Shown here piece after piece: positions 1 through 64,000 of a stretch of DNA of 64,000 nucleotides. The stretch's first letter is position 1; every line of letters begins with the position of its first letter. The notes under the pieces are model-generated. The model was not told the origin of the DNA. It searched no databases and saw only the letters and a list, made by a program, of their open reading frames with translations. Where the stretch lies: assembly GCF_011300685.1 (NCBI RefSeq), contig NZ_CP049864.1, positions 405,001-469,000 of the forward strand. Direction: 5' to 3'. The DNA is from Lysobacter sp. HDW10. Its GTDB lineage: Bacteria > Pseudomonadota > Gammaproteobacteria > Xanthomonadales > Xanthomonadaceae. The position numbers and the translations under genes are program-made.

Positions 1-119
1 TCTTCCCAACGGGTGCCCGCTTCAATGCCTTCGTCAGGCATCCCTGCAGCTTCGTCGTAGATGAAGCCGCAAACGACGCACATCCAGGTGCGGTATTCGG
101 CGCTAGAGGTGTCACTCAT
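1..119 (-). CDS. Rubredoxin, 3' part cut by the window edge
   Basis: The reverse strand from the ATG at 119-117 reads a short protein with the first rubredoxin knuckle (CVVCGFIYDE, a CxxCG followed by the typical I-Y-D), then a GIEAGT-type stretch. Rubredoxins are about 55-residue one-iron electron carriers with two such CxxCG pairs. Only the first pair lies in the window, because the gene runs off position 1. It is divergent from thiE, with about 20 bases between the starts. The family call is firm; its redox partner cannot be told from here. Confidence 0.9.
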   Translation of the reverse strand, partial: MSDTSSAEYRTWMCVVCGFIYDEAAGMPDEGIEAGTRWE

Positions 120-139
120 GTTTCTTAAACCTAAGTCAA

Positions 140-802
140 TTGCTGCAATTGTCCCATGCGGTGAGCTCAGTGCGTGAGTCTTCAGTGCATGTGCCACGCG
201 GCCTGTATTTGATTACGCCGGCCACAGATTCGTTATCCGCGCTGCAATCTGCGGTCCTTCCTGTGTACGCACAGGCAGTGTTGATTCAATTGCGATGCAA
301 ATCGCCCGATGCACAGTTGCGCAAAGCGCAAGCGGAGTGGCTTCGCATGTTGACGCTCGAACACGGCATCCCATTCATCGTCAATGACGACATTGAACTC
401 GCATTCGCTGTTCGTGCCGACGGCGTGCATTTGGGTCGTGAGGACGGTGCGATTGAAACCGCGCGACGCACCTTAGGTGCCGAGGCAATGATCGGCGCCA
501 GTTGCTACAACGATTTTGCATTGGCAGAAGCGGCTTGGCAGCGTGGCGCGAATTACGTTGCCTTCGGCGCAGTGTTTGGCTCACCCACCAAACCGCAAGC
601 GCCGCGCGCTTCGCTCGATCTGTTTAAACAGGCGCGCGCGGCGGGCATGCATTCTGTCGCCATCGGCGGCATCACACCTGAGACAATAGACAAGGTCGTC
701 GAAGCGGGCGCCGATTTGGCAGCAGTCATTTCCGGCATTTACGCAGCGGCCGACTCCGCGATCGCGGCAGCGCACTGTGCGGCTGCCTTTGAAACCCACT
801 GA
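140..802 (+). CDS. thiE: Thiamine-phosphate synthase
   Basis: Joins the thiazole and pyrimidine phosphates to make thiamine phosphate in the cytoplasm. The 220-residue protein has the TIM-barrel landmarks of the family: the GLYLITP opening strand, the IVNDDIELA and GVHLGREDG segments, GASCYN, the phosphate-loop FGAVFGSPTKP and the closing VAIGGITPE. The open frame begins at a TTG (140). The family core starts at the GLYLIT strand, so one of the in-frame GTG codons slightly downstream could be the true start. It precedes hemL by 13 bases. The other thiamine gene, thiC, is about 16 kb away. Confidence 0.93.
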   Translation: MLQLSHAVSSVRESSVHVPRGLYLITPATDSLSALQSAVLPVYAQAVLIQLRCKSPDAQLRKAQAEWLRMLTLEHGIPFIVNDDIELAFAVRADGVHLGREDGAIETARRTLGAEAMIGASCYNDFALAEAAWQRGANYVAFGAVFGSPTKPQAPRASLDLFKQARAAGMHSVAIGGITPETIDKVVEAGADLAAVISGIYAAADSAIAAAHCAAAFETH

Positions 803-815
803 AAAGTAGAGCGTT

Positions 816-2102
816 ATGGATACCCGAGTTTCGCAAGCATTGTTCGCCAAAGCACAAGATCTGATGCCAGGCGGTGTCAATTCACCTGTGCGTGCATTCA
901 AATCTGTTGGCGGCGAACCGTTCTTTGTCGCGCGTGCAGAAGGCGCCTATTTGCAAGATGTCGATGGCAATCGCTACATCGATTACGTCGGTTCCTGGGG
1001 GCCGATGATTGTTGGACATAATCATCCAGAGGTGTTGAATGCCGTGATTGAAACGGCGCGTAATGGTCTGTCATTCGGCACGCCCAATCCGCTTGAAGTG
1101 GTGATGGCTGAGCGCATTCAAGCCTTGATTCCGAACTGCGAAATGGTGCGAATGGTCAACTCCGGCACCGAAGCGACTTTGTCTGCAATTCGTGTTGCAC
1201 GCGGCGTGACGCAGCGCTCGCGCATCGTCAAGTTCGAAGGGTGTTACCACGGTCATGGCGACAGTTTCTTGGTGAAAGCCGGCAGTGGCGCATTGACGTT
1301 TGGCGTGCCGACGTCGCCAGGTGTTCCCAAGGCTTTGGCTGATTTGACCCTGACCCTGCCCTATAACGACTTTGATGCGGCGACCGCATTGTTTGAATCG
1401 TGTGGGGATGACATCGCCGGTCTGATCATCGAACCGGTGGTGGGTAATGCGAACTGCCTGCCGCCGCGCGAAGGCTATTTGCAGCACTTGCGTGCGTTGT
1501 GCACGCGCTACGGTGCGCTGTTGATTTTTGACGAAGTGATGACCGGTTTCCGTGTGGCTTTGGGCGGCGCACAAGCGCGCTATGGCGTACAGGCAGACCT
1601 CGTCACCTTCGGAAAGATCATTGGCGGTGGCATGCCGGTGGGCGCCTACGGTGGACGTCGCGAGTGGATGTCCCAAGTTGCGCCGTCGGGTCCCATCTAT
1701 CAAGCAGGCACCTTGTCAGGCAACCCCGTGGCGATGGCCGCAGGTCTTGCGATGCTGGATCTGATTTCAGTGCCCGGGTTTCATGCGGCCATCGAAGCGA
1801 AGACCAACGCTTTGTGTGACGGACTTGAATATGCAGCGCGCGAAGCAAATGTTCCCTTCAGCACGCAGCGCGTGGGCGGCATGTTCGGCATGTTCTTTAG
1901 CGACGAAACGGTGGATACCTTTGCGCAAGCGGTTGCCTGCGATACCGCGCGATTCAATCGTTTCTTCCACGCCATGCTGGAACGTGGTGTGTATCTCGCA
2001 CCTTCGGCGTTCGAAGCCGGGTTTATGTCGAGTGCACACGGTGATGCAGAGATTGCCGCGACAATTGCCGCGGCACGTGCTGCATTCAAATCACTGGATT
2101 GA
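816..2102 (+). CDS. hemL: Glutamate-1-semialdehyde 2,1-aminomutase
   Basis: A PLP enzyme that converts glutamate-1-semialdehyde to 5-aminolevulinate, the second step of C5 haem synthesis. The 428-residue length is normal. The PLP lysine is K267 in [17 protein letters not shown], with the upstream [12 protein letters not shown] aspartate that binds the pyridine nitrogen. NSGTEAT (near 116) and YHGHGDS (near 144) bind the cofactor phosphate and substrate. It lies directly after thiE, as is common in gammaproteobacteria, and the two are probably co-transcribed. Confidence 0.97.
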
Positions 2103-2129
2103 TCAAGACACAACGGGACTCGGCGCGAA

Positions 2130-2954
2130 TCACGCCGGGTCCAGAAACAGGTCGGGCAATAGCGTTTGGCCGGGTGCCACTGCGTAAGACGAAAAATCGG
2201 TCACACCTGCTTCGGCCAGCACGTCGTCATCGATAAAGAATTGACCCGTTTGCGTGCCTGCGTCTTTGACCAAAATGGCGTGTGCGGCATCGGCCACAAT
2301 GTCGGGCGTGCGGCAGCGGTCTAAGTCGATGCCCGGAATCATATTGAGCGCATCGGTTGCAATGATCGTGCGCGGCCACAAGGCATTGATCGAGATTTTT
2401 TCGCGACGCAACTCTGCAGCAACACCCATCGTGACAAAGCTCATCCCCATTTTTGCAAGGGTATAGGCGGTGTGCGGGCCCCACCATTTCGGATCAATGG
2501 ACGGCGGTGGCGCCAAGGTCAATACCTGCGAATTGCTCGCCTTCAACAATTCGGGCAAGCACGCTTGAATGCATAGAAACGTACCGCGCGCATTGACTTC
2601 ATTCATCAAGTCATAGCGTTTCATTGGCGTGTCTCGAATGCCTGCGAGCCAGATCGCACTTGCGTTGTTGACCAGTATGTCGAGGCTGCCAAAGGCTTCG
2701 ACGGTTTGCGCAACAGCCGCGCGCACTTGCTCTTCTTCACGAATGTCGCATTGAATGGCAAGTGCTTGCCCGCCTGCGGCACGCACTTCTTCTGCGACGG
2801 AATGAATCGTACCGGGAAGCTTCGGGTTGGGCACATTGGACTTCGCGGCAATGACGACATTTGCGCCGTCGCGTGCCGCGCGCAATGCAATTGCGCGACC
2901 AATGCCGCGCGATGCACCGGTGATGAAAAGTGTCTTGCCTTTAAGTGTTTTCAT
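2130..2954 (-). CDS. SDR family oxidoreductase (HSDL2-like)
   Basis: Short-chain dehydrogenase/reductase of 274 residues. The Rossmann motif TGASRGIGRA is at about 12-21, followed by a CDI turn, the NNAS motif and the catalytic YTLAK. The insert with NPKLPGTIHSVAEE and the SIDPKWWGPHTAYTLAKMGMS stretch resemble the hydroxysteroid-dehydrogenase-like 2 group, often found in lipid metabolism, but the substrate cannot be read from sequence. It is convergent with hemL and has no operon partner. Confidence 0.88.
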   Translation of the reverse strand: MKTLKGKTLFITGASRGIGRAIALRAARDGANVVIAAKSNVPNPKLPGTIHSVAEEVRAAGGQALAIQCDIREEEQVRAAVAQTVEAFGSLDILVNNASAIWLAGIRDTPMKRYDLMNEVNARGTFLCIQACLPELLKASNSQVLTLAPPPSIDPKWWGPHTAYTLAKMGMSFVTMGVAAELRREKISINALWPRTIIATDALNMIPGIDLDRCRTPDIVADAAHAILVKDAGTQTGQFFIDDDVLAEAGVTDFSSYAVAPGQTLLPDLFLDPA

Positions 2955-3015
2955 TTCTGCGTTTACGTGAATCGAAGTGCATCAAGTTTAGTCCAGCCAC
3001 TCTATAATCAGGCGC

Positions 3016-5010
3016 ATGCAGCCCGCTTGGTTACACAACATCGCCGACTGGATCTCGACGCATCCGTTGGCGGCGGGTCTTGTGATCTTTTTGATCGGCG
3101 CATGCGATGCCTTGGCTGTGGTCGGCATTTTGGTGCCCGCACTCCCGTTACTGTTCGCCGTAGGCGCCATGATTGGCTTGGGTCAGATCAATGGCGCGTA
3201 TGCCTTGGCTGCAGCGGCCCTAGGCGCCTTCGCAGGCGATTCATTCAGCTATTGGCTGGGCCGTCGCTACGGCAAAGAGATGCGCGGCATCTGGTTGTTT
3301 AGGCGCTATCCCTCATTTATTGATCGCGCTGAGAATCTGTTCAAGAAACACGACTTAAAGGCGATTGTGATTGCCCGCTTCGTCGGTGCGATTCGACCTT
3401 TTGTGCCTGCCATTGCCGGCATGGCCCACCTACCCTACCTACGTTTCGGCATTCCGAGCTTGCTGGCTTCTTTCGCGTGGGCGGCGATATTTTTAGCACC
3501 AGGTTGGATATTCGGCGCGTCGTACGAAGCGGTGGCCGCGGTGGCCGATCGTTTGGTCTTCGTGTTGCTGATCGTTGCCGTGGTTGTTGCCGGCATTTGG
3601 GCGATCGTCGTGTATGCCTCGCAACTGTTTGCGCGACATGCAGACCGACTGTTCGCTGGCCTGCTGCGTTGGACGCGCAGACATCCCACATTTGGTCGAT
3701 ATATCGGTGCATTGGTGGATCCAAAGCGCCCGGAATCGCCATCAATTTTGTTGTTGGCAGTTGCGGCAACGGGATCCATTTGGGTCCTTGCGGGTTGGAT
3801 CTTTGCACTGGTGGCGCGTGGCGGCCCCTTGATGCTGGATCTAAAAATCTATTCGCTGATGTTCTCGTTGCGAAACCCCCTCGCCGATCAACTCATGGCG
3901 GCTGTGGCTTCGATCGCGGACATTCAAGTGCTATTGCCCGCATTTGTTGTCGGCATTGCATGGCTGGTGTGGCGCAAGCGCTACATGGCAGCCGCGCACT
4001 GGGTATTTGCCGTCGCGGTAGGCTTGGGCTTTAGTGAGCTCATCAAACGTTTGGTAACGATGCCGCGACCGCCGACCGCACCGACGGGCTTTGGTTTTCC
4101 GTCGGTCTCGGTCTTGGTCTGTGCGGTCATGCTTGGCTTCTTCGCCGTTTTAATTGCGCGCGAACTGCCCTCACGTCGACGCGTGTGGCCGTACATGCTG
4201 GCGGCGGTGATCACAGTCATGGTCGCGTTTGCACGCGTCTACCTGGGTGCGCATTGGGCCAGTGACGTGGCCATGGCCATGACCATCGGTGTGACTTGGC
4301 TGCTCATTATTGGCATCGCGTATCGCAACCATGCCAACCGTGCGTTCTGGATGCGTCCTGTTGCAAGCGCGTTCTACGTCGTCTTGGTCGCCGCGATGTT
4401 GTGGCATGTGCCAGGCAAGGCCAACCGACTGTTATCTCGCTTCGAGCCCGCACCACCTGTCGCTGTGTTTACGCACGGCGATTGGTGGACCTCGCAATGG
4501 CGCGAAGTGCGCCCAATGCGCAACCACTACAACGATTTGCAGCAGTGGCCGTTGGACTTGCAACTCGCAGGTGATCTTTCGGGCCTGATCCGTGACCTAA
4601 GGGCGCGCGGTTGGAAACAACAAGCGCAGGCCGATTGGCTCGATGTCTTGCGCACGCTCGATGATCGAACGCCACCTGAGTCGCAAGTGATCTTGCCGTC
4701 CACTGTAGAAGCGCGTGCGGAAGTGCTGTTGATGTACAAGACATTGCCGAACGGTGAGCGCGATGTGCTGCGTGTTTGGCATGCACCGGCGCGTCTGACT
4801 GATAGCACCGCACTGTGGGTTGCCACGACGCAGCGCATGATCTTCAGTCGGCGTTTCCGTTGGCTAGGCGTGTGGCGTCCGACGGATGCAGGGCACGCCT
4901 CTCATGACGCATTGGTCGATGCGACGCGTCCTTGGTTGCAACAGGGCGCGAACGAAAACGGGCTCACCGTGCTTCGCGTGGACCTCACGCGACCCACATC
5001 GGGTCATTGA
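3016..5010 (+). CDS. DedA / PAP2-like fusion membrane protein
   Basis: A 664-residue inner-membrane protein with two lipid-associated modules. Residues about 20-200 are a DedA (VTT) domain, with the ARFVGAIRPFVPAIAG signature near 120-135. Residues about 240-440 are a PAP2 (lipid phosphatase) fold with motif 1 K344-x6-R351-P352 and motif 3 R407-x5-H413-x3-D417. The tail from about 470 is a soluble region like the LssY C-terminal domain. PAP2 motif 2 should read PSGH but reads PSVS at 362-365, so the histidine is missing. DedA proteins move undecaprenyl phosphate or other lipids, and PAP2 enzymes dephosphorylate lipid pyrophosphates. The PAP2 half may be inactive. The 3' end overlaps mpl by 7 bases. 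Confidence 0.88.
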   Translation: MQPAWLHNIADWISTHPLAAGLVIFLIGACDALAVVGILVPALPLLFAVGAMIGLGQINGAYALAAAALGAFAGDSFSYWLGRRYGKEMRGIWLFRRYPSFIDRAENLFKKHDLKAIVIARFVGAIRPFVPAIAGMAHLPYLRFGIPSLLASFAWAAIFLAPGWIFGASYEAVAAVADRLVFVLLIVAVVVAGIWAIVVYASQLFARHADRLFAGLLRWTRRHPTFGRYIGALVDPKRPESPSILLLAVAATGSIWVLAGWIFALVARGGPLMLDLKIYSLMFSLRNPLADQLMAAVASIADIQVLLPAFVVGIAWLVWRKRYMAAAHWVFAVAVGLGFSELIKRLVTMPRPPTAPTGFGFPSVSVLVCAVMLGFFAVLIARELPSRRRVWPYMLAAVITVMVAFARVYLGAHWASDVAMAMTIGVTWLLIIGIAYRNHANRAFWMRPVASAFYVVLVAAMLWHVPGKANRLLSRFEPAPPVAVFTHGDWWTSQWREVRPMRNHYNDLQQWPLDLQLAGDLSGLIRDLRARGWKQQAQADWLDVLRTLDDRTPPESQVILPSTVEARAEVLLMYKTLPNGERDVLRVWHAPARLTDSTALWVATTQRMIFSRRFRWLGVWRPTDAGHASHDALVDATRPWLQQGANENGLTVLRVDLTRPTSGH

Positions 5011-6365
5011 CCGCGAAGCTTTTCCGCGAAGCGTTTCGGCGCGGCATCGAAACCGCCGTTCGACATAAACACCACGTGATCTCCACGGCGCACGCGCGTT
5101 GCCAATTCAATGAGCAAAGCATCCGTATCAGCCACGGCAATGCCGTCATGCTTCAGTGCGTTAATGACTTTGTCGCCATCCCAGGGCAATTCAGGACGCT
5201 TTAAAAACACGACCGTGTCGGCATCGTCCAAGGACGGTGCCAAGGCGTCAGCGTGCGCGCCCAAACGCATTGAATTGCTGCGAGGCTCCATAGCCACCAA
5301 GATGCGTGCTTCACCTACGCGTGCGCGCAAGCCTGCAAGGGTGGTCGCAATCGCGGTCGGGTGATGCGCGAAATCGTCATACACCGTGATGCCGTCGACT
5401 TCACCGACGATCTCCAGTCGACGCTTGACGCTTTGAAACGCTTTCAATGCCGGCAAGGCGCTGCGGATATCTGCGCCTAAGGCTTCGCCCGCTGCAATGG
5501 CGGCCAAAGCATTCATGACATTGTGTCGCCCCAGAAGCGACCACTCGACGCGTCCAAAGTGCGCGCCTTTATGTGTGACATCAAAGACACTGCCGTCATC
5601 ATGGATTAAATGTGCGCCCCAATCGAATCCTTCGCCGATGCCAAAGGTTTCAACCGGCGTCCAGCAGCCTTGCGCCAAGACGGTCTGCAAATGGGCATCT
5701 TCGCCATTGACGATGAGCCGACCATTGCCGGGCACGGTTCGGACCAAATGGTGGAACTGACGCTGGATCGCTTCGATATCGGGAAAGATGTCGGCGTGGT
5801 CGTATTCCAAGTTATTCAAAATCGCGACGCGCGGACGATAGTGGACAAACTTGCTGCGCTTATCGAAGAACGCCGTGTCGTATTCGTCGGCCTCAACAAC
5901 GAAGGCCTTGCCTTCGCCAATGCGGGCCGACACACCAAAATCTTCGGCCACGCCACCAATCAGAAAGCCGGGTGACGCGCCTGCTGCATCTAACAAACGT
6001 GCAGCAATCGATGTGGTGGTGGTTTTGCCGTGCGTGCCTGCGACTGCGATTGTTTCGCGCCCTGGCAGCACATGGTCTCGGAGCCACTCTGCGCCGGAGG
6101 TGTAGTTCAGACCGTGATTGAGCACATGTTCAACCGCAGGATTCCCGCGGGACAGTGCATTGCCGATCACAATGGCATCGCAATCGCTCGAGAGGTTGTC
6201 GACCGAATACCCTTGCGAGAGTTGAATGCCCAATCGCTCGAGCTGCGTCGACATCGGCGGATAGACCGCTTGGTCACTGCCTTCAACTTGATGACCCAAT
6301 TCGCGCGCCAAGGCGGCGACACCGCCCATGAAGGTGCCGGCAATGCCGAGAATGTGAAGCTTCAT
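5004..6365 (-). CDS. mpl: UDP-N-acetylmuramate:L-alanyl-gamma-D-glutamyl-meso-diaminopimelate ligase
   Basis: Murein-recycling ligase that attaches the recovered tripeptide to UDP-MurNAc. The 453-residue protein has the Mur-ligase P-loop GTHGKTTTT at 110-118, the N-terminal ILGIAGTFMGG that distinguishes Mpl from MurC (GIGGxGM), and the FAHHPTAI and MEPRSNSMRLG segments of the central and C-terminal domains. Length is typical. It is convergent with the DedA/PAP2 gene (7-base overlap) and 26 bases downstream of adk's stop on the same strand, so adk-mpl may be one transcript. Confidence 0.96.
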   Translation of the reverse strand: MKLHILGIAGTFMGGVAALARELGHQVEGSDQAVYPPMSTQLERLGIQLSQGYSVDNLSSDCDAIVIGNALSRGNPAVEHVLNHGLNYTSGAEWLRDHVLPGRETIAVAGTHGKTTTTSIAARLLDAAGASPGFLIGGVAEDFGVSARIGEGKAFVVEADEYDTAFFDKRSKFVHYRPRVAILNNLEYDHADIFPDIEAIQRQFHHLVRTVPGNGRLIVNGEDAHLQTVLAQGCWTPVETFGIGEGFDWGAHLIHDDGSVFDVTHKGAHFGRVEWSLLGRHNVMNALAAIAAGEALGADIRSALPALKAFQSVKRRLEIVGEVDGITVYDDFAHHPTAIATTLAGLRARVGEARILVAMEPRSNSMRLGAHADALAPSLDDADTVVFLKRPELPWDGDKVINALKHDGIAVADTDALLIELATRVRRGDHVVFMSNGGFDAAPKRFAEKLRGQ

Positions 6366-6391
6366 GCCAAAAAGATGTTCCGTTCGCGAAA

Positions 6392-6970
6392 TCAGCCGAC
6401 GCTTGCGGCGGTGTCAATGGCTTCGATGATCCGTGTGAACACTTCGTCCAACTCACCGACGCCGTTGACCACTGTCAGGTTGCCATGGTTGCGATAGAAA
6501 TCCACGACGGGTGCTGTTTGTTCGTTGTAGACCTTGAGGCGCGTACGCACCGATTCCGGGCTGTCGTCGGCGCGGCCTTCCGCTTTGGCGCGACCTGCAA
6601 TGCGTTCGACCAAGAGCTCGGTGGGTACTTCCAATTGCACGGCGGCTTCCAGCGGCTGCTGGATCGAGGCAAGCAACGCATCCAGCGCATTGGCCTGTGC
6701 GACGTTGCGCGGGTAGCCATCCAAAATGAAGCCGTCTTTGCAGTCATCACGCGAAAGGCGCGATTTCAACATGCCGAGCAAGATCTCGTCGCTGACCAAT
6801 TCACCCCGTGCCATCACTTCTTTAGCGGCAATGCCGAGCTCTGAACCCGCGGCCACTTCGGCACGCAACAAATCACCTGTGGAAATGTGCGGGACCTGCA
6901 AATGGTCTTTCAGGCGTGAGGCCTGCGTCCCTTTGCCGGAACCCGGCGCACCGAGAAGTATCAATCGCAT
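6392..6970 (-). CDS. adk: Adenylate kinase (short form)
   Basis: Interconverts AMP + ATP and 2 ADP. The P-loop GAPGSGKGTQ is at 7-16, the AMP-binding STGDLLR follows, and DGYPRN and the LID-border arginines (RTRLKVY) are present. At 192 residues it is the short type: the lid between GRAK and RTRL is only a short loop with no zinc cysteines. The ATG at 6970 is chosen because TTGGAG sits 6 bases upstream. A TTG four codons earlier falls inside that Shine-Dalgarno. Divergent from pfp. Confidence 0.97.
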   Translation of the reverse strand: MRLILLGAPGSGKGTQASRLKDHLQVPHISTGDLLRAEVAAGSELGIAAKEVMARGELVSDEILLGMLKSRLSRDDCKDGFILDGYPRNVAQANALDALLASIQQPLEAAVQLEVPTELLVERIAGRAKAEGRADDSPESVRTRLKVYNEQTAPVVDFYRNHGNLTVVNGVGELDEVFTRIIEAIDTAASVG

Positions 6971-7078
6971 CAATTGCTCCAAGATTCGTCACGTCCATGG
7001 CCTTAGAATTCGGACACATGCACTACATGTGCCCACTTTAACGCATTGATGGCCAAACCGGCCTCTCCTCTGAGTCTC

Positions 7079-8317
7079 ATGTCCACCCGAAAGCACCCCC
7101 ACGGAAAGCTCCTATACGCCCAATCGGGCGGTGTCACTGCAGTCATCAATGCCACCGCTTCGGCGGTGATTTCAGAGGCGCGCGCGCATCACTTGGATGT
7201 CCTCGCTGCCCGCAACGGCATCCTCGGTGTCTTGAATGACGACCTGATCGATACCGCCGCCTTGTCATCCGCCGACGTGCGCGCCCTCCTGCATACCCCC
7301 GGCGGCGCGTTCGGCAGTTGTCGTTTGAAGTTGAAGTCGCTGACCGAGGACCGCGACAAATACCTTCAGTTGCTCGAGACGTTTAAAAAGCACGATGTGC
7401 GCTATTTCCTTTACAACGGCGGAAACGATTCGGCCGACACGGCGCTGAAAGTCTCCGCGCTGGCTGCCGAGTTTGACTATCCCTTGGTCTGCATTGGCGT
7501 TCCGAAAACGATTGATAACGACCTGGCGGTGACGGATTCCTGTCCTGGCTTCGGCTCGGCCGCAAAGTACACCGCCGTTTCCGTGCTGGAGTGTGCGCTG
7601 GACGTTGCAGCCATGGCCGAGACGTCGACGCGCGTGTTTGTCTATGAAGTGATGGGTCGTCATGCCGGCTGGTTGGCTGCTGCGGCCGGACTTGCAGGCA
7701 GTAAAGAAGGCGATGCGCCGCATCTCATTTTGTTTCCTGAGGTCGCTTATGACGAGGCGGCCTTCTTGGCGCGCGTCGATGCCTTCGTGCAAGCCAATGG
7801 GTATTGCGTTGTGGTTGCGAGCGAAGGCATTCGCACAGCTGAAGGCAGCTTTGTTGCAGACGCGGGCGGCGGAATGGATGCCTTCGGCCATACCCAATTA
7901 GGCGGCGTTGCGCCCTACTTGGCGGGGCGGGTTCAAGCCGCTTTGAAGCACAAAGTGCATTGGGCCATGCCTGATTACATGCAGCGTTCCGGCCGTCATT
8001 TGGCGTCGGAAACAGACTTGGCGCATGCGCGCGCCGTCGGCCGCAAAGCCGTTCGGTACGCGTTAAAAGGTTTGAATTCAACGATGCCGGTGATTCACCG
8101 TGTGCGCGACGTGCCCTATCGATGGACCGTGCGCCCGGCACCACTCGCCGAGATCGCGAACGCAGAAAAAAAGATGCCCGCGGATTTCATTCGCGAAGAC
8201 GGTTACGGCATCACCGAGGCAGCGCGCAAATACCTTCAACCCCTGATTCGCGGTGAGGCCTACCCGCCCTATGGCCGCCATGGGCTACCGAAGTATTTGA
8301 AGTTGAACTTGGATTGA
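7079..8317 (+). CDS. pfp: Diphosphate-dependent 6-phosphofructokinase
   Basis: Phosphorylates fructose-6-phosphate with PPi instead of ATP, reversibly. The 412-residue protein has QSGGVTAVINA, the YNGGNDSADTA nucleotide/PPi loop, the PKTIDNDL signature typical of PPi enzymes and the MGRHAGWLAA substrate segment. In ATP enzymes the two key aspartate positions are glycines; here the loop is GGND, as expected for PPi use. The ATG at 7079 lies just before the conserved start of the fold; an ATG at 7049 is possible and would add 10 residues. The neighbouring hppA and ppa also handle PPi. Confidence 0.94.
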   Translation: MSTRKHPHGKLLYAQSGGVTAVINATASAVISEARAHHLDVLAARNGILGVLNDDLIDTAALSSADVRALLHTPGGAFGSCRLKLKSLTEDRDKYLQLLETFKKHDVRYFLYNGGNDSADTALKVSALAAEFDYPLVCIGVPKTIDNDLAVTDSCPGFGSAAKYTAVSVLECALDVAAMAETSTRVFVYEVMGRHAGWLAAAAGLAGSKEGDAPHLILFPEVAYDEAAFLARVDAFVQANGYCVVVASEGIRTAEGSFVADAGGGMDAFGHTQLGGVAPYLAGRVQAALKHKVHWAMPDYMQRSGRHLASETDLAHARAVGRKAVRYALKGLNSTMPVIHRVRDVPYRWTVRPAPLAEIANAEKKMPADFIREDGYGITEAARKYLQPLIRGEAYPPYGRHGLPKYLKLNLD

Positions 8318-8326
8318 GTGCAACGC

Positions 8327-8350
8327 GCCTGCCGTTATTTGCAGGCTTTT
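8327..8350 (+). terminator. Possible Rho-independent terminator after pfp
   Basis: GCCTGC (8327-8332) pairs with GCAGGC (8341-8346) across an 8-base loop and is followed by TTTT. It overlaps the 3' end of the convergent gene. The stem is short, so this is tentative. Confidence 0.45.
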
Positions 8351-8838
8351 CCTTCCAGACTCATCGCCACGGCAAAACGGGGCAATTTCACGGCACCCGG
8401 CACCTCGGCTGCCTTTGCATCTGCGGCATACACGCGGCTACGTCCTTGCGCATCTAACTTAGGCGGCGCGAGTTTTGCACTGTCGCGCCAGACTTTCACC
8501 GTCGCAATTTGTGTTGGGCAGGCCGCACTGGGGATGAGAACTTGATCGTGGAAGACCCAATTTGCGCTTTGGGCGGCTTTCACTTTATTGGCATCAACGA
8601 GCGCGGCGCGGGGTGCGCAACGCGGATCTGTTTTGGTGATGGCAAACGTATACGGATCTGCCGGGCGACCTGTGTACACCCCGGAGATTCGCGCGCAGGC
8701 CTCGGGGAACACGCGAACGGTGTGTTTCACACCCACCGCCTGTGGCTTGGCCATCGGACGCACGATCTCTGGCTGGGTGTCAGCGGCGAAGGTCGTTGCG
8801 CTCATGAGAAGTGCTGCGACAAATACGATGGGCTTCAT
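8335..8838 (-). CDS. Secreted protein of unknown function
   Basis: A 167-residue protein starting MKPIVFVAALLMSATTFAA, a clean Sec signal peptide with cleavage after AFAA or nearby, so it is exported to the periplasm. The mature part has four cysteines (ACAR, RCAP, ACPT, KACK), which would allow two disulfides, and a proline-rich N-terminal stretch. I recognise no catalytic motif. The ATG at 8838 is preferred to upstream codons because the signal peptide begins there. It stands alone, convergent with pfp. Confidence 0.7.
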   Translation of the reverse strand: MKPIVFVAALLMSATTFAADTQPEIVRPMAKPQAVGVKHTVRVFPEACARISGVYTGRPADPYTFAITKTDPRCAPRAALVDANKVKAAQSANWVFHDQVLIPSAACPTQIATVKVWRDSAKLAPPKLDAQGRSRVYAADAKAAEVPGAVKLPRFAVAMSLEGKACK

Positions 8839-8979
8839 GGGATCACTTGGCGTTTGGCTCTTTCGCAAGCCTTACATGAAAAGTCTGAATCACGTCCGTC
8901 TTATTGCAGCACAGCATGAACAGCAGCTGACCTGTGCGATAGTCAAAGGGTTGCAACCCCATCCACTCGAGGAGGTTTC

Positions 8980-11442
8980 ATGCTGCATTCTTCCGGTCCG
9001 ATCATCGCGCTGGTATGCGCATTGGTCGCAATCATTTACGGCGTCATTTCTGCACGCTGGATCACAGCGCAACCTGCAGGTAATTCGCGCATGCAAGAAA
9101 TTGCAGGTGCCATCCAAGAAGGCGCACGCGCCTATTTGAATCGTCAGTACATGACGATTGGTATCGCCGGCGTCATTTTGTTTGTCGTTGTCGGCTTTGC
9201 ATTGAATTGGGCCACTGCGGTGGGTTTCTTGCTTGGTGCCGTGTTGTCTGGGGCCGCCGGCTATATCGGAATGAATGTGTCTGTGCGCGCGAACGTGCGC
9301 ACCGCTGAAGCTGCGCGTCATGGCATGGGCCCGGCGATGAATGTGGCATTTAAAGGCGGCGCCATCACGGGCATGTTGGTCGTCGGTCTTGGTCTGCTCG
9401 GTGTCGCGGGCTACTACTGGTTCATGACCTCTGTGATGAAGGTCGATGAAAAGAGCACCTTGCATGCTTTGGTCGGTTTGGCCTTTGGTTCGAGCCTGAT
9501 TTCGATCTTTGCGCGTTTGGGTGGTGGCATCTTCACCAAGGGTGCTGACGTCGGTGCGGATTTGGTCGGCAAAGTTGAAGCCGGAATTCCTGAAGACGAC
9601 CCGCGCAACCCTGCCGTGATTGCGGATAACGTTGGCGACAACGTGGGTGACTGCGCCGGCATGGCCGCCGACTTGTTTGAAACCTATGCCGTGACGTTGA
9701 TTGCCACGATGTTGCTTGGTGGTCTGATGGCGAGCCAAGGTGCCGGTGTCAGTGCGGTGATTTATCCGCTGGTACTCGGCGGCGTGTCCATCATTGCGTC
9801 GATCATCGGTGCAATGGTGGTCAAAGTGTCGGGCGACAAGCCCAACATCATGGGTGCGCTCTATCGCGGCGTGATTGTCTCGGCGGTCTTGGCTGCGATT
9901 GCGTTCTATCCGATCACGCAACAGATGATGGGCGACAACGAACACGGTTCGGTGAACATCTTCTTCTGTGCATTGATCGGCCTGGCGCTCACGGGCGTCA
10001 TCGTGTGGATCACTGAGTACTACACCGGCACACAGTACCGACCGGTGAGACATGTGGCGCAAGCCTCCACCACGGGCCATGGCACCAACATCATTGCCGG
10101 CCTCGGCGTCTCAATGAAATCCACTGCATTGCCCGTTATTGCGGTGTGTTTGTCGATCTTTTTTGCCTATAAGTTTGGTGGCCTGTATGGCATCGCGATT
10201 GCCGCTACGTCGATGTTGTCGATGGCAGGCATGATCGTCGCGTTGGATGCCTATGGCCCCATCACGGATAACGCCGGTGGTATCGCTGAAATGAGCGAGT
10301 TGCCGAGTGAAGTGCGTGCCATCACCGATCCCTTGGATGCGGTCGGCAACACCACCAAGGCTGTGACCAAGGGCTATGCCATTGGCTCTGCTGCTTTGGC
10401 CGCACTGGTGTTGTTTGCGGATTACACGCATAACTTGCAAGCCGCACATCCAGGCGTGACGTTTGCATTTGATCTGTCTGACCACCGCGTGATCATCGGT
10501 CTGTTGATCGGTGGTTTGATTCCGTATTTGTTTGGTGCCATGGCCATGGAAGCCGTGGGCCGCGCTGCGGGTGCCGTGGTTGAAGAAGTGCGTCGTCAGT
10601 TCCGCGACATTCCGGGCATCATGCAAGGCACCGGCAAACCGCAGTACGACAAAGCTGTCGACATGCTGACCAAATCGGCAATCAAGGAAATGATCGTGCC
10701 GTCGTTGTTGCCTGTCGCTGTGCCGATCATCGTCGGCATGTTGTTGGGTGCGGAAGCCTTGGGTGGTTTGCTGATCGGCACCATCGTGACCGGCATTTTT
10801 GTGGCCATTTCCATGACCACCGGTGGCGGTGCTTGGGATAACGCCAAGAAATATATTGAAGATGGCAATTTCGGTGGTAAAGGCTCGGAAGCACACAAAG
10901 CCGCCGTGACGGGCGACACCGTGGGTGACCCGTACAAGGACACAGCAGGTCCGGCCATCAACCCACTAATCAAGATCATCAATATCGTTGCCTTGTTGCT
11001 GGTGCCTCTGCTGCCGGTCGGCAAGACCGCTGCGGAAGCGGGCCCGGCCGCCGGTGCTGCGGGCACCTCGGCCGTTGCGATGCGTGCAGACGGCGCGAGC
11101 ATGGGTGATGTGAATCAGGGCAGCGATGCCCGCCATGCACGCTTGTATTTCGACAGCGGGTCAGCCGCCCTGCCCGGCAATGCGGATGACAATTTCCGTG
11201 CCCTGCTCGACACGATGAAGGCCGACATGGATTCGCGCGCTGTGATTTCCGGCTACCACGACGCCAGTGGCGATGCAGCGGTCAATGCCGCATTGTCCAA
11301 GCAGCGCGCTGAAGCCGTACGTGATGCCTTGGTCGCGCACGGCATCGCCAGCGGACGTCTGGACCTGGAGAAACCCATGGTCGCCACCGGTGGTGCTGCC
11401 GGTGACCGCGAAGGTCGCCGCGTCGAGGTGTCGATTCAGTAA
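8980..11442 (+). CDS. hppA: K+-independent H+-translocating pyrophosphatase fused to an OmpA-like domain
   Basis: Membrane pyrophosphatase coupling PPi hydrolysis to ion export. Residues 1 to about 680 hold the many helices and the PPi site: [11 protein letters not shown] at 190-200 and [18 protein letters not shown] near 217-234. The [14 protein letters not shown] segment puts lysine at 460 and threonine at 463, the pair that marks K+-independent proton pumps. Usual length is about 660-700; here 820. After an Ala/Gly-rich linker, residues about 719-820 form an OmpA-like domain with D761 and R776 spaced as in peptidoglycan-binding OmpA proteins. In known structures the C-terminus faces the periplasm, so it could touch murein. 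A strong GAGGAGG precedes the start. Confidence 0.95.
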
Positions 11443-11463
11443 GACGACGCCATCGGCAATAGG

Positions 11464-11489
11464 AAACGGCGACTTCGGTCGCCGTTTTC
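11464..11489 (+). terminator. Rho-independent terminator after hppA
   Basis: A perfect 10-base stem AAACGGCGAC / GTCGCCGTTT closed by a TTCG tetraloop and followed by T residues, 21 bases after the hppA stop. Confidence 0.88.
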
Positions 11490-11552
11490 ATTTTGCGACG
11501 CAGCAATTGGGGCGTAAAATAGCGGCCTCATCTTCCTGTTACAGAGCGCATC

Positions 11553-12107
11553 ATGGGTCTCGACCTCGTACCGACTGGCAAAAATCCCCCCGACGAATTG
11601 AATGTCATCATCGAAATCCAAAAGGATGCCGAGCCGGTGAAGTACGAGGTGGACAAGCATTCGGGCGCGATTTTCGTTGATCGCATCCTGTCAACGCCGA
11701 TGCGTTATCCCTGCAACTACGGGTATGTACCGCACACCTTGTGTGGTGACGGTGATCCGGCCGACGTCTTGGTGATTCTGCCCTTGCCTTTGGTACCGGG
11801 TTCGGTGATTCGTGTGCGCCCCGTTGGCGTGCTGCGTATGAGCGATGAAGCCGGCAGCGATGAAAAGATTCTTGCTGTGCCGGTTGAGAAAGTGTTCGCA
11901 GGTTACGCGCACATTAAAGACATCGAGCAGGTCAGCAAACATTGGCTGGAACGCATCGGCCATTTCTTCGAGCACTACAAAGATCTCGAGAAAGGCAAGT
12001 GGGTGAAGCTCGATGGCTGGGGCAATGCCGCCGAAGCCAAGCAAATCATCTTGGATTCCATCGAGCGTTACAACGCAACGCCGGAAGACGACAAGCCGAA
12101 GTTCTAA
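11553..12107 (+). CDS. ppa: Inorganic pyrophosphatase (family I)
   Basis: Soluble Mg-dependent enzyme that hydrolyses PPi and pulls biosynthetic reactions forward. The 184-residue protein shows the family landmarks: KYEVDKHSG near the start, MRYPCNYGYVPHTL, the DGDPADVLV metal signature and the KDLEKGKWVKLDGW segment. It is the cytosolic counterpart of the membrane pump encoded just upstream; a terminator lies between them, so it is separately transcribed. Confidence 0.97.
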   Translation: MGLDLVPTGKNPPDELNVIIEIQKDAEPVKYEVDKHSGAIFVDRILSTPMRYPCNYGYVPHTLCGDGDPADVLVILPLPLVPGSVIRVRPVGVLRMSDEAGSDEKILAVPVEKVFAGYAHIKDIEQVSKHWLERIGHFFEHYKDLEKGKWVKLDGWGNAAEAKQIILDSIERYNATPEDDKPKF

Positions 12108-12117
12108 TCTTCGGCTT
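12093..12117. terminator. Bidirectional terminator between ppa and the LysR gene
   Basis: Inverted repeat AAGCCGAAG (12093-12101) / CTTCGGCTT (12109-12117) with a 7-base loop, spanning the ppa stop and touching the convergent LysR stop. The T tract is short, so efficiency is uncertain. Confidence 0.6.
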
Positions 12118-13025
12118 CACAGTGCCTTGCCGAGCGCCACAAACTCGGCACTCAAATGATCTAGCAATGCCTGCACCGCGGGTAACATCCCGCGGCGTGA
12201 GGGATAGACCGCGTGCACGATTTCAGGCAAGGGCGCCCAATCGGGCAACACGCGCACCAAACTGCCTTCTTTCACCAAGGGATCAGTCAGCAGCGACGGC
12301 AATTGCACAATGCCGATGCCCTCAACCGCTGCGTCTCGCAACGTCAGCATCGCGCGCGTCACCAGCCGCGGTGAATGAAATATCGCTGCCTGTTCGCCCC
12401 CTGGGCCGACCAAATGCCACGCGTGTTGGTTCTGCGGTGTCCCCATTTCAAGTGAAGGCAGGCCCATCAGCTCGCCGGGCTTCTTTGGCATTCCGACTTT
12501 GGCCAACAACTTTGGACTGGCCACCAAACATTGCGTGGCTTTTGCCAATACGCGAAGCACCAACTCGGAATCTTCCAACGGCGGCGGTCGCACACGCAGC
12601 GCCAAATCAAAACCATCTGCAATGACATCGACGCGCCGGTGGGTGGGGTCTACGCTGAGTTCAACCTCCGGATGCCGACGCATGAAGCGCACCAACATGG
12701 CACCGACGCGCTGGTCCAACAAGGCCATGGGACACGACAGTCGAATGACGCCGCGGGGCTTTGAATGATGTTGCTTCACCACATGGAACGCAGCGTCAGC
12801 CTCAAGCAACATGGCTTTTGCGTGCACATAGACGGCCTGACCCAGTTCAGTGACAGAAAACTGTCGCGTGGAGCGCTGCAAGAGTCGCGCACCCATGGCT
12901 TCTTCCATGCTGGCGATTCGGCGACTGAGTTTCGATTTGGGTTCGCCTAGGGCACGACCGGCTTGGGTGAAGCCACCATGCTCCACCACGTGGACGAAGC
13001 AATAAAGGTCGTTGAGATCATGCAT
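12117..13025 (-). CDS. LysR-type transcriptional regulator
   Basis: A 302-residue LTTR. The N-terminal winged helix-turn-helix is DLNDLYCFVHVVEHGGFTQAGRALGEPKSKLSRRI, split here as residues about 2-36, followed by the linker helix and a two-lobed effector domain. The start at 13025 (MHDLND) is preferred; an in-frame ATG six codons upstream is possible. It is divergent from the pirin gene with a 125-base gap. LTTRs often regulate their divergent neighbour, so pirin-yceI is the first candidate target (inference). Confidence 0.92.
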   Translation of the reverse strand: MHDLNDLYCFVHVVEHGGFTQAGRALGEPKSKLSRRIASMEEAMGARLLQRSTRQFSVTELGQAVYVHAKAMLLEADAAFHVVKQHHSKPRGVIRLSCPMALLDQRVGAMLVRFMRRHPEVELSVDPTHRRVDVIADGFDLALRVRPPPLEDSELVLRVLAKATQCLVASPKLLAKVGMPKKPGELMGLPSLEMGTPQNQHAWHLVGPGGEQAAIFHSPRLVTRAMLTLRDAAVEGIGIVQLPSLLTDPLVKEGSLVRVLPDWAPLPEIVHAVYPSRRGMLPAVQALLDHLSAEFVALGKAL

Positions 13026-13150
13026 GGCGTGACCAGTGTTCACAAATTGGAACGATCAGGTGAGTTTTTGCAGACTACCGCATCCGGCGTTCCGATTCCA
13101 GAATAGCGCTCATGCACTGGCGCACCCAGCGCCTCAGTTAGGAGCACAGC

Positions 13151-14014
13151 ATGAAAAAGGTCATTCGTAAGCACTCGGCGCCCAACCGCCATTGGGTGGG
13201 TGACGGTTTCCCGGTCCATGGCATGTTCGGCTACAACGGACCCGAGGTGCAGGAACGCAGCCCGTTCCTGATGATGGATTATGCGGCGCCGACCTACTTC
13301 GAACCGAACCCGAACCATCGTCGCGGCGTTGGTCAGCATCCGCATCGCGGCTTTGAAACGGTCACGATCGTTTACGAAGGCGAAGTGGAACATCTGGATT
13401 CAACCGGCAACGGCGGCATCATCGGTCGCGGCGACGTCCAATGGATGACGGCAGGCGCTGGCATCTTGCACGAAGAATTTCACTCCACTGAGTACAGCAA
13501 GCGGGGTGGCGATTTTGAAATGGTCCAACTTTGGGTGAATTTGCCGAAGTCGGCCAAGGGTGCGGACGCGGGCTATCAGGGCATCACTGATGCCGATATT
13601 CCAGCCGTCAAAACAGACGCAGGGCATACCGTGCGCGTCATCGCAGGTGCGTTTGCAGATGCAAAAGGACCGGCGACAACGTTTTCACCTATGAACGTGC
13701 TTGATGTGAGGATGGTTCCCGGCCAACTGAGCATGCCGCAACCGGAAGGCTGGACCACCTTGGTTTTGGTCTTGGGCGGCAGTGCGACGGTGAACGGCGA
13801 AACCATCGACGCGAAAGAAATGCTGACGCTTTCCACGCAAGGTGAAGCCGTCGACATTCAAACCACAGTCAATGCAAAGCTGCTGTTGTTGTCTGGCGAG
13901 CCGATCGATGAGCCTGTTGTTGGCTATGGCCCGTTCGTTATGAATTCACAAGCCGAAATTGCGGAAGCCATTCGCGATTTCAATGCCGGCAAGTTTGGCC
14001 GGATGCCCCACTAA
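13151..14014 (+). CDS. Pirin family protein
   Basis: Cupin-fold protein of 287 residues. The metal-binding HPHRGFETV cluster with a downstream GEVEH and the AGAGILHEE histidine/glutamate match the pirin metal site; a second cupin half follows. Bacterial pirins include quercetin dioxygenases and proteins that bind metabolic enzymes; the role here is not readable. AGGAG lies before the ATG. It is 16 bases upstream of yceI on the same strand and is likely co-transcribed with it. Confidence 0.93.
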   Translation: MKKVIRKHSAPNRHWVGDGFPVHGMFGYNGPEVQERSPFLMMDYAAPTYFEPNPNHRRGVGQHPHRGFETVTIVYEGEVEHLDSTGNGGIIGRGDVQWMTAGAGILHEEFHSTEYSKRGGDFEMVQLWVNLPKSAKGADAGYQGITDADIPAVKTDAGHTVRVIAGAFADAKGPATTFSPMNVLDVRMVPGQLSMPQPEGWTTLVLVLGGSATVNGETIDAKEMLTLSTQGEAVDIQTTVNAKLLLLSGEPIDEPVVGYGPFVMNSQAEIAEAIRDFNAGKFGRMPH

Positions 14015-14030
14015 TCTCCAGGAGAAAGCC

Positions 14031-14645
14031 ATGAAGTCCCCAATGCTTAAAATCGCCCTACTGACGCTGTCTGTGTTTGCTTTGAATGCCGGCGCCGTCG
14101 AACGTACCTACACCTTGGACCCGGGTCACACGCAAGTGGATTTTCGTTGGAGCCACATGGGCTTCTCAACACCCGCCGCTGCGATCCATGTCACCGACGG
14201 CGTCTTGAAGTTCGACCCCGACGCACCGACGAAGGCCTCTGTGTCTTTGAATATGCCGATTAGCAGCATCGATACGCGCGTGCCCGATTTGGACACGCAT
14301 TTGAAGAGCGCAGACTTTTTTGATGCAGCGAAGTTTCCCACTGCTTCATTCAAGAGCACGAAGGTGGTGCGCGAAGGCACCAGCAACACTTACAAAATCT
14401 ACGGTGACTTGACCATCAAGGGTGTCACCAAGCCGGTCGTGCTGGACGCCAAGATGAATAACGTTGGCGAGCACCCGATGTTGAAAATTCCGGCCGTCGG
14501 TTTTGACGCGACCACCTCGATCAAGCGGAGTGACTTCGGTATCGGTGCCTTTGTGCCGGCCGTCAGTGACAAGATTGATATTCGCATCACCACCGAAGCA
14601 TTGGATGCCGTCGGTTTTGCAAAGGCCATGCAAGCAGCGAAGTAA
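14031..14645 (+). CDS. YceI family periplasmic lipid-binding protein
   Basis: A 204-residue protein with a Sec signal peptide ending at about residue 22 (NAGA|VERTY). The YceI lipocalin-like barrel is marked by YTLDPGHTQVDFRWSHMGFS, SSIDTRVPDLDTHLKS and FDAAKFPTASFKST. Family members bind polyisoprenoids in the periplasm. The start at 14031 is set by CCAGGAGAAAGCC-ATG. It follows the pirin gene closely and ends at a strong terminator. Confidence 0.94.
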   Translation: MKSPMLKIALLTLSVFALNAGAVERTYTLDPGHTQVDFRWSHMGFSTPAAAIHVTDGVLKFDPDAPTKASVSLNMPISSIDTRVPDLDTHLKSADFFDAAKFPTASFKSTKVVREGTSNTYKIYGDLTIKGVTKPVVLDAKMNNVGEHPMLKIPAVGFDATTSIKRSDFGIGAFVPAVSDKIDIRITTEALDAVGFAKAMQAAK

Positions 14646-14671
14646 GGCCAAACGTAAGACGCAACACCGTA

Positions 14672-14701
14672 AACCCGCCGGTGCGTTCCGGCGGGTTTTT
14701 T
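14672..14701 (+). terminator. Rho-independent terminator after yceI
   Basis: AACCCGCCGG pairs with CCGGCGGGTT and runs into a T tract (GCGGGTTTTTTGT), about 27 bases after the yceI stop. Confidence 0.9.
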
Positions 14702-14705
14702 GTAC

Positions 14706-15308
14706 TTATTTGGCGGGCACAACCGGTTGTGCATTCCCAGCCGTGTACGGGTAATGCATGAAGATTGCTGTCAGCGCAGTATCGATTTCAGGCGCGCGTT
14801 TTGCCGGCAATTTCTGCATGGAGCGACCCACTGCATCCGCCGTCCAGACCATTCGATTGGCCTTTGAATCCACGATATCGACACTTAATGTGCCTTCCAC
14901 GTACTGGTGGACGGCATAGTCGTCGTAGTACACAGGCACAGCAATATAGGCACGTGCGCGCGGGTTATAGAAATAGCGCACATCCGTTTGGGTCATCGGA
15001 TAAACCGCAGTGCGCACATCACGACGCTCGCGGAAGTTGACCCAAAGATCGGGCTTTTCGCTGTAGGCATAACCGCGCGCCGTCATTTCTCGACGGATAT
15101 TGGTTTTGATGCGTTCGCTCACCCAGGTGCTGTAGCCGGATTTTTCCATGCTGAGCGGTGAATAGAAGCCCCATGTTTTGTATTGGCCGAAATTGGCGTC
15201 GGGGTCGGTATCGGTGCGAACGGTCGGTCCGCTTGAACACGCGGCCAAGAGCGCGGTCGTACACAGCGCAATAAATAAAGCGCGAACGTTTCGGGTCAGG
15301 CGTGTCAT
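14706..15308 (-). CDS. DUF4136-type lipoprotein
   Basis: A 200-residue lipoprotein. The signal peptide ends in the lipobox LLAAC|SS. The mature domain starts with YKTWGFYSP and continues with IKTNIRREMTARGY and the DLWVNFRE pattern of the DUF4136 family, seen in many gammaproteobacterial envelopes without a settled function. AGGGAGA precedes the ATG. It is convergent with yceI. Confidence 0.85.
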   Translation of the reverse strand: MTRLTRNVRALFIALCTTALLAACSSGPTVRTDTDPDANFGQYKTWGFYSPLSMEKSGYSTWVSERIKTNIRREMTARGYAYSEKPDLWVNFRERRDVRTAVYPMTQTDVRYFYNPRARAYIAVPVYYDDYAVHQYVEGTLSVDIVDSKANRMVWTADAVGRSMQKLPAKRAPEIDTALTAIFMHYPYTAGNAQPVVPAK

Positions 15309-15425
15309 GGTGTGTCTCCCTGTAGTGCGTCTAGTCTATGAATGCAACGCGCACGCGCACATGAAAGCGCAGGCCACGCAAGCCGACGGTTGGCGAAGAT
15401 TCACATGCCCAATCGTCGTATACGT

Positions 15426-16358
15426 TCAGATTCGCAGCGCAGGCTTTGCAATCCAAGCGGTCATGCCCGTGAACCATTGTGTTTGATTGTTGAGCAAGAT
15501 GCTGTCGACGTTTGCCGGCAGTGCTTCCAGAAAACGCTGCAGCGCGCTGCGATAGGCCGGTGCGCCTTCACCGGAATCACCGTAACGCGACCACAAGCCT
15601 TGCCACTCTTTGATGAACCTGTGGCTTTGCGCCAATACTTCGGCGCGACCGGGCTGTTCGGGCGTGTCGTCGAACAAATCTTCGAAATGGCAGCGGATTT
15701 CCCACGGCGTCATCACCTTTGGCAGATTGAACTGTTCGCAGTCCAGACGCACCTGCTTGTTTGGATCGAAAGCGATTGTCTTCGCCGCGAATGCAGCCTC
15801 GGGTGCGTCGTGCTTACGACCCTGCGCCACCATGTCCCAGAATCGGCCGCCGCCTACGGAATCGGCGACTAAATGGATGCGCTTTAGGCTGGAATCATTC
15901 AAGACACGATGATTGCGCCATGTGTCGAAAATCCAACAGGTGCCGGCGGCCATGTTGATGGCAGCGTCACCACATTCAAATCTCACTGTCGGCTGGGTCA
16001 CGATCGGGACGTGAATACGTACGCGCTCGGCCCAGTAGTAGCCCTGGTCGGTATGTGGCGTGACTTCTGCTTGTCCCTCCAAACGCATCAAGCGGCTGCG
16101 ACCCAAGGTCGCCCCGAAACTTTCCATCACTTGCATCAGGTACGGACAGGCTTTCAATTCCGGCGTGGGCGCCATCCCGCCGGCAAAGCTTTCATCTGCG
16201 GGGTCGCCTTTGGATGCCACCAGCGGCAGCATGCTATTGCCTGGGAACTTAGCCGGATGGTCGCGCCATGGACCTTCCCCCAAGGCTTGAATTTCCTCGG
16301 CCAAGCGCGCGGCATCGAACATCAGCGGAAGTTGAATAAAGGGTGCGGCAAGTTTCAT
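15426..16358 (-). CDS. Aspartyl/asparaginyl beta-hydroxylase-like 2OG oxygenase
   Basis: A 310-residue protein with a double-stranded beta-helix core. PHTDQGYYWAERVRIHVPI (H102, D104) and the FDTWRNHRVLNDSSLKRIHLV block (H150, R160) fit the HxD...H iron site and the 2-oxoglutarate arginine of this family. The C-terminal 130 residues are extra and unrecognised. The natural substrate of bacterial members is mostly unknown. It stands just downstream of the ion-channel gene on the same strand, with a 33-base gap. Confidence 0.82.
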   Translation of the reverse strand: MKLAAPFIQLPLMFDAARLAEEIQALGEGPWRDHPAKFPGNSMLPLVASKGDPADESFAGGMAPTPELKACPYLMQVMESFGATLGRSRLMRLEGQAEVTPHTDQGYYWAERVRIHVPIVTQPTVRFECGDAAINMAAGTCWIFDTWRNHRVLNDSSLKRIHLVADSVGGGRFWDMVAQGRKHDAPEAAFAAKTIAFDPNKQVRLDCEQFNLPKVMTPWEIRCHFEDLFDDTPEQPGRAEVLAQSHRFIKEWQGLWSRYGDSGEGAPAYRSALQRFLEALPANVDSILLNNQTQWFTGMTAWIAKPALRI

Positions 16359-16391
16359 ATTCAGGTGAATCCAAGGGCTTCACCCTCGATT

Positions 16392-17108
16392 TTAGCCGTT
16401 GTGGCTGCCGGGGTTCTTGCGCCGGATCAAGCCGGCTAGCCGCGCGAGGACAACCGCGAGGTACATCACACCATTCCATTGCTCAATGATGACGACCATG
16501 CGCGCCATCGGGGATTGCGGCAGCACATCTCCCATACCCGTCGCGGAAAAGTTCGTGCCCGACAGGAATAAGAGCGCCACCCAACTCAATTCGGCACCTT
16601 TCACGCCCTGCAATTCTGCAGGCCCAATGAAGGCCTTGGGATCGAACAACTGCATCGACATGAAGATCCACGCATAGCCTTCAACGAACAACATGAAGGT
16701 CGCGGCTGCCGCCCAGATTTCATCCAAGGTGGCGTGCTCGTCTTCCATCATGTAGCCGATGAGCGCGCTGGCGGCATAGAAATAGGCACCGGCGTAGAAC
16801 AATCCCGCAATGATGCCGACCGATGCATTCGAGGTGCTCGAATGAATGATCCAAAGGACCACACCGGCCAGCGACAACAACGCAGCAAATAGCGCGCTGC
16901 GTGGCGACTTTCGCACCATGAGCAAGGCGATGGCCAGCACGCCCACACTGATAATGCTGGTGAGGACGTGTCCAACGCGATTGCCGCCAGCAAAGGGATA
17001 GAGCAAGACCGCGATGAACTGTGCCGCAAGCAACAAGCGACTCGGTTCATCGCGTACCCAACCGATCAAAGAACCCGGCCCGACATGGGGGCGTTTTACT
17101 TTCGGCAT
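16392..17108 (-). CDS. Two-pore-helix ion channel family protein
   Basis: A 238-residue membrane protein with about six hydrophobic segments. The last pair encloses a pore loop SGTNFSATGMGDVLP, where T190-G191-M192-G193-D194 stands in place of the potassium filter TVGYGD. The tyrosine-to-methionine change leaves ion selectivity open. A soluble acidic loop (MMEDEHATLDE) precedes the pore. It lies 19 bases downstream of thiC on the same strand, so read-through from the riboswitch promoter is possible. Confidence 0.8.
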   Translation of the reverse strand: MPKVKRPHVGPGSLIGWVRDEPSRLLLAAQFIAVLLYPFAGGNRVGHVLTSIISVGVLAIALLMVRKSPRSALFAALLSLAGVVLWIIHSSTSNASVGIIAGLFYAGAYFYAASALIGYMMEDEHATLDEIWAAAATFMLFVEGYAWIFMSMQLFDPKAFIGPAELQGVKGAELSWVALLFLSGTNFSATGMGDVLPQSPMARMVVIIEQWNGVMYLAVVLARLAGLIRRKNPGSHNG

Positions 17109-17127
17109 TGTTTGATCTCGGCTTTAC

Positions 17128-19026
<1,899 letters not shown>

Positions 19027-19059
19027 TCAAGACGAAGCGGTGGCGTGAGCCATCCTGCA

Positions 19060-19136
19060 AGCTTCCCTACGCCGGCATCACCCGGATCAGGTTCAAAGGG
19101 TCTATCTCAACCGCCGTGACGGTACCCCCGCTTCTG
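19060..19136 (-). promoter_or_regulatory. TPP riboswitch (THI element) in the thiC leader
   Basis: Reading the minus strand: GCGGGGGTACC, then GGTTGAGATAGACCC, then TTTGAACCTGATCCGGGT and GATGCCGGCGTAGGGAAGC. These are the conserved blocks of the TPP aptamer, including the near-invariant CTGAGA-like and GAACCTGAT elements. It ends about 55 bases before the thiC ATG, room for an expression platform that hides the ribosome site. Confidence 0.96.
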
Positions 19137-19311
19137 GCCTGCATTTTGCCATGATTTCGACCTTATACCGTGTCAAACGTCGGGTTGACCGAGCCATGAC
19201 TCCCGTCTGGTGACTTCCGGCACTCGGGCAGATGAATGCCTTCTGCGACTCTTGTCATCGGAATTGGACCCAACGCGTTAAAATTGTGTCCCCCTGAACT
19301 TCGGACTTCTC

Positions 19312-19956
19312 ATGACGATCGACTTCCGCCAGCTTCGCGAAAACATGGTTGAGCAACAGGTTCGCCCCTGGGAAGTGGTCGACATGCGCGTGCTTGAAGC
19401 TTTGAATGCCATTCCGCGCGAAGATTTCGTGCCGGAATCGCAACGCGCGAACGCATATGCAGACACGTCCCTGCCTTTGGGTCACGGCGAATACATGATG
19501 AAGCCCGTGGTTGAAGGTCGCTGCTTGCAAGGCTTGCTGCCTCAAGCGCACGAGCGCGTGCTGGAAATTGGCACCGGCTCGGGCTATCTCACGGCGTGCT
19601 TGGCACGCATGTCTTCGCATGTCACGTCTTTGGAAATCGATGAGATGTTGGCCGAACGTGCGCGCACCAATTTGAGCGCGCAAGGCATTCAGAATATTGA
19701 GGTCGTGGAAGCGGATGCCATGAATTGGTCATCCGAGGCCACTTTTGACGTCGTTTGCGTGACAGGCGCCGTCACTGAAGTGCCTGCACACTTTCTGAAG
19801 TGGTTGGCGCCGACGGGACGTATGTTCGTGGTGCGTGGCCAATCGCCGGTGATGGAAGCCATTGTGCGCCACGCCGACGGCCGCACCGATTCGTTGTTTG
19901 AAACTGATCTTCCCTACTTGAAGGGCGCCGCACCTGCGCCCTCTTTCAAATTTTGA
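19312..19956 (+). CDS. Protein-L-isoaspartate methyltransferase-like protein
   Basis: A 214-residue class I SAM methyltransferase with VLEIGTGSGYLTACLA as the SAM-binding loop (near 83-98), VTSLEIDEML as motif II and the VEADAMNW turn. The overall layout is PIMT. The usual active loop GQTIS, which holds the catalytic serine, is replaced by GHGEYMMKP (57-65), so isoaspartate repair is doubtful. It is followed after 14 bases by tolC and they are likely one operon. The true pcm could lie elsewhere in the genome. Confidence 0.85.
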   Translation: MTIDFRQLRENMVEQQVRPWEVVDMRVLEALNAIPREDFVPESQRANAYADTSLPLGHGEYMMKPVVEGRCLQGLLPQAHERVLEIGTGSGYLTACLARMSSHVTSLEIDEMLAERARTNLSAQGIQNIEVVEADAMNWSSEATFDVVCVTGAVTEVPAHFLKWLAPTGRMFVVRGQSPVMEAIVRHADGRTDSLFETDLPYLKGAAPAPSFKF

Positions 19957-19970
19957 TTCGAGGAATTTGC

Positions 19971-21407
19971 ATGCGTCGCAGCAGCCTGACCCTAGCCATC
20001 GCAATCGCCGTCGTGCCGGGCTTTGCCCACGCAGACGATTTGCTGCAGGCCTACAACCTCGCCCGTACCTCTGACCCGACCTTTGCGGGCGCAGAAGCGA
20101 GCAATCGTGCGGTGAAGGAAAACGCCGTCCAAGCACGGGCTGCCATGCTGCCGCAAATCAGCGGAAGCGTGACGGGTGGCGAATCGATCTCAAAGTCGGA
20201 CTCCGGTTCGACCACGGTGATCGATCCCAACACCAACCTGCCGGTGCTTGTCTCGGGGAATTCCACCACGACATCGCGTTCGCTCAGCGGCGGTCTCAGC
20301 TTGAGCCAGATGGTATTTGACCCGGCCGCCAATGCGCGTTTGCGCAGTTCGCGTGCGAGTGGCAAAGCCAGCGATATGACATTGAGCGCCGCAGGCGACA
20401 CCTTGATTACGCGAACGTCGCAAGCGTACTTCAATGTGTTGATCGCTTTGGAAACCTTGAACGCAGCAGAATCGCGTGAGACCGCTTTGAAGAAGCAATT
20501 CGACTTCGCGTCGAAGCGCCTTGAGGTGGGTTTGGCACCGATCACCGACGTGCATGAAGCACGTGCGCAATACGACGACGCCCGCGCAAACACCATCCTT
20601 GTGCGCAATGCGGTAGACGACGCGTACCAAGCCCTGCGCGAAATTACCGGTGCACCGGTGAACAACCTGATGGCATTGCCGGATAACTTCAAAGCCTCGT
20701 TGCCGGCTGAAGGCCCGGTTGACGCATGGGTGCAACGCGCGTTTGAAAACAACCCGACGCTCGCTGCGCAGAAGTTCAACGTTGAAGCCGCTGAAGAAGG
20801 TATTTCAAGTGCACGTGCGGGCTACATGCCGCGTTTGTATGCGAGTGCCGGCTACGACGTGCGCAAGAGCTGGACCAAGAATGAAGTGGGCGGTGTGTCG
20901 CGCAAATCAGATGGTATGAGTGACGGCCCGTCGGTCAGCCTGCAATTGAGCGTGCCGATCTTCAATGGCGGCGCAACGGCGTCGCAAGTGCGTCAGGCAA
21001 TTGCACAGCGTGACGGTGCGCAAGACCAAATGGAAGCCACACGTCGCGGCCTGGAACGCAATACGCGCGCCGCCTATCAAGGCTTGGTTGCAGGTGTCAG
21101 CACAGTTGAAGCACGCCGCTCTGCCTTGGAATCTGCACAGGCGGCCTATGACGCGTCGTTGGTCGGCTTGGAAGTCGGCACCCGCACCGTGATCGACGTC
21201 TTGATCAACCAACAAAACCTCTTCAATGCCAAGCAGGCGTATTCGAAGGCCAAATATGACTTCCTGCAATCACGTTTGCTGCTCGAACAATCGGCAGGCA
21301 CCTTGACTGTGGAAGATCTGGCTGACGTCAATCGTATGTTGACGGTGCCGGCAGACAAGGTCGGCAAGACAGCGGCTGCAACTACGGCGAAGGCAAAAAA
21401 GAAGTAA
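19971..21407 (+). CDS. tolC: TolC family outer-membrane efflux protein
   Basis: Trimeric outer-membrane tunnel used by type I secretion and RND/ABC efflux. The 478-residue protein has a signal peptide cut after AHA (residue about 20). It carries two repeats of the long helical OEP unit, with YNLARTSDPTFAGAEA in the first and FENNPTLAAQKFNVEAAEEGISSARAG, read in parts around 260-290, in the second. VGTRTVIDVLINQQNLFNAK near the end is typical. The tail is rich in Ala and Lys. The ATG at 19971 follows CGAGGAATTTGC. The last 26 bases overlap convergent waaA. Confidence 0.95.
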   Translation: MRRSSLTLAIAIAVVPGFAHADDLLQAYNLARTSDPTFAGAEASNRAVKENAVQARAAMLPQISGSVTGGESISKSDSGSTTVIDPNTNLPVLVSGNSTTTSRSLSGGLSLSQMVFDPAANARLRSSRASGKASDMTLSAAGDTLITRTSQAYFNVLIALETLNAAESRETALKKQFDFASKRLEVGLAPITDVHEARAQYDDARANTILVRNAVDDAYQALREITGAPVNNLMALPDNFKASLPAEGPVDAWVQRAFENNPTLAAQKFNVEAAEEGISSARAGYMPRLYASAGYDVRKSWTKNEVGGVSRKSDGMSDGPSVSLQLSVPIFNGGATASQVRQAIAQRDGAQDQMEATRRGLERNTRAAYQGLVAGVSTVEARRSALESAQAAYDASLVGLEVGTRTVIDVLINQQNLFNAKQAYSKAKYDFLQSRLLLEQSAGTLTVEDLADVNRMLTVPADKVGKTAAATTAKAKKK

Positions 21408-22674
21408 TCGCTTCGAGCGTGTTGTCCAAAGCGCCGCGTCCTTGCACCACCAGTGCATGCGCGGCGTTTTTCATGCGCGTGCGTTCTTCCGGAGATTCGA
21501 ACAACTGCATCAGTGCTGCTTCGAATTCAGCCGGATCTTGAACTACGCGCATTGCATGCGCATCACGCATGCGCTGACTGATGTCACTGAAATTGAAGAG
21601 GTGGGGCCCGGTGATGATGGGCACGCCAATGATCGCGGGCTCAAGCATGTTGTGGCCGCCGACCATCTGCAAACTACCGCCGACGAATGCAATGTCGGCC
21701 ACGGCATAGAAACGCCCGAGGTCACCCAAGGTGTCGAGTACAAACACGGCATCACTTGTGTCTGGCCAGTCATTCACGCTGCGTGTTGAAACACGCATGC
21801 CCTGAGCGCGCGCCTGATCCGCAACGCCTTTGAAGCGTTCCGGATGGCGTGGCGCCCAAATCAGCAAGGCATCCGGCCATCGCTGGCGCACGCGCCGGTG
21901 CGCAGACAACACAAAGGCCTCTTCTTCAGGATGCGTACTCGCAGCGATCCACACGGGGCGCTGACCTGCATGATGCGAAAAGACTTGTTTGAGCGCGTCG
22001 ATGCCTTCCGGCGGATTGACGTCGAATTTGAGATTGCCGGTGGCCACCACAGCATCTCGGTGTGCGCCAAGGCGAATGAAGCGCTCTCCGTCCAAACGCG
22101 ATTGCGCACACACCCGTTTGACCGTACCCAACGCACGACGAATGAGCGCATCCAACACCTGATAGCCACGCAAGGAACGTGCGGACAATCGGGCGTTCAA
22201 GATGCACACCGGCACGCCTGCGTCGCGGCATGCAAATAGCATGTTGGGCCAAAGCTCGGTTTCTACGATCAGCGCAACCGACGGTTTAAAGTGCGCCAAG
22301 AAGTGACGCATGAAACGCTTGAGGTCATAGGGCAAGTAGACATGCTCGACGCGCTCACCCCAAAGGGCTTGGACGCGTGCAGAGCCCGTCGGCGTGATCG
22401 TTGTGATCACCAAGCGCCTGCCTGGCGCTTGGGCCAGCAATCGCTGCACGAGCGGTGCAATGGCGTTGACTTCGCCAACAGACACCGCGTGCACCCACAC
22501 CGGTGTGGGTTCGGTGGGTGTTGGATAGCGGGCATAGCGCTCGCCCCAACGCTGGAAATAAGCCGGCTGGCGAAAGCCACGCCATACCAAGTGATAAAGC
22601 GTAATCGGCAATAGCACGACGAGCGCCACGGAATACGCGGCCCGAAGGACACGTTCGATGGGATCCCGGCTCAT
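21382..22674 (-). CDS. waaA: 3-deoxy-D-manno-octulosonic acid (Kdo) transferase
   Basis: Adds Kdo to lipid IVA from CMP-Kdo at the inner face of the inner membrane. The 430-residue protein has an N-terminal membrane anchor, the catalytic E68 in HAVSVGEVNA, the ETELWPNM segment, GNLKFD and ASTHPEEE, and the GGSL...GGHNMLEPA acceptor/donor block. It is convergent with and overlaps tolC, and divergent from the acyltransferase gene. Starts an LPS-assembly stretch. Confidence 0.96.
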   Translation of the reverse strand: MSRDPIERVLRAAYSVALVVLLPITLYHLVWRGFRQPAYFQRWGERYARYPTPTEPTPVWVHAVSVGEVNAIAPLVQRLLAQAPGRRLVITTITPTGSARVQALWGERVEHVYLPYDLKRFMRHFLAHFKPSVALIVETELWPNMLFACRDAGVPVCILNARLSARSLRGYQVLDALIRRALGTVKRVCAQSRLDGERFIRLGAHRDAVVATGNLKFDVNPPEGIDALKQVFSHHAGQRPVWIAASTHPEEEAFVLSAHRRVRQRWPDALLIWAPRHPERFKGVADQARAQGMRVSTRSVNDWPDTSDAVFVLDTLGDLGRFYAVADIAFVGGSLQMVGGHNMLEPAIIGVPIITGPHLFNFSDISQRMRDAHAMRVVQDPAEFEAALMQLFESPEERTRMKNAAHALVVQGRGALDNTLEAITSFLPSP

Positions 22675-22736
22675 GGCACAAGGATAGCAATGCGATTGTC
22701 ACCCCGCTGGACACATTGCACTTTAGACTTTTGCAT

Positions 22737-23642
22737 ATGAGTGAATCTCCCGCCCGCGCCGTGCGTCTTAAAGACTTGCCTACTTGGTTCGGCTTGGCCG
22801 TATTGAAAGGCTGCGGACGCATTGCGTGGCCCTTGCAGAAGCGCTTTGGCGCGATGGTCGGTTGGCTCGCGTTTCATAGCATGTCGGCGCGTCGGCGTGC
22901 CGCACGCACAAATATCGACCTGTGCTTTCCAGAGATGGATGCGGCATCGCGCGCGCGATTGGTTCGCGACAGTTTTCGTGACCTCGGCATCGGCTTGTTC
23001 GAGTTTGCGCGCGCATGGTGGGGAGACGCCGAACGCTTCCGGCGCGACGTGCACATTGAAGGCTTGGAGATTCTGGAAGGCATTCGAGCTGAGGGGCGCG
23101 GCGTGTTGCTGGTTTCGGGCCACTTCATGACCTTGGAAATGTGTGGCCGCTTGCTATGCGATCATGTGCCGCTCGCCGGCATGTACCGTCCCTATCGAAA
23201 CCCGTTGATGGAACGCGCGGTGATGGAAGGACGCATGCGCTATGCCACGCGCATGTTTGGCAATGACGAAACGCGCGCTGCGATCCGACACCTCAAGCAA
23301 GGGGGGTTTCTTTGGTATGCCCCCGACCAAGACATGCGCGGCAAGGACACGGTCTTTGTTCCGTTTTTTGGCGTGCCCGCGGCGACGATCACGGCGACCC
23401 ATCAGTTTGCGCGTCTAAGCGGCTGTGCTGTTGTGCCCTTCTTTCATCGACGCGAAGGCGATCGGTATGTCTTGCGTATCGGCGAAGCGCTGGCAGACTT
23501 CCCGACGCAAGATGCCACACAAGACACCGCACGGGTCAACGCCGCAATTGAATCAATGGTGCGAGAAGCACCCTCGCAGTATTTGTGGATTCACCGTCGT
23601 TTTAAGCGACAGCCGGACGGCGCATCACGTTATACATCTTGA
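22737..23642 (+). CDS. LpxL/HtrB-type lipid A acyltransferase
   Basis: A 301-residue LPLAT family enzyme that adds a secondary acyl chain to lipid A. The HX4E catalytic motif is H129-FMTL-E134 (SGHFMTLEM), followed by YRPYRNPLMERAV and WYAPDQDMRGKDTVFVPFFG, the LpxL blocks. It has only a weak N-terminal hydrophobic segment. Which of the LpxL, LpxM or LpxP roles it plays cannot be told. The start is the ATG at 22737. Its 3' end overlaps the GT2 gene by 13 bases, convergent. Confidence 0.93.
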   Translation: MSESPARAVRLKDLPTWFGLAVLKGCGRIAWPLQKRFGAMVGWLAFHSMSARRRAARTNIDLCFPEMDAASRARLVRDSFRDLGIGLFEFARAWWGDAERFRRDVHIEGLEILEGIRAEGRGVLLVSGHFMTLEMCGRLLCDHVPLAGMYRPYRNPLMERAVMEGRMRYATRMFGNDETRAAIRHLKQGGFLWYAPDQDMRGKDTVFVPFFGVPAATITATHQFARLSGCAVVPFFHRREGDRYVLRIGEALADFPTQDATQDTARVNAAIESMVREAPSQYLWIHRRFKRQPDGASRYTS

Positions 23643-24406
23643 GTCGTGCGCGCACGTTTGATGCGTGCCTCATACACTTTTGCGTACTTCAAGAAGGCAT
23701 AAAACGCGTGGGTTCGGGCGGCAATAAAACCTGCCCAGCCATTCAAGAAGTACCGCTTACCGACATACATCTTCAAGAAGGCAAGCCACGGGTAGACCAC
23801 CAAGCGCGTGCCCATGAAGCGTTTGTGCTTGCGCGCCGAATGCTCAACCAAACCGGAAGAGTAACGATTGATCTTCTCCACACGCACCGCGATTTCAGGC
23901 TCACCGAAATGACAGAAGCGCGCCGCAAGATCACGCACAACGCCTTTGACTTCAGGCGCTGCATGCACAGGGACTGCGTTCATCGCGCCCGCAGATTTTC
24001 GGAATAATCGCAATTGATGATTGCCGCGCGTGCCCCGCGCCGGCCAACGCCAGAACAACCACTCGTCACGCGCAAGGCGATAACCGTCGGCATTTGGGTG
24101 TGCGAGTTGTTCTTGAATGATGTCTTTCGCACCTTCGGCCAACCATTCATCCGCATCCAGCAGCAAGATCCAATCACTTGTGCACTTGTCTATGGCGGAT
24201 TGCTTTTGCGCACCGTAGCCCTTGAAAGGCTCTTCGAAGAGTCGTGCACCGTGCTGTCTTGCAATCGCTTGCGTGCCGTCTGTCGACGCCGAGTCCAAGA
24301 CCACCAATTCATCGCAGAACGACAAACTGGACAAGCAGGCATCCAAAGTGGCTGCATTGTTGAACGTGGTCACGACACCGCTCAAGGTGTTGCGCGCGAC
24401 ATTCAT
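23630..24406 (-). CDS. GT2 glycosyltransferase, WaaE/KdtX-like LPS core
   Basis: A 258-residue GT-A enzyme with SGVVTTFNNAATLDACLSSL at the N-terminus and the DxD metal site D84-A-D86 in LLLDADEWLA. The C-terminal half matches the LPS-core beta-1,4-glucosyltransferase WaaE group: ARFCHFGEPEIAVRVEKINRYSS in the middle and LKMYVGKRYFLNGWAGF near the end. The start at 24406 shares an ATGA overlap with the upstream O-antigen ligase-like gene, so translation is coupled. Confidence 0.88.
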   Translation of the reverse strand: MNVARNTLSGVVTTFNNAATLDACLSSLSFCDELVVLDSASTDGTQAIARQHGARLFEEPFKGYGAQKQSAIDKCTSDWILLLDADEWLAEGAKDIIQEQLAHPNADGYRLARDEWLFWRWPARGTRGNHQLRLFRKSAGAMNAVPVHAAPEVKGVVRDLAARFCHFGEPEIAVRVEKINRYSSGLVEHSARKHKRFMGTRLVVYPWLAFLKMYVGKRYFLNGWAGFIAARTHAFYAFLKYAKVYEARIKRARTTQDV

Positions 24407-25716
24407 GGCGCTTCGTCTTCTTGCGCCAACAAGCTGCCCGAATATAAGGCGACGAGTAACAACGCAACGCCACCCCAAAAGGCCGAGTAAAAGGCCAAAT
24501 GCGTATTGAAGGGAAAGAAGGTCACGATCAGCGCCCACATGGCGGGTCTTGCGTTGTCACGTGCCTTTGCAGATGCAAAGCGCCACGCGCGCCATGCAAG
24601 TGCAATGCCCGACATCCAAAGGAGTAGGCCGATAAAGCCCGTTTCGCTCAACACTTCCAGCACCCACTGATGTGCATGCAAGGCAGGCCCTTCGCCCCAT
24701 GCAGGCTTCTCATACGGTTCCGGATCACATGCCGGGAATGCTTCTCGGAAATCGCGCGGACCCACACCATTGATGGGATGCGATTTGATCATGCATTCGG
24801 CAGCGCCCCAAATTCGGGTACGACCTGCCAAAGCGTGATCAAGCCCTCTTTCGTTGAACGTGACCACCGTCAGCGTCCGCTCAATGCGCTGTTGTACTTG
24901 CGGCACGGTTAACCCCAGCACCACGATGGTCAGGACGCCTACGGCAAAGGTTGCCGTCAGTCCCTTCCAACCCAGAATGCGCCAGCCTGACACCAGCAAC
25001 ACCAAGGCATAGGTCAGCCACGATGCACGCGATCCAGCCAAGAGAATCGTCACACCAATCAAGGCGGCGGCGACAAACCAACCGGGGACACGCGCACGCG
25101 CGTGTGCGAGATACAAAGCAAAAGGAGACAGACTGGCCAGCACAATCCCGAGCTTGAGATTGCAGGGTCCGAGGACACCACTGATGCGATCAGCAGCCGC
25201 TATCTCCTGTGCCGTACACATCGGCTTGTGTTCAATCAATTGCTTAAGCGTATCCAACACGTGAAAGCCCAAGCTATGGCCGAAACACGCCTGAATCAGG
25301 GCATCAATGCTCCACAAAAACACGATGACCCCAATCCCTGAAAACGTCGTCACGCGCAAACGCGCATCTGCAACGGCAATGGCGACGAGCCAGAGAAACG
25401 GCAAATAACGCAGTCCGGCAAAGGTGCGCTTCAAGGCTTCCAAATGATTGCTCGCATCGATGGAAGCGATGAGCTGCGGCGTCCAATACGCAAAGAACAA
25501 GGTCGTCGTTAGCGCCCAAGCGGGTGCACTCAAAAGTTGAGAGCCGCCACGGAATTTCACCATCGACAATCTGAAGATGGTGAAGAGCGCCCCTAAGGTG
25601 AGTACGGCTTCTGCAACGCCGGGTGCTGGCAGCAAGGCGATATACGCCAAGACCCACCACGGGGCCCACCGCCAGCCTGAGGCGCGGACTTCAATGTTTG
25701 GATTGGAGTTCGTCAT
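24403..25716 (-). CDS. O-antigen ligase/polymerase-like membrane protein
   Basis: A 437-residue protein with about 11 membrane helices and a long periplasmic loop between the later helices holding INGVGPRDFREAFP and HAHQWVLEVLSETGFIGLLLW, the Wzy/WaaL ligase signature with its essential histidine (HAHQWVLE). It joins O-antigen or other glycans to lipid A core in the periplasm, or polymerises them. Start at 25716 overlaps the upstream glycosyltransferase by 26 bases; the ORF extends further only through its own neighbour. Ends in the ATGA overlap with the GT2 gene. Confidence 0.85.
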   Translation of the reverse strand: MTNSNPNIEVRASGWRWAPWWVLAYIALLPAPGVAEAVLTLGALFTIFRLSMVKFRGGSQLLSAPAWALTTTLFFAYWTPQLIASIDASNHLEALKRTFAGLRYLPFLWLVAIAVADARLRVTTFSGIGVIVFLWSIDALIQACFGHSLGFHVLDTLKQLIEHKPMCTAQEIAAADRISGVLGPCNLKLGIVLASLSPFALYLAHARARVPGWFVAAALIGVTILLAGSRASWLTYALVLLVSGWRILGWKGLTATFAVGVLTIVVLGLTVPQVQQRIERTLTVVTFNERGLDHALAGRTRIWGAAECMIKSHPINGVGPRDFREAFPACDPEPYEKPAWGEGPALHAHQWVLEVLSETGFIGLLLWMSGIALAWRAWRFASAKARDNARPAMWALIVTFFPFNTHLAFYSAFWGGVALLLVALYSGSLLAQEDEAP

Positions 25717-26809
25717 ACACTTTGAGCGTAGCATCCTGCATGGATTCAAGCGTGTAAGGTATCGCGCTCGGCAAAGCGGGTGGCGCGTTCAAAAATGTTT
25801 TCGCTTTTTTAACGAGTTCGGCTGTGTTGAAGTCAGCGACCGCACCTGCTGGAAATAGCGCGTGCAAAATTTCGCCGACACCCCCGTGGTCCCAACCTAA
25901 AACAGGTGCGCCCACGCTGAGCGCCTCAACCACCGTCCGACCAAAACTTTCGGGCTTACGCGACAGCTGCAAGACCACATCGCTGGCTGCATACGCGTCG
26001 GGAATGTTCGCTATGGGCGGCGTGATGAGGATCTGGTTCGCAACGCCTAAGGTCTCGGCCAAGGTTTTCAGTTCGGAGACATAAGCGGCACGCTTCGGAT
26101 CATCGGCACCCGGCATCCAAAGCACCGTCGATAGGCCCTCAGCCTTCAAGTGTTGAACCAAACGGATGGCATCTTCATGCCCCTTCAATCGCGTGCCGCG
26201 GCCCGGCAACAACAGCAGGGCACCGGCCGCTGCCAGTTGTGGCCACTGCTGCGCAAACTGCGCACGTGCGGTCGTATCGATTGACGCGCGTCTTGGATAA
26301 CGCGCAGCGTCAATGCCGCGCGGAATGACCACGAGTTTGCGTTCGGGTGTTTCCGGGTAATGACGCAGTACATAGGCCTTGACGACATTCGACACACAAA
26401 TGACGCGCTCCCCTGCCGTCATGATGCGGCTATAGCGCGAAGGGGAATTCAGACCATGCACAGTCGTGACGAAATGCGGTGCGACTTTCATGCCACGCAA
26501 TGCGAACCAAGCAAGCCATGCAGGCACCCGCGAACGTGCATGCACGACATCGACGTTCGCCATCAAGCGCCGCAAGGTTCGAACGTGCCTAAGCGTCATG
26601 AGAGACTTGCGGCCGATATCCAGCGTGATGTGCGTGGCGCCTAGTGCTTCGAGCGCCGGCACCAGTCGCCCCCCCGCGGAAATGACTGTGGCTTCATGGC
26701 CTGCAGCAATCAATGCGTCGGCAATTTCAAGCGTCGATTTTTCCACGCCACCGGCTTCCATCGCCGGGAGTAATTGCAATACGCGAAGGGGTCGCGCACG
26801 TGCGTTCAC
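25691..26809 (-). CDS. GT4 family glycosyltransferase
   Basis: A 372-residue GT-B enzyme. Opening LQLLPAMEAGGVEKSTLEIADAL is a typical acceptor-domain start. The donor domain carries LLLPGRGTRLKGHEDAI and the closing PESFGRTVVEALSVGAPVLGWDHGGVGEIL with the E-x7-E motif of family GT4. The sugar cannot be assigned. It is the first of three overlapping genes (25691-26809, ligase, GT2) that form one LPS-assembly operon. Confidence 0.9.
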   Translation of the reverse strand: MNARARPLRVLQLLPAMEAGGVEKSTLEIADALIAAGHEATVISAGGRLVPALEALGATHITLDIGRKSLMTLRHVRTLRRLMANVDVVHARSRVPAWLAWFALRGMKVAPHFVTTVHGLNSPSRYSRIMTAGERVICVSNVVKAYVLRHYPETPERKLVVIPRGIDAARYPRRASIDTTARAQFAQQWPQLAAAGALLLLPGRGTRLKGHEDAIRLVQHLKAEGLSTVLWMPGADDPKRAAYVSELKTLAETLGVANQILITPPIANIPDAYAASDVVLQLSRKPESFGRTVVEALSVGAPVLGWDHGGVGEILHALFPAGAVADFNTAELVKKAKTFLNAPPALPSAIPYTLESMQDATLKVYDELQSKH

Positions 26810-26819
26810 GCGCGTCGGT

Positions 26820-27017
26820 TCAATCGATCAGTTTGTAATGCGCGCCGCAGTAAGGGCAGCTAACTTCGCCGCCATCGGCCTCAATCGGCAAATAAACGCG
26901 GGGGTGTGCGTTCCACAGCGCCATCTGCGGCGTCGGACAGCTCAGCGGCAAATCGGCGCGCTTAACTTCATGCACGCTTTGCGCTTGCGGATTCGGCGTT
27001 GCATTCGATTCGGACAT
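26820..27017 (-). CDS. Zinc-finger CHCC domain protein
   Basis: A 65-residue protein whose C-terminus, LSCPTPQMALWNAHPRVYLP followed by SCPYCGAHYKLID, is the CHCC zinc knuckle (C, H, C, C ligands). It belongs to the family that includes the mitochondrial complex I accessory subunit NDUFS6. The bacterial role is unclear. It is 10 bases upstream of the GT4 gene on the same strand, so it may be co-transcribed with the LPS genes. Confidence 0.9.
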   Translation of the reverse strand: MSESNATPNPQAQSVHEVKRADLPLSCPTPQMALWNAHPRVYLPIEADGGEVSCPYCGAHYKLID

Positions 27018-27067
27018 GGGGCTCAGACTGTGTAACGAAAAGGCTATTTTAGCAGTGTGCGCCCTGT

Positions 27068-27775
27068 TCAGGCCGGCAGGTCGAAGACGAGCGCTTCGCC
27101 CTGTGTCGGGCTGCTGAACTGTAGCGAACCGGTCGTCACATCAATGCCGAGCCCGTCGCCGGCCGTCAGCATCTGACCTTCAAATGCCCATTGCCCTTCA
27201 ATCATCTGCACCCACACCTTGCGTCCTGCGGCGACCTCGAGCGACACCGGAGCGTCTGCGGTAGCCGCGCCGCGGAAGACGCGGGCATCTTGTCGGATCG
27301 GCAAGCTCTCGGCTTCACCGTCGGCGGATGCGATCAGCACCCACTCGCCCGCCGCTGGACGGGGGAAATTGCGTTGGGCGTGTCTGGGCGCTGCATTCAC
27401 GCGGTCTGGTTGAATCCAGACCTGCAGAAAATGCACGGCTTCTGTATTCGAGCCATTGAACTCACTGTGTTCAATCCCCGACCCTGCACTCATGCATTGC
27501 ACATCACCGGCATGCAGGTCGATCTGCGTGCCGAGCGTGTCTTTGTGCGCGAGGTGCCCCGACAACACAAAGCTCAGGATTTCCATGTTCGCGTGCCCGT
27601 GCGTTTGAAATCCTTTGCCAGGCTGCACACGATCTTCATTGATGACGCGCAACGGACCAAAGCCCATCCAGTTGGGATCGTAGAAATGACCGAACGAAAA
27701 GGTATGACGGCTATCTAGCCATCCCATCGAGACATGTCCACGTTCCGTGGCCGGGCGAAAGTGCTGCGTGTTCAT
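27068..27775 (-). CDS. Pirin family protein, YhhW-type
   Basis: A 235-residue bicupin with the first-half site [18 protein letters not shown] and AGSGIEHSE and a second half without clear metal ligands. It is closer to the quercetin-dioxygenase-like YhhW group than the pirin at 13151. The start at 27775 is chosen because it makes an ATGA overlap with the stop of the reductase, so the two are translationally coupled. Confidence 0.92.
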
Positions 27776-28362
27776 GCGATGCGACAAGCGTCCTCAAATG
27801 CCAAGCGCGGTGAGCGCGGGAAGATCGCGGCGTGATCCCCTTTACCCAAGTTGATCAAGAAATTGGATCGAATCGCCGTGCCTTTAAAAAAGACTTCGTC
27901 GACCATGGCGTTGTTAAAGCCTGACATCGGCCCGCAATCCAAGCCCAATGCACGCGCGGCCATGATGAAATACGCGCCTTGCAAGGTGCCGTTTCTAAAC
28001 GCGGGAACGAAGCGATTCTCTCTCTCACCTTCGAACCAAGCCTTGGCGTCGGTGTGCGGAAAGAGTTCGGGCAGCTTTTCATGGAAGTCCATGTCGTAGC
28101 CCACGATCACGGTCACCGGCGCGGCCATCGTTTTGTCGTGGTTGCCGGCATCCAGCGCAGGTTCGAGCAGCTTCTTGGCTTCCGCTGATTTGACGAATAC
28201 AAAACGCGCGGGGCAACTGTTTGCTGCGGTCGGACCGAACTTGGTCAAGGCATAGATGGCTTTCAGTTGCTCGTCACTGATTTCACCATCGAGCTTGTTG
28301 TGCGTGCGCGCCGTAGTGAAGAGTTGTTCTAGCGACGACGCATCCAACGCATTAAAGTTCAT
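27772..28362 (-). CDS. Nitroreductase family protein, malonic semialdehyde reductase-like (RutE/HadB)
   Basis: A 196-residue FMN-dependent enzyme. Its [34 protein letters not shown] opening, seen as two segments, [11 protein letters not shown] and [20 protein letters not shown] match the RutE branch, which reduces malonic semialdehyde to 3-hydroxypropionate. No rut genes are nearby, so the physiological substrate may differ. It is coupled to the downstream pirin. Confidence 0.88.
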
Positions 28363-28449
28363 AGATCCTGCCGAAATGACGATATGAAAGGCTTCATTGT
28401 AACGTTGCGCTGCGTACAGACGACGTAAATAGCAGTATCTTGAACGCGC

Positions 28450-29394
28450 ATGTCACAGACACTTCCATGCTTTGCCCTCCATGACGGCCGCGCCGGAAAT
28501 GCGCGCCAAGCAGAGGCGCTCGCGCATTGGGTGGGCAACACCGTGTCGTCCATCACGCTTCGAACCGCAGCACCCTGGCGGTGGCTCGCGCCGCGTGTGT
28601 GGCCAGGTGCACAGCATGCATTTCGCCCTGATTTAGCGGGCACACTCACAGAGAAGCCCTGCATTGCCATCGGCTGCGGTCGTCAAGCTGCATTGGCCAC
28701 ACGGTTGTTGCGCAGCGATCGCGTACGCAGCATTCAAATTTTGGACCCACGCATCGATGCGCGACATTGGGACGTCGTGGTCGTCCCCGCGCACGACCGC
28801 TTGCGTGGCGAAAATGTCATCGTGATGCAAGGCAGCTTGAATGCGATCGACGATGCGTGGCTGCAACGCTATCGCGACTGTGCGCCGGTCGATATTCGTG
28901 CCGTCGGCCCGCTTTGTGCGGTGCTAGTCGGCGGCCCGACGGCAGATACCCCTTACGACCTTGAAGCGGTATTGGATGCCATCGCACAAGTGCGTGCCTC
29001 GTTCGACGGTCTGATTTATGTGTGCACGTCGTCGCGCACACCGGCCGACTGGTCTGCCACGATTCGGTCACTGACGTCGCAAGGCGATGTACGGCTTTGG
29101 TCCTTTGACGATGAAAGAACCAACCCGTACCCGTTCCTACTGGCGTGTTCGACGCGCATTGTGTGTACGGCCGACTCGGTCAATATGCTGTCGGAAAGTT
29201 GTGCCACTGCACTGCCGGTGGAATATGTCGGCGCAGCGCGTATGCGCGGCCGCGTCGCAAAGTTCGTTCGTACGCTGGAAGACGCAAAGCGCGTTCGTGC
29301 GCTGGGCAGTGTCGATGCCTTACAACTAACCCCGTTGCGTGAATCTCAGCGTGTGGCAGGAGACATCAGCCAGCGCTTGAATGCGTTGAAGTAA
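28450..29394 (+). CDS. ELM1/GtrOC1-family protein
   Basis: A 314-residue protein with the domain called mitochondrial fission ELM1, a bacterial-type glycosyltransferase-like fold. [19 protein letters not shown] opens it, followed by [35 protein letters not shown], and the tail [21 protein letters not shown] with its Thr-Ala-Asp-Ser loop. Bacterial function is not established; the fold suggests envelope sugar transfer. Its 3' end overlaps convergent glnE by 29 bases. Confidence 0.82.
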
Positions 29395-32170
29395 ATACTT
29401 GCGCCCATACGCCCTGCACAGTTTCTCGTGCGCTTTGCAGCGTGTCGTCTTCGGTCACCATGCGTTTGCGTCGATCCAACATGCATTGCAGTGCAAGCGT
29501 CGCCAGGATGTCGTGCGCCACACTTAAGTGCGCGCCACAAGATTGAAGCAAACCTGCGTGCGCCACGGCCGCGATCAAATCTGTGCTGCGCGTCTGTGCC
29601 AGCAGGGCGGGGTGCGATGCCGCATGGGTGAGGACTAAGGCCTGCAAGATGAACTCGATATCGACCAGACCGCCCTCGCCTTGCTTAAGGTCGAACATCG
29701 TCGCGCGCGAACGATCCAATTCTTGGCGCATGCGCGCACGCATATCTGCGATTTCTTGCAATATCTTTGCGGCATCCTTGTCTTGCTGCAGGATCTCGAT
29801 GCGCGTTGCTTCGAAACGCGATTTCAACGCCCTATCACCGACCAAGGCGCGCGCACGCACCAAGGCTTGATGCTCCCACGTCCATGCGCGCTGGGTTTGG
29901 TAATCCGCATAGCTCGAGAGCGTCGAAACCAACAAGCCTTTTGCGCCATCCGGGCGCAGGCGCACATCGACGTCATACAAGCGCCCGGCGGCAGTCGGCG
30001 TTTGCAGCATGCTCACGATTTTTTGGGCAATGCGTGCGTACCAGCGTGATGCCTCGAGGGGTCGTGCACCCTCAGACTGCGCGTCAGCATCCGCCGTATA
30101 CAGAAACACAAGGTCTAGATCGGACCCAAAGGCCAGCTCTTCGCCACCCACGCTGCCATAGCCCACGATTAAAAACTCACCCCCCGCAACGTCGCCGTGG
30201 GCGCGGCGCATGTCTTGTTTGGCAATGGCGACAACCGCTTCAAGCACAGCATCCGCAATCCACGCGAGCGATTGACTGGCATGTGCGGCGGTCAAGCGAT
30301 GATCCAATGTTGCCAAGGCGATACGGAAGCTCAGCATTTGTCGCAGTTCATTGAGCTCAGCCAATGCGCGCTCAACGTCTTCCAGATACGGGGCCACTTG
30401 CGCGCGGCATTGCTGAATCAGCTCAGCGCGTGTTGGAAACGCATCGGCGTCGCGCGCGTCCAACAACTCATCTAACAAGATCGGGAAGTTGGCGAGTCGC
30501 TCGCCAAGCAATGCGCTGCGACCCAGAATGTCGACCAAGCGTTGCAGCGCTGCGGGTTGTTCATCTAACAATGCCAAGTAACTGCTGCGACGCATGATAT
30601 TGGCGAGCAAGGTCAACATGCGTGCGAGCGCGATGTCGGGCGCTGTCGCCGCCGCCGTTGCTGCAATCAATGCAGGCATCACGCGATCCAGTCGTTTGCG
30701 ACTTTGTGGGCTGGCAGATTTGACCGCCAAAGACTGGGCGAATCGACGTAAAGCGTCGTCTGCTGCATCCGCATCTTCGAAGCCAATCTCATGCAGCAGT
30801 GACGACTCCCCTTCCTCGGGTAACGCGCGCCAGTACGCGGCGACATCGTCTACGTTGTCTTTTTTCTTGCGCGTGCCGAGCAAGGAGGAGAAATGCGTGT
30901 TGATGACTGAGCGTTGGTAAGCAAGCGCACGCTTGAAGTCTTCGGCGTCTGCATAGCCCAGTCCGATGGCGAGTCGATATAGACCCAGGGCATCCTCAGG
31001 CAGGGTGTGTACTTGGACATCGCCGCGCATTTGAATACGGTTCTCGACTTTGCGTAAGAACAAGTACGCTTCAAGCAGATCTGTCGCGTCGGCGGGTGCT
31101 ACCAAGCCGGATACTTTCAGCGCGGCCAAAGCACGCATGAAGCCGCGGCACTGCAATGCGGGCGTGCGGCCACCGCGAATGATCTGCAGCACTTGGGCAA
31201 AGAACTCGACTTCGCGAATGCCACCCGGTCCACGCTTCACATCGTGCGCCATGTCTTTGCGTGCGACTTCCGCATTGATCATGGCCTTCATCTCACGCAA
31301 CCCATCGATCGCGCCGTAGTCGAGATACCGTCGATAGACGAAGGGGCGCAGCACCTGCGCAAAACGCGCACCGGCTTCCAGGTCGCCCGCGACCGCGCGC
31401 GCCTTCAACCATGCATAGCGTTCCCAATCGCGTCCTTCGCGCTGGAAATACTGCTCAAGTGCACCAAATGACCACGCAACACGCCCCGCATTGCCATAAG
31501 GCCGCAAACGCAAGTCGACGCGGTGGCTGAACCCTTCCGGCGTGATTTCGTCCAACAACTTCGCAAACTGTTGACCCAAGCGCGCGAAGTATTGCTCTGC
31601 AGGTAATGGTCGCGCGCCGTCGCTCTCGCCCTCTTCTTCGTAGGCGAATACGATGTCGATATCAGAAGAGAAATTCAGTTCGCCACCACCGAGCTTGCCC
31701 AAGCCAAAAATAACCAGGCGAACGACATCACCCGCTGTATTTCGAACCAAGCCATGTCGCGTCGCCATCGCGGACTCAAGGTGCGTCAGCGCAATCGTCA
31801 TGCAGCGCTCGGCAAGCCGCGTGCTGCTTCGCAAGGTGACTGCGGTGTCATCGAGCGCAAATACATCGCGCCAAATCAAGCGCACCGATTCGTTCTGTCG
31901 CAGGCGACGCAGATCCGTCTGAATGTCGGTTGTATCTGTGAGACCGACACCCTCGAACTCAAATTCGACCGCACCGTCATCTGCCAACAAGCGCTGCAAG
32001 ACGCGTGGTCGGCGTTCAAACACGTCCATCGCGAAATCGCTGACCCACGCCATCTTCGCCAATCGCGCAGATGCGTTTGCGGGCAACTCGATCCCTTCGC
32101 GCGTGCATGCCGAGAGGACGCGTGCACAAGATGCATCAACGGCAGCGGTAATTTCAGTCCTGACTTGCAT
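29366..32170 (-). CDS. glnE: Bifunctional glutamine synthetase adenylyltransferase/adenylyl-removing enzyme
   Basis: Adenylylates and de-adenylylates glutamine synthetase in answer to PII and glutamine. The 934-residue protein has two nucleotidyltransferase domains: FGLGKLGGGELNFSSDIDIVF (155-175, removing domain), and VGYGSVGGEELAFGSDLDLVF near 669-689 (adding domain), each with the G-G/S-x9-D-x-D pattern. RGPGGIREVEFFAQ and EGGLVDIEFILQ follow them in turn. Normal length is about 940. No nitrogen-regulation genes adjoin it. Confidence 0.96.
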   Translation of the reverse strand: MQVRTEITAAVDASCARVLSACTREGIELPANASARLAKMAWVSDFAMDVFERRPRVLQRLLADDGAVEFEFEGVGLTDTTDIQTDLRRLRQNESVRLIWRDVFALDDTAVTLRSSTRLAERCMTIALTHLESAMATRHGLVRNTAGDVVRLVIFGLGKLGGGELNFSSDIDIVFAYEEEGESDGARPLPAEQYFARLGQQFAKLLDEITPEGFSHRVDLRLRPYGNAGRVAWSFGALEQYFQREGRDWERYAWLKARAVAGDLEAGARFAQVLRPFVYRRYLDYGAIDGLREMKAMINAEVARKDMAHDVKRGPGGIREVEFFAQVLQIIRGGRTPALQCRGFMRALAALKVSGLVAPADATDLLEAYLFLRKVENRIQMRGDVQVHTLPEDALGLYRLAIGLGYADAEDFKRALAYQRSVINTHFSSLLGTRKKKDNVDDVAAYWRALPEEGESSLLHEIGFEDADAADDALRRFAQSLAVKSASPQSRKRLDRVMPALIAATAAATAPDIALARMLTLLANIMRRSSYLALLDEQPAALQRLVDILGRSALLGERLANFPILLDELLDARDADAFPTRAELIQQCRAQVAPYLEDVERALAELNELRQMLSFRIALATLDHRLTAAHASQSLAWIADAVLEAVVAIAKQDMRRAHGDVAGGEFLIVGYGSVGGEELAFGSDLDLVFLYTADADAQSEGARPLEASRWYARIAQKIVSMLQTPTAAGRLYDVDVRLRPDGAKGLLVSTLSSYADYQTQRAWTWEHQALVRARALVGDRALKSRFEATRIEILQQDKDAAKILQEIADMRARMRQELDRSRATMFDLKQGEGGLVDIEFILQALVLTHAASHPALLAQTRSTDLIAAVAHAGLLQSCGAHLSVAHDILATLALQCMLDRRKRMVTEDDTLQSARETVQGVWAQVFTSTHSSAG

Positions 32171-32248
32171 GTCACAGCGAGTGGGTGGCGTGCCCCATCA
32201 TAACCAGTGCGCGCACTGCATAATCCGCTTAGGGCACATGGACATACG

Positions 32249-33865
32249 ATGAGCACGAACGCTACCAGCGATATCTTGATTCTCGGCGGTGGGCATAACG
32301 GTCTGGTCTGCGCCGCGTACTTAGCCGCAGCCGGTCTGTCGGTACGTGTGCTCGAACGTCGCGATATTGTCGGCGGTGCCGCGGTTACGGAGGAATTTCA
32401 TCCCGGTTTCCGCAATTCCGTGGCGAGTTATACGGTGAGCCTGCTCAACCCGAAGGTCATTCGTGACTTGCGACTGGCCGAGCACGGCCTTCGCATCGTC
32501 GAACGCCCGTACTCAAACTTTCTGCCACTCCCCAACGGCGACCATTTCAAAGGTGGGGCGCACACAGAATCAGAATTGCAACGTCTCTGTCCACAAGACA
32601 TCCCGAACTGGCACCTCTACAACGCGCGCATGGATCGCATCGTTGCGGTGCTGCGCGAACTGGTGCGCATGACACCACCGAATATCGGTGACCGAATTGA
32701 GTTCGCGGATTGGCTGGCCAGTGCAAGCTTGGCGCGCAAACTGAAACATCTCGACCTGCAAGCCCGGCGTGATTTGTTAGACATGTTCACCAAATCTGCC
32801 GGCGAGCTTTTGGATGACTATTTCCGTTGCGAACCCCTTAAGGCGATTTTGGGCTGGGATTCTGTGGTGGGATCTTTCAATAGCCCGTATACGCCGGGCA
32901 GTGCCTATGTCTTGTTGCACCACCTGTTTGGCGAGGTCAACGGCAAGGTTGGACAATGGGGCCACGCGATGGGGGGCATGGGCGCTATCACCGAGGCGAT
33001 GCGCAAGGCGTGCGTTGAACGGGGCGTCGTTATTGAGACAGGCGCAGCTGTCTCGCGTGTGATCGTGAAGTCTGGTCAGGCCATCGGCGCAGAAACGAGT
33101 GACGGACGACGCTTCGACGCGCGCTGCGTCGTCTCCAACATCGGACCGAAGCCGCTGTATCAAACCTTGATCGAACCGCAGCACTTGCCTGAAGAACAAC
33201 ACGCGCGCATTCGGCGCTATCGGGTGGGTTCTGGCACCTTCCGCATGAATGTGGCCTTGAATGAGCTCCCGAACTTTACAGCGGCGCCCGGCACGCACCT
33301 TCAGGCGCACCATCAAACGGGCATTTTGATTGGTCCGTCTCTTGCCTATTTTGAGCAAGCCTTCGTTGACGCAAAAACGCGCGAACACAACCCGGGTTGG
33401 TCACGCAAACCGATCGTCGAAGTGTGTATTTCTTCTGCCCTAGACGACACCTTGGCACCCCCCGGACAGCATGTGGCCAGTTTGTTTTGTCAGCACGTTG
33501 CGCGCGAGGTGGCAGGCGGTTGGGATACGCACGCCTCAGCGGTCGCTGACCTGATGATCGAAACCGTGGATGCCTATGCGCCCAACTTCAAACGCAGCAT
33601 CTTGAGAAGAGATGTGCTGTCGCCTTTGGAACTCGAGCGAAGAATTGGCTTGGCGGGCGGCGACATCTTTCACGGGACCTTGGGGTTGGACCAAATGTTT
33701 TCTGCGCGGCCGTTGCTCGGTCAAGGCAACTATCGCGGTGCACTCAAGGGCCTGTACTTGTGCGGCGCGGGCACGCATCCTGGCGGCGGCGTGACCGGCC
33801 TGCCCGGGCGCAATGCTGCGCGGGAGATTTTGAAGGATTTGAAGCGCGGGCCACGCCCTGACTGA
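32249..33865 (+). CDS. FAD-dependent phytoene-desaturase-like oxidoreductase (PYROXD2-like)
   Basis: A 538-residue flavoprotein. The dinucleotide motif LILGGGHNGLVCAAYLA is at 9-25, LERRDIVGGAAVTEE is the second FAD-contact strand, and CGAGTHPGGGVTGLPGRNAA closes the FAD site. This fits the NAD(P)/FAD group with PYROXD2, related to carotenoid desaturases, but no carotenoid genes are nearby. The start at 32249 is chosen at the ATG just before the FAD motif. The substrate is unknown. Confidence 0.87.
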   Translation: MSTNATSDILILGGGHNGLVCAAYLAAAGLSVRVLERRDIVGGAAVTEEFHPGFRNSVASYTVSLLNPKVIRDLRLAEHGLRIVERPYSNFLPLPNGDHFKGGAHTESELQRLCPQDIPNWHLYNARMDRIVAVLRELVRMTPPNIGDRIEFADWLASASLARKLKHLDLQARRDLLDMFTKSAGELLDDYFRCEPLKAILGWDSVVGSFNSPYTPGSAYVLLHHLFGEVNGKVGQWGHAMGGMGAITEAMRKACVERGVVIETGAAVSRVIVKSGQAIGAETSDGRRFDARCVVSNIGPKPLYQTLIEPQHLPEEQHARIRRYRVGSGTFRMNVALNELPNFTAAPGTHLQAHHQTGILIGPSLAYFEQAFVDAKTREHNPGWSRKPIVEVCISSALDDTLAPPGQHVASLFCQHVAREVAGGWDTHASAVADLMIETVDAYAPNFKRSILRRDVLSPLELERRIGLAGGDIFHGTLGLDQMFSARPLLGQGNYRGALKGLYLCGAGTHPGGGVTGLPGRNAAREILKDLKRGPRPD

Positions 33866-34028
33866 GCGCGTCGTTTTGCGCAAATGGGGTCAATGGCAGG
33901 CACCTTTGTAAGCATTCATGCCCGACAATCGGGGTTTCGTCTTTGTAGACGTCGAATTCGTCACACGGGTGCTGACCTTGCCGTGGCCCTGCGTCACGCT
34001 CGATCCCGAACCCCAATCGAGTCCAACC

Positions 34029-35291
34029 ATGTTCAAGAGCCTGATCTTTGTTTTACGCATCGCCATAGCATGGGGCGCCGCCATCTTCTTGGCCGTCGTC
34101 GTGTATTCGAGCTTACCCTTGCTCGGCAATTTCGAACTGCCGGCCATCCTGTTTGTGATGGGCACCTCCGGCTTGGTGCTCGCCGGCGCCTTCTCACACC
34201 TTCGTCGCGTGAAATTGATCGCGGGGAAAGTGACAAGCGAAACATTGGCAAATCGCCAAAAGCGCCAGATCGAAATTCCGTTTGAGGCCGGTGAAGCCTT
34301 TGACCTGCTTGATGCTGCGGTGCGTGAACTGCCGGGCGTCGAACGCATTCAGAGCGCGCGCGACAGTTTGCAAATCAAAGCAAAAGTGGCGCGTCCGGAT
34401 ACCTATGGTGAAAAGGAACTCCCGCGTTGGAATCCGCTGCGTTGGTTCGGTCAGCCGCGCAATCAGTTGCAAGCCACGGTCACGCCTGCAGGTGAAAGCG
34501 GAAGCGTCACCTTGATTTGTGAGCCCGATCATCCCGCGTGGCGTGATTGGTTCTTGGTGGATGACGGCACGAACTATGAAAATGCCGAAGCGATTGTGCG
34601 TGCACTCACCCGACGCATTGGTGAACGCCGTCGTGGCGAACGCATGGATGCCGTGCAAACAGCAACGCAGAAAGAACTGACTGAAGCAAAATTGCATTTG
34701 CTGCACGCACAAGTCGAGCCGCATTTTTTGTATAACACCTTGGCCAGTGCGCAACTGCTGACGCGCAGTGACCCGGAGCGTGCGGAAATGATGCTCGGTC
34801 ATTTGATTCAGTACTTGCGTCGTTCCTTGCCGGATACCGGTGATGGCATGTCGACCCTGGGTGCAGAACTGGAACGCGCGTTGGCGTATTTGGAAATCCT
34901 GAAGATCCGCATGGGTGAACGTTTGAACGTGCAAGTGGATGTGCCCGACGTGCTGCGCGGCACTGCCCTGCCGTCGATGATGCTGCAAACCTTGGTAGAG
35001 AACGCCATTAAACACGGTTTGGAACCGCGCACCGGCGGCGGCACGATTTGGATTCGTGCGCGCGCCACTGAAGAAGGCGTCGCCGTTACAGTGGCCGACG
35101 ATGGAGAAGGTTTCAACACGAAAACATCAGGCACGGGCATTGGCTTGAAGAATATTCGTGAACGTCTGCGTCTACGTTTCGCCGGTGTCGCGAACTTGTC
35201 CGTGATTGCAAACTTTCCTTCGGGTGTTGCCGCAACCTTGACCGTGCCGGCAGCGACCGACGCACACAACGGAGGCAATTCTCATGCATGA
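34029..35291 (+). CDS. LytS/AlgZ-type sensor histidine kinase
   Basis: A 420-residue kinase of the His_kinase (LytS) branch. Two membrane helices (about 5-26 and 37-58) are followed by a cytoplasmic region about 80-200 that I do not recognise, then AQVEPHFLYNTLASAQ with the phosphorylated H232. The ATPase domain has VENAIKHGLEPR, DDGEGF and GIGLKNIRERL. There is no large periplasmic loop, so the signal is probably in the membrane or cytoplasm. It overlaps the LytTR regulator by 8 bases, its cognate partner. Confidence 0.9.
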   Translation: MFKSLIFVLRIAIAWGAAIFLAVVVYSSLPLLGNFELPAILFVMGTSGLVLAGAFSHLRRVKLIAGKVTSETLANRQKRQIEIPFEAGEAFDLLDAAVRELPGVERIQSARDSLQIKAKVARPDTYGEKELPRWNPLRWFGQPRNQLQATVTPAGESGSVTLICEPDHPAWRDWFLVDDGTNYENAEAIVRALTRRIGERRRGERMDAVQTATQKELTEAKLHLLHAQVEPHFLYNTLASAQLLTRSDPERAEMMLGHLIQYLRRSLPDTGDGMSTLGAELERALAYLEILKIRMGERLNVQVDVPDVLRGTALPSMMLQTLVENAIKHGLEPRTGGGTIWIRARATEEGVAVTVADDGEGFNTKTSGTGIGLKNIRERLRLRFAGVANLSVIANFPSGVAATLTVPAATDAHNGGNSHA

Positions 35292-36072
35292 GCACACTGC
35301 TGGCCACGTACCCACGTGCGTCATTGCCGAGGACGAAACGCTGTTGCGTCAAGCACTGGTCACGGAACTCGCACAGGCGTGGCCTGAACTATCGATCGTC
35401 GCGGAATGCGAAGACGGTGCGAGTGCACTGGAGGCGATTGCCGAACACCGACCGGACGTCGCATTTCTAGACATTCGCATGCCGGGCCTCACCGGTATTG
35501 AAGTGGCCGCAGCGGCGGCGGAAGCGAGCCCCGCTACACACATCGTGTTTGTGACCGCGTACAACCAATACGCGATCGAAGCGTTCGATAAAGGCGCTGT
35601 GGACTACCTATTGAAACCGGTTGAACCGGAACGATTGGCGGCCACGGTGGCGCGCTTGCAAGCCCGAAGCACGCAACCCGATCTTTCATCATTGAAGTCA
35701 CTGTTTGATCGATTGGGCCCACTGCCTCGGTCGGCCGGCGCGCCCGAACCTCTGACTTGGCTCACCGCCAGCGCAGGGCGTGAAACACGTTTGGTCTTGG
35801 TGGAAGACGTGATCTATTTTCGCGCCGATCAGAAGTACACGACTGTCGTGACTGCAGAAGGAGAATCCTTGCTGCGAACGCCGCTCAAAGAATTGATGCC
35901 AAGGCTTGATTCAAGTGCCTTCAAGCAAATTCACCGATCGACCATCGTCAACCTACGTGCCATTGCAGGCATTGTGCGTGACGAATCCGGCCGAGGCACG
36001 GTGCGCTTGCGAGGACGCGACGAGACGCTGCAAATTAGCCAACCCTTCATGGCGTTGTTCAAGACCATGTAA
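35284..36072 (+). CDS. LytTR-family response regulator
   Basis: A 262-residue regulator with a receiver domain (phospho-acceptor D63 in VAFLDIRMPG, the conserved VTAYNQYAIEAF and LLKPVEP lysine) and a C-terminal LytTR DNA-binding domain (DVIYFRADQKYTTVVT, FKQIHRSTIVNLRAI). It is translated from an overlap with the kinase gene. LytTR regulators usually bind pairs of direct repeats upstream of surface or lysis-related genes; I did not find a convincing repeat here. Confidence 0.93.
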   Translation: MHEHTAGHVPTCVIAEDETLLRQALVTELAQAWPELSIVAECEDGASALEAIAEHRPDVAFLDIRMPGLTGIEVAAAAAEASPATHIVFVTAYNQYAIEAFDKGAVDYLLKPVEPERLAATVARLQARSTQPDLSSLKSLFDRLGPLPRSAGAPEPLTWLTASAGRETRLVLVEDVIYFRADQKYTTVVTAEGESLLRTPLKELMPRLDSSAFKQIHRSTIVNLRAIAGIVRDESGRGTVRLRGRDETLQISQPFMALFKTM

Positions 36073-36099
36073 AGCGCATTGCGCTTGTGGAGATATGAA

Positions 36100-36465
36100 A
36101 TGAACTTTTTCGCACAACTGGTGACATGGCTACAGATGCTGTTGTCCATGGCAGGGGTTTCGCTGTTCGGCACCGAATACAGCAGTAAGATTTCGGACAA
36201 TCATCACACGGCGCTTTACAGCACCGCGACTGAATACAAAGGTGTCGCGACGTTCAACTGCCGCGAAAGCAACACGGGTGTGTGTCATTACACCTTGTAT
36301 AGCGAGGCGTGCACGCAAGCCGACGCATGCAATGAAAAACCTATGCGCGTTTTCACGTTGAAGCGCGGTGAGTCTAAAAAGGTCGAAGGCATTTCAAAGT
36401 TTCATCCTTGTGTGTCTTTGGATGCAAACCCTTTGGGGCCGGATTGCGAAGGGTTGACGCCCTGA
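36100..36465 (+). CDS. Small six-cysteine protein of unknown function
   Basis: A 121-residue protein starting with a hydrophobic stretch (MNFFAQLVTWLQMLLSMAGVS) that may be a signal or anchor. The rest carries six cysteines (54, 62, 71, 77, 104, 116), which would suit three disulfides in an exported protein. TGGAGATATGAA precedes the ATG. It is 27 bases downstream of the LytTR gene and probably in the same transcript. I recognise no family. Confidence 0.65.
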   Translation: MNFFAQLVTWLQMLLSMAGVSLFGTEYSSKISDNHHTALYSTATEYKGVATFNCRESNTGVCHYTLYSEACTQADACNEKPMRVFTLKRGESKKVEGISKFHPCVSLDANPLGPDCEGLTP

Positions 36466-36686
36466 CCCGAGAACCGAACATCTGTTGGGACTCGCCTAGC
36501 TGGCAGGTATTCGCGCTTTGGTAGTTCAGGGCGCAACGCATTCGGCACCTCTAGCGAAGCGATTGCCAACTTTTGTTTTTTGATTTGGAAACGCTCCCCG
36601 CCAACACCTGTACACGTAGTCGCTGCCGTGGCTCACCGAATGTGCCGATCGGTTCCCGCAGTGACGGCTCGGCGATTACAAAAGCA
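36466..36686. other. Intergenic region, no gene seen
   Basis: About 220 bases between the convergent small-protein gene and the lipoprotein operon. I see no clear terminator, repeat or conserved coding frame; the short frames here are neither conserved-looking nor preceded by ribosome sites. Confidence 0.5.
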
Positions 36687-37310
36687 TTAACGGCCGGCAC
36701 GTCCAGCAAGCAACGAATCACGAATACGCGCCGCCGCCTCTCTTGTTTTTGCCAACTCGTCTGTGCGCTTGTCGAGATCGTACATTGCTTGCGCGGCGAA
36801 GGGACTCCAATCACCTGACGCTCGGTTGGCCGCGACAACCTTGCCGATTCGCACAATCATCTCTTCCTGATTTTCGATCTCGTTTTCCTTTTCCCGTAGA
36901 TCTTTGAGAACGCCGTTGTTCAAACGCGCGCCAATCGCCCCCAGTGAAAGCTGCATGCTCACCACGGTGTCATAGACAGAGTCCGCGTCATCGCCACCCG
37001 AGGGAAGCAAGTCGTATTCGACGGGCGTCGGCATGGCCAATCCCTCGACGTCGAACTGGATAATCGCCCTGCAACTTGACCGTTCACGTTCTTCGTCTAG
37101 TCGCGTCGCCTCGAAACCCTCAATTCGAGAAATTTTGACCAACCCGCTGTCAAGCGGATCGTACTCACCCTGCCTCAGGAACTTGCGAACGTCATTGTTG
37201 ACGTAGGCGGCGAGACTCGCTTGCGTCGCTGGCGTTGCACAACCGCTTTCCCTTTTGCCGCACGCACTCAGAAAGAGCACCGCGACACAGATCAAAATCC
37301 GTAGTCCCAT
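36687..37310 (-). CDS. Lipoprotein of unknown function (paralogue of the next gene)
   Basis: A 207-residue lipoprotein with lipobox LFLSAC and lipidation at C17. It lines up residue for residue with the neighbouring lipoprotein: C17, C24, a central GLVKISR-FEATR stretch and C80-RAIIQFDVEG. The C-terminal 80 residues are charged and likely coiled coil (KEKENEIENQEE, LDKRTDELAKTREAA). It lies 13 bases after its paralogue. No known family comes to mind. Confidence 0.75.
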   Translation of the reverse strand: MGLRILICVAVLFLSACGKRESGCATPATQASLAAYVNNDVRKFLRQGEYDPLDSGLVKISRIEGFEATRLDEERERSSCRAIIQFDVEGLAMPTPVEYDLLPSGGDDADSVYDTVVSMQLSLGAIGARLNNGVLKDLREKENEIENQEEMIVRIGKVVAANRASGDWSPFAAQAMYDLDKRTDELAKTREAAARIRDSLLAGRAGR

Positions 37311-37323
37311 TGAATGTTCCTTT

Positions 37324-37896
37324 TTATTGGGTTGAAGACGTGCGCGGCGCAACTGACCCTTTTGTGATGCGCTCGCGCATCGCTTCCAGCTCCGCTTCCG
37401 CAGATTGCACTTTCTGCGTATGCGAATCACCCAGCGCGGCCCGCTCGTCCGGAGAGAGCTCAAACCGAAGGTGAAAAATCTCGCGCTCCTTTTTACGGAA
37501 TTCGCCCATCGGGCTCTTCATCAGGAGCTTGTCCAACCGCTCCATGGGCCAACGACTCGTTTTTCGAAACAAGTCTTCGCCAGACTGCGACACCACCAAA
37601 TAGCCGAAATCATCTTCGACCGTCGTTCCGGCAACATCGAATCGAATCGTGGCGCGACACACCGCCGCATTGCCATTACCGCCTTTGGAGTCCGTTTCGA
37701 TATTGTCGAACCGCACATTCGATACCAAGCCCGCGGCAAAAAGATCGATGCGCGACTTCCAATACCCATAGTTGACTGCTTCGACAAAGGCGTCCTTCAT
37801 CTTTCCACGCATGTATTGGCTATCGCAGGGCGTTGCCATGCGCGTGCAACCCGTAAGGACGCCAAGGGCGATTCCGACAACCAAAATCCGATTCAT
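37324..37896 (-). CDS. Lipoprotein of unknown function (paralogue of the previous gene)
   Basis: A 190-residue lipoprotein with lipobox GVLTGC and C17 lipidated. C24 and C80-RATIRFDVAG sit at the same positions as in the downstream lipoprotein, showing a gene duplication. The C-terminal third is charged and helical (FRKKEREIFHLRFELSPDERAAL). Its ATG directly follows the TAG of the upstream gene, so translation is coupled. Function unknown. Confidence 0.75.
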   Translation of the reverse strand: MNRILVVGIALGVLTGCTRMATPCDSQYMRGKMKDAFVEAVNYGYWKSRIDLFAAGLVSNVRFDNIETDSKGGNGNAAVCRATIRFDVAGTTVEDDFGYLVVSQSGEDLFRKTSRWPMERLDKLLMKSPMGEFRKKEREIFHLRFELSPDERAALGDSHTQKVQSAEAELEAMRERITKGSVAPRTSSTQ

Positions 37897-38649
37897 CTAT
37901 GGGCCAAACGTGCGTCTTTCACCGTTACGCTCCAATGTTTGCAATGCTCGGGAGACACTCAGTCTCTGCGAAGCCGCTTCGTCGTCGGTGAGCTGTCGTT
38001 CGCGATAGGCGACGCCCAACAACCGTCCATCCTCTTCGAGTGTCATGCAATCTTCGAAAGTGTGACCTTGCACAATGTCCCGGCAAGCCACCACCTTGAA
38101 AGTTGATTTCTTACCGAATTTTCCGAATTCCAACGCATCTTCCAAGGGGACGGAATGTACCTTGTAAATCCTGTCTGACCACGCGGATTTGCCGGAAACG
38201 CCTGCACGCGTAGCCGCGTCGTCGTTTTCGAGATGGGACACCAAGATGAAGCGAGTTTTGTACACGGTCGCCTGAAACTCGCGCACCGCTTCCCCGTTTT
38301 GTGGAATGGTGCGCCAGATCCCTTTCAATTGCTTGTTGAATGCTTTCGCACGGCGTGCCTGCAACCAATCGTTCAGGGCAGACTTGCGCATGTCGGCCTC
38401 TGCGTCTTTGACGTCCTCGACGTAAGCGCTTTTTTGTTCCGCAGTCATCCGCCCGTGCGAAGCCTCACGATCGGCGACTGCCGCTCCGTACTGACCGTTG
38501 GCTCCCGAATCGTTTCGGTACTTCCCCGTCGCGTAAACCATGGCACCGACGAAATAGATCACATACAACGCGCTGACGACAGCAAGACAGAGCGCAATTC
38601 TTGGCGCCGTCGATGCACCTTTCGGTGCACGTCCCAAATTTTTTGACAT
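37897..38649 (-). CDS. Membrane-anchored protein of unknown function
   Basis: A 250-residue protein with one N-terminal membrane helix (about 18-40) and a mostly polar remainder rich in Asp, Glu, Arg and Lys, with two late cysteines (VACRD, FEDCMT). It is the first gene of a three-gene operon with the two paralogous lipoproteins and abuts the second one. The start at 38649 is chosen because the membrane anchor follows; in-frame codons upstream lie inside the terminator region. Not recognised. Confidence 0.7.
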   Translation of the reverse strand: MSKNLGRAPKGASTAPRIALCLAVVSALYVIYFVGAMVYATGKYRNDSGANGQYGAAVADREASHGRMTAEQKSAYVEDVKDAEADMRKSALNDWLQARRAKAFNKQLKGIWRTIPQNGEAVREFQATVYKTRFILVSHLENDDAATRAGVSGKSAWSDRIYKVHSVPLEDALEFGKFGKKSTFKVVACRDIVQGHTFEDCMTLEEDGRLLGVAYRERQLTDDEAASQRLSVSRALQTLERNGERRTFGP

Positions 38650-38689
38650 GCAGCTCGCTCCCCCGAGGCTTATGCAGTCAATATTAACG

Positions 38690-38721
38690 AAGAACCCCCG
38701 CAATCGCTTGCGAGGGTTCTT
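38690..38721 (-). terminator. Terminator after groEL
   Basis: A long stem AAGAACCC(C)CGCAA / TTGCG(A)GGGTTCTT around a TCGC loop, 35 bases beyond the groEL stop. It should separate groEL from the downstream operon. The U tract on this strand is short (TTCTTCG), so it may be leaky. Confidence 0.75.
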
Positions 38722-38755
38722 GTCTTTGGGTGTTGCTTGTAGCGTTCCGGCCGGA

Positions 38756-40408
<1,653 letters not shown>

Positions 40409-40431
40409 TTATTGAAATGCTTGAGTGGGAA

Positions 40432-40719
40432 TTAGCCGACGATCGCGAGGATGTCGTCTTCCTTCACAACTTTGTATTCGGTGCCTTCGTGCTTGTAGGC
40501 GCTGCCGGCGTACTGGCCGTAGATGACCTTGTCACCGACCTTCACCGTCATCGAACGGGTGTTGCCGTTGTCGAGGGCCTTGCCCGGACCGACTGCGACC
40601 ACTTCGCCCTTGGTCGGCTTTTCTTTGGCGTTATCGGGGATCAAGATGCCACCGGATGACAGTTCTTCGGCTTCCACAGGCTTGACGACGACGCGGTCGT
40701 GGAGCGGCTTCAGGTTCAT
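40432..40719 (-). CDS. groES: Co-chaperonin GroES
   Basis: Heptameric lid of GroEL. The 95-residue protein begins [16 protein letters not shown], carries the mobile-loop [24 protein letters not shown] and ends [12 protein letters not shown]. The start at 40719 is set by homology; the longer reading frame upstream is leader. The leader contains a CIRCE operator and a sigma-32 promoter. Confidence 0.98.
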
Positions 40720-40766
40720 GGATGTACTCCGCAAGTAATTGATTGATATGAAAAAACAGATCAATT

Positions 40767-40793
40767 TTAGCAGTCTCCTAGTGAGAGTGCCAA
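40767..40793. promoter_or_regulatory. CIRCE element (HrcA operator) in the groES leader
   Basis: TTAGCAGTC-N9-GAGTGCCAA matches the CIRCE consensus TTAGCACTC-N9-GAGTGCTAA with one change in each arm and the exact 9-base spacer. It sits between the promoter and the groES start, where the HrcA repressor would block transcription. hrcA is not in this window. Confidence 0.85.
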
Positions 40794-40830
40794 AACTGAA
40801 AGTAAAACAGCCCACGCGGGCATGACCAAA

Positions 40831-40858
40831 AGATGGGGCCTGGCGAGAGGCTTTCAAG
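40831..40858 (-). promoter_or_regulatory. Sigma-32 heat-shock promoter for groESL
   Basis: On the minus strand CTTGAAA (40858-40852) is followed after 13 bases by CCCCATCT (40838-40831). Both boxes match the sigma-32 (RpoH) consensus. Transcription would begin near 40824, about 30 bases before the CIRCE element. Confidence 0.85.
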
Positions 40859-40944
40859 TGCTTGCTCAAAAGAAACTTTTTCTGGCCCGGATTGAGGCGG
40901 TTTTCCTAAATGACCAGCCGGCCCCGGATGCTAGGCTCGTCGCC

Positions 40945-42768
40945 ATGAATTTTGTCCGCGACGCTGCTGCCGACCCCGCACTCGACGTGCTTCGCAATGT
41001 GTGGGGGTACCAATCTTTCCGTGGGCGCCAGCATGACATCGTGCGTCATGTGGCAGACGGCGGTGACGCGCTTGTCCTGATGCCCACCGGCGGCGGCAAG
41101 TCCTTGTGCTACCAAGTGCCTGCCTTGATGCGGCCCGGCTGCGCGATTGTGGTGTCACCATTGATTGCGTTGATGCAAGACCAAGTCGAGGCCTTGCATC
41201 AGCTCGGTATTGAAGCGGCGTACTTGAATTCGAGTTTGTCCTTACAAGAGGCGCAATGGGTCGAGCAGCGCTTCTTGTCGGGTGACTTGAAGATGCTCTA
41301 TGTCGCTCCAGAGCGATTGCTGACCTCGCGCTTCCTTGAGCTGATGGCGCGCGCGCCGGTCTCTTTGTTTGCCATTGATGAGGCGCACTGCGTGTCTCAG
41401 TGGGGCCATGATTTTCGTCCTGAGTATCGGCAGCTCACCTTGCTTCACGAGCGCTGGCCGCACATTCCGCGCATTGCATTGACGGCGACTGCTGACCCTG
41501 CGACACAAGCAGAAATCATCGAGCGACTGCAGTTGGAAGACGCGGCGCAATTCGCCAGCAGTTTCGACCGGCCGAACATTCGCTACACGATCGTTGAGAA
41601 GAACGACGCGCGTCGACAGCTGTTGGATTTTCTGGCGAGTCATGCCGGTGCGTCGGGCATCGTCTACGCGATGTCGCGGCGCAAGGTGGAAGACACAGCG
41701 GCGTACTTGCAAACAAAGGGTTTCAATGCCCTGCCTTATCACGCCGGCATGGCACCTGAAGTACGTGCATTGAATCAACGTCGGTTCTTGCGCGAAGACG
41801 GCATTCTGATGGTGGCAACGATTGCGTTCGGCATGGGCATCGACAAGCCCGATGTGCGTTTTGTGGCGCACGTCGATTTGCCGAAATCGGTAGAGGGCTA
41901 CTACCAGGAGACAGGTCGTGCAGGGCGAGATGGCGAACCCGCCGAGGCGTGGATGGCCTACGGCTTGGGCGATGTCGTGAATCTGCGCAAGATGATTGAG
42001 TCTTCGGAAGCAGAAGATGCGCGCAAATGGTTGGAACGTCGCAAGTTGGATGCACTGCTCGGCTACTGCGAAACGCTCGGTTGTCGCAGACAACGCTTGC
42101 TCGCGAGCTTTGGCGAAGTGATGCCGGCGCCGTGCAGCAATTGCGACAATTGTTTGAACCCACCCGAAGCCTGGGATGCCACCGAGCCTGCACGCATGGC
42201 ATTGAGTTGTGCGTTTCGCTGTGGTCAACGCTTCGGTGCATCGCATTTGATTGATGTCTTGCGCGGCGACAGCTCAGAACGCATCACGCAACTGGGCCAT
42301 GATGCTGTCAGCACCTATGGCATCGGTGCCGAGATCGACACGAATACATGGCGCAGCATTTTCAGACAACTTGTTTCGCTCGGCTTGTTGCAAACCGATA
42401 GTCACGGTGGATTGTATTTGGCGCCAGAATCGCGCGCGCTGTTGAAAGGCGAGCAGACCTTGATGTTGCGTAGAGAGCAGGCACGCGTTAGCCGACAACG
42501 TCGCGCGGCGATGGCGAATCCGAACGGTGCCCAGGCATGGATGTCTGCGGATGCGCGCGTCCTGTTCGAACAGTTGCGCGAACTGCGGTCGACGTTGGCG
42601 CGCGATCAGAGTGTGCCGCCGTATGTGATCTTCCATGACAAGACCTTGCGCGAGATCGCCACCGCACGGCCGGAAAGCTTGTCCGCGCTCGGCATGATTG
42701 AAGGGATGGGCCCTAAAAAGTTGGCGGCGTATGGTGCGCAAGTATTGGGTGTTGTGTCGCCCGCCTAA
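40945..42768 (+). CDS. recQ: ATP-dependent DNA helicase RecQ
   Basis: 3'-5' helicase of RecF-type repair. The 607-residue protein has Walker A MPTGGGKS (46-53), the DEAH box [20 protein letters not shown], the helicase C segments [12 protein letters not shown] and [12 protein letters not shown], a zinc site with CETLGC and CSNCDNC, and a C-terminal HRDC domain ([13 protein letters not shown] to the end). The ATG at 40945 matches the usual RecQ start; the upstream frame crosses the groES promoter and is not needed. Confidence 0.96.
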
Positions 42769-42846
42769 CACGGTTTGTGAATGAACCCTTCCGTCCGGCT
42801 TGGTTGGAATCCAGCGATGGCGCACGGGCCTACCTACAATGTCGTT

Positions 42847-45228
42847 ATGAATAGACCCGCGATGCCCTCTTTTGCCGCGCGATCCAGCGCCGTTTTGACC
42901 CGTTCGCTTTCACGCTGGCTGCTAGCCCTTGCGCTGGCTTTGCCGTCGACGCTGGCGTTCGCGCAACTGACGCCGCAAGATTTGCCGCCGGTCGATCAGG
43001 TGTTCAAGCTTCAAGCCGAGCCCGGCCCCGGTCAGTCCATCGTGCTGCGCTGGCAGATCGAACCGGGCTATTACTTGTATCGCCATCAATTCAAGTTCAG
43101 TACGACCGCGCCGGGTGTGACCTTAGGCAGCGCAAAAATTCCGACAGGCGAAAAACACCACGACGAATTTTTCGGCAATGTAGAAACGTATCGGTCGCAA
43201 CTGTCAGTCACCGTTCCGGTCGATGCGCCCGCTGGCACCCGCGCGATTGCGCTGCGTGTGAAGTATCAAGGCTGTGCAGATGTTGGCGTGTGCTATCCAC
43301 CGCAAATCCGCAATCTATCCGTGACGCTCGGACAATCAGCCGAGCCACAAGGGGATGCAGGCTTTCAAGCGCTTGCCGGAAAATTTGGCGCAAGTTCGAA
43401 TCCGCTGCTGGGCAAATCAGGCAAAGCCGCACCGCTACCGCCTGCGCAAGCGTTCAAAGCAGATGCCATTGCAGATGGTGGCGATCGCTTACTGATTCGC
43501 TTAACGCCCGCGACGGACTACTACTTATATAAGAACCAAACCAAGTTCAAGCTGAAAGCTGACGGCGTGTCTTTGGATGAAGTGCAGTGGCCCAAAGCGA
43601 CCCTGCACCGTGATGCCTACTTTGGCAATGTGCCCGTCTATTTCAATGAAGTGGATGTACCGATCACGCTGAAGCGTAGCCATGCGCGTGGCGTTGACGC
43701 CACCTTGGACATCGAACTACAAGGCTGTCAGAACAACGGCATCTGCTACGAGCCGATGCATCGTACTTTCAAAATTTCTTTGCCTGAGTCGGGCGTAAAA
43801 ACCCAAGCGCGCGCAGATGAGACAACGGTTGAAGCGCCTGCACCTGCAGTGGATGCAGTGACGGCATCTGCCGCACAAGTGGTGTCTGTGGACGGTGCGA
43901 CGACGGCACCTGCCACGTCGATGCCAAGCGAAAGCGCAGCTGTTTCGCTTGCCTCGCCTTCGTTGGACGCTGCCTCTGCCATTGAAAAGATTTCAATTTG
44001 GAAAGCACTGCTGTTGGCGCTGCTGGGCGGTCTCATTCTCAACCTGATGCCGTGCGTTTTGCCTGTGCTGTCGATGAAAGCGGTGTCACTTGCACAATCA
44101 GGCAGCGACCAAAAAGCCATGCGTCAACATGTCTTCGCTTACGCAAGCGGTGTTGTGCTCAGCATGTTGGCTTTGGGGGGCATTGTATTGGCCTTGCGTG
44201 GATTGGCTTCGCAAAGCACTTTGGCTTGGGGCTTCCAAATGCAACAGCCTGCGGTCGTGCTGATACTCGCATTGTTCGTGCTCGCCTTCGGGCTGTCGCT
44301 CTCGGGTGTGTGGCAACCGAATTTCGTGTTGCCTGGCGCCGCACAGCGTGCCGTGACGGCACAAGGGCTGAAGGGTGATTTCGCAACAGGTGTTTTGGCC
44401 GTGGTTTTGGCGACGCCCTGCACTGCGCCGTTCATGGGTGCCGCTTTGGGTTATGCCTTCTTCGCACCCCCGCTGCAAGCGGCCTTGGTCTTCGTGGCGC
44501 TCGGTATTGGGCTCGCGCTCCCGTTCTTGTTGATCGCTTGGATCCCGGCACTTGGACGCCTTATTCCGAAGCCGGGCGCATGGACAAACACCTTCAAGAA
44601 AGTGATGGCGTTGCCGATGTATGCCACCGTCGCGTGGCTATGTTGGTTGCTGTTCCAACAGCGAGGGTGGATGGCGGTTGTCATCTTTGCCGTTTTGGCC
44701 GTGGCTTTGTTGTGGGTTTTGCGTGACACACGTCAGTACCTGCCTTCGACATTGCGTCGCTGGTCACCGCGTCTGGTTTTTGCCGCACTGGTGATTGCCG
44801 TGGCGACGTTCTTGCATGGGTCGATGGCGTCGAAGTCGCGCCCGCTGACTGAAGCGGCATATCGATTACCCAACGGCTTGCAAGCAGAACCGTATTCTGC
44901 GGAGCGCTTGTTGGCATTGCGCAAGGCGGGCACGGTGGTGTTTGTCGATGTCACCGCTGACTGGTGCATTACCTGCAAGGTCAACGAACGCGCGGTGTTG
45001 TTTACGCCTGCTTTCAAAGCGATGTTCGAGCAGCAAGGTGCGGTGTACATGATCGCCGACAACACGGAACCCAACGACGCGATTGGGGCGTTCTTGCGCA
45101 CACATCACGCAGTCGGCTTGCCCTTGTATGTGGTGTATCCGGCCAATGGCGGCAATGGCCGCGTGTTGCCGACGGTGCTGACGCAGCAACTTGTGACGGA
45201 TGCATTAAATAGCGCGGCGGCACGATGA
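42847..45228 (+). CDS. dsbD: Thiol:disulfide interchange protein DsbD with two N-terminal alpha domains
   Basis: Carries electrons from thioredoxin across the inner membrane. The 793-residue protein has a signal peptide (about 1-40) and then two tandem DsbD-alpha domains, at about 50-161 (QGCADVGVCYPP, C143/C149) and 204-312 (QGCQNNGICYEP, C294/C300). Each keeps the C-x5-C redox pair. A Pro/Ala/Thr-rich linker leads to the eight-helix beta domain (LMPCVLPVLS and ATPCTAPFMG cysteines) and the thioredoxin-like gamma domain (DVTADWCITCK). Normal DsbD has one alpha domain and about 565 residues. The stop overlaps the next thioredoxin gene. Confidence 0.93.
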   Translation: MNRPAMPSFAARSSAVLTRSLSRWLLALALALPSTLAFAQLTPQDLPPVDQVFKLQAEPGPGQSIVLRWQIEPGYYLYRHQFKFSTTAPGVTLGSAKIPTGEKHHDEFFGNVETYRSQLSVTVPVDAPAGTRAIALRVKYQGCADVGVCYPPQIRNLSVTLGQSAEPQGDAGFQALAGKFGASSNPLLGKSGKAAPLPPAQAFKADAIADGGDRLLIRLTPATDYYLYKNQTKFKLKADGVSLDEVQWPKATLHRDAYFGNVPVYFNEVDVPITLKRSHARGVDATLDIELQGCQNNGICYEPMHRTFKISLPESGVKTQARADETTVEAPAPAVDAVTASAAQVVSVDGATTAPATSMPSESAAVSLASPSLDAASAIEKISIWKALLLALLGGLILNLMPCVLPVLSMKAVSLAQSGSDQKAMRQHVFAYASGVVLSMLALGGIVLALRGLASQSTLAWGFQMQQPAVVLILALFVLAFGLSLSGVWQPNFVLPGAAQRAVTAQGLKGDFATGVLAVVLATPCTAPFMGAALGYAFFAPPLQAALVFVALGIGLALPFLLIAWIPALGRLIPKPGAWTNTFKKVMALPMYATVAWLCWLLFQQRGWMAVVIFAVLAVALLWVLRDTRQYLPSTLRRWSPRLVFAALVIAVATFLHGSMASKSRPLTEAAYRLPNGLQAEPYSAERLLALRKAGTVVFVDVTADWCITCKVNERAVLFTPAFKAMFEQQGAVYMIADNTEPNDAIGAFLRTHHAVGLPLYVVYPANGGNGRVLPTVLTQQLVTDALNSAAAR

Positions 45229-45836
45229 CTTCGCCTTGGCGGACGTATCTCAAAATCGTTTTGGCGGCATTCGCCGGCGCGCTCATTGCCCTGCTCGCCG
45301 CGGTGCTTGTGGACCCCAAGCCATGGCTACTTGAGTCGACCTTGGGTCACAAGTGGTTGCAAGCTTTCTTGGATTGGCGCGCGCCCGTCGCGCCCGGCAC
45401 GCGTCGTGTTCGCGAAGGTGACACGGTGCAATCCCTTGCGCTCACCACCTTAGAGGGCCAGTCGACCGGTTTGCGCGCCCACCTCGGGCCCGACTACACC
45501 GTCGTCAATCTATGGGCCACTTGGTGTGGCCCCTGCTTGAAAGAGATGCCGGCCTTGGAGGCCTTTGCACGCCAGCAGCGGAATGCCAAGTTGATTGCCA
45601 TTGGCATGGATGAGCCCGACGCTGTAGCGCAGTTCCTCTCGCGAAATCCGAGCAAAATCCCGCAACTCCTAGCAGCCGCGCCGCCGGCATTTTCGCCGGG
45701 CGAACTTGGAAACCCGGCAGGCGTATTGCCCTATTCCGTGCTGTTGGACGCCAAGGGCACGGTCATTGCGCGCCGAACCGGCCTATTCCATTCGGCCGAC
45801 GACATCCGGACTTGGGTGGCAACGGCGACGCGATAA
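45225..45836 (+). CDS. TlpA-like membrane-anchored thioredoxin
   Basis: A 203-residue protein with an N-terminal membrane helix (about 10-30) and a periplasmic thioredoxin fold with VNLWATWCGPCLKEMPAL (C101, C104). The cis-proline is in LPYSVLLDAKGTV. It overlaps dsbD by 4 bases, so DsbD is the likely source of its electrons. It may reduce cytochrome c apoproteins or other periplasmic disulfides. Confidence 0.92.
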   Translation: MTSPWRTYLKIVLAAFAGALIALLAAVLVDPKPWLLESTLGHKWLQAFLDWRAPVAPGTRRVREGDTVQSLALTTLEGQSTGLRAHLGPDYTVVNLWATWCGPCLKEMPALEAFARQQRNAKLIAIGMDEPDAVAQFLSRNPSKIPQLLAAAPPAFSPGELGNPAGVLPYSVLLDAKGTVIARRTGLFHSADDIRTWVATATR

Positions 45837-45923
45837 GCCTGCCAAGGCACGTGGATTCTCCGAACGTGTGCGTATCTTCGCCGAACTGGACAGCAACCCC
45901 CCGCATACTTCAAACTTCGCGGC

Positions 45924-46367
45924 ATGCCCCACATGCTTGTCCTACACGGCCCCAACTTGAATCTGCTCGGTGAGCGGGAACCGGCCGTCTATGGCACGAC
46001 AAGCTTGGCTGAAATCGACGCATCTTTGCTAGACGCCGCCGAACGTGCAGGCATCAGCCTCGAATGCCTGCAATCGAATGACGAATCAACCTTGATCGAT
46101 CGCATCCAATCAGCACGCGCTGACGGCACGAAGTTCATACTGATCAACCCGGCGGCCTACACGCACACGTCGGTGGCTATTCGTGACGCGTTAGCCGCCG
46201 TTGCCATCCCGTTTATTGAAGTTCACTTGTCGAACCCGCATACCCGCGAACCGTTTCGCCGCCAAAGTTACTTCAGCGATCTCGCCCACGGCGTGATCTG
46301 CGGTTTCGGTTCTAAAAGCTACACGCTGGCCTTCGAAGCCGCGTTGGCACATCTACACACTGTTTAA
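45924..46367 (+). CDS. aroQ: 3-dehydroquinate dehydratase, type II
   Basis: Third step of the shikimate pathway, dodecameric. The 147-residue protein has [18 protein letters not shown] with the catalytic tyrosine, [17 protein letters not shown], and [19 protein letters not shown] with the substrate-binding His and Arg. The SNDES segment has aspartate where SNHEG is usual, a small change. It precedes accB by 23 bases. Confidence 0.95.
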
Positions 46368-46390
46368 ATTTAGTCTCAGGAGCTTTTCAA

Positions 46391-46867
46391 ATGGATCTTC
46401 GCAAGATCAAGAAGCTGATCGACCTGTTGGAGGAATCCAACCTCAACGAAATCGAAATTAAAGAAGGCGAAGAGTCGGTACGTCTCTCGCGCGGCGGCGT
46501 CCATGGCGCGCCGATGCACTATGTCGCTGCACCGGCACAAGCGCCGGCCGCACCTGTCGCGCCGATGCCGATGGTGTCGCCGGTCGAAGCCGCCACCGGT
46601 GGCGCCGCGCGTCCGGCGCCCGACCTTCCGGCTGGAACCGTCGTGCGTGCGCCGATGGTCGGCACTTATTACGCGTCACCGTCGCCGGATAAGCCGCCGT
46701 TCGTCACCGTCGGCCAAGCCGTGAAGCCGGGCGATACGCTGGGCATCATCGAAGCCATGAAAATGTTTAATCCGATCGAAGCCGAAGTTGCAGGCACTTT
46801 GCTCGCGATTCAATGCGAAAACGGCCAGCCGGTTGAGTTTGATCAACCCATGTTCGTGATTGGCTGA
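46391..46867 (+). CDS. accB: Biotin carboxyl carrier protein of acetyl-CoA carboxylase
   Basis: A 158-residue BCCP. Biotin is attached to K124 in [14 protein letters not shown]. The N-terminal [23 protein letters not shown] helix region is usual, followed by an Ala/Pro-rich linker and the biotinyl domain from about 82. It delivers carboxyl groups in the first step of fatty-acid synthesis. It lies in the classic aroQ-accB-accC order and is 13 bases before accC. Confidence 0.97.
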
Positions 46868-46880
46868 GCGGGGGACCATC

Positions 46881-48254
46881 ATGCCAATGCTGGACAAAGT
46901 TGTTATCGCCAACCGCGGCGAAATTGCGCTGCGGATCTTGCGCGCATGTAGCGCGCTTGGCATTCGTACCGTGGCCGTGCACTCCACCGCCGATCGCAAT
47001 CTGAAACACGTGGCCATGGCCGATGAATCGATTTGCATCGGCCCCGCACCGTCGTCTGAGAGCTATCTCAACATGCCGGCCATTATTGCGGCGGCTGAAG
47101 TGACCGATGCGCAAGCGATCCATCCGGGTTACGGCTTTCTTTCTGAAAATGCGGATTTTGCAGAGCGCGTTGAACAATCGGGTTTCGTGTTCATCGGCCC
47201 TAAGGCCGACACCATTCGCTTGATGGGCGACAAGGTCGAAGCAATTCGTGCCATGAAGGCGGCCGGTGTACCGTGCGTCCCGGGCAGTGGCGGACCGCTC
47301 GGTGATGACGCCGAGACCAATATGAAAATTGCACGCGAGATCGGTTACCCGGTCATCGTGAAAGCAGCCGGCGGTGGTGGTGGACGCGGCATGCGTGTCG
47401 TACATACCGAAGCTGCATTGGTGAATGCAATTGCCACAACGCAAACCGAAGCAAAAGCTGCCTTCGGCAATGACATGGTTTACATGGAGAAATTCCTTGA
47501 GAACCCGCGTCATATCGAAATCCAAGTGCTCGCCGACGGCCAAGGCAATGCCATCCACCTGGGTGAGCGCGATTGTTCTATGCAACGTCGCCACCAGAAA
47601 GTCGTTGAAGAAGCCCCGGCACCTGGCATTACCGAAGAGCAGCGCGCAGAAATCGGTAAAGTTTGCGTGGAGGCCTGTGTGCGCATCGGCTACCGCGGCG
47701 CTGGCACGTTCGAATTCTTGTATGAGAACGGGCGCTTCTACTTCATTGAAATGAACACGCGCATCCAAGTCGAACATCCGGTGACGGAATGGGTGACAGG
47801 GATTGACCTTGTAAAAGAGCAGTTGAAGATTGCCGCGGGCATGAAGCTCTCGATCAAACAAAAGGATGTGGTGCTTCGCGGTCATGCCATCGAATGCCGT
47901 ATCAATGCGGAAGACCCTGAATCCTTCCTGCCTTCACCGGGCTTGATTCAACACTTCCACGCGCCGGGTGGTCCGGGCGTGCGTGTCGACTCGCATATCT
48001 ATGAAGGCTATCGCGTCCCACCGAACTATGACTCGATGATCGGCAAATTGATCGTGCACGGCCCGGATCGTGAAACCGCCATTGCACGTATGCATGTTGC
48101 ATTGTCAGAGATGGTCGTTGACGGCATCAAAACGAATATTCCGCTGCAACAACGCATCATGCGTGACCAAGGTTTCCGTGCGGGTGGACAAAACATCCAC
48201 TACTTGGAGAAGCGTTTGGCGGAACGCAAAGGTAAGACGCTCAGCATTGGTTGA
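46881..48254 (+). CDS. accC: Biotin carboxylase subunit of acetyl-CoA carboxylase
   Basis: ATP-grasp enzyme that carboxylates biotin on AccB. The 457-residue protein starts [19 protein letters not shown], has [17 protein letters not shown] as the ATP-grasp glycine loop, [30 protein letters not shown] and [14 protein letters not shown], and ends with the C-terminal lid. GGGGA lies before the ATG at 46881. A terminator follows. Confidence 0.97.
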
Positions 48255-48280
48255 TGCGATACACCGTGATCGGCACGTAA

Positions 48281-48307
48281 AACGGCGACCTTGTGTCGCC
48301 GTTTTGC
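48281..48307. terminator. Bidirectional terminator between accC and the next gene
   Basis: AAAACGGCGA (48281-48290) pairs with TCGCCGTTTT around a short CCTTGTG-type loop. A/T-rich ends on both arms make it usable in both directions for these convergent genes. Confidence 0.8.
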
Positions 48308-48311
48308 CGTT

Positions 48312-49448
48312 CTAGCGAACGAACTTAAGCCAGACGTACAGAATCAAGAAGACGCCCACCACACCCATCGTAATGAAGTTGTTGCGCTTCACTTTTCTCG
48401 CCTTCAGCGCCAACTGGTCTTTCAGTGCTTTCACATCCGCCGAATCTACCACCTGCGATGGCAACGAAGATTGAAAGAGCGCCTCAATGTCGGCGGCGCT
48501 CGCCTGTCCCGCCACCGCGGACTCCAACTTTTGATCCAAGCGTGCAAAGTGGTCATCGAACTGCTTTTTCTCAGCGCGCGCCAATTTCAACTTGAGCGTG
48601 CTGGCTTCTGCATCGTCTTGCTGCGACCAGCCGCCGTGAATCGCGCGTGACAACGCGTTGACGCGCTGCTGCCAGACGGGTTCATAGTCTTGCTTGCCAA
48701 ACTTTGAATGCGTTAGGACCCACGTCAACCATTTGGAGTCTCCGTTAAACCCCGTGAGAACCGGGGCATCGTGCGCTGACGTCATGCGACGGGCGATCGC
48801 TTCGAATAGCACGAGTTGATCGGTGTCAATAAACTTCAGCCCATAGTGAAGCAAGGCTTGCTTTCGCAAACGCCAGCGCGCAAGACCTGAAAACCGATCT
48901 GCGTACTTGTCGGCACGCGCCAAGCGCAGTTGCAGGAAGTAGTTTGTTTGACCTTTGACGGCGATTCCGAAGATTCGAACACCTTCAATGTCTCGCCAGG
49001 GAACAGTCGGCTGCCCCGGCCCTGTGAAACCTGAGGCATCGACGCGCAGGTAAGGCGAATGACGCAGCAGCGTCCACGCGATCGCACCGCCGACCGCGGC
49101 ACCGACCAAAAGTGCGACGGGCCAAATTTGTCGTCCCAAGCGCAACCCATCGTCGAGGATGGGGAACGCTATCACGGCAGCAATGGCGCCCATGAATATC
49201 GACAATGCGATCGGCATCGCAAGCTTCCTGCGGATGTCCAGAGGCGCATCTGCAGGCGGCAAGGGCATCTCACCTTCCGGCACGACGGGTACGCGCTTTC
49301 GATCGACGCGCCATGCAACGATCCAGCACAGCACGCCCGCACCGATCGCGAGCACGGCGCCACGCGGACGCACTGCGAAGGACATCAACCCGGCGCCCAA
49401 AATCAGCGCGCCGACAATGATCAACAACAACGCCAGCAACTTCTTCAA
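48312..49448 (-). CDS. Membrane protein of unknown function
   Basis: A 378-residue protein with hydrophobic segments at the N-terminus (LLALLLIIVGALILGAGL, then VLAIGAGVLCWIV), two more at about 75-130, and one at the very C-terminus. In between, PYLRVDASGFTGPGQPTVPWRDIEGVRI resembles a membrane-surface PH-like domain, then a long charged helical region follows. No enzyme motif. It is followed on the same strand by no close partner. Confidence 0.7.
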   Translation of the reverse strand: MKKLLALLLIIVGALILGAGLMSFAVRPRGAVLAIGAGVLCWIVAWRVDRKRVPVVPEGEMPLPPADAPLDIRRKLAMPIALSIFMGAIAAVIAFPILDDGLRLGRQIWPVALLVGAAVGGAIAWTLLRHSPYLRVDASGFTGPGQPTVPWRDIEGVRIFGIAVKGQTNYFLQLRLARADKYADRFSGLARWRLRKQALLHYGLKFIDTDQLVLFEAIARRMTSAHDAPVLTGFNGDSKWLTWVLTHSKFGKQDYEPVWQQRVNALSRAIHGGWSQQDDAEASTLKLKLARAEKKQFDDHFARLDQKLESAVAGQASAADIEALFQSSLPSQVVDSADVKALKDQLALKARKVKRNNFITMGVVGVFLILYVWLKFVR

Positions 49449-49475
49449 TCGACTCCCCCGAGACCCTGTGCGTGT

Positions 49476-50069
49476 TTACTTCATCGGAACGGCCTGCCCC
49501 GAGGGCCAAGTTGTATCAGAAACGCGCTTCAAGTTCATCTCGAAAAAGCGGATCTCTTTGCCGTCGGGCAAGATGCGATCGCCGACCTCGTTGAAGCTGG
49601 CGCCAGTGATCTTGGCGGTATAACGGATCGTCACCGGGCCCGCTTGAACCTTCCAAACGTAACCGTCGCGCGTGGGCGTGAACTCGAAGTCCCCTTCATT
49701 TCCCATTGCGTAACTGCGAAAGTTGAACGCACGCTTGCGCACATCGTAGGAAAGTACGGCAAATGCGTTGAACCCCACGGTGCCGTCAGCGTTATAGCCG
49801 CGCCCCTCGATCACCTTGATCGTTCCGTCCAGCATCGGACCGATGCGTTCGGTTTGCACGATTTCATGGCGCATGCCGTCCGGGCCGATGTTGTATGCGT
49901 TGCCCTGCCAAATCCCGTTGAGGAAGTCCAAGGGCTTCAAGGCTTCACGTTGCGCGTCCTGCATGGCTTTTGCCGACGGGGGCGCTTGCTCGGCTTGCGT
50001 CACGACGGGTAGGAGTGAGAGCACAGCTGCAGTGGCCAGCATCAGAATCGAGTTGCGCATATTGAACAT
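49476..50069 (-). CDS. Secreted DUF1579-like protein
   Basis: A 197-residue protein with a signal peptide ending near VVTQA|EQAPP. The mature part, LDFLNGIWQGNAYNI, then QTERIGPMLDGTIKVIEGRGY and YDVRKRAFNFRSYAMGNEGDFEF, is a lipocalin/THAP4-like barrel often found in secreted proteins of this lineage. The ligand is unknown. The start could be either of two ATGs nine bases apart (50069 or 50060). Confidence 0.72.
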   Translation of the reverse strand: MFNMRNSILMLATAAVLSLLPVVTQAEQAPPSAKAMQDAQREALKPLDFLNGIWQGNAYNIGPDGMRHEIVQTERIGPMLDGTIKVIEGRGYNADGTVGFNAFAVLSYDVRKRAFNFRSYAMGNEGDFEFTPTRDGYVWKVQAGPVTIRYTAKITGASFNEVGDRILPDGKEIRFFEMNLKRVSDTTWPSGQAVPMK

Positions 50070-50211
50070 CCATCGGGCGAGTGAGGCTGCAGTGTGCGCC
50101 GTCGCGCGCCTGCCTTCACGTGACAAACATCATGTGATTGAGATGACGCCGCGCACTGGAGAGGTGTGCGGCGGCGCGTGACACTGGTGACCAATCAACG
50201 GGATACACCGG

Positions 50212-51120
50212 ATGGACATGACAACGCTTCGCTTAGGTGGTTTGAACAATGTGGTCAAAACTTATGGCAAGGTCCGCGCCCTGGACGGAATCGATTTGGA
50301 ACTGCGTGCCGGAGAAGTCTTGGCAGTTTTGGGCCCCAATGGCGCAGGCAAGAGTACCGCGATCTCGCTGCTTCTCGGCCTGATTTTGCCGGATAGCGGA
50401 CGCGTCGAATTGTTCGGTGATTCACCGCAGACGCTCGCGACACGCCGCCATGTCGGGGTGATGTTGCAGCAGGCCGGTATTCCACCGACAAACACCGTCC
50501 GCGAACTGCTCGACCTGACCTGCAGCTATTATCCGCAGCCCTTGGGCGTGCTCGAATCGGCACAAACGGCCGGCATAGAGGAATTGCTGGATCGTCGTTA
50601 TGCCGCACTGTCCGGCGGGCAGCAACGTCGTGTGCAATTCGCAATGGCGATTTGCGGACGCCCGAAAATGGTTTTTCTGGACGAGCCCACCACTGGTCTC
50701 GACATCGATGCGCGCCAAGCTTTGTGGCGTGCAATCCGTCATCTGGTGGACACGGGTGCATCGGTCCTGCTGACAACACACTATTTGGAAGAGGCCGAAG
50801 CACTGGCCAACAGGATTGTGGTCGTGGATCACGGCCGCGTGTTGGCGGAGGGAACACCACGTGAGATATCCGCGCGCGTGGCGCGTGCCCGCGTTCGCTG
50901 TATATCGGCGGTTTCACCTGAGACCGTGGCGACGTGGCCCGGCGTGGAATCCGCGACACGTGAAGGTGCACGCCTGCAAGTGATTTGCGATACACCTGAA
51001 CCCGTCGTGCGCCTGTTGCTCGAGGCCGATGCCGCACTGTCGGGTTTGGAAGTCACGGCTACAGGGCTGGCCGAAGCCTTCCTCGCACTCACGCAAAACG
51101 AAAACGAGGAATCAATCTGA
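50212..51120 (+). CDS. ABC transporter ATP-binding protein
   Basis: A 302-residue ATPase of the ABC-2/drug-resistance type. Walker A GPNGAGKST (41-49), the Q loop MLQQAGI, signature LSGGQQRRVQFA, Walker B MVFLDEPTTGLD and the H loop TTHYLEEAEALANR are all present. The C-terminal extra 90 residues are typical of the exporters with a DrrA-like tail. It overlaps the permease by one base and leads a transport/two-component operon. Confidence 0.94.
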   Translation: MDMTTLRLGGLNNVVKTYGKVRALDGIDLELRAGEVLAVLGPNGAGKSTAISLLLGLILPDSGRVELFGDSPQTLATRRHVGVMLQQAGIPPTNTVRELLDLTCSYYPQPLGVLESAQTAGIEELLDRRYAALSGGQQRRVQFAMAICGRPKMVFLDEPTTGLDIDARQALWRAIRHLVDTGASVLLTTHYLEEAEALANRIVVVDHGRVLAEGTPREISARVARARVRCISAVSPETVATWPGVESATREGARLQVICDTPEPVVRLLLEADAALSGLEVTATGLAEAFLALTQNENEESI

Positions 51121-51890
51121 TGACATCCACACAACTTGAAAATCCAGCACCCTCCATGCTGCATTGTTATCTGCTGGAAGCGAAGTACGAATTCCTGCGC
51201 ATGCTACGCACCCCGTCGTATTCAATTCCCGTACTTGCATTTCCCTTGGTGTTTTACTTGATGTTCGGGGTCTTGATGCAACGCGGCCATGATGCCTCGG
51301 CATCACGGTATTTGTTGGCTTCGTACGGTGTCTTCGGCGCCATGGGTGCATCGCTGTTCGGCTTCGGTGTCAGTGTCGCCATGGATCGCGAACACGGCTG
51401 GCTCACCCTCAAACGTGCGCAACCGATGCCGCCCGGGGCTTATCTATTGTCCAAACTTGCAATGGCCATGGTGTTTATTGCAGTGATCGCGATCTTGCTG
51501 ATCGTGCTCGCGGTGAGCGTGGCGAACGTGTCGTTGACGCCCGTACAAGCGGCATTGTTGGTCGTGATCGATATGTTAGGTGCGCTGCCTTATGCGGCCA
51601 TCGGCCTGTATATCGGTACACGGATGAGTGGTCGCGGAGCACCGGCTTTCGTCAATTTGGTTTACCTGCCGATGGCCTTTCTCTCTGGCTTATGGCTGCC
51701 GCTGCAAGTGCTGCCGGTCACCATTCGCACGATCGCACCCATTTGGCCTGCGTGGCACCATGCGCAACTTGCTTTGGGCGTGGCGGGAAGCACCACTGAA
51801 GGTCAGCCGTGGGTGCATGTGCTGTATATGCTGATCGTCGCAGCGGTATTCATTTCGTTGGCTGCGCGCAGACTTCGCCGCGTCGGCTGA
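51120..51890 (+). CDS. ABC-2 type transporter permease
   Basis: A 256-residue membrane protein with six hydrophobic segments, including the ABC-2 pattern VFYLMFGVLMQRG, GFGVSVAMDREHGWLTLKRAQPMPPGAYLLSKL, given in parts near 83-115, and FVNLVYLPMAFLSGLWLPLQVLP. It pairs with the ATPase gene (TGATG overlap). Substrate unknown; membrane lipids, antibiotics or peptides are the usual choices. Confidence 0.92.
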   Translation: MTSTQLENPAPSMLHCYLLEAKYEFLRMLRTPSYSIPVLAFPLVFYLMFGVLMQRGHDASASRYLLASYGVFGAMGASLFGFGVSVAMDREHGWLTLKRAQPMPPGAYLLSKLAMAMVFIAVIAILLIVLAVSVANVSLTPVQAALLVVIDMLGALPYAAIGLYIGTRMSGRGAPAFVNLVYLPMAFLSGLWLPLQVLPVTIRTIAPIWPAWHHAQLALGVAGSTTEGQPWVHVLYMLIVAAVFISLAARRLRRVG

Positions 51891-51914
51891 GCACCATTCC
51901 GCTAAAGTCGAACC

Positions 51915-53051
51915 ATGCAGACCCGAGAATCGAATCGAATTTTGCCGGCAGCCCTGCGCGGGCTCCGGCATCCCGAGCAAGGCTGGACCCACTTGTGGAA
52001 TCTCGCCTATCTCGGGTTCTTGTTTGTGCCCGTTGTCCCCTCGTTAGCGGAAAGTCCCCACATGCCGTTCGCCTGGGGGCCGACCCTGCTGTCCTTGCTG
52101 TTGTTCTTGCCCCTGTTCGCACTGGGCTTTTCCAGACGCGCCTCGGGCATCAGTGCGACGGTCTCTGTCATCGGCATGATCGCGCTCGGTTGCGGATTGT
52201 TGCCGTGGAATGCGTTCTCGAACACGTACATCATCTATGCCGCGTCGTTGATCGGACATCAGCGCCTTCCCCTGGCATGGCGATGGCTGCTGCTCGCTGC
52301 AGTCCTCGGCATTTTTTGCGCGCTATTGCTGAGCTTCAATGTTCCGGCGTTCGTTGCAGCAATCACCGTGATGATTTCGATCGCGGCATTTGTGGGCAAC
52401 CACTACCAGGCGGAACGCGAGCGCAAACGCGCCGAGCTCAAACTTTCGCACGACGAAGTTCGACGCATCGCGGCTTTCGCAGAACGCGAACGCATCGGCC
52501 GCGACTTGCATGATTTGCTCGGCCATACCTTGTCGGTCATCGCATTGAAGGCGGAACTGGCGAGTCGACTGGTGTCGCGCGATAGCGCGGCGGCGCAAGT
52601 GGAAATCGAAGAAGTCGCGCGCATCAGCCGCGAGACCTTGGATGAAGTCCGACGTGCCGTCAGCGGTATTCGCAATGCCGCACTTGCCGCCGAACTTGCT
52701 TCGGCGCGACTGCTGATGGAAGCGGACGGCACGCCGATGGACATCGATATGCAACCGTTCGCATTGCCGTCGGAGACGGAGTCGGCGTTGGCCTTGGCAT
52801 TGCGCGAGGCGATGACCAATGTGCATCGACATGCGGGCGCCAGTCGCGTACAAATCTCGCTCACACGGGAGGACGGCAACGCGGTGCTGCGCATCAGCGA
52901 CAACGGGCGGGGTGAAGGCATACGAGCGGGCAATGGTTTGTCTGGTATGCAAGAACGCATCCAGGCGATCGGCGGCCGCCTCGAAATCAATGCGCAACGC
53001 GGCCATGGCACACGGCTTGTCGCTGTCGTGCCGATCGAGAACGCCACATGA
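51915..53051 (+). CDS. NarL/DesK-type sensor histidine kinase
   Basis: A 378-residue kinase with several N-terminal membrane helices (to about residue 162), then the dimerisation segment ERIGRDLHDLLGHTLSVI with H199, and an ATPase domain (ALREAMTNVHRHAGASRV, ISDNGRGEG). This fits the HPK7 group, of which DesK senses membrane fluidity. ATGA overlap with the next regulator gene. It probably controls the ABC transporter just upstream. Confidence 0.92.
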   Translation: MQTRESNRILPAALRGLRHPEQGWTHLWNLAYLGFLFVPVVPSLAESPHMPFAWGPTLLSLLLFLPLFALGFSRRASGISATVSVIGMIALGCGLLPWNAFSNTYIIYAASLIGHQRLPLAWRWLLLAAVLGIFCALLLSFNVPAFVAAITVMISIAAFVGNHYQAERERKRAELKLSHDEVRRIAAFAERERIGRDLHDLLGHTLSVIALKAELASRLVSRDSAAAQVEIEEVARISRETLDEVRRAVSGIRNAALAAELASARLLMEADGTPMDIDMQPFALPSETESALALALREAMTNVHRHAGASRVQISLTREDGNAVLRISDNGRGEGIRAGNGLSGMQERIQAIGGRLEINAQRGHGTRLVAVVPIENAT

Positions 53052-53650
53052 TCAAGGTCATGCTCGTCGAAGACCAGGCCATGGTCCGTGGCGCATTGTC
53101 CGCACTCCTCAATCTGGAACCGGATATCGAAGTCGTCGCACAAGCCGAAGATGGAGAATCGGCTTGGCGCATGCTGTCGCAGCTCAAACCCGATTTGGTG
53201 GTGACCGATGTCGAGATGCCACATCTGTCGGGGATTGAACTTGCGCAACGGATTCAACGGCACGAATTACCCATCGGCGTGGTGATCGTTACCACGTTTG
53301 CACGCGCGGGATTTTTACGCCGGGCGCTGGACGCCGGTGTACGCGGCTACTTGTTGAAAGATGCCCCCTCCACTCAGCTTGCAGACGCGTTGCGGAATGT
53401 ACATGCGGGCGGCCGAACAATCGATCCTCAGTTGGCCATGGAAGCTTGGGGCGAAGCGGATCCCTTGAACGACCGTGAACGTCAGGTGTTGCGGATGGCC
53501 GGCGAAGGTCAATCCGCGAGTGACATTGCCGCCGCACTCAATCTTTCGCAAGGCACCGTCAGAAATTATTTATCCGAAGCGATCGGCAAGTTGGGGGTCG
53601 GCAACCGGATCGAAGCGCATCGTTTGGCGCGGCAAAAAGGCTGGTTGTAA
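53048..53650 (+). CDS. NarL/LuxR-type response regulator
   Basis: A 200-residue regulator with a receiver domain (D54 in LVVTDVEMP, the acidic pocket VEDQ) and a LuxR helix-turn-helix (NDRERQVLRMAGEGQSASDIAAAL near 135-158). It is the partner of the upstream kinase, DesR-like in arrangement. Confidence 0.95.
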   Translation: MIKVMLVEDQAMVRGALSALLNLEPDIEVVAQAEDGESAWRMLSQLKPDLVVTDVEMPHLSGIELAQRIQRHELPIGVVIVTTFARAGFLRRALDAGVRGYLLKDAPSTQLADALRNVHAGGRTIDPQLAMEAWGEADPLNDRERQVLRMAGEGQSASDIAAALNLSQGTVRNYLSEAIGKLGVGNRIEAHRLARQKGWL

Positions 53651-53659
53651 CGTCCGGCC

Positions 53660-55036
53660 TCAGCGTTGCGAATAGCGTGTGCTCAACATCGCGAACATCG
53701 CACGTAGCCCCTGCGCTTCACCACCGGCAGGTCGACCGGGTCGATCCGCATCGTTCCACGAATACACGTCGTAATGCACCCACGACGTTTCCGGCGTCAC
53801 GAATTTCTGCAGATACAGCGCTGCGGTGACGCTCCCTGCCATCGGTGTTGCACTGGCATTGGCGAGATCGGCGATCTTGCTTTCCAAATAGCGGTAATAG
53901 GGTTGCCACAGCGGCATGCGCCACACCGGATCACGCATGTCGAGTGACGCCTGCTGAAGTTGCGCGGCAATACCGTCGTCGTTCGAATACACCGCCGGCA
54001 AATCCGGACCCAAGGCCACGCGCGCGGCACCCGTCAGGGTCGCGAAATCGATCATCAAGTCCGGTGCATCATCGCAGGCACGCGCCAATGCGTCGCACAG
54101 TACCAATCGGCCTTCGGCATCCGTGTTGTCGATCTCGACGCTGATGCCTTTGCGCGTCACCACGACTTCACCCGGACGCAAGGCATTCGGCCCCACGGCA
54201 TTTTCCACCGCCGCGATGAATACATTGAGTTGCACCGGCAGATTTCGTGCCATCACCAGGCCCGCCAATGCAAGTGCGTGCGCCGCGCCGCCCATGTCCT
54301 TTTTCATGTTGCGCATGCCGGCAGAGGCTTTCAGATTCAAGCCACCGGTATCAAAGCACACGCCCTTCCCCACCAAGGTGAGTTTCGGTGCGTCTTTTGC
54401 ACCCCAACGCAAGTGAATCAGTCGTGGCGCACGATGCGACGCACGGCCCACAGCGTGAATGGTTGGATAGTTGTGCGCGAGCAAAGCCTCGCCTTCAATC
54501 ACGTCACACTGCGCGTCGAACCGTGTGGCCAATGTCTCCGCAATGGCTTGCAACTGCGCCGGCCCCATATCTTCTGTTGGCGTGTTCACCCAGTCGCGAA
54601 CTTCGCAGCACGCGCGCGCAATATCGACCATGGCGACATCGATCGTATCGACGTGCAACTGCGCCGGTGCGCGCTTGGCCTTTTTGTAGCGTGTGAATTG
54701 GTAGGCCCCTATTCGCCAGCCGAGCTGGAGCGCCGCGTGTGCGGCCGGAGTCAATTCACCTGCAGCGCGCCACACGGCCACAGGCAATTGCAGCGGTGCG
54801 CCACTGTAGGTCATCGGATCTTCCAAGTCCGCTGCAATCAGCACGGCTTCAAAATGACCGTGTGCCGCCGGATAGACCCATAGGCCCACCGCATCTGACT
54901 GACAAGCATGCAGCGCGAGCCATTGTTGTTCCGTCTGGACGCGCGCATCGAGCCAATCCTGAGCGTCCACCGGTCGCAACACATGCAACGTTGCGGCAGC
55001 GTGTGCGTCCGTGGTGATGGGTTCGAATACGTCCAT
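53660..55036 (-). CDS. Leucyl aminopeptidase family protein (M17)
   Basis: A 458-residue M17 aminopeptidase. The zinc site has GKGVCFDTGGLNLK, KDMGGAAHALA and the NTDAEGRLVLCDAL signature, which is the family's active-site motif. The N-terminal domain is unrelated to PepA, as in the shorter members of this family. It probably trims peptides in the cytoplasm. The start at 55036 sits 15 bases from the HAD gene, suggesting one transcript. Confidence 0.93.
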   Translation of the reverse strand: MDVFEPITTDAHAAATLHVLRPVDAQDWLDARVQTEQQWLALHACQSDAVGLWVYPAAHGHFEAVLIAADLEDPMTYSGAPLQLPVAVWRAAGELTPAAHAALQLGWRIGAYQFTRYKKAKRAPAQLHVDTIDVAMVDIARACCEVRDWVNTPTEDMGPAQLQAIAETLATRFDAQCDVIEGEALLAHNYPTIHAVGRASHRAPRLIHLRWGAKDAPKLTLVGKGVCFDTGGLNLKASAGMRNMKKDMGGAAHALALAGLVMARNLPVQLNVFIAAVENAVGPNALRPGEVVVTRKGISVEIDNTDAEGRLVLCDALARACDDAPDLMIDFATLTGAARVALGPDLPAVYSNDDGIAAQLQQASLDMRDPVWRMPLWQPYYRYLESKIADLANASATPMAGSVTAALYLQKFVTPETSWVHYDVYSWNDADRPGRPAGGEAQGLRAMFAMLSTRYSQR

Positions 55037-55050
55037 ACAATCTCCTCGGC

Positions 55051-55728
55051 TCATCGCCGCGCAAAGGCCGACACAAATTCGGCAAATGATTCAAATTGAT
55101 AATCCGCCATGCCTGCTTGCACAGGGCGCGGATGAATCCAACACACAGGCATGCCTGCAGACTGCGCGCCACGCACATCGGCGGCCAAATCATCGCCAAT
55201 ATGCAGCACGTGTTCCGGCGCATGCCCCAGTAGCGCACATGCATGCAGAAAAATCCGCGCATCCGGCTTTGCTGCACCGAACTCGCGCGCGCCCACACGT
55301 GCGCTGAAACACTGCCCGATTCCGATCGCATCCAGATCGGCATTGCCATTACTCAAGGCACAAATCGGCACGACTTTCGCCAAGGTTTCGAGCGCTTGCT
55401 GTGCGCCGTCATAGAAGGTCACTTCATTGCGCACTTTGAAAAACGCGGCGTAGGCATCGGCCGCCAAAGCAACATCGGCCCCGCTGTCTTTCAAAGCGCG
55501 TTCGATCGTGAGCTTGCGAAGTTGCGTCATGTCGTGTGCCAACGCCGGATGCGCTTCCATCACCTGTTCGCGCAATGCGTGCATGGCAGCAGGTGGAAAC
55601 ATGCGCGCGGTTTCAGCGCAATGGGTTTCAAACCACGCGTGCAGGGTCTGCTCGATGCGCGCGCCGATCGGCGCGAATGGCCAAAGCGTGTCGTCCAGGT
55701 CGAGCGTGATTGCGCGGATCGTGTGCAC
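55051..55728 (-). CDS. HAD family hydrolase
   Basis: A 225-residue HAD phosphatase with DLDDTLW (nucleophile D10, acid D12), the ALSNGNADL motif II, and HIGDDLAADVRGAQSAGM as motif IV. The cap is alpha-helical. It belongs to the YigB/PGP-like group, but the substrate is not readable. It is 14 bases upstream of the M17 gene. Confidence 0.9.
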   Translation of the reverse strand: MHTIRAITLDLDDTLWPFAPIGARIEQTLHAWFETHCAETARMFPPAAMHALREQVMEAHPALAHDMTQLRKLTIERALKDSGADVALAADAYAAFFKVRNEVTFYDGAQQALETLAKVVPICALSNGNADLDAIGIGQCFSARVGAREFGAAKPDARIFLHACALLGHAPEHVLHIGDDLAADVRGAQSAGMPVCWIHPRPVQAGMADYQFESFAEFVSAFARR

Positions 55729-55763
55729 AGACAGATTTTAGCCTGTGGCGGGCACGCAAAGCC

Positions 55764-56897
55764 TTACTCGAGTAATCGCGCCCAGCCTTCCATGCCTTCA
55801 ATTTTTGACATGACGATCTTTACGCAGGCCAGCAACGGGACGGCGAGCAGTAGGCCCACGATGCCCCAACCGGTGCCAAACACCAATAAGGCAACCATCA
55901 ATATCAGCGGCGAGATTGCCAAGCGTTTGCCCAAAACAATCGGCGTGATGATCTGGCCTTCGAGCGTGTGCAAGGCGAGATAGATCCCTGCAGGGAGCAG
56001 TGCCGGCCACAACTGGTCTTCCTGGATGAAACCGACGACCAACATGATGACAACACCGATCGCGGGCCCGACATATGGCGCGAAGTTCAACAGCGCTGCC
56101 ATCGTGCCCCAGAGCAATGCCTCTTGAATCGTCATCTGCGCAATGAAATGCAATCCCAAAGCGATGGCCAAACCCAACAGCACATTGATCAAACTAATCG
56201 TCATGACGTAACGCGACATTTCGCGTTCAATGGCTTGCAAGATGTCTACAGTGACCTTCTTCTTGCGCCAACTGGGTAAGAGATCGATGGCATGTCTTTG
56301 CACGTTCTCGCCAAAGATCATGAAGAACAGGGTCAGCAAGATGACAGAGAACACCTGTGACAAATGCTTCGGTGTTGTCGCAAGCGAAATCACTTTGTCT
56401 TCTTCGGCGCTGGCTTTCACCACCATCGGCTTCTGCGCGGTAGATGCCGTGCTGCCAGCCGCTTGCGCGATGTTTTCTGCCACACGATTCGCATCTTGAA
56501 CGGGCTTGATCAAGGCTTTGATCTTGGGCGTCAATCGTGTCACTTGCCTCGGTACATCGTGCGCCCATTCTTTGGCGGGCTCGATGAGTTGCGCGACCAA
56601 GACCCCCGTGAGGGTCAATCCGCCCGCAACCACCAAGATCGCGGCGAGGGCGCGCGGAATAAACAGCTTGCGCATGGCGCGGATGATCGGGTTGCCCACC
56701 AAGGATAAAAAGATCGCCAACAAAATAGGTAAGACGACACCTTGTGCGACCCATGCAACGGTCACCACAGCGATCGTGGCGAGCACGAGCACGGCGGTTG
56801 ACGCACGCGGTCGAGGTGGTTCGCTGACTTCAGCGGTTTCAATGGCAACGTCGGCTTCGCGAATCAAGCCTTGCTCTGGTACCAAAGGTTCGGTCAT
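55764..56897 (-). CDS. AI-2E family transporter
   Basis: A 377-residue membrane protein with the AI-2E family's helix pattern: AWVAQGVVLPILLAIFLSLVG near the start, LLTLFFMIFGENV in the middle, and LNFAPYVGPAIGVVIMLVVG with the conserved proline pair. The C-terminal block LEGQIITPIVLGKRLAISPL and GIVGLLLAVPLLACVKIV is typical. Members export AI-2 or carry Na+/H+ exchange. The 3' end of the 137-residue gene upstream overlaps its start by 4 bases. Confidence 0.92.
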   Translation of the reverse strand: MTEPLVPEQGLIREADVAIETAEVSEPPRPRASTAVLVLATIAVVTVAWVAQGVVLPILLAIFLSLVGNPIIRAMRKLFIPRALAAILVVAGGLTLTGVLVAQLIEPAKEWAHDVPRQVTRLTPKIKALIKPVQDANRVAENIAQAAGSTASTAQKPMVVKASAEEDKVISLATTPKHLSQVFSVILLTLFFMIFGENVQRHAIDLLPSWRKKKVTVDILQAIEREMSRYVMTISLINVLLGLAIALGLHFIAQMTIQEALLWGTMAALLNFAPYVGPAIGVVIMLVVGFIQEDQLWPALLPAGIYLALHTLEGQIITPIVLGKRLAISPLILMVALLVFGTGWGIVGLLLAVPLLACVKIVMSKIEGMEGWARLLE

Positions 56898-57307
56898 AGA
56901 AGCCCTGCTTTGCGCAAGGTTTCAACGGTCTGTACGCGCATGCTTTCTTCGGAGATCGTCGGCACCGCATGTGTTGAATCGATGTCTGATTGCGTGGGCA
57001 CTTCGTTCTCTACCCGTGCAGCCGCGTCTTTTGCATCTTCGGCCGCACCTGCTGCAGTCCCACTGGCAAAGAGACCCCCGACCGCCGTAAACATATTGAG
57101 GATGCTGCTGGCTTTGCTTCGACTGACCGGTTCAATCTTGCCCATCACGAAACCGCTGGCCAAACCGGCGATGACAATACGACCCGGCGTCCACGCATCA
57201 CGCCATGCGTCCTTGAGGACGCGCCAATCAGACGCAACGACACGCTCGTGTGCTTCCAACGACTTTTCCGCCTGCGTCACTTTTTGTTTCAGTTGCGAAA
57301 AGCCCAT
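56894..57307 (-). CDS. Small protein of unknown function in a yqjD-yqjE-type cluster
   Basis: A 137-residue protein with an N-terminal helix (LKQKVTQAEKSLEAHERVV) and one central hydrophobic segment (RIVIAGLASGFVMGKI). The rest is polar. In position it resembles the third gene of the yqjD-yqjE-yqjK membrane-stress cluster, but sequence alone does not prove this. It sits between the holin-like gene and the AI-2E transporter, overlapping the latter. Confidence 0.7.
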   Translation of the reverse strand: MGFSQLKQKVTQAEKSLEAHERVVASDWRVLKDAWRDAWTPGRIVIAGLASGFVMGKIEPVSRSKASSILNMFTAVGGLFASGTAAGAAEDAKDAAARVENEVPTQSDIDSTHAVPTISEESMRVQTVETLRKAGLL

Positions 57308-57316
57308 GTCGGTCCT

Positions 57317-57790
57317 TTAGGGTTGCGTGATATCGATGCCTTGCGCATCTTTGCTGGGATCCGGCGCGCGTTCTGCGAGTTCACCGATGCCAAGTCGCGC
57401 AAGCTGTCGACGCGTCGCTTTCATGCGCGTGTGTTCGAAATAGCGTGTGCCAATCCAGGCAGCCAAACCCGCGATGCCGAGTGCGATCAAACCCAAACTC
57501 AACATCGCCATCGTGAGCGAGACACCGCGATCTTGCACGAGCCAAGCGACCATCGCGCCCATCAAAAGCAAGACGGCGCTCGCGCCCACCGAGACAGCAA
57601 CGCCCAACAAGGCCAAGGTTCGGCCCAGTGCGCTGCGTGCGAGCGAGACGTCTGCGGCCACCAAGGTCCGCATCGATTTCCCCGCCTCACTAAACGCAGA
57701 GAAGCCCGACTTGCCCGCATCCCGAATCTCTTTGAATGCTTCAAAGAGATCAGGTGTCGGTTTCTCTGTCTCGTGTTCCCCTGGTTCCAC
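57317..57790 (-). CDS. Phage-holin-like family protein (YqjE-type)
   Basis: A 157-residue protein with two membrane helices in the middle (SVGASAVLLLMGAMVAWLV and LSLGLIALGIAGLAAWIG) and the Phage_holin_3_6/DUF1469 layout: a basic cytoplasmic N-terminal helix and a charged tail. The name is historical; these are chromosomal YqjE-like inner-membrane proteins and not prophage genes. It is flanked by the DUF883-like and the 137-residue genes. Confidence 0.85.
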   Translation of the reverse strand: MEPGEHETEKPTPDLFEAFKEIRDAGKSGFSAFSEAGKSMRTLVAADVSLARSALGRTLALLGVAVSVGASAVLLLMGAMVAWLVQDRGVSLTMAMLSLGLIALGIAGLAAWIGTRYFEHTRMKATRRQLARLGIGELAERAPDPSKDAQGIDITQP

Positions 57791-57796
57791 GCGAAC

Positions 57797-58153
57797 TTAC
57801 TTGTCTTTGCCCATGCCAGCGATTTTTGAAATCGCCCAGCCGGCAGCAAATGCAATGCCGAATGCAGTCAAGGGACGCTCACGAATCAACTCTGCGGCAC
57901 TGTCGACCACATCGCGTCCTTTTTCCATCAGAACATCCATCTGTTCTTTGGCAGCGGCGCCGACATTTTCTGCCGCGGCAATGCCAGACAAAGCACCGTC
58001 AGCCAATTCGGCTTTGGTGTTGGCTTTACCGAGTCGAAGTTCATCCGCAGCGACACCCGCTGCGCTCTTGATGCTTTCACCCGCGGCAACAGCAGCGCTT
58101 TTCAAATGGCTACCGGTTTCTCCGAGGTTGTCTTTCAATCCTTGCGTACTCAT
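57797..58153 (-). CDS. DUF883/ElaB-YqjD-like membrane-anchored protein
   Basis: A 118-residue protein with a long amphipathic helix and the C-terminal tail anchor RERPLTAFGIAFAAGWAIS. Known relatives such as ElaB and YqjD bind ribosomes and sit in the inner membrane in stationary phase; the same is inferred here. It is the first of three adjacent genes on this strand. Confidence 0.85.
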   Translation of the reverse strand: MSTQGLKDNLGETGSHLKSAAVAAGESIKSAAGVAADELRLGKANTKAELADGALSGIAAAENVGAAAKEQMDVLMEKGRDVVDSAAELIRERPLTAFGIAFAAGWAISKIAGMGKDK

Positions 58154-58181
58154 GGTGTTCTCCGATGTAAATCAGTGAGGT

Positions 58182-59597
58182 TCAACGAATCAGCAGTTGG
58201 CCTTGCGTGCCATTGCGCCAGACACGGAAGACAAGATTCGTAGGCGTTGTGGAAAAGCTGGCACGGAAGCTGGCCAGATCGTTGAAGTTGCCATTGCTAC
58301 CGGCAAGTAAGACATCGCCTGCACGAAGGCCTGCTTGCGCTGCACGCGAACGCGGTGAGACTGCAGTGACAATAATGCCGCTGGCACCTTCACGGCGCAG
58401 ACTTTCAGGCAGTTCTCCAAACGTGACGCCCGCCAAGCGGTCATCCAAACTTGCGCCATCGCGTGGCTGTTCTTTCAAACCCGCATTGAGTTTTAGGAGC
58501 GTGCCATTGCGCAGCACATCCAAACTCAGCGTGGCATTCGCCATCTGCAAGCCTTGGATGTTGCGCAGGTCATCACTATTCGAAATCGTTTGTCCGTTTG
58601 CGGCCGTGACGATGTCACCCACGCGCAAACCACTCGCTTCTGCCGACGAACCTGCATAAACGCGCGTGACGCGTGCACCGTTATTTGACTTCAAACCCAA
58701 ACGTCGCACGTCCGCGTCGCTGAGATCTGCGGTATCGATACCCAAGGTGCCGCGCTTGACGACGCCTTTATTGGTGATGAGTTGTTCCATCACATTGCGC
58801 GCTAGGCTTGTCGGAATCGCGAAGCCCAAACCGATATTGCCGGCCATCGAGCCACGCGGATTAAAGCTCGCAGTGTTGATGCCCACCAGCTGACCTTGCA
58901 GGTTCACCAATGCGCCACCGGAGTTGCCTGGATTGATCGAGGCATCGGTTTGAATGAAGTTTTGATAGCCCATGCCCGGGATGTTGCTGCGGCCGACAGC
59001 CGACACAATGCCCGAGGTGACGGTTTGCCCAACGCCAAACGGATTGCCGACGGCCACGACAAAGTCACCGACGCGGAGCTGGCTGCTATCGGCCATAGGT
59101 AAGGCAGTGAGCTTCTCTGCGGGAATGCGCATGACGGCGACATCGGTGTCGGGATCCGAACCGACCGGCAATGCTTTCAAGGTGCGCCCGTCACTTAATG
59201 TGACGGAGACGTCGTCGGCATTTTCAATCACGTGATGATTGGTCAGGATGTAACCCTTCTCGGCATCGATGATGACGCCCGAGCCCAGAGATTCGTTGAT
59301 GCGTTCTTGGCTCAGCTCAGGAAACATGCGTCGCAGCATCGGATCATTGCCAAAGGGGCTGACATTCACACGTTGCTTGGTGTGCACGCTCACCACGCTC
59401 GGTAGGACTTTTTGCAACATAGGTGCCAAAGAAGGCAATGGCTGGCCGTTCACCACCGCAGGCAAAGCGGTCGCGGTTGCTGCGGGCGCGGTCTCAGCAT
59501 GCGCCGGCTGTTCTACGCCTACGCGGATGGCCGTGGCGGCAAATCCGCCAAAAGCGGCCGCCGCAGCCAAAACAAGCAAAGTCGGTGTTTTTTGCAT
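58182..59597 (-). CDS. DegP/DegQ-like periplasmic serine protease
   Basis: A 471-residue Do-family protease with a signal peptide or anchor (to about residue 35). The catalytic triad is H122 (TNHHVIE), D152 (DTDVAVM) and S226 (INPGNSGGALVN). Two PDZ domains follow, at about 270-350 and 380-460. It degrades or refolds misfolded envelope proteins. It stands at the end of a cluster of inner-membrane stress proteins. I see no RpoE-type promoter clearly enough to call. Confidence 0.94.
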   Translation of the reverse strand: MQKTPTLLVLAAAAAFGGFAATAIRVGVEQPAHAETAPAATATALPAVVNGQPLPSLAPMLQKVLPSVVSVHTKQRVNVSPFGNDPMLRRMFPELSQERINESLGSGVIIDAEKGYILTNHHVIENADDVSVTLSDGRTLKALPVGSDPDTDVAVMRIPAEKLTALPMADSSQLRVGDFVVAVGNPFGVGQTVTSGIVSAVGRSNIPGMGYQNFIQTDASINPGNSGGALVNLQGQLVGINTASFNPRGSMAGNIGLGFAIPTSLARNVMEQLITNKGVVKRGTLGIDTADLSDADVRRLGLKSNNGARVTRVYAGSSAEASGLRVGDIVTAANGQTISNSDDLRNIQGLQMANATLSLDVLRNGTLLKLNAGLKEQPRDGASLDDRLAGVTFGELPESLRREGASGIIVTAVSPRSRAAQAGLRAGDVLLAGSNGNFNDLASFRASFSTTPTNLVFRVWRNGTQGQLLIR

Positions 59598-59809
59598 CGG
59601 GTTCAGGACTCCTCTCTGTAGCCATTCTTGTCTTCACCGCGGTGGCTGCAACGTGAACACGCAGGTCGTTCAGCGTGTTCGTTCAGCATGCTGCTGCACT
59701 GCACCAAGACCGAAGAAGTATGAATAGGGAAAATCTACGGGGTTTTCATGAACGAAAAAGAAACGTTGACAGAGAGGTGACCGGTAGACTAATTTTTGCT
59801 GCCGGGAGA

Positions 59810-59857
59810 ACACAATATGTTGTGGTTCGTTTCAGGGGTATATCCCAATTCTTGGGG
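59810..59857 (+). promoter_or_regulatory. Probable NrdR box pair upstream of nrdJa
   Basis: ACACAATATGTTGTGG (59810-59825) closely matches the NrdR box consensus. A weaker copy, ATCCCAATTCTTGGGG (59842-59857), lies 32 bases on, the helical spacing used by NrdR box pairs. A perfect TTGACA (-35) at 59766-59771 lies just upstream. The rest of the 59598-59918 gap holds no gene. NrdR represses ribonucleotide reductase genes when dATP is high; nrdR itself is not in this window. Confidence 0.65.
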
Positions 59858-59918
59858 TTATGAGCCAAATTTGTGACGCAGGCCCAAGTGCCGCGAACGT
59901 TCTTGTCAGGAGTTTTTA

Positions 59919-62072
59919 ATGAGTAATGCCCGTCTTGAAGCCGTGCGAAACGACCACTCTAGTGACCGTGTCGACATGCAGCCGGCTTCGGTCGATATTT
60001 GGGACAAGAAGTACCGTCTGAAGTCGAAGCAAGGCGAAAACATCGACGCGGACATCGATGCAACCTATGCGCGTGTCGCCCGTGCGCTGGCCGAGGCCGA
60101 GCCCGACCAAGCCAAACGTGAGTACTGGGCCGAGCGTTTTACCTGGGCCTTGCGTCGCGGCGCGATTCCGGCCGGTCGGATCACGTCGAATGCCGGTGCG
60201 CTTGAACACAAGCCGGCGACCAGCACCATCAACTGCACCGTGTCCGGCACGATTCCGGATTCGATGGACGGCATTCTCGAACGCGTGCACGAAGCCGGTC
60301 TGACCTTAAAGGCAGGCTGCGGCATCGGTTACGAGTTCAGCACCTTGCGTCCGAAGGGTGCCTTTGTGGCGGGTGCAGGCGCTTACACAAGCGGCCCCCT
60401 GTCCTTCATGGATATCTACGACAAGATGTGCTTCACGGTGTCATCGGCTGGCGGTCGCCGCGGTGCGCAAATGGGCACCTTCGATGTGTCCCACCCTGAC
60501 GTCCGAGATTTCATTCGTGCCAAGCGCGAAGACGGCCGTCTGCGCCAATTCAACCTGTCCTTGTTGATCACCGACGGCTTCATGCAAGCCGTTGAAGCAG
60601 ATCAAGAATGGCCTTTGGTCTTCCCGCTGTCGAAGAAAGAGATCGGTGAAGTCAACATCGATGACACGAAGCAAATCGTGTGGCGGGATTGGCCGCTGAC
60701 CGAAGGCTATGTCACGCGTGATGACGGCATGGTGGCCTGCCGTATCTACGGGCACATCAAAGCGCGTCACCTGTGGGACATGATCATGGTCTCCACGTAT
60801 GACTTCGCCGAGCCGGGCTTCATCTTGATCGATAAGGTCAATGAGATGAACAACAACTGGTGGTGCGAAAACATTCGCGCAACCAACCCCTGCGGCGAAC
60901 AACCGCTGCCGGCCTACGGTGCCTGCTTGCTGGGCTCGGTCAACTTGACCAAGTACGTGCGTGACGCGTTTACCGATAACGCCAGTTTCGATTGGTCGGA
61001 ATACCGCGAAGTGGTGCGCGTGTTTACGCGCATGCTCGACAACGTCGTTGAAGTGAACGGCCTGCCCTTGCAAAAGCAGCGCGATGAAATCATGCGTAAG
61101 CGCCGCCATGGCATGGGCTTCTTGGGCCTGGGCAGCACGCTCACCATGCTCAAGATGAAGTACGGATCGAAAGCATCCTGCGAGTTCACCGAACGCATTG
61201 CGCGTGAAATGGCCGTCGCCGGTTGGGAAGTCGCATTGGAGCTCGCCGAAGAGAAAGGCGCTGCACCGATCATGGAAGAGCGCTTCGAAGTGACGGCGGA
61301 AATGCTGCGCAAGCGTCCGGAAATGGCGCGCGACGGCTGGACCCTCGGCCAAGAAATCCCGGGCAAGGTGCTGCACGCGAAGTACTCGCGCTATATGCAA
61401 CGCGTGGCCGAAGTCGCACCCGAACTTGTCGATGCTTTGGCAGAAACCGGTGCCCGCTTTACCCACCACAGCTCGATCGCACCGACCGGCACGATCTCTT
61501 TGTCGCTGGCCAACAACGCGTCCAACGGTATCGAACCTTCTTTCGCGCACCACTACAGCCGTAACGTGATTCGTGAAGGCAAGAAGTCCAAGGAAAAAGT
61601 CGATGTGTTCTCGTTTGAACTCTTGGCCTATCGCGCACTGGTGAACCAAGACGCGATGCCGTATGCAGAAACCGCATCGGCGCAGTTGCCCGACTACTTC
61701 ATTGCCGCCGATGACATCACGCCGAAAGAACACGTCGACGTGCAAGCCGCCGCGCAAAAGTGGGTGGATTCCTCGATCTCGAAGACGGCCAACGTCCCGA
61801 CCGACTACCCGTTCGAAGACTTCAAGGACATCTACCGTTACGCCTACGCACAAGGTTTGAAAGGTTGCACCACCTTCCGTTTCAACCCGGCTGCGTTCCA
61901 AGGCGTCTTGGTGAAAGAGAAGGACTTGGAGAACACCACCTATCGCTTCGAACTGGAAGACGGTTCGACCATCGAAGTGAAGGGCAATGAGGAAATCGAA
62001 TACGACGGCGAAATGCATTCCGCCGCCAACTTGTTCGATGCACTCAAGGAAGGCTACTACGGCAAGTTCTGA
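59919..62072 (+). CDS. nrdJa: Class II (adenosylcobalamin-dependent) ribonucleotide reductase, NrdJa subunit
   Basis: Makes deoxyribonucleotides, using adenosylcobalamin to generate the thiyl radical. The 717-residue protein has the family's redox cysteine C106 (STINCTVSG), N323-P-C325-G-E327 and C336 (YGACLLGSVNL). C106 and C336 are the reducing pair, and C325 carries the radical. APTGTISLSLANNASNGIEPSF is the substrate-site block. There is no ATP-cone. It lacks the C-terminal zinc/cysteine tail, which is supplied by nrdJb. AGGAG lies before the ATG. Confidence 0.95.
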   Translation: MSNARLEAVRNDHSSDRVDMQPASVDIWDKKYRLKSKQGENIDADIDATYARVARALAEAEPDQAKREYWAERFTWALRRGAIPAGRITSNAGALEHKPATSTINCTVSGTIPDSMDGILERVHEAGLTLKAGCGIGYEFSTLRPKGAFVAGAGAYTSGPLSFMDIYDKMCFTVSSAGGRRGAQMGTFDVSHPDVRDFIRAKREDGRLRQFNLSLLITDGFMQAVEADQEWPLVFPLSKKEIGEVNIDDTKQIVWRDWPLTEGYVTRDDGMVACRIYGHIKARHLWDMIMVSTYDFAEPGFILIDKVNEMNNNWWCENIRATNPCGEQPLPAYGACLLGSVNLTKYVRDAFTDNASFDWSEYREVVRVFTRMLDNVVEVNGLPLQKQRDEIMRKRRHGMGFLGLGSTLTMLKMKYGSKASCEFTERIAREMAVAGWEVALELAEEKGAAPIMEERFEVTAEMLRKRPEMARDGWTLGQEIPGKVLHAKYSRYMQRVAEVAPELVDALAETGARFTHHSSIAPTGTISLSLANNASNGIEPSFAHHYSRNVIREGKKSKEKVDVFSFELLAYRALVNQDAMPYAETASAQLPDYFIAADDITPKEHVDVQAAAQKWVDSSISKTANVPTDYPFEDFKDIYRYAYAQGLKGCTTFRFNPAAFQGVLVKEKDLENTTYRFELEDGSTIEVKGNEEIEYDGEMHSAANLFDALKEGYYGKF

Positions 62073-62138
62073 ATGATGGCAAACGCGGGACTCTTGTCAT
62101 CACAATGATTTGAGTCTCCGGCAGGTATAGGATTTGAT

Positions 62139-62161
62139 ATGCGCATTGAATGGTTGCGCAT
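62139..62161. repeat. Inverted repeat upstream of the histone-like gene
   Basis: ATGCGC (62139-62144) and GCGCAT (62156-62161) flank an 11-base spacer, 27 bases before the histone-like start. It could be a regulator site or a small hairpin. Nothing more can be said. Confidence 0.35.
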
Positions 62162-62188
62162 ACCTCTACCCCGCATCAGGAGCAATGT

Positions 62189-62596
62189 ATGGCGACGAAG
62201 AAAGTGAGCAAGGTAGGTCAGAAAATCGCAGCGGCTTCGGAAACCACGTTGGCCAAGGCCAAGCGCGTGGTGAAGAAGGCCACCAAAGCAGTCGGCAAAA
62301 AGACTGCGGCAGTGAAGAAGGCTGCGACCAAACAAGTCAGCAAGACCAAACGCGCCTTGGCTTCGGCCAGTGCGAATGCGAAGGCTGAAGCCGCTTCTCT
62401 GAAACGCAAAGGTGTAGGTAAGAAAGCAGCCACCAAGAAGGTGGCGAAGAAAGTCGCCAAGAAGGCAACCGTCAAGAAAGCTGTCGCGAAGAAAGCGCCC
62501 GCGCGCAAAACAGCCGCCAAGAAGGTTGCAAAGAAAGCTACAAAGAAAGTTGTAAAGAAAGCTACAAAGAAAGCTGTAAAGAAAGTCGCCAAGTAA
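62189..62596 (+). CDS. Lysine-rich histone H1-like protein
   Basis: A 135-residue, extremely basic protein made of Ala/Lys repeats (KKVAKK, KKATKK, KKAVKK types), with no cysteine and few acidic residues, like the C-terminal domain of histone H1 and the bacterial Hc1/BpH-type proteins. Such tails compact DNA or RNA. The second half shows near-direct DNA repeats such as AAGAAAGCTACAAAGAAAG. The start at 62189 follows CAGGAGCAATGT. It lies between the two halves of the class II reductase, with its own terminator. Confidence 0.92.
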   Translation: MATKKVSKVGQKIAAASETTLAKAKRVVKKATKAVGKKTAAVKKAATKQVSKTKRALASASANAKAEAASLKRKGVGKKAATKKVAKKVAKKATVKKAVAKKAPARKTAAKKVAKKATKKVVKKATKKAVKKVAK

Positions 62597-62612
62597 TCAG
62601 TTAGCAATACCG

Positions 62613-62636
62613 AGCGTCCGTTCAACGGACGCTTTT
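62613..62636 (+). terminator. Rho-independent terminator after the histone-like gene
   Basis: AGCGTCCGTT / AACGGACGCT stem followed by TTTT, 17 bases after the stop. It separates the histone-like gene from nrdJb, though read-through is possible. Confidence 0.85.
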
Positions 62637-62661
62637 CAACCCAACAAGGACTCGAAGCACC

Positions 62662-63453
62662 ATGGCCGTCAAGATTGAAAAGAAGATCAAGGGATATTCC
62701 GTACTCACGCCAGAAGATTTGGCACAAGAGTCGGCACCTGCGGTCAAGGCGGACAGTGTGCTTTTGGAAGACCTCGTAGCGGTCACCCCGAAAGCCGACG
62801 TCATTCAAATGCACGAGCGCATCGAGCGCCCGGAAGTTTTGATCGGCAGTACCTATAAGGTCAAGTCACCGCTGGTCGAGCACGCCATGTATGTGACCAT
62901 CAATGACATCGTCTTGAATGCCGGCACCGAGCATGAAATGCGTCGCCCGTTCGAAGTGTTCATTAACTCGAAGTCGATGGAGCATTTCCAGTGGATCGTC
63001 GCACTGACGCGCATTATGTCGGCCGTGTTCCGCAAGGGTGGCGACGTCACCTTCATCGTGGATGAAATGAAGGCTGTGTTCGATCCCAAGGGGGGTTACT
63101 ACAAGTCAGGCGGCGTTTACATGCCTTCGTTGGTGGCCGAACTCGGTTCAATCGTGGAAGACCACTTGAAGACGATCGGCATGTTGCACGATCCGGAAAT
63201 GAGCGAGCACCAGTTAGCCCTCATCGCGGAAAAGCGTCGTGCTTACGAAGAGCACACGGTAAAAAAAAACCCTGAGCTGATTAGCAAGCCGGCCGCCACC
63301 TCGGAAGAACGTCCGGAAGACATCGCCGTGACCGGCGATGGCACTTCGTTCCCGCCGAGTGCCACCATGTGTCACAAGTGCCACACGAAAGCCATCGTGA
63401 TCATGGACGGCTGCGCCACCTGCTTGAACTGCGGCTATAGCAAGTGCGGTTGA
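62662..63453 (+). CDS. nrdJb: Class II ribonucleotide reductase NrdJb subunit
   Basis: A 263-residue second polypeptide of split class II reductases, needed with NrdJa for activity. The N-terminal domain (VKIEKKIKGYSVLTPEDLA to about 200) matches NrdJb. The C-terminal tail holds CHKC (237-240), C251, C254, C257 and C262 in a CATCLNCGYSKCG pattern, the cysteines that re-reduce the active site via thioredoxin and bind zinc. It follows the histone-like gene by 65 bases. Confidence 0.87.
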   Translation: MAVKIEKKIKGYSVLTPEDLAQESAPAVKADSVLLEDLVAVTPKADVIQMHERIERPEVLIGSTYKVKSPLVEHAMYVTINDIVLNAGTEHEMRRPFEVFINSKSMEHFQWIVALTRIMSAVFRKGGDVTFIVDEMKAVFDPKGGYYKSGGVYMPSLVAELGSIVEDHLKTIGMLHDPEMSEHQLALIAEKRRAYEEHTVKKNPELISKPAATSEERPEDIAVTGDGTSFPPSATMCHKCHTKAIVIMDGCATCLNCGYSKCG

Positions 63454-63474
63454 GTCAAAGCCTAGCGCTTTGAC
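63454..63474. terminator. Possible bidirectional terminator between nrdJb and the cytochrome gene
   Basis: GTCAAAGC (63454-63461) pairs with GCTTTGAC (63467-63474) around CTAGC, immediately after the nrdJb stop and across the stop of the convergent cytochrome gene. T tracts are weak. Confidence 0.5.
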
Positions 63475-64000
63475 CCAATCATGCTGCGCATCACGCCATC
63501 ACGCCGAATGAGTGCGTGAAACAAAGCAGCACCCACATGCATCAAGATCATCGCGTAGAACGCCATGGCGAGCAGGCCATGTGCGGTGCGCAACCATGCA
63601 TAGACCAAAGCGTTTTCAGGCAAGACCTGCGGCAGGTACACGCCGTCGGTCAGTTCAACCGGCACACCGCTCGCTGACACCATCGCCCATCCGCTGATGG
63701 GTTGCAGGAAAAGCAACGCGTACAACACGATGTGCGACCCCAATGCCGCCTTGCGCATGATCTTTGGGAGATCTGCGGGCAGCGCGGGCGGCGGATTGCG
63801 CCGCCGAATCACCAAGCGCGCGACCGCAAGCAAAAGAATCAGAACCCCGATCGGTCGGTGCCAAGCCAGAAGGGTGGCATGCATCGAATCAATACGCGTC
63901 ACAATTCCGAGCCCGATAAACACCATGGCGATGACCAGGACCGCCATGATCCAATGTAGGACGCGCGCGCCGAGCACAAACGTATCTTTTTTGTTCTGCA
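63462..64000 (-). CDS. Cytochrome b561 family protein, 5' end cut by the window edge
   Basis: A four-helix inner-membrane cytochrome. Haem-ligand histidines appear in LHWIMAV, AWHRPIGVLIL, SHIVLYALLFLQPISGW and TAHGLLAMAFYAMILMHVGAA. The reading frame is open to the window end (QNKKDTFVLGARVLHW); the codon that spans position 64000 would read ATG if base 64001 is T, so the true start may lie one base outside. It transfers electrons from the quinol pool, perhaps to superoxide (CybB-like). Confidence 0.85.
   Translation of the reverse strand, partial: QNKKDTFVLGARVLHWIMAVLVIAMVFIGLGIVTRIDSMHATLLAWHRPIGVLILLLAVARLVIRRRNPPPALPADLPKIMRKAALGSHIVLYALLFLQPISGWAMVSASGVPVELTDGVYLPQVLPENALVYAWLRTAHGLLAMAFYAMILMHVGAALFHALIRRDGVMRSMIGSKR

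Follow-up and report, generated by a model that had tools for sequence, protein, structure and literature searches.

A putative envelope operon of three orphan genes at the 3′ end of groESL in Lysobacter sp. HDW10

Taxonomically restricted, or orphan, genes form a general class in bacteria; in the envelope such genes are common, though few have been read. The three adjacent genes described here (g1, g2 and g3) likewise turned up in a single genome of all those searched, and they differ in making up an operon that combines an internal duplication with envelope signals. Other described groups come near to a single member of the trio, the predicted lipoprotein g2. With cystatin/NTF2-like folds (affimer/adhiron proteins, the CaMKII hub, the PBP2a N-terminal domain and VirB8-like OrfG), the predicted helix and four-stranded sheet of g2 align over 79–97 residues. 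This is a resemblance of fold only, with no sequence match of g2 to these proteins in the PDB and Z no better than 7.6, and g2 differs from them in its helical tail and in being predicted as a lipoprotein. The Cor-type lipoproteins (phrog_1119), a superinfection-exclusion family, share with g2 a short lipoprotein signal region. HpuA (PF16960) is a lipoprotein whose profile matches residues 18–96 of g2 below threshold. The published HpuA structure consists of a beta-sandwich and a C-terminal beta-barrel (PMC4703857).

The window, that is, the whole stretch of DNA analysed, comprises 64,000 nucleotides. The features of the locus are as follows.

36097..36465, plus strand: small ORF adjoining lytR, the far-side flank of the block
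36466..36686: spacer past g3, 221 nt
36466..38690, minus strand: 2.2-kb block missing from the sister genome G003
36687..37310, minus strand: g3, predicted lipoprotein of 207 aa
37324..37896, minus strand: g2, predicted lipoprotein of 190 aa
37897..38649, minus strand: g1, predicted bitopic membrane protein of 250 aa
38690..38721, minus strand: groEL terminator hairpin, 14 pairs

The coordinates and spacing given for a three-gene operon in the original prediction proved exact. The three frames are contiguous on the minus strand and tightly linked, as had been proposed: the TAG stop of g1 directly abuts the ATG of g2, and g2 and g3 are separated by 13 nt. The trio had also been placed between the groEL terminator and the LytTR genes; it does lie there, but the small plus-strand ORF at 36097–36465 intervenes before the LytTR gene. 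This ORF encodes 122 aa with a hydrophobic N-terminus and several Cys, and a Pfam match at E ≤ 1 was not found for it. For the other four of the five neighbours scanned, Pfam identified groES, an FAD oxidoreductase, a histidine kinase and a LytTR regulator. The adjoining groEL was identified from its own sequence.

Coding scores of the g1, g2 and g3 frames are positive (0.085, 0.110 and 0.116, respectively), yet all 16 reference genes taken from the window score higher (0.149–0.379). For comparison, two plus-strand ORFs lying antisense to these frames scored −0.052 and −0.160. A longer g3 start at 37463 codes poorly (0.014 vs 0.116), and we therefore favour the lipoprotein start at 37310. That the frames are non-functional or open by chance would be in keeping with scores under all reference genes and with the lack of homologues, which means that purifying selection is not measurable. 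However, three long contiguous frames on the same strand with positive coding scores, two lipoboxes, one transmembrane segment, paired cysteines and the paralogy of g2 and g3 speak against this explanation, and we regard it as extremely unlikely.

The first gene had been described as membrane-anchored, and g1 indeed contains a single hydrophobic stretch, in which the 19-residue windows scoring over 1.6 start at residues 13–24. A short basic N-terminus is followed by a transmembrane segment at about residues 17–40 and by about 210 aa that are predicted to be periplasmic. Of its cysteines, Cys21, Cys189 and Cys201, the latter two fall in the predicted periplasmic part. The g1 protein is probably located in the inner membrane with its C-terminus in the periplasm. 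The AlphaFold2 model of g1 has a pLDDT of 43 and is unusable. The protein is unrelated to g2 or g3, with 404 and 783 of 1000 shuffles, respectively, scoring as well as the real pair, and DUF6915 was rejected as its family at no more than 15.7 bits against a cut-off of 27.

The other two genes were predicted to encode lipoproteins that arose by duplication and have diverged C-terminal tails, and all of these points held in our comparisons. The lipoboxes LTGC17 in g2 and LSAC17 in g3 both fit the canonical pattern [LVI][ASTVIG][GAS]C. Lipoprotein sorting is governed by the rule of Asp at position +2, and since neither predicted protein has Asp there, both are probably carried to the outer membrane. 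Besides Cys17, they share Cys24, Cys80 and the motif CRAxIxFDV (CRATIRFDV in g2 and CRAIIQFDV in g3). Identity over full length is 21%, and BLASTP of the full pair gives E = 8e-7. Alignment of mature residues 18–115 scores 67, compared with a shuffle mean of 24.9 (sd 4.4), a score reached by 0 of 1000 shuffles; in a further control with 235 other open stretches from the window, the top score was 47. The tails are not alike, with a score of 28 vs 24.9 and 233 of 1000 shuffles as good. Judged from sequence, the paralogy of g2 and g3 is real, above chance and confined to residues 18–115.

The fold of g2 was predicted with AlphaFold2 from two sequences, with g3 as the sole second row of the alignment. 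Mean pLDDT of the model is 76, and the ten-residue blocks from 21 to 120 have means of 64–89. The model comprises an alpha-beta4 domain at residues 27–112, with a helix at 27–44 and strands at 58–69, 77–88, 91–104 and 107–112, followed by a helical tail within residues 118–180. In the model, Cys24 comes before the helix and Cys80 is part of a strand, a placement that would be compatible with a disulphide. The top pdb_via matches of this model are cystatin-derived affimers/adhirons (Z 7.1–7.6 over 79–84 residues, rmsd 2.6–3.1), followed by CaMKII hub, PBP2a N-terminal and VirB8-like domains; a Z under 8 may mean merely a common arrangement, and the 7.6 of g2 is within the stated noise range. 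Foldseek returned nothing from the PDB at E ≤ 0.001, the best matches being PBP2a chains at E 0.003, and nothing at E ≤ 0.001 from a viral structure library. With a two-sequence model and Z in the noise range, the cystatin/NTF2-like resemblance of g2 would be one of shape and not of family membership. A literature search joining cystatin-like fold, lipoprotein and periplasm gave no match.

The original prediction had found no recognised domain in the trio, and the profile libraries agree: neither Pfam nor NCBIfam matched g1, g2 or g3 above curated cut-off. PHROGs gave nothing better than E 0.02 for the trio, and PDB sequence searches with each of the three and with a g2/g3 profile returned nothing below E 0.29. 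DUF5053 was rejected for g2 at E 0.19, below cut-off. Rfam returned a sub-threshold c-di-GMP-II match inside g1 on the opposite strand (E 0.79) and nothing else.

The strongest family trace is that of g2 to HpuA, at E = 4.7e-4 and 20.0 bits for the whole protein and at E = 1.5e-4 and 21.6 bits for the mature domain alone. Three sub-threshold HpuA matches occur across 17 genus genomes, and that of g2 is the best (18.6 bits). An HpuA-type surface lipoprotein would capture nutrients by binding a protein of the host or the environment. However, the 18.6–21.6 bits of g2 remain below the curated cut-off of 29.7, the paralogue g3 has no match, and sub-threshold HpuA matches are likewise present in two further genus genomes and a Thermotoga maritima control. 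In addition, the published HpuA fold (PMC4703857) is unlike the alpha-beta4 domain plus helices predicted for g2 (pLDDT 76, two sequences), and an HpuB-like TonB-dependent receptor is absent among the five neighbours scanned, which are adjacent genes only. HpuA was thus rejected as the family of g2, and we consider the nutrient-capture reading very unlikely.

Homologues were sought in overlapping genome samples, in all of which the window's own genome is present and is left out of the counts. None of the three genes has a match in 16 genomes of the same genus, which are included in a set of 59 relatives. In that set, g2 was found in 0 of 59 and g3 in two, both at chance level; g1 was found in one, judged chance, and in none of 296 family and 320 class genomes. 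With a g2/g3 profile, neither the 368 class genomes (threshold E 1e-4) nor the 348 phylum genomes (0.005) yielded a match; at 0.05, 6 of the 397 order genomes did, with E values of 0.004–0.04. Scans of genome contigs with g2 and g1 gave nothing, nor did viral contigs yield a match to g1, to g3 or to the profile, and tblastn of all three genes against plasmids and phages was likewise negative. The pattern scans among these searches detect only close relatives, so that distant homologues may be missed.

The individual candidates from these searches were rejected one by one. The g1 match in L004 (E 0.0065, 27% over 98 columns) lies inside a 189-aa frame at 1441–2010 on the minus strand, which we take to encode a sigma-factor-type regulator. 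The g3 match in L006 (E 0.008) covers residues 10–77 and falls in a frame that also has a lipoprotein signal. Two of the six profile matches from the order sample, L043 and L045 (profile positions 1–46 and 3–51), are other lipoproteins, matched at and just after the signal. L007, L044, L046, L047 and L048 (E 0.011–0.0415) were realigned and dropped as chance; L044, of which 44 columns matched g2 at E 0.003 when seven loci were searched, has a frame of 58 aa with a stop. The trio is without credible homologue in any other genome sampled, and on this distribution it appears as an orphan presence/absence block. The original prediction had named a lack of conservation as a set as an outcome that would refute it, and the result went against a conserved system: in the genomes searched outside this one, no credible match to the set or to any of its genes turned up.

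Comparison of groEL 3′ flanks of 16 genus relatives (L027–L042) with the window revealed the same context in G003 alone, where GroEL is 99% identical. In G003, groEL is followed by the small ORF (57% identity), lytR (85%), the histidine kinase (89%) and the FAD oxidoreductase (88%), without the trio. The distance from terminator to small ORF is about 100 bp of other sequence in G003 compared with 2.2 kb in the window, and homology of the two breaks just inside the terminator T-tract and beside the small ORF stop. A short inverted sequence, presumably REP-like, is located at the trio's site in G003 (L027, about 155–200, groEL turned left). In L029, L030 and L039, an FAD oxidoreductase lies near the groEL flank in the other orientation. 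Mechanical ORF lists of all flanks but that of G003 give other frames after groEL, and the site looks plastic in the genus. At the block edges themselves, only short repeats of chance length were found.

An old lineage module, with proteins evolving too fast for recognition and a loss of the trio in G003, would agree with the rapid evolution of the neighbouring small ORF, at 57% identity vs 85–89% for lytR and histidine kinase, and with the codon fit of the trio, which is of the right kind despite being low. However, tblastn against the 16 flanks gave no g1 match and nothing better than E 0.4 for g2/g3, and block DNA searched against 17 genus genomes found itself and, in the 16 others, nothing longer than about 40 bases (best E 6e-4). 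We therefore consider an old module rather unlikely. A gain of the trio is favoured over a loss in G003 by these comparisons, with polarity drawn from one same-context genome. The block has a GC content of 0.552 compared with a mean of 0.574 (sd 0.012). In tetranucleotides, 7 of 310 overlapping window segments deviate at least as much as the block, one of them being its own position. Segments over groEL deviate more than the block, and composition thus argues weakly for a foreign origin.

A foreign origin is also part of a further explanation, in which the trio is an orphan exclusion or immunity module left by a mobile element since gone, with lipoproteins that shield phage receptors or rival-toxin targets and with g1 as the anchor. 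Orphan status, the homology break at the terminator and duplicated lipoproteins with diverged tails are consistent with such a module, as is the trace resemblance (E = 0.21) between g2 and Cor, a family active in superinfection exclusion. However, the Cor match is limited to residues 1–35, the signal-peptide region; the sole PADLOC match, of g2 to CARF9--CARF_HEPN_TM (E = 0.0034, residues 92–167), is mostly in the tail and was judged a chance match. Moreover, no toxin, integrase or phage domain was found in the five neighbours scanned, and plasmids, phages and viral contigs are without match; new kinds of defence system would escape such searches. These results make an exclusion or immunity function improbable, though still worth weighing.

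The position of the trio suggests how it may be transcribed. The start of g1 lies about 40 nt downstream of the groEL terminator hairpin, which is strong (−22.6 kcal/mol) and passes a simple terminator scan. The bases after the terminator G-run are TTCTTCGT. Past this G-run, the window has 5 T in 8 bases vs 6–7 in the 15 scored relatives, making its T-tract the poorest of 16 scored flanks (L031 gave no site); when T was counted at the end of the best hairpin, the window has 5 and the 16 relatives 1–9, and the window is not singled out. No sigma-70-like site was detected in 35900–39000, where 1.2 are expected by chance for the one promoter type scanned, so that this negative result carries little weight. 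The 221-nt spacer after g3 contains no minus-strand terminator-like site by simple scan, and the spacer at 36466–36590 folds no better than shuffles (z −1.1). As a hypothesis, read-through from groESL would plausibly be the simplest source of the trio transcript. The poor T-tract of the groEL terminator is the nearest lead toward a stress role.

Taken together, we suggest a species-restricted envelope module that was gained at the groESL 3′ end, or lost or diverged beyond recognition elsewhere, and we give this reading about an even chance. Of the functions originally offered, a lineage-specific envelope module is best supported, and nothing directly supports immunity or stress. Within this reading, the trio would most likely be a periplasmic complex gained recently at the 3′ end of groESL. 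Then g1 would anchor a complex in the inner membrane with its C-terminus periplasmic, and g2 and g3 would be located at the outer membrane, each with a Cys24–Cys80 disulphide in an alpha-beta4 cystatin/NTF2-like domain, as modelled for g2. The two lipoproteins may bind each other and/or g1 via these domains and their divergent helical tails, and so form a complex reaching from the inner to the outer membrane, with a different partner for each of its two related arms. Most of the transcript may derive from groESL read-through past a weakened terminator, in which case heat or envelope stress would raise expression of the trio. A bolder version would be a new kind of periplasm-spanning complex, with duplicated and diverged cystatin-like arms on one anchor, that captured groESL transcription by landing in, and weakening, the terminator, giving a newly gained, promoterless envelope-stress module wired to heat shock; we offer this bolder version as speculative and decidedly unlikely.

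On present evidence, we see in the trio a good example of an orphan, for which a clean site of comparison exists, and not a new type of system. The near-empty sister site together with the visible change in the groEL terminator makes the gain of expression by a new operon directly testable. If the heat-shock link were true, the trio would represent capture of a chaperonin operon by read-through.
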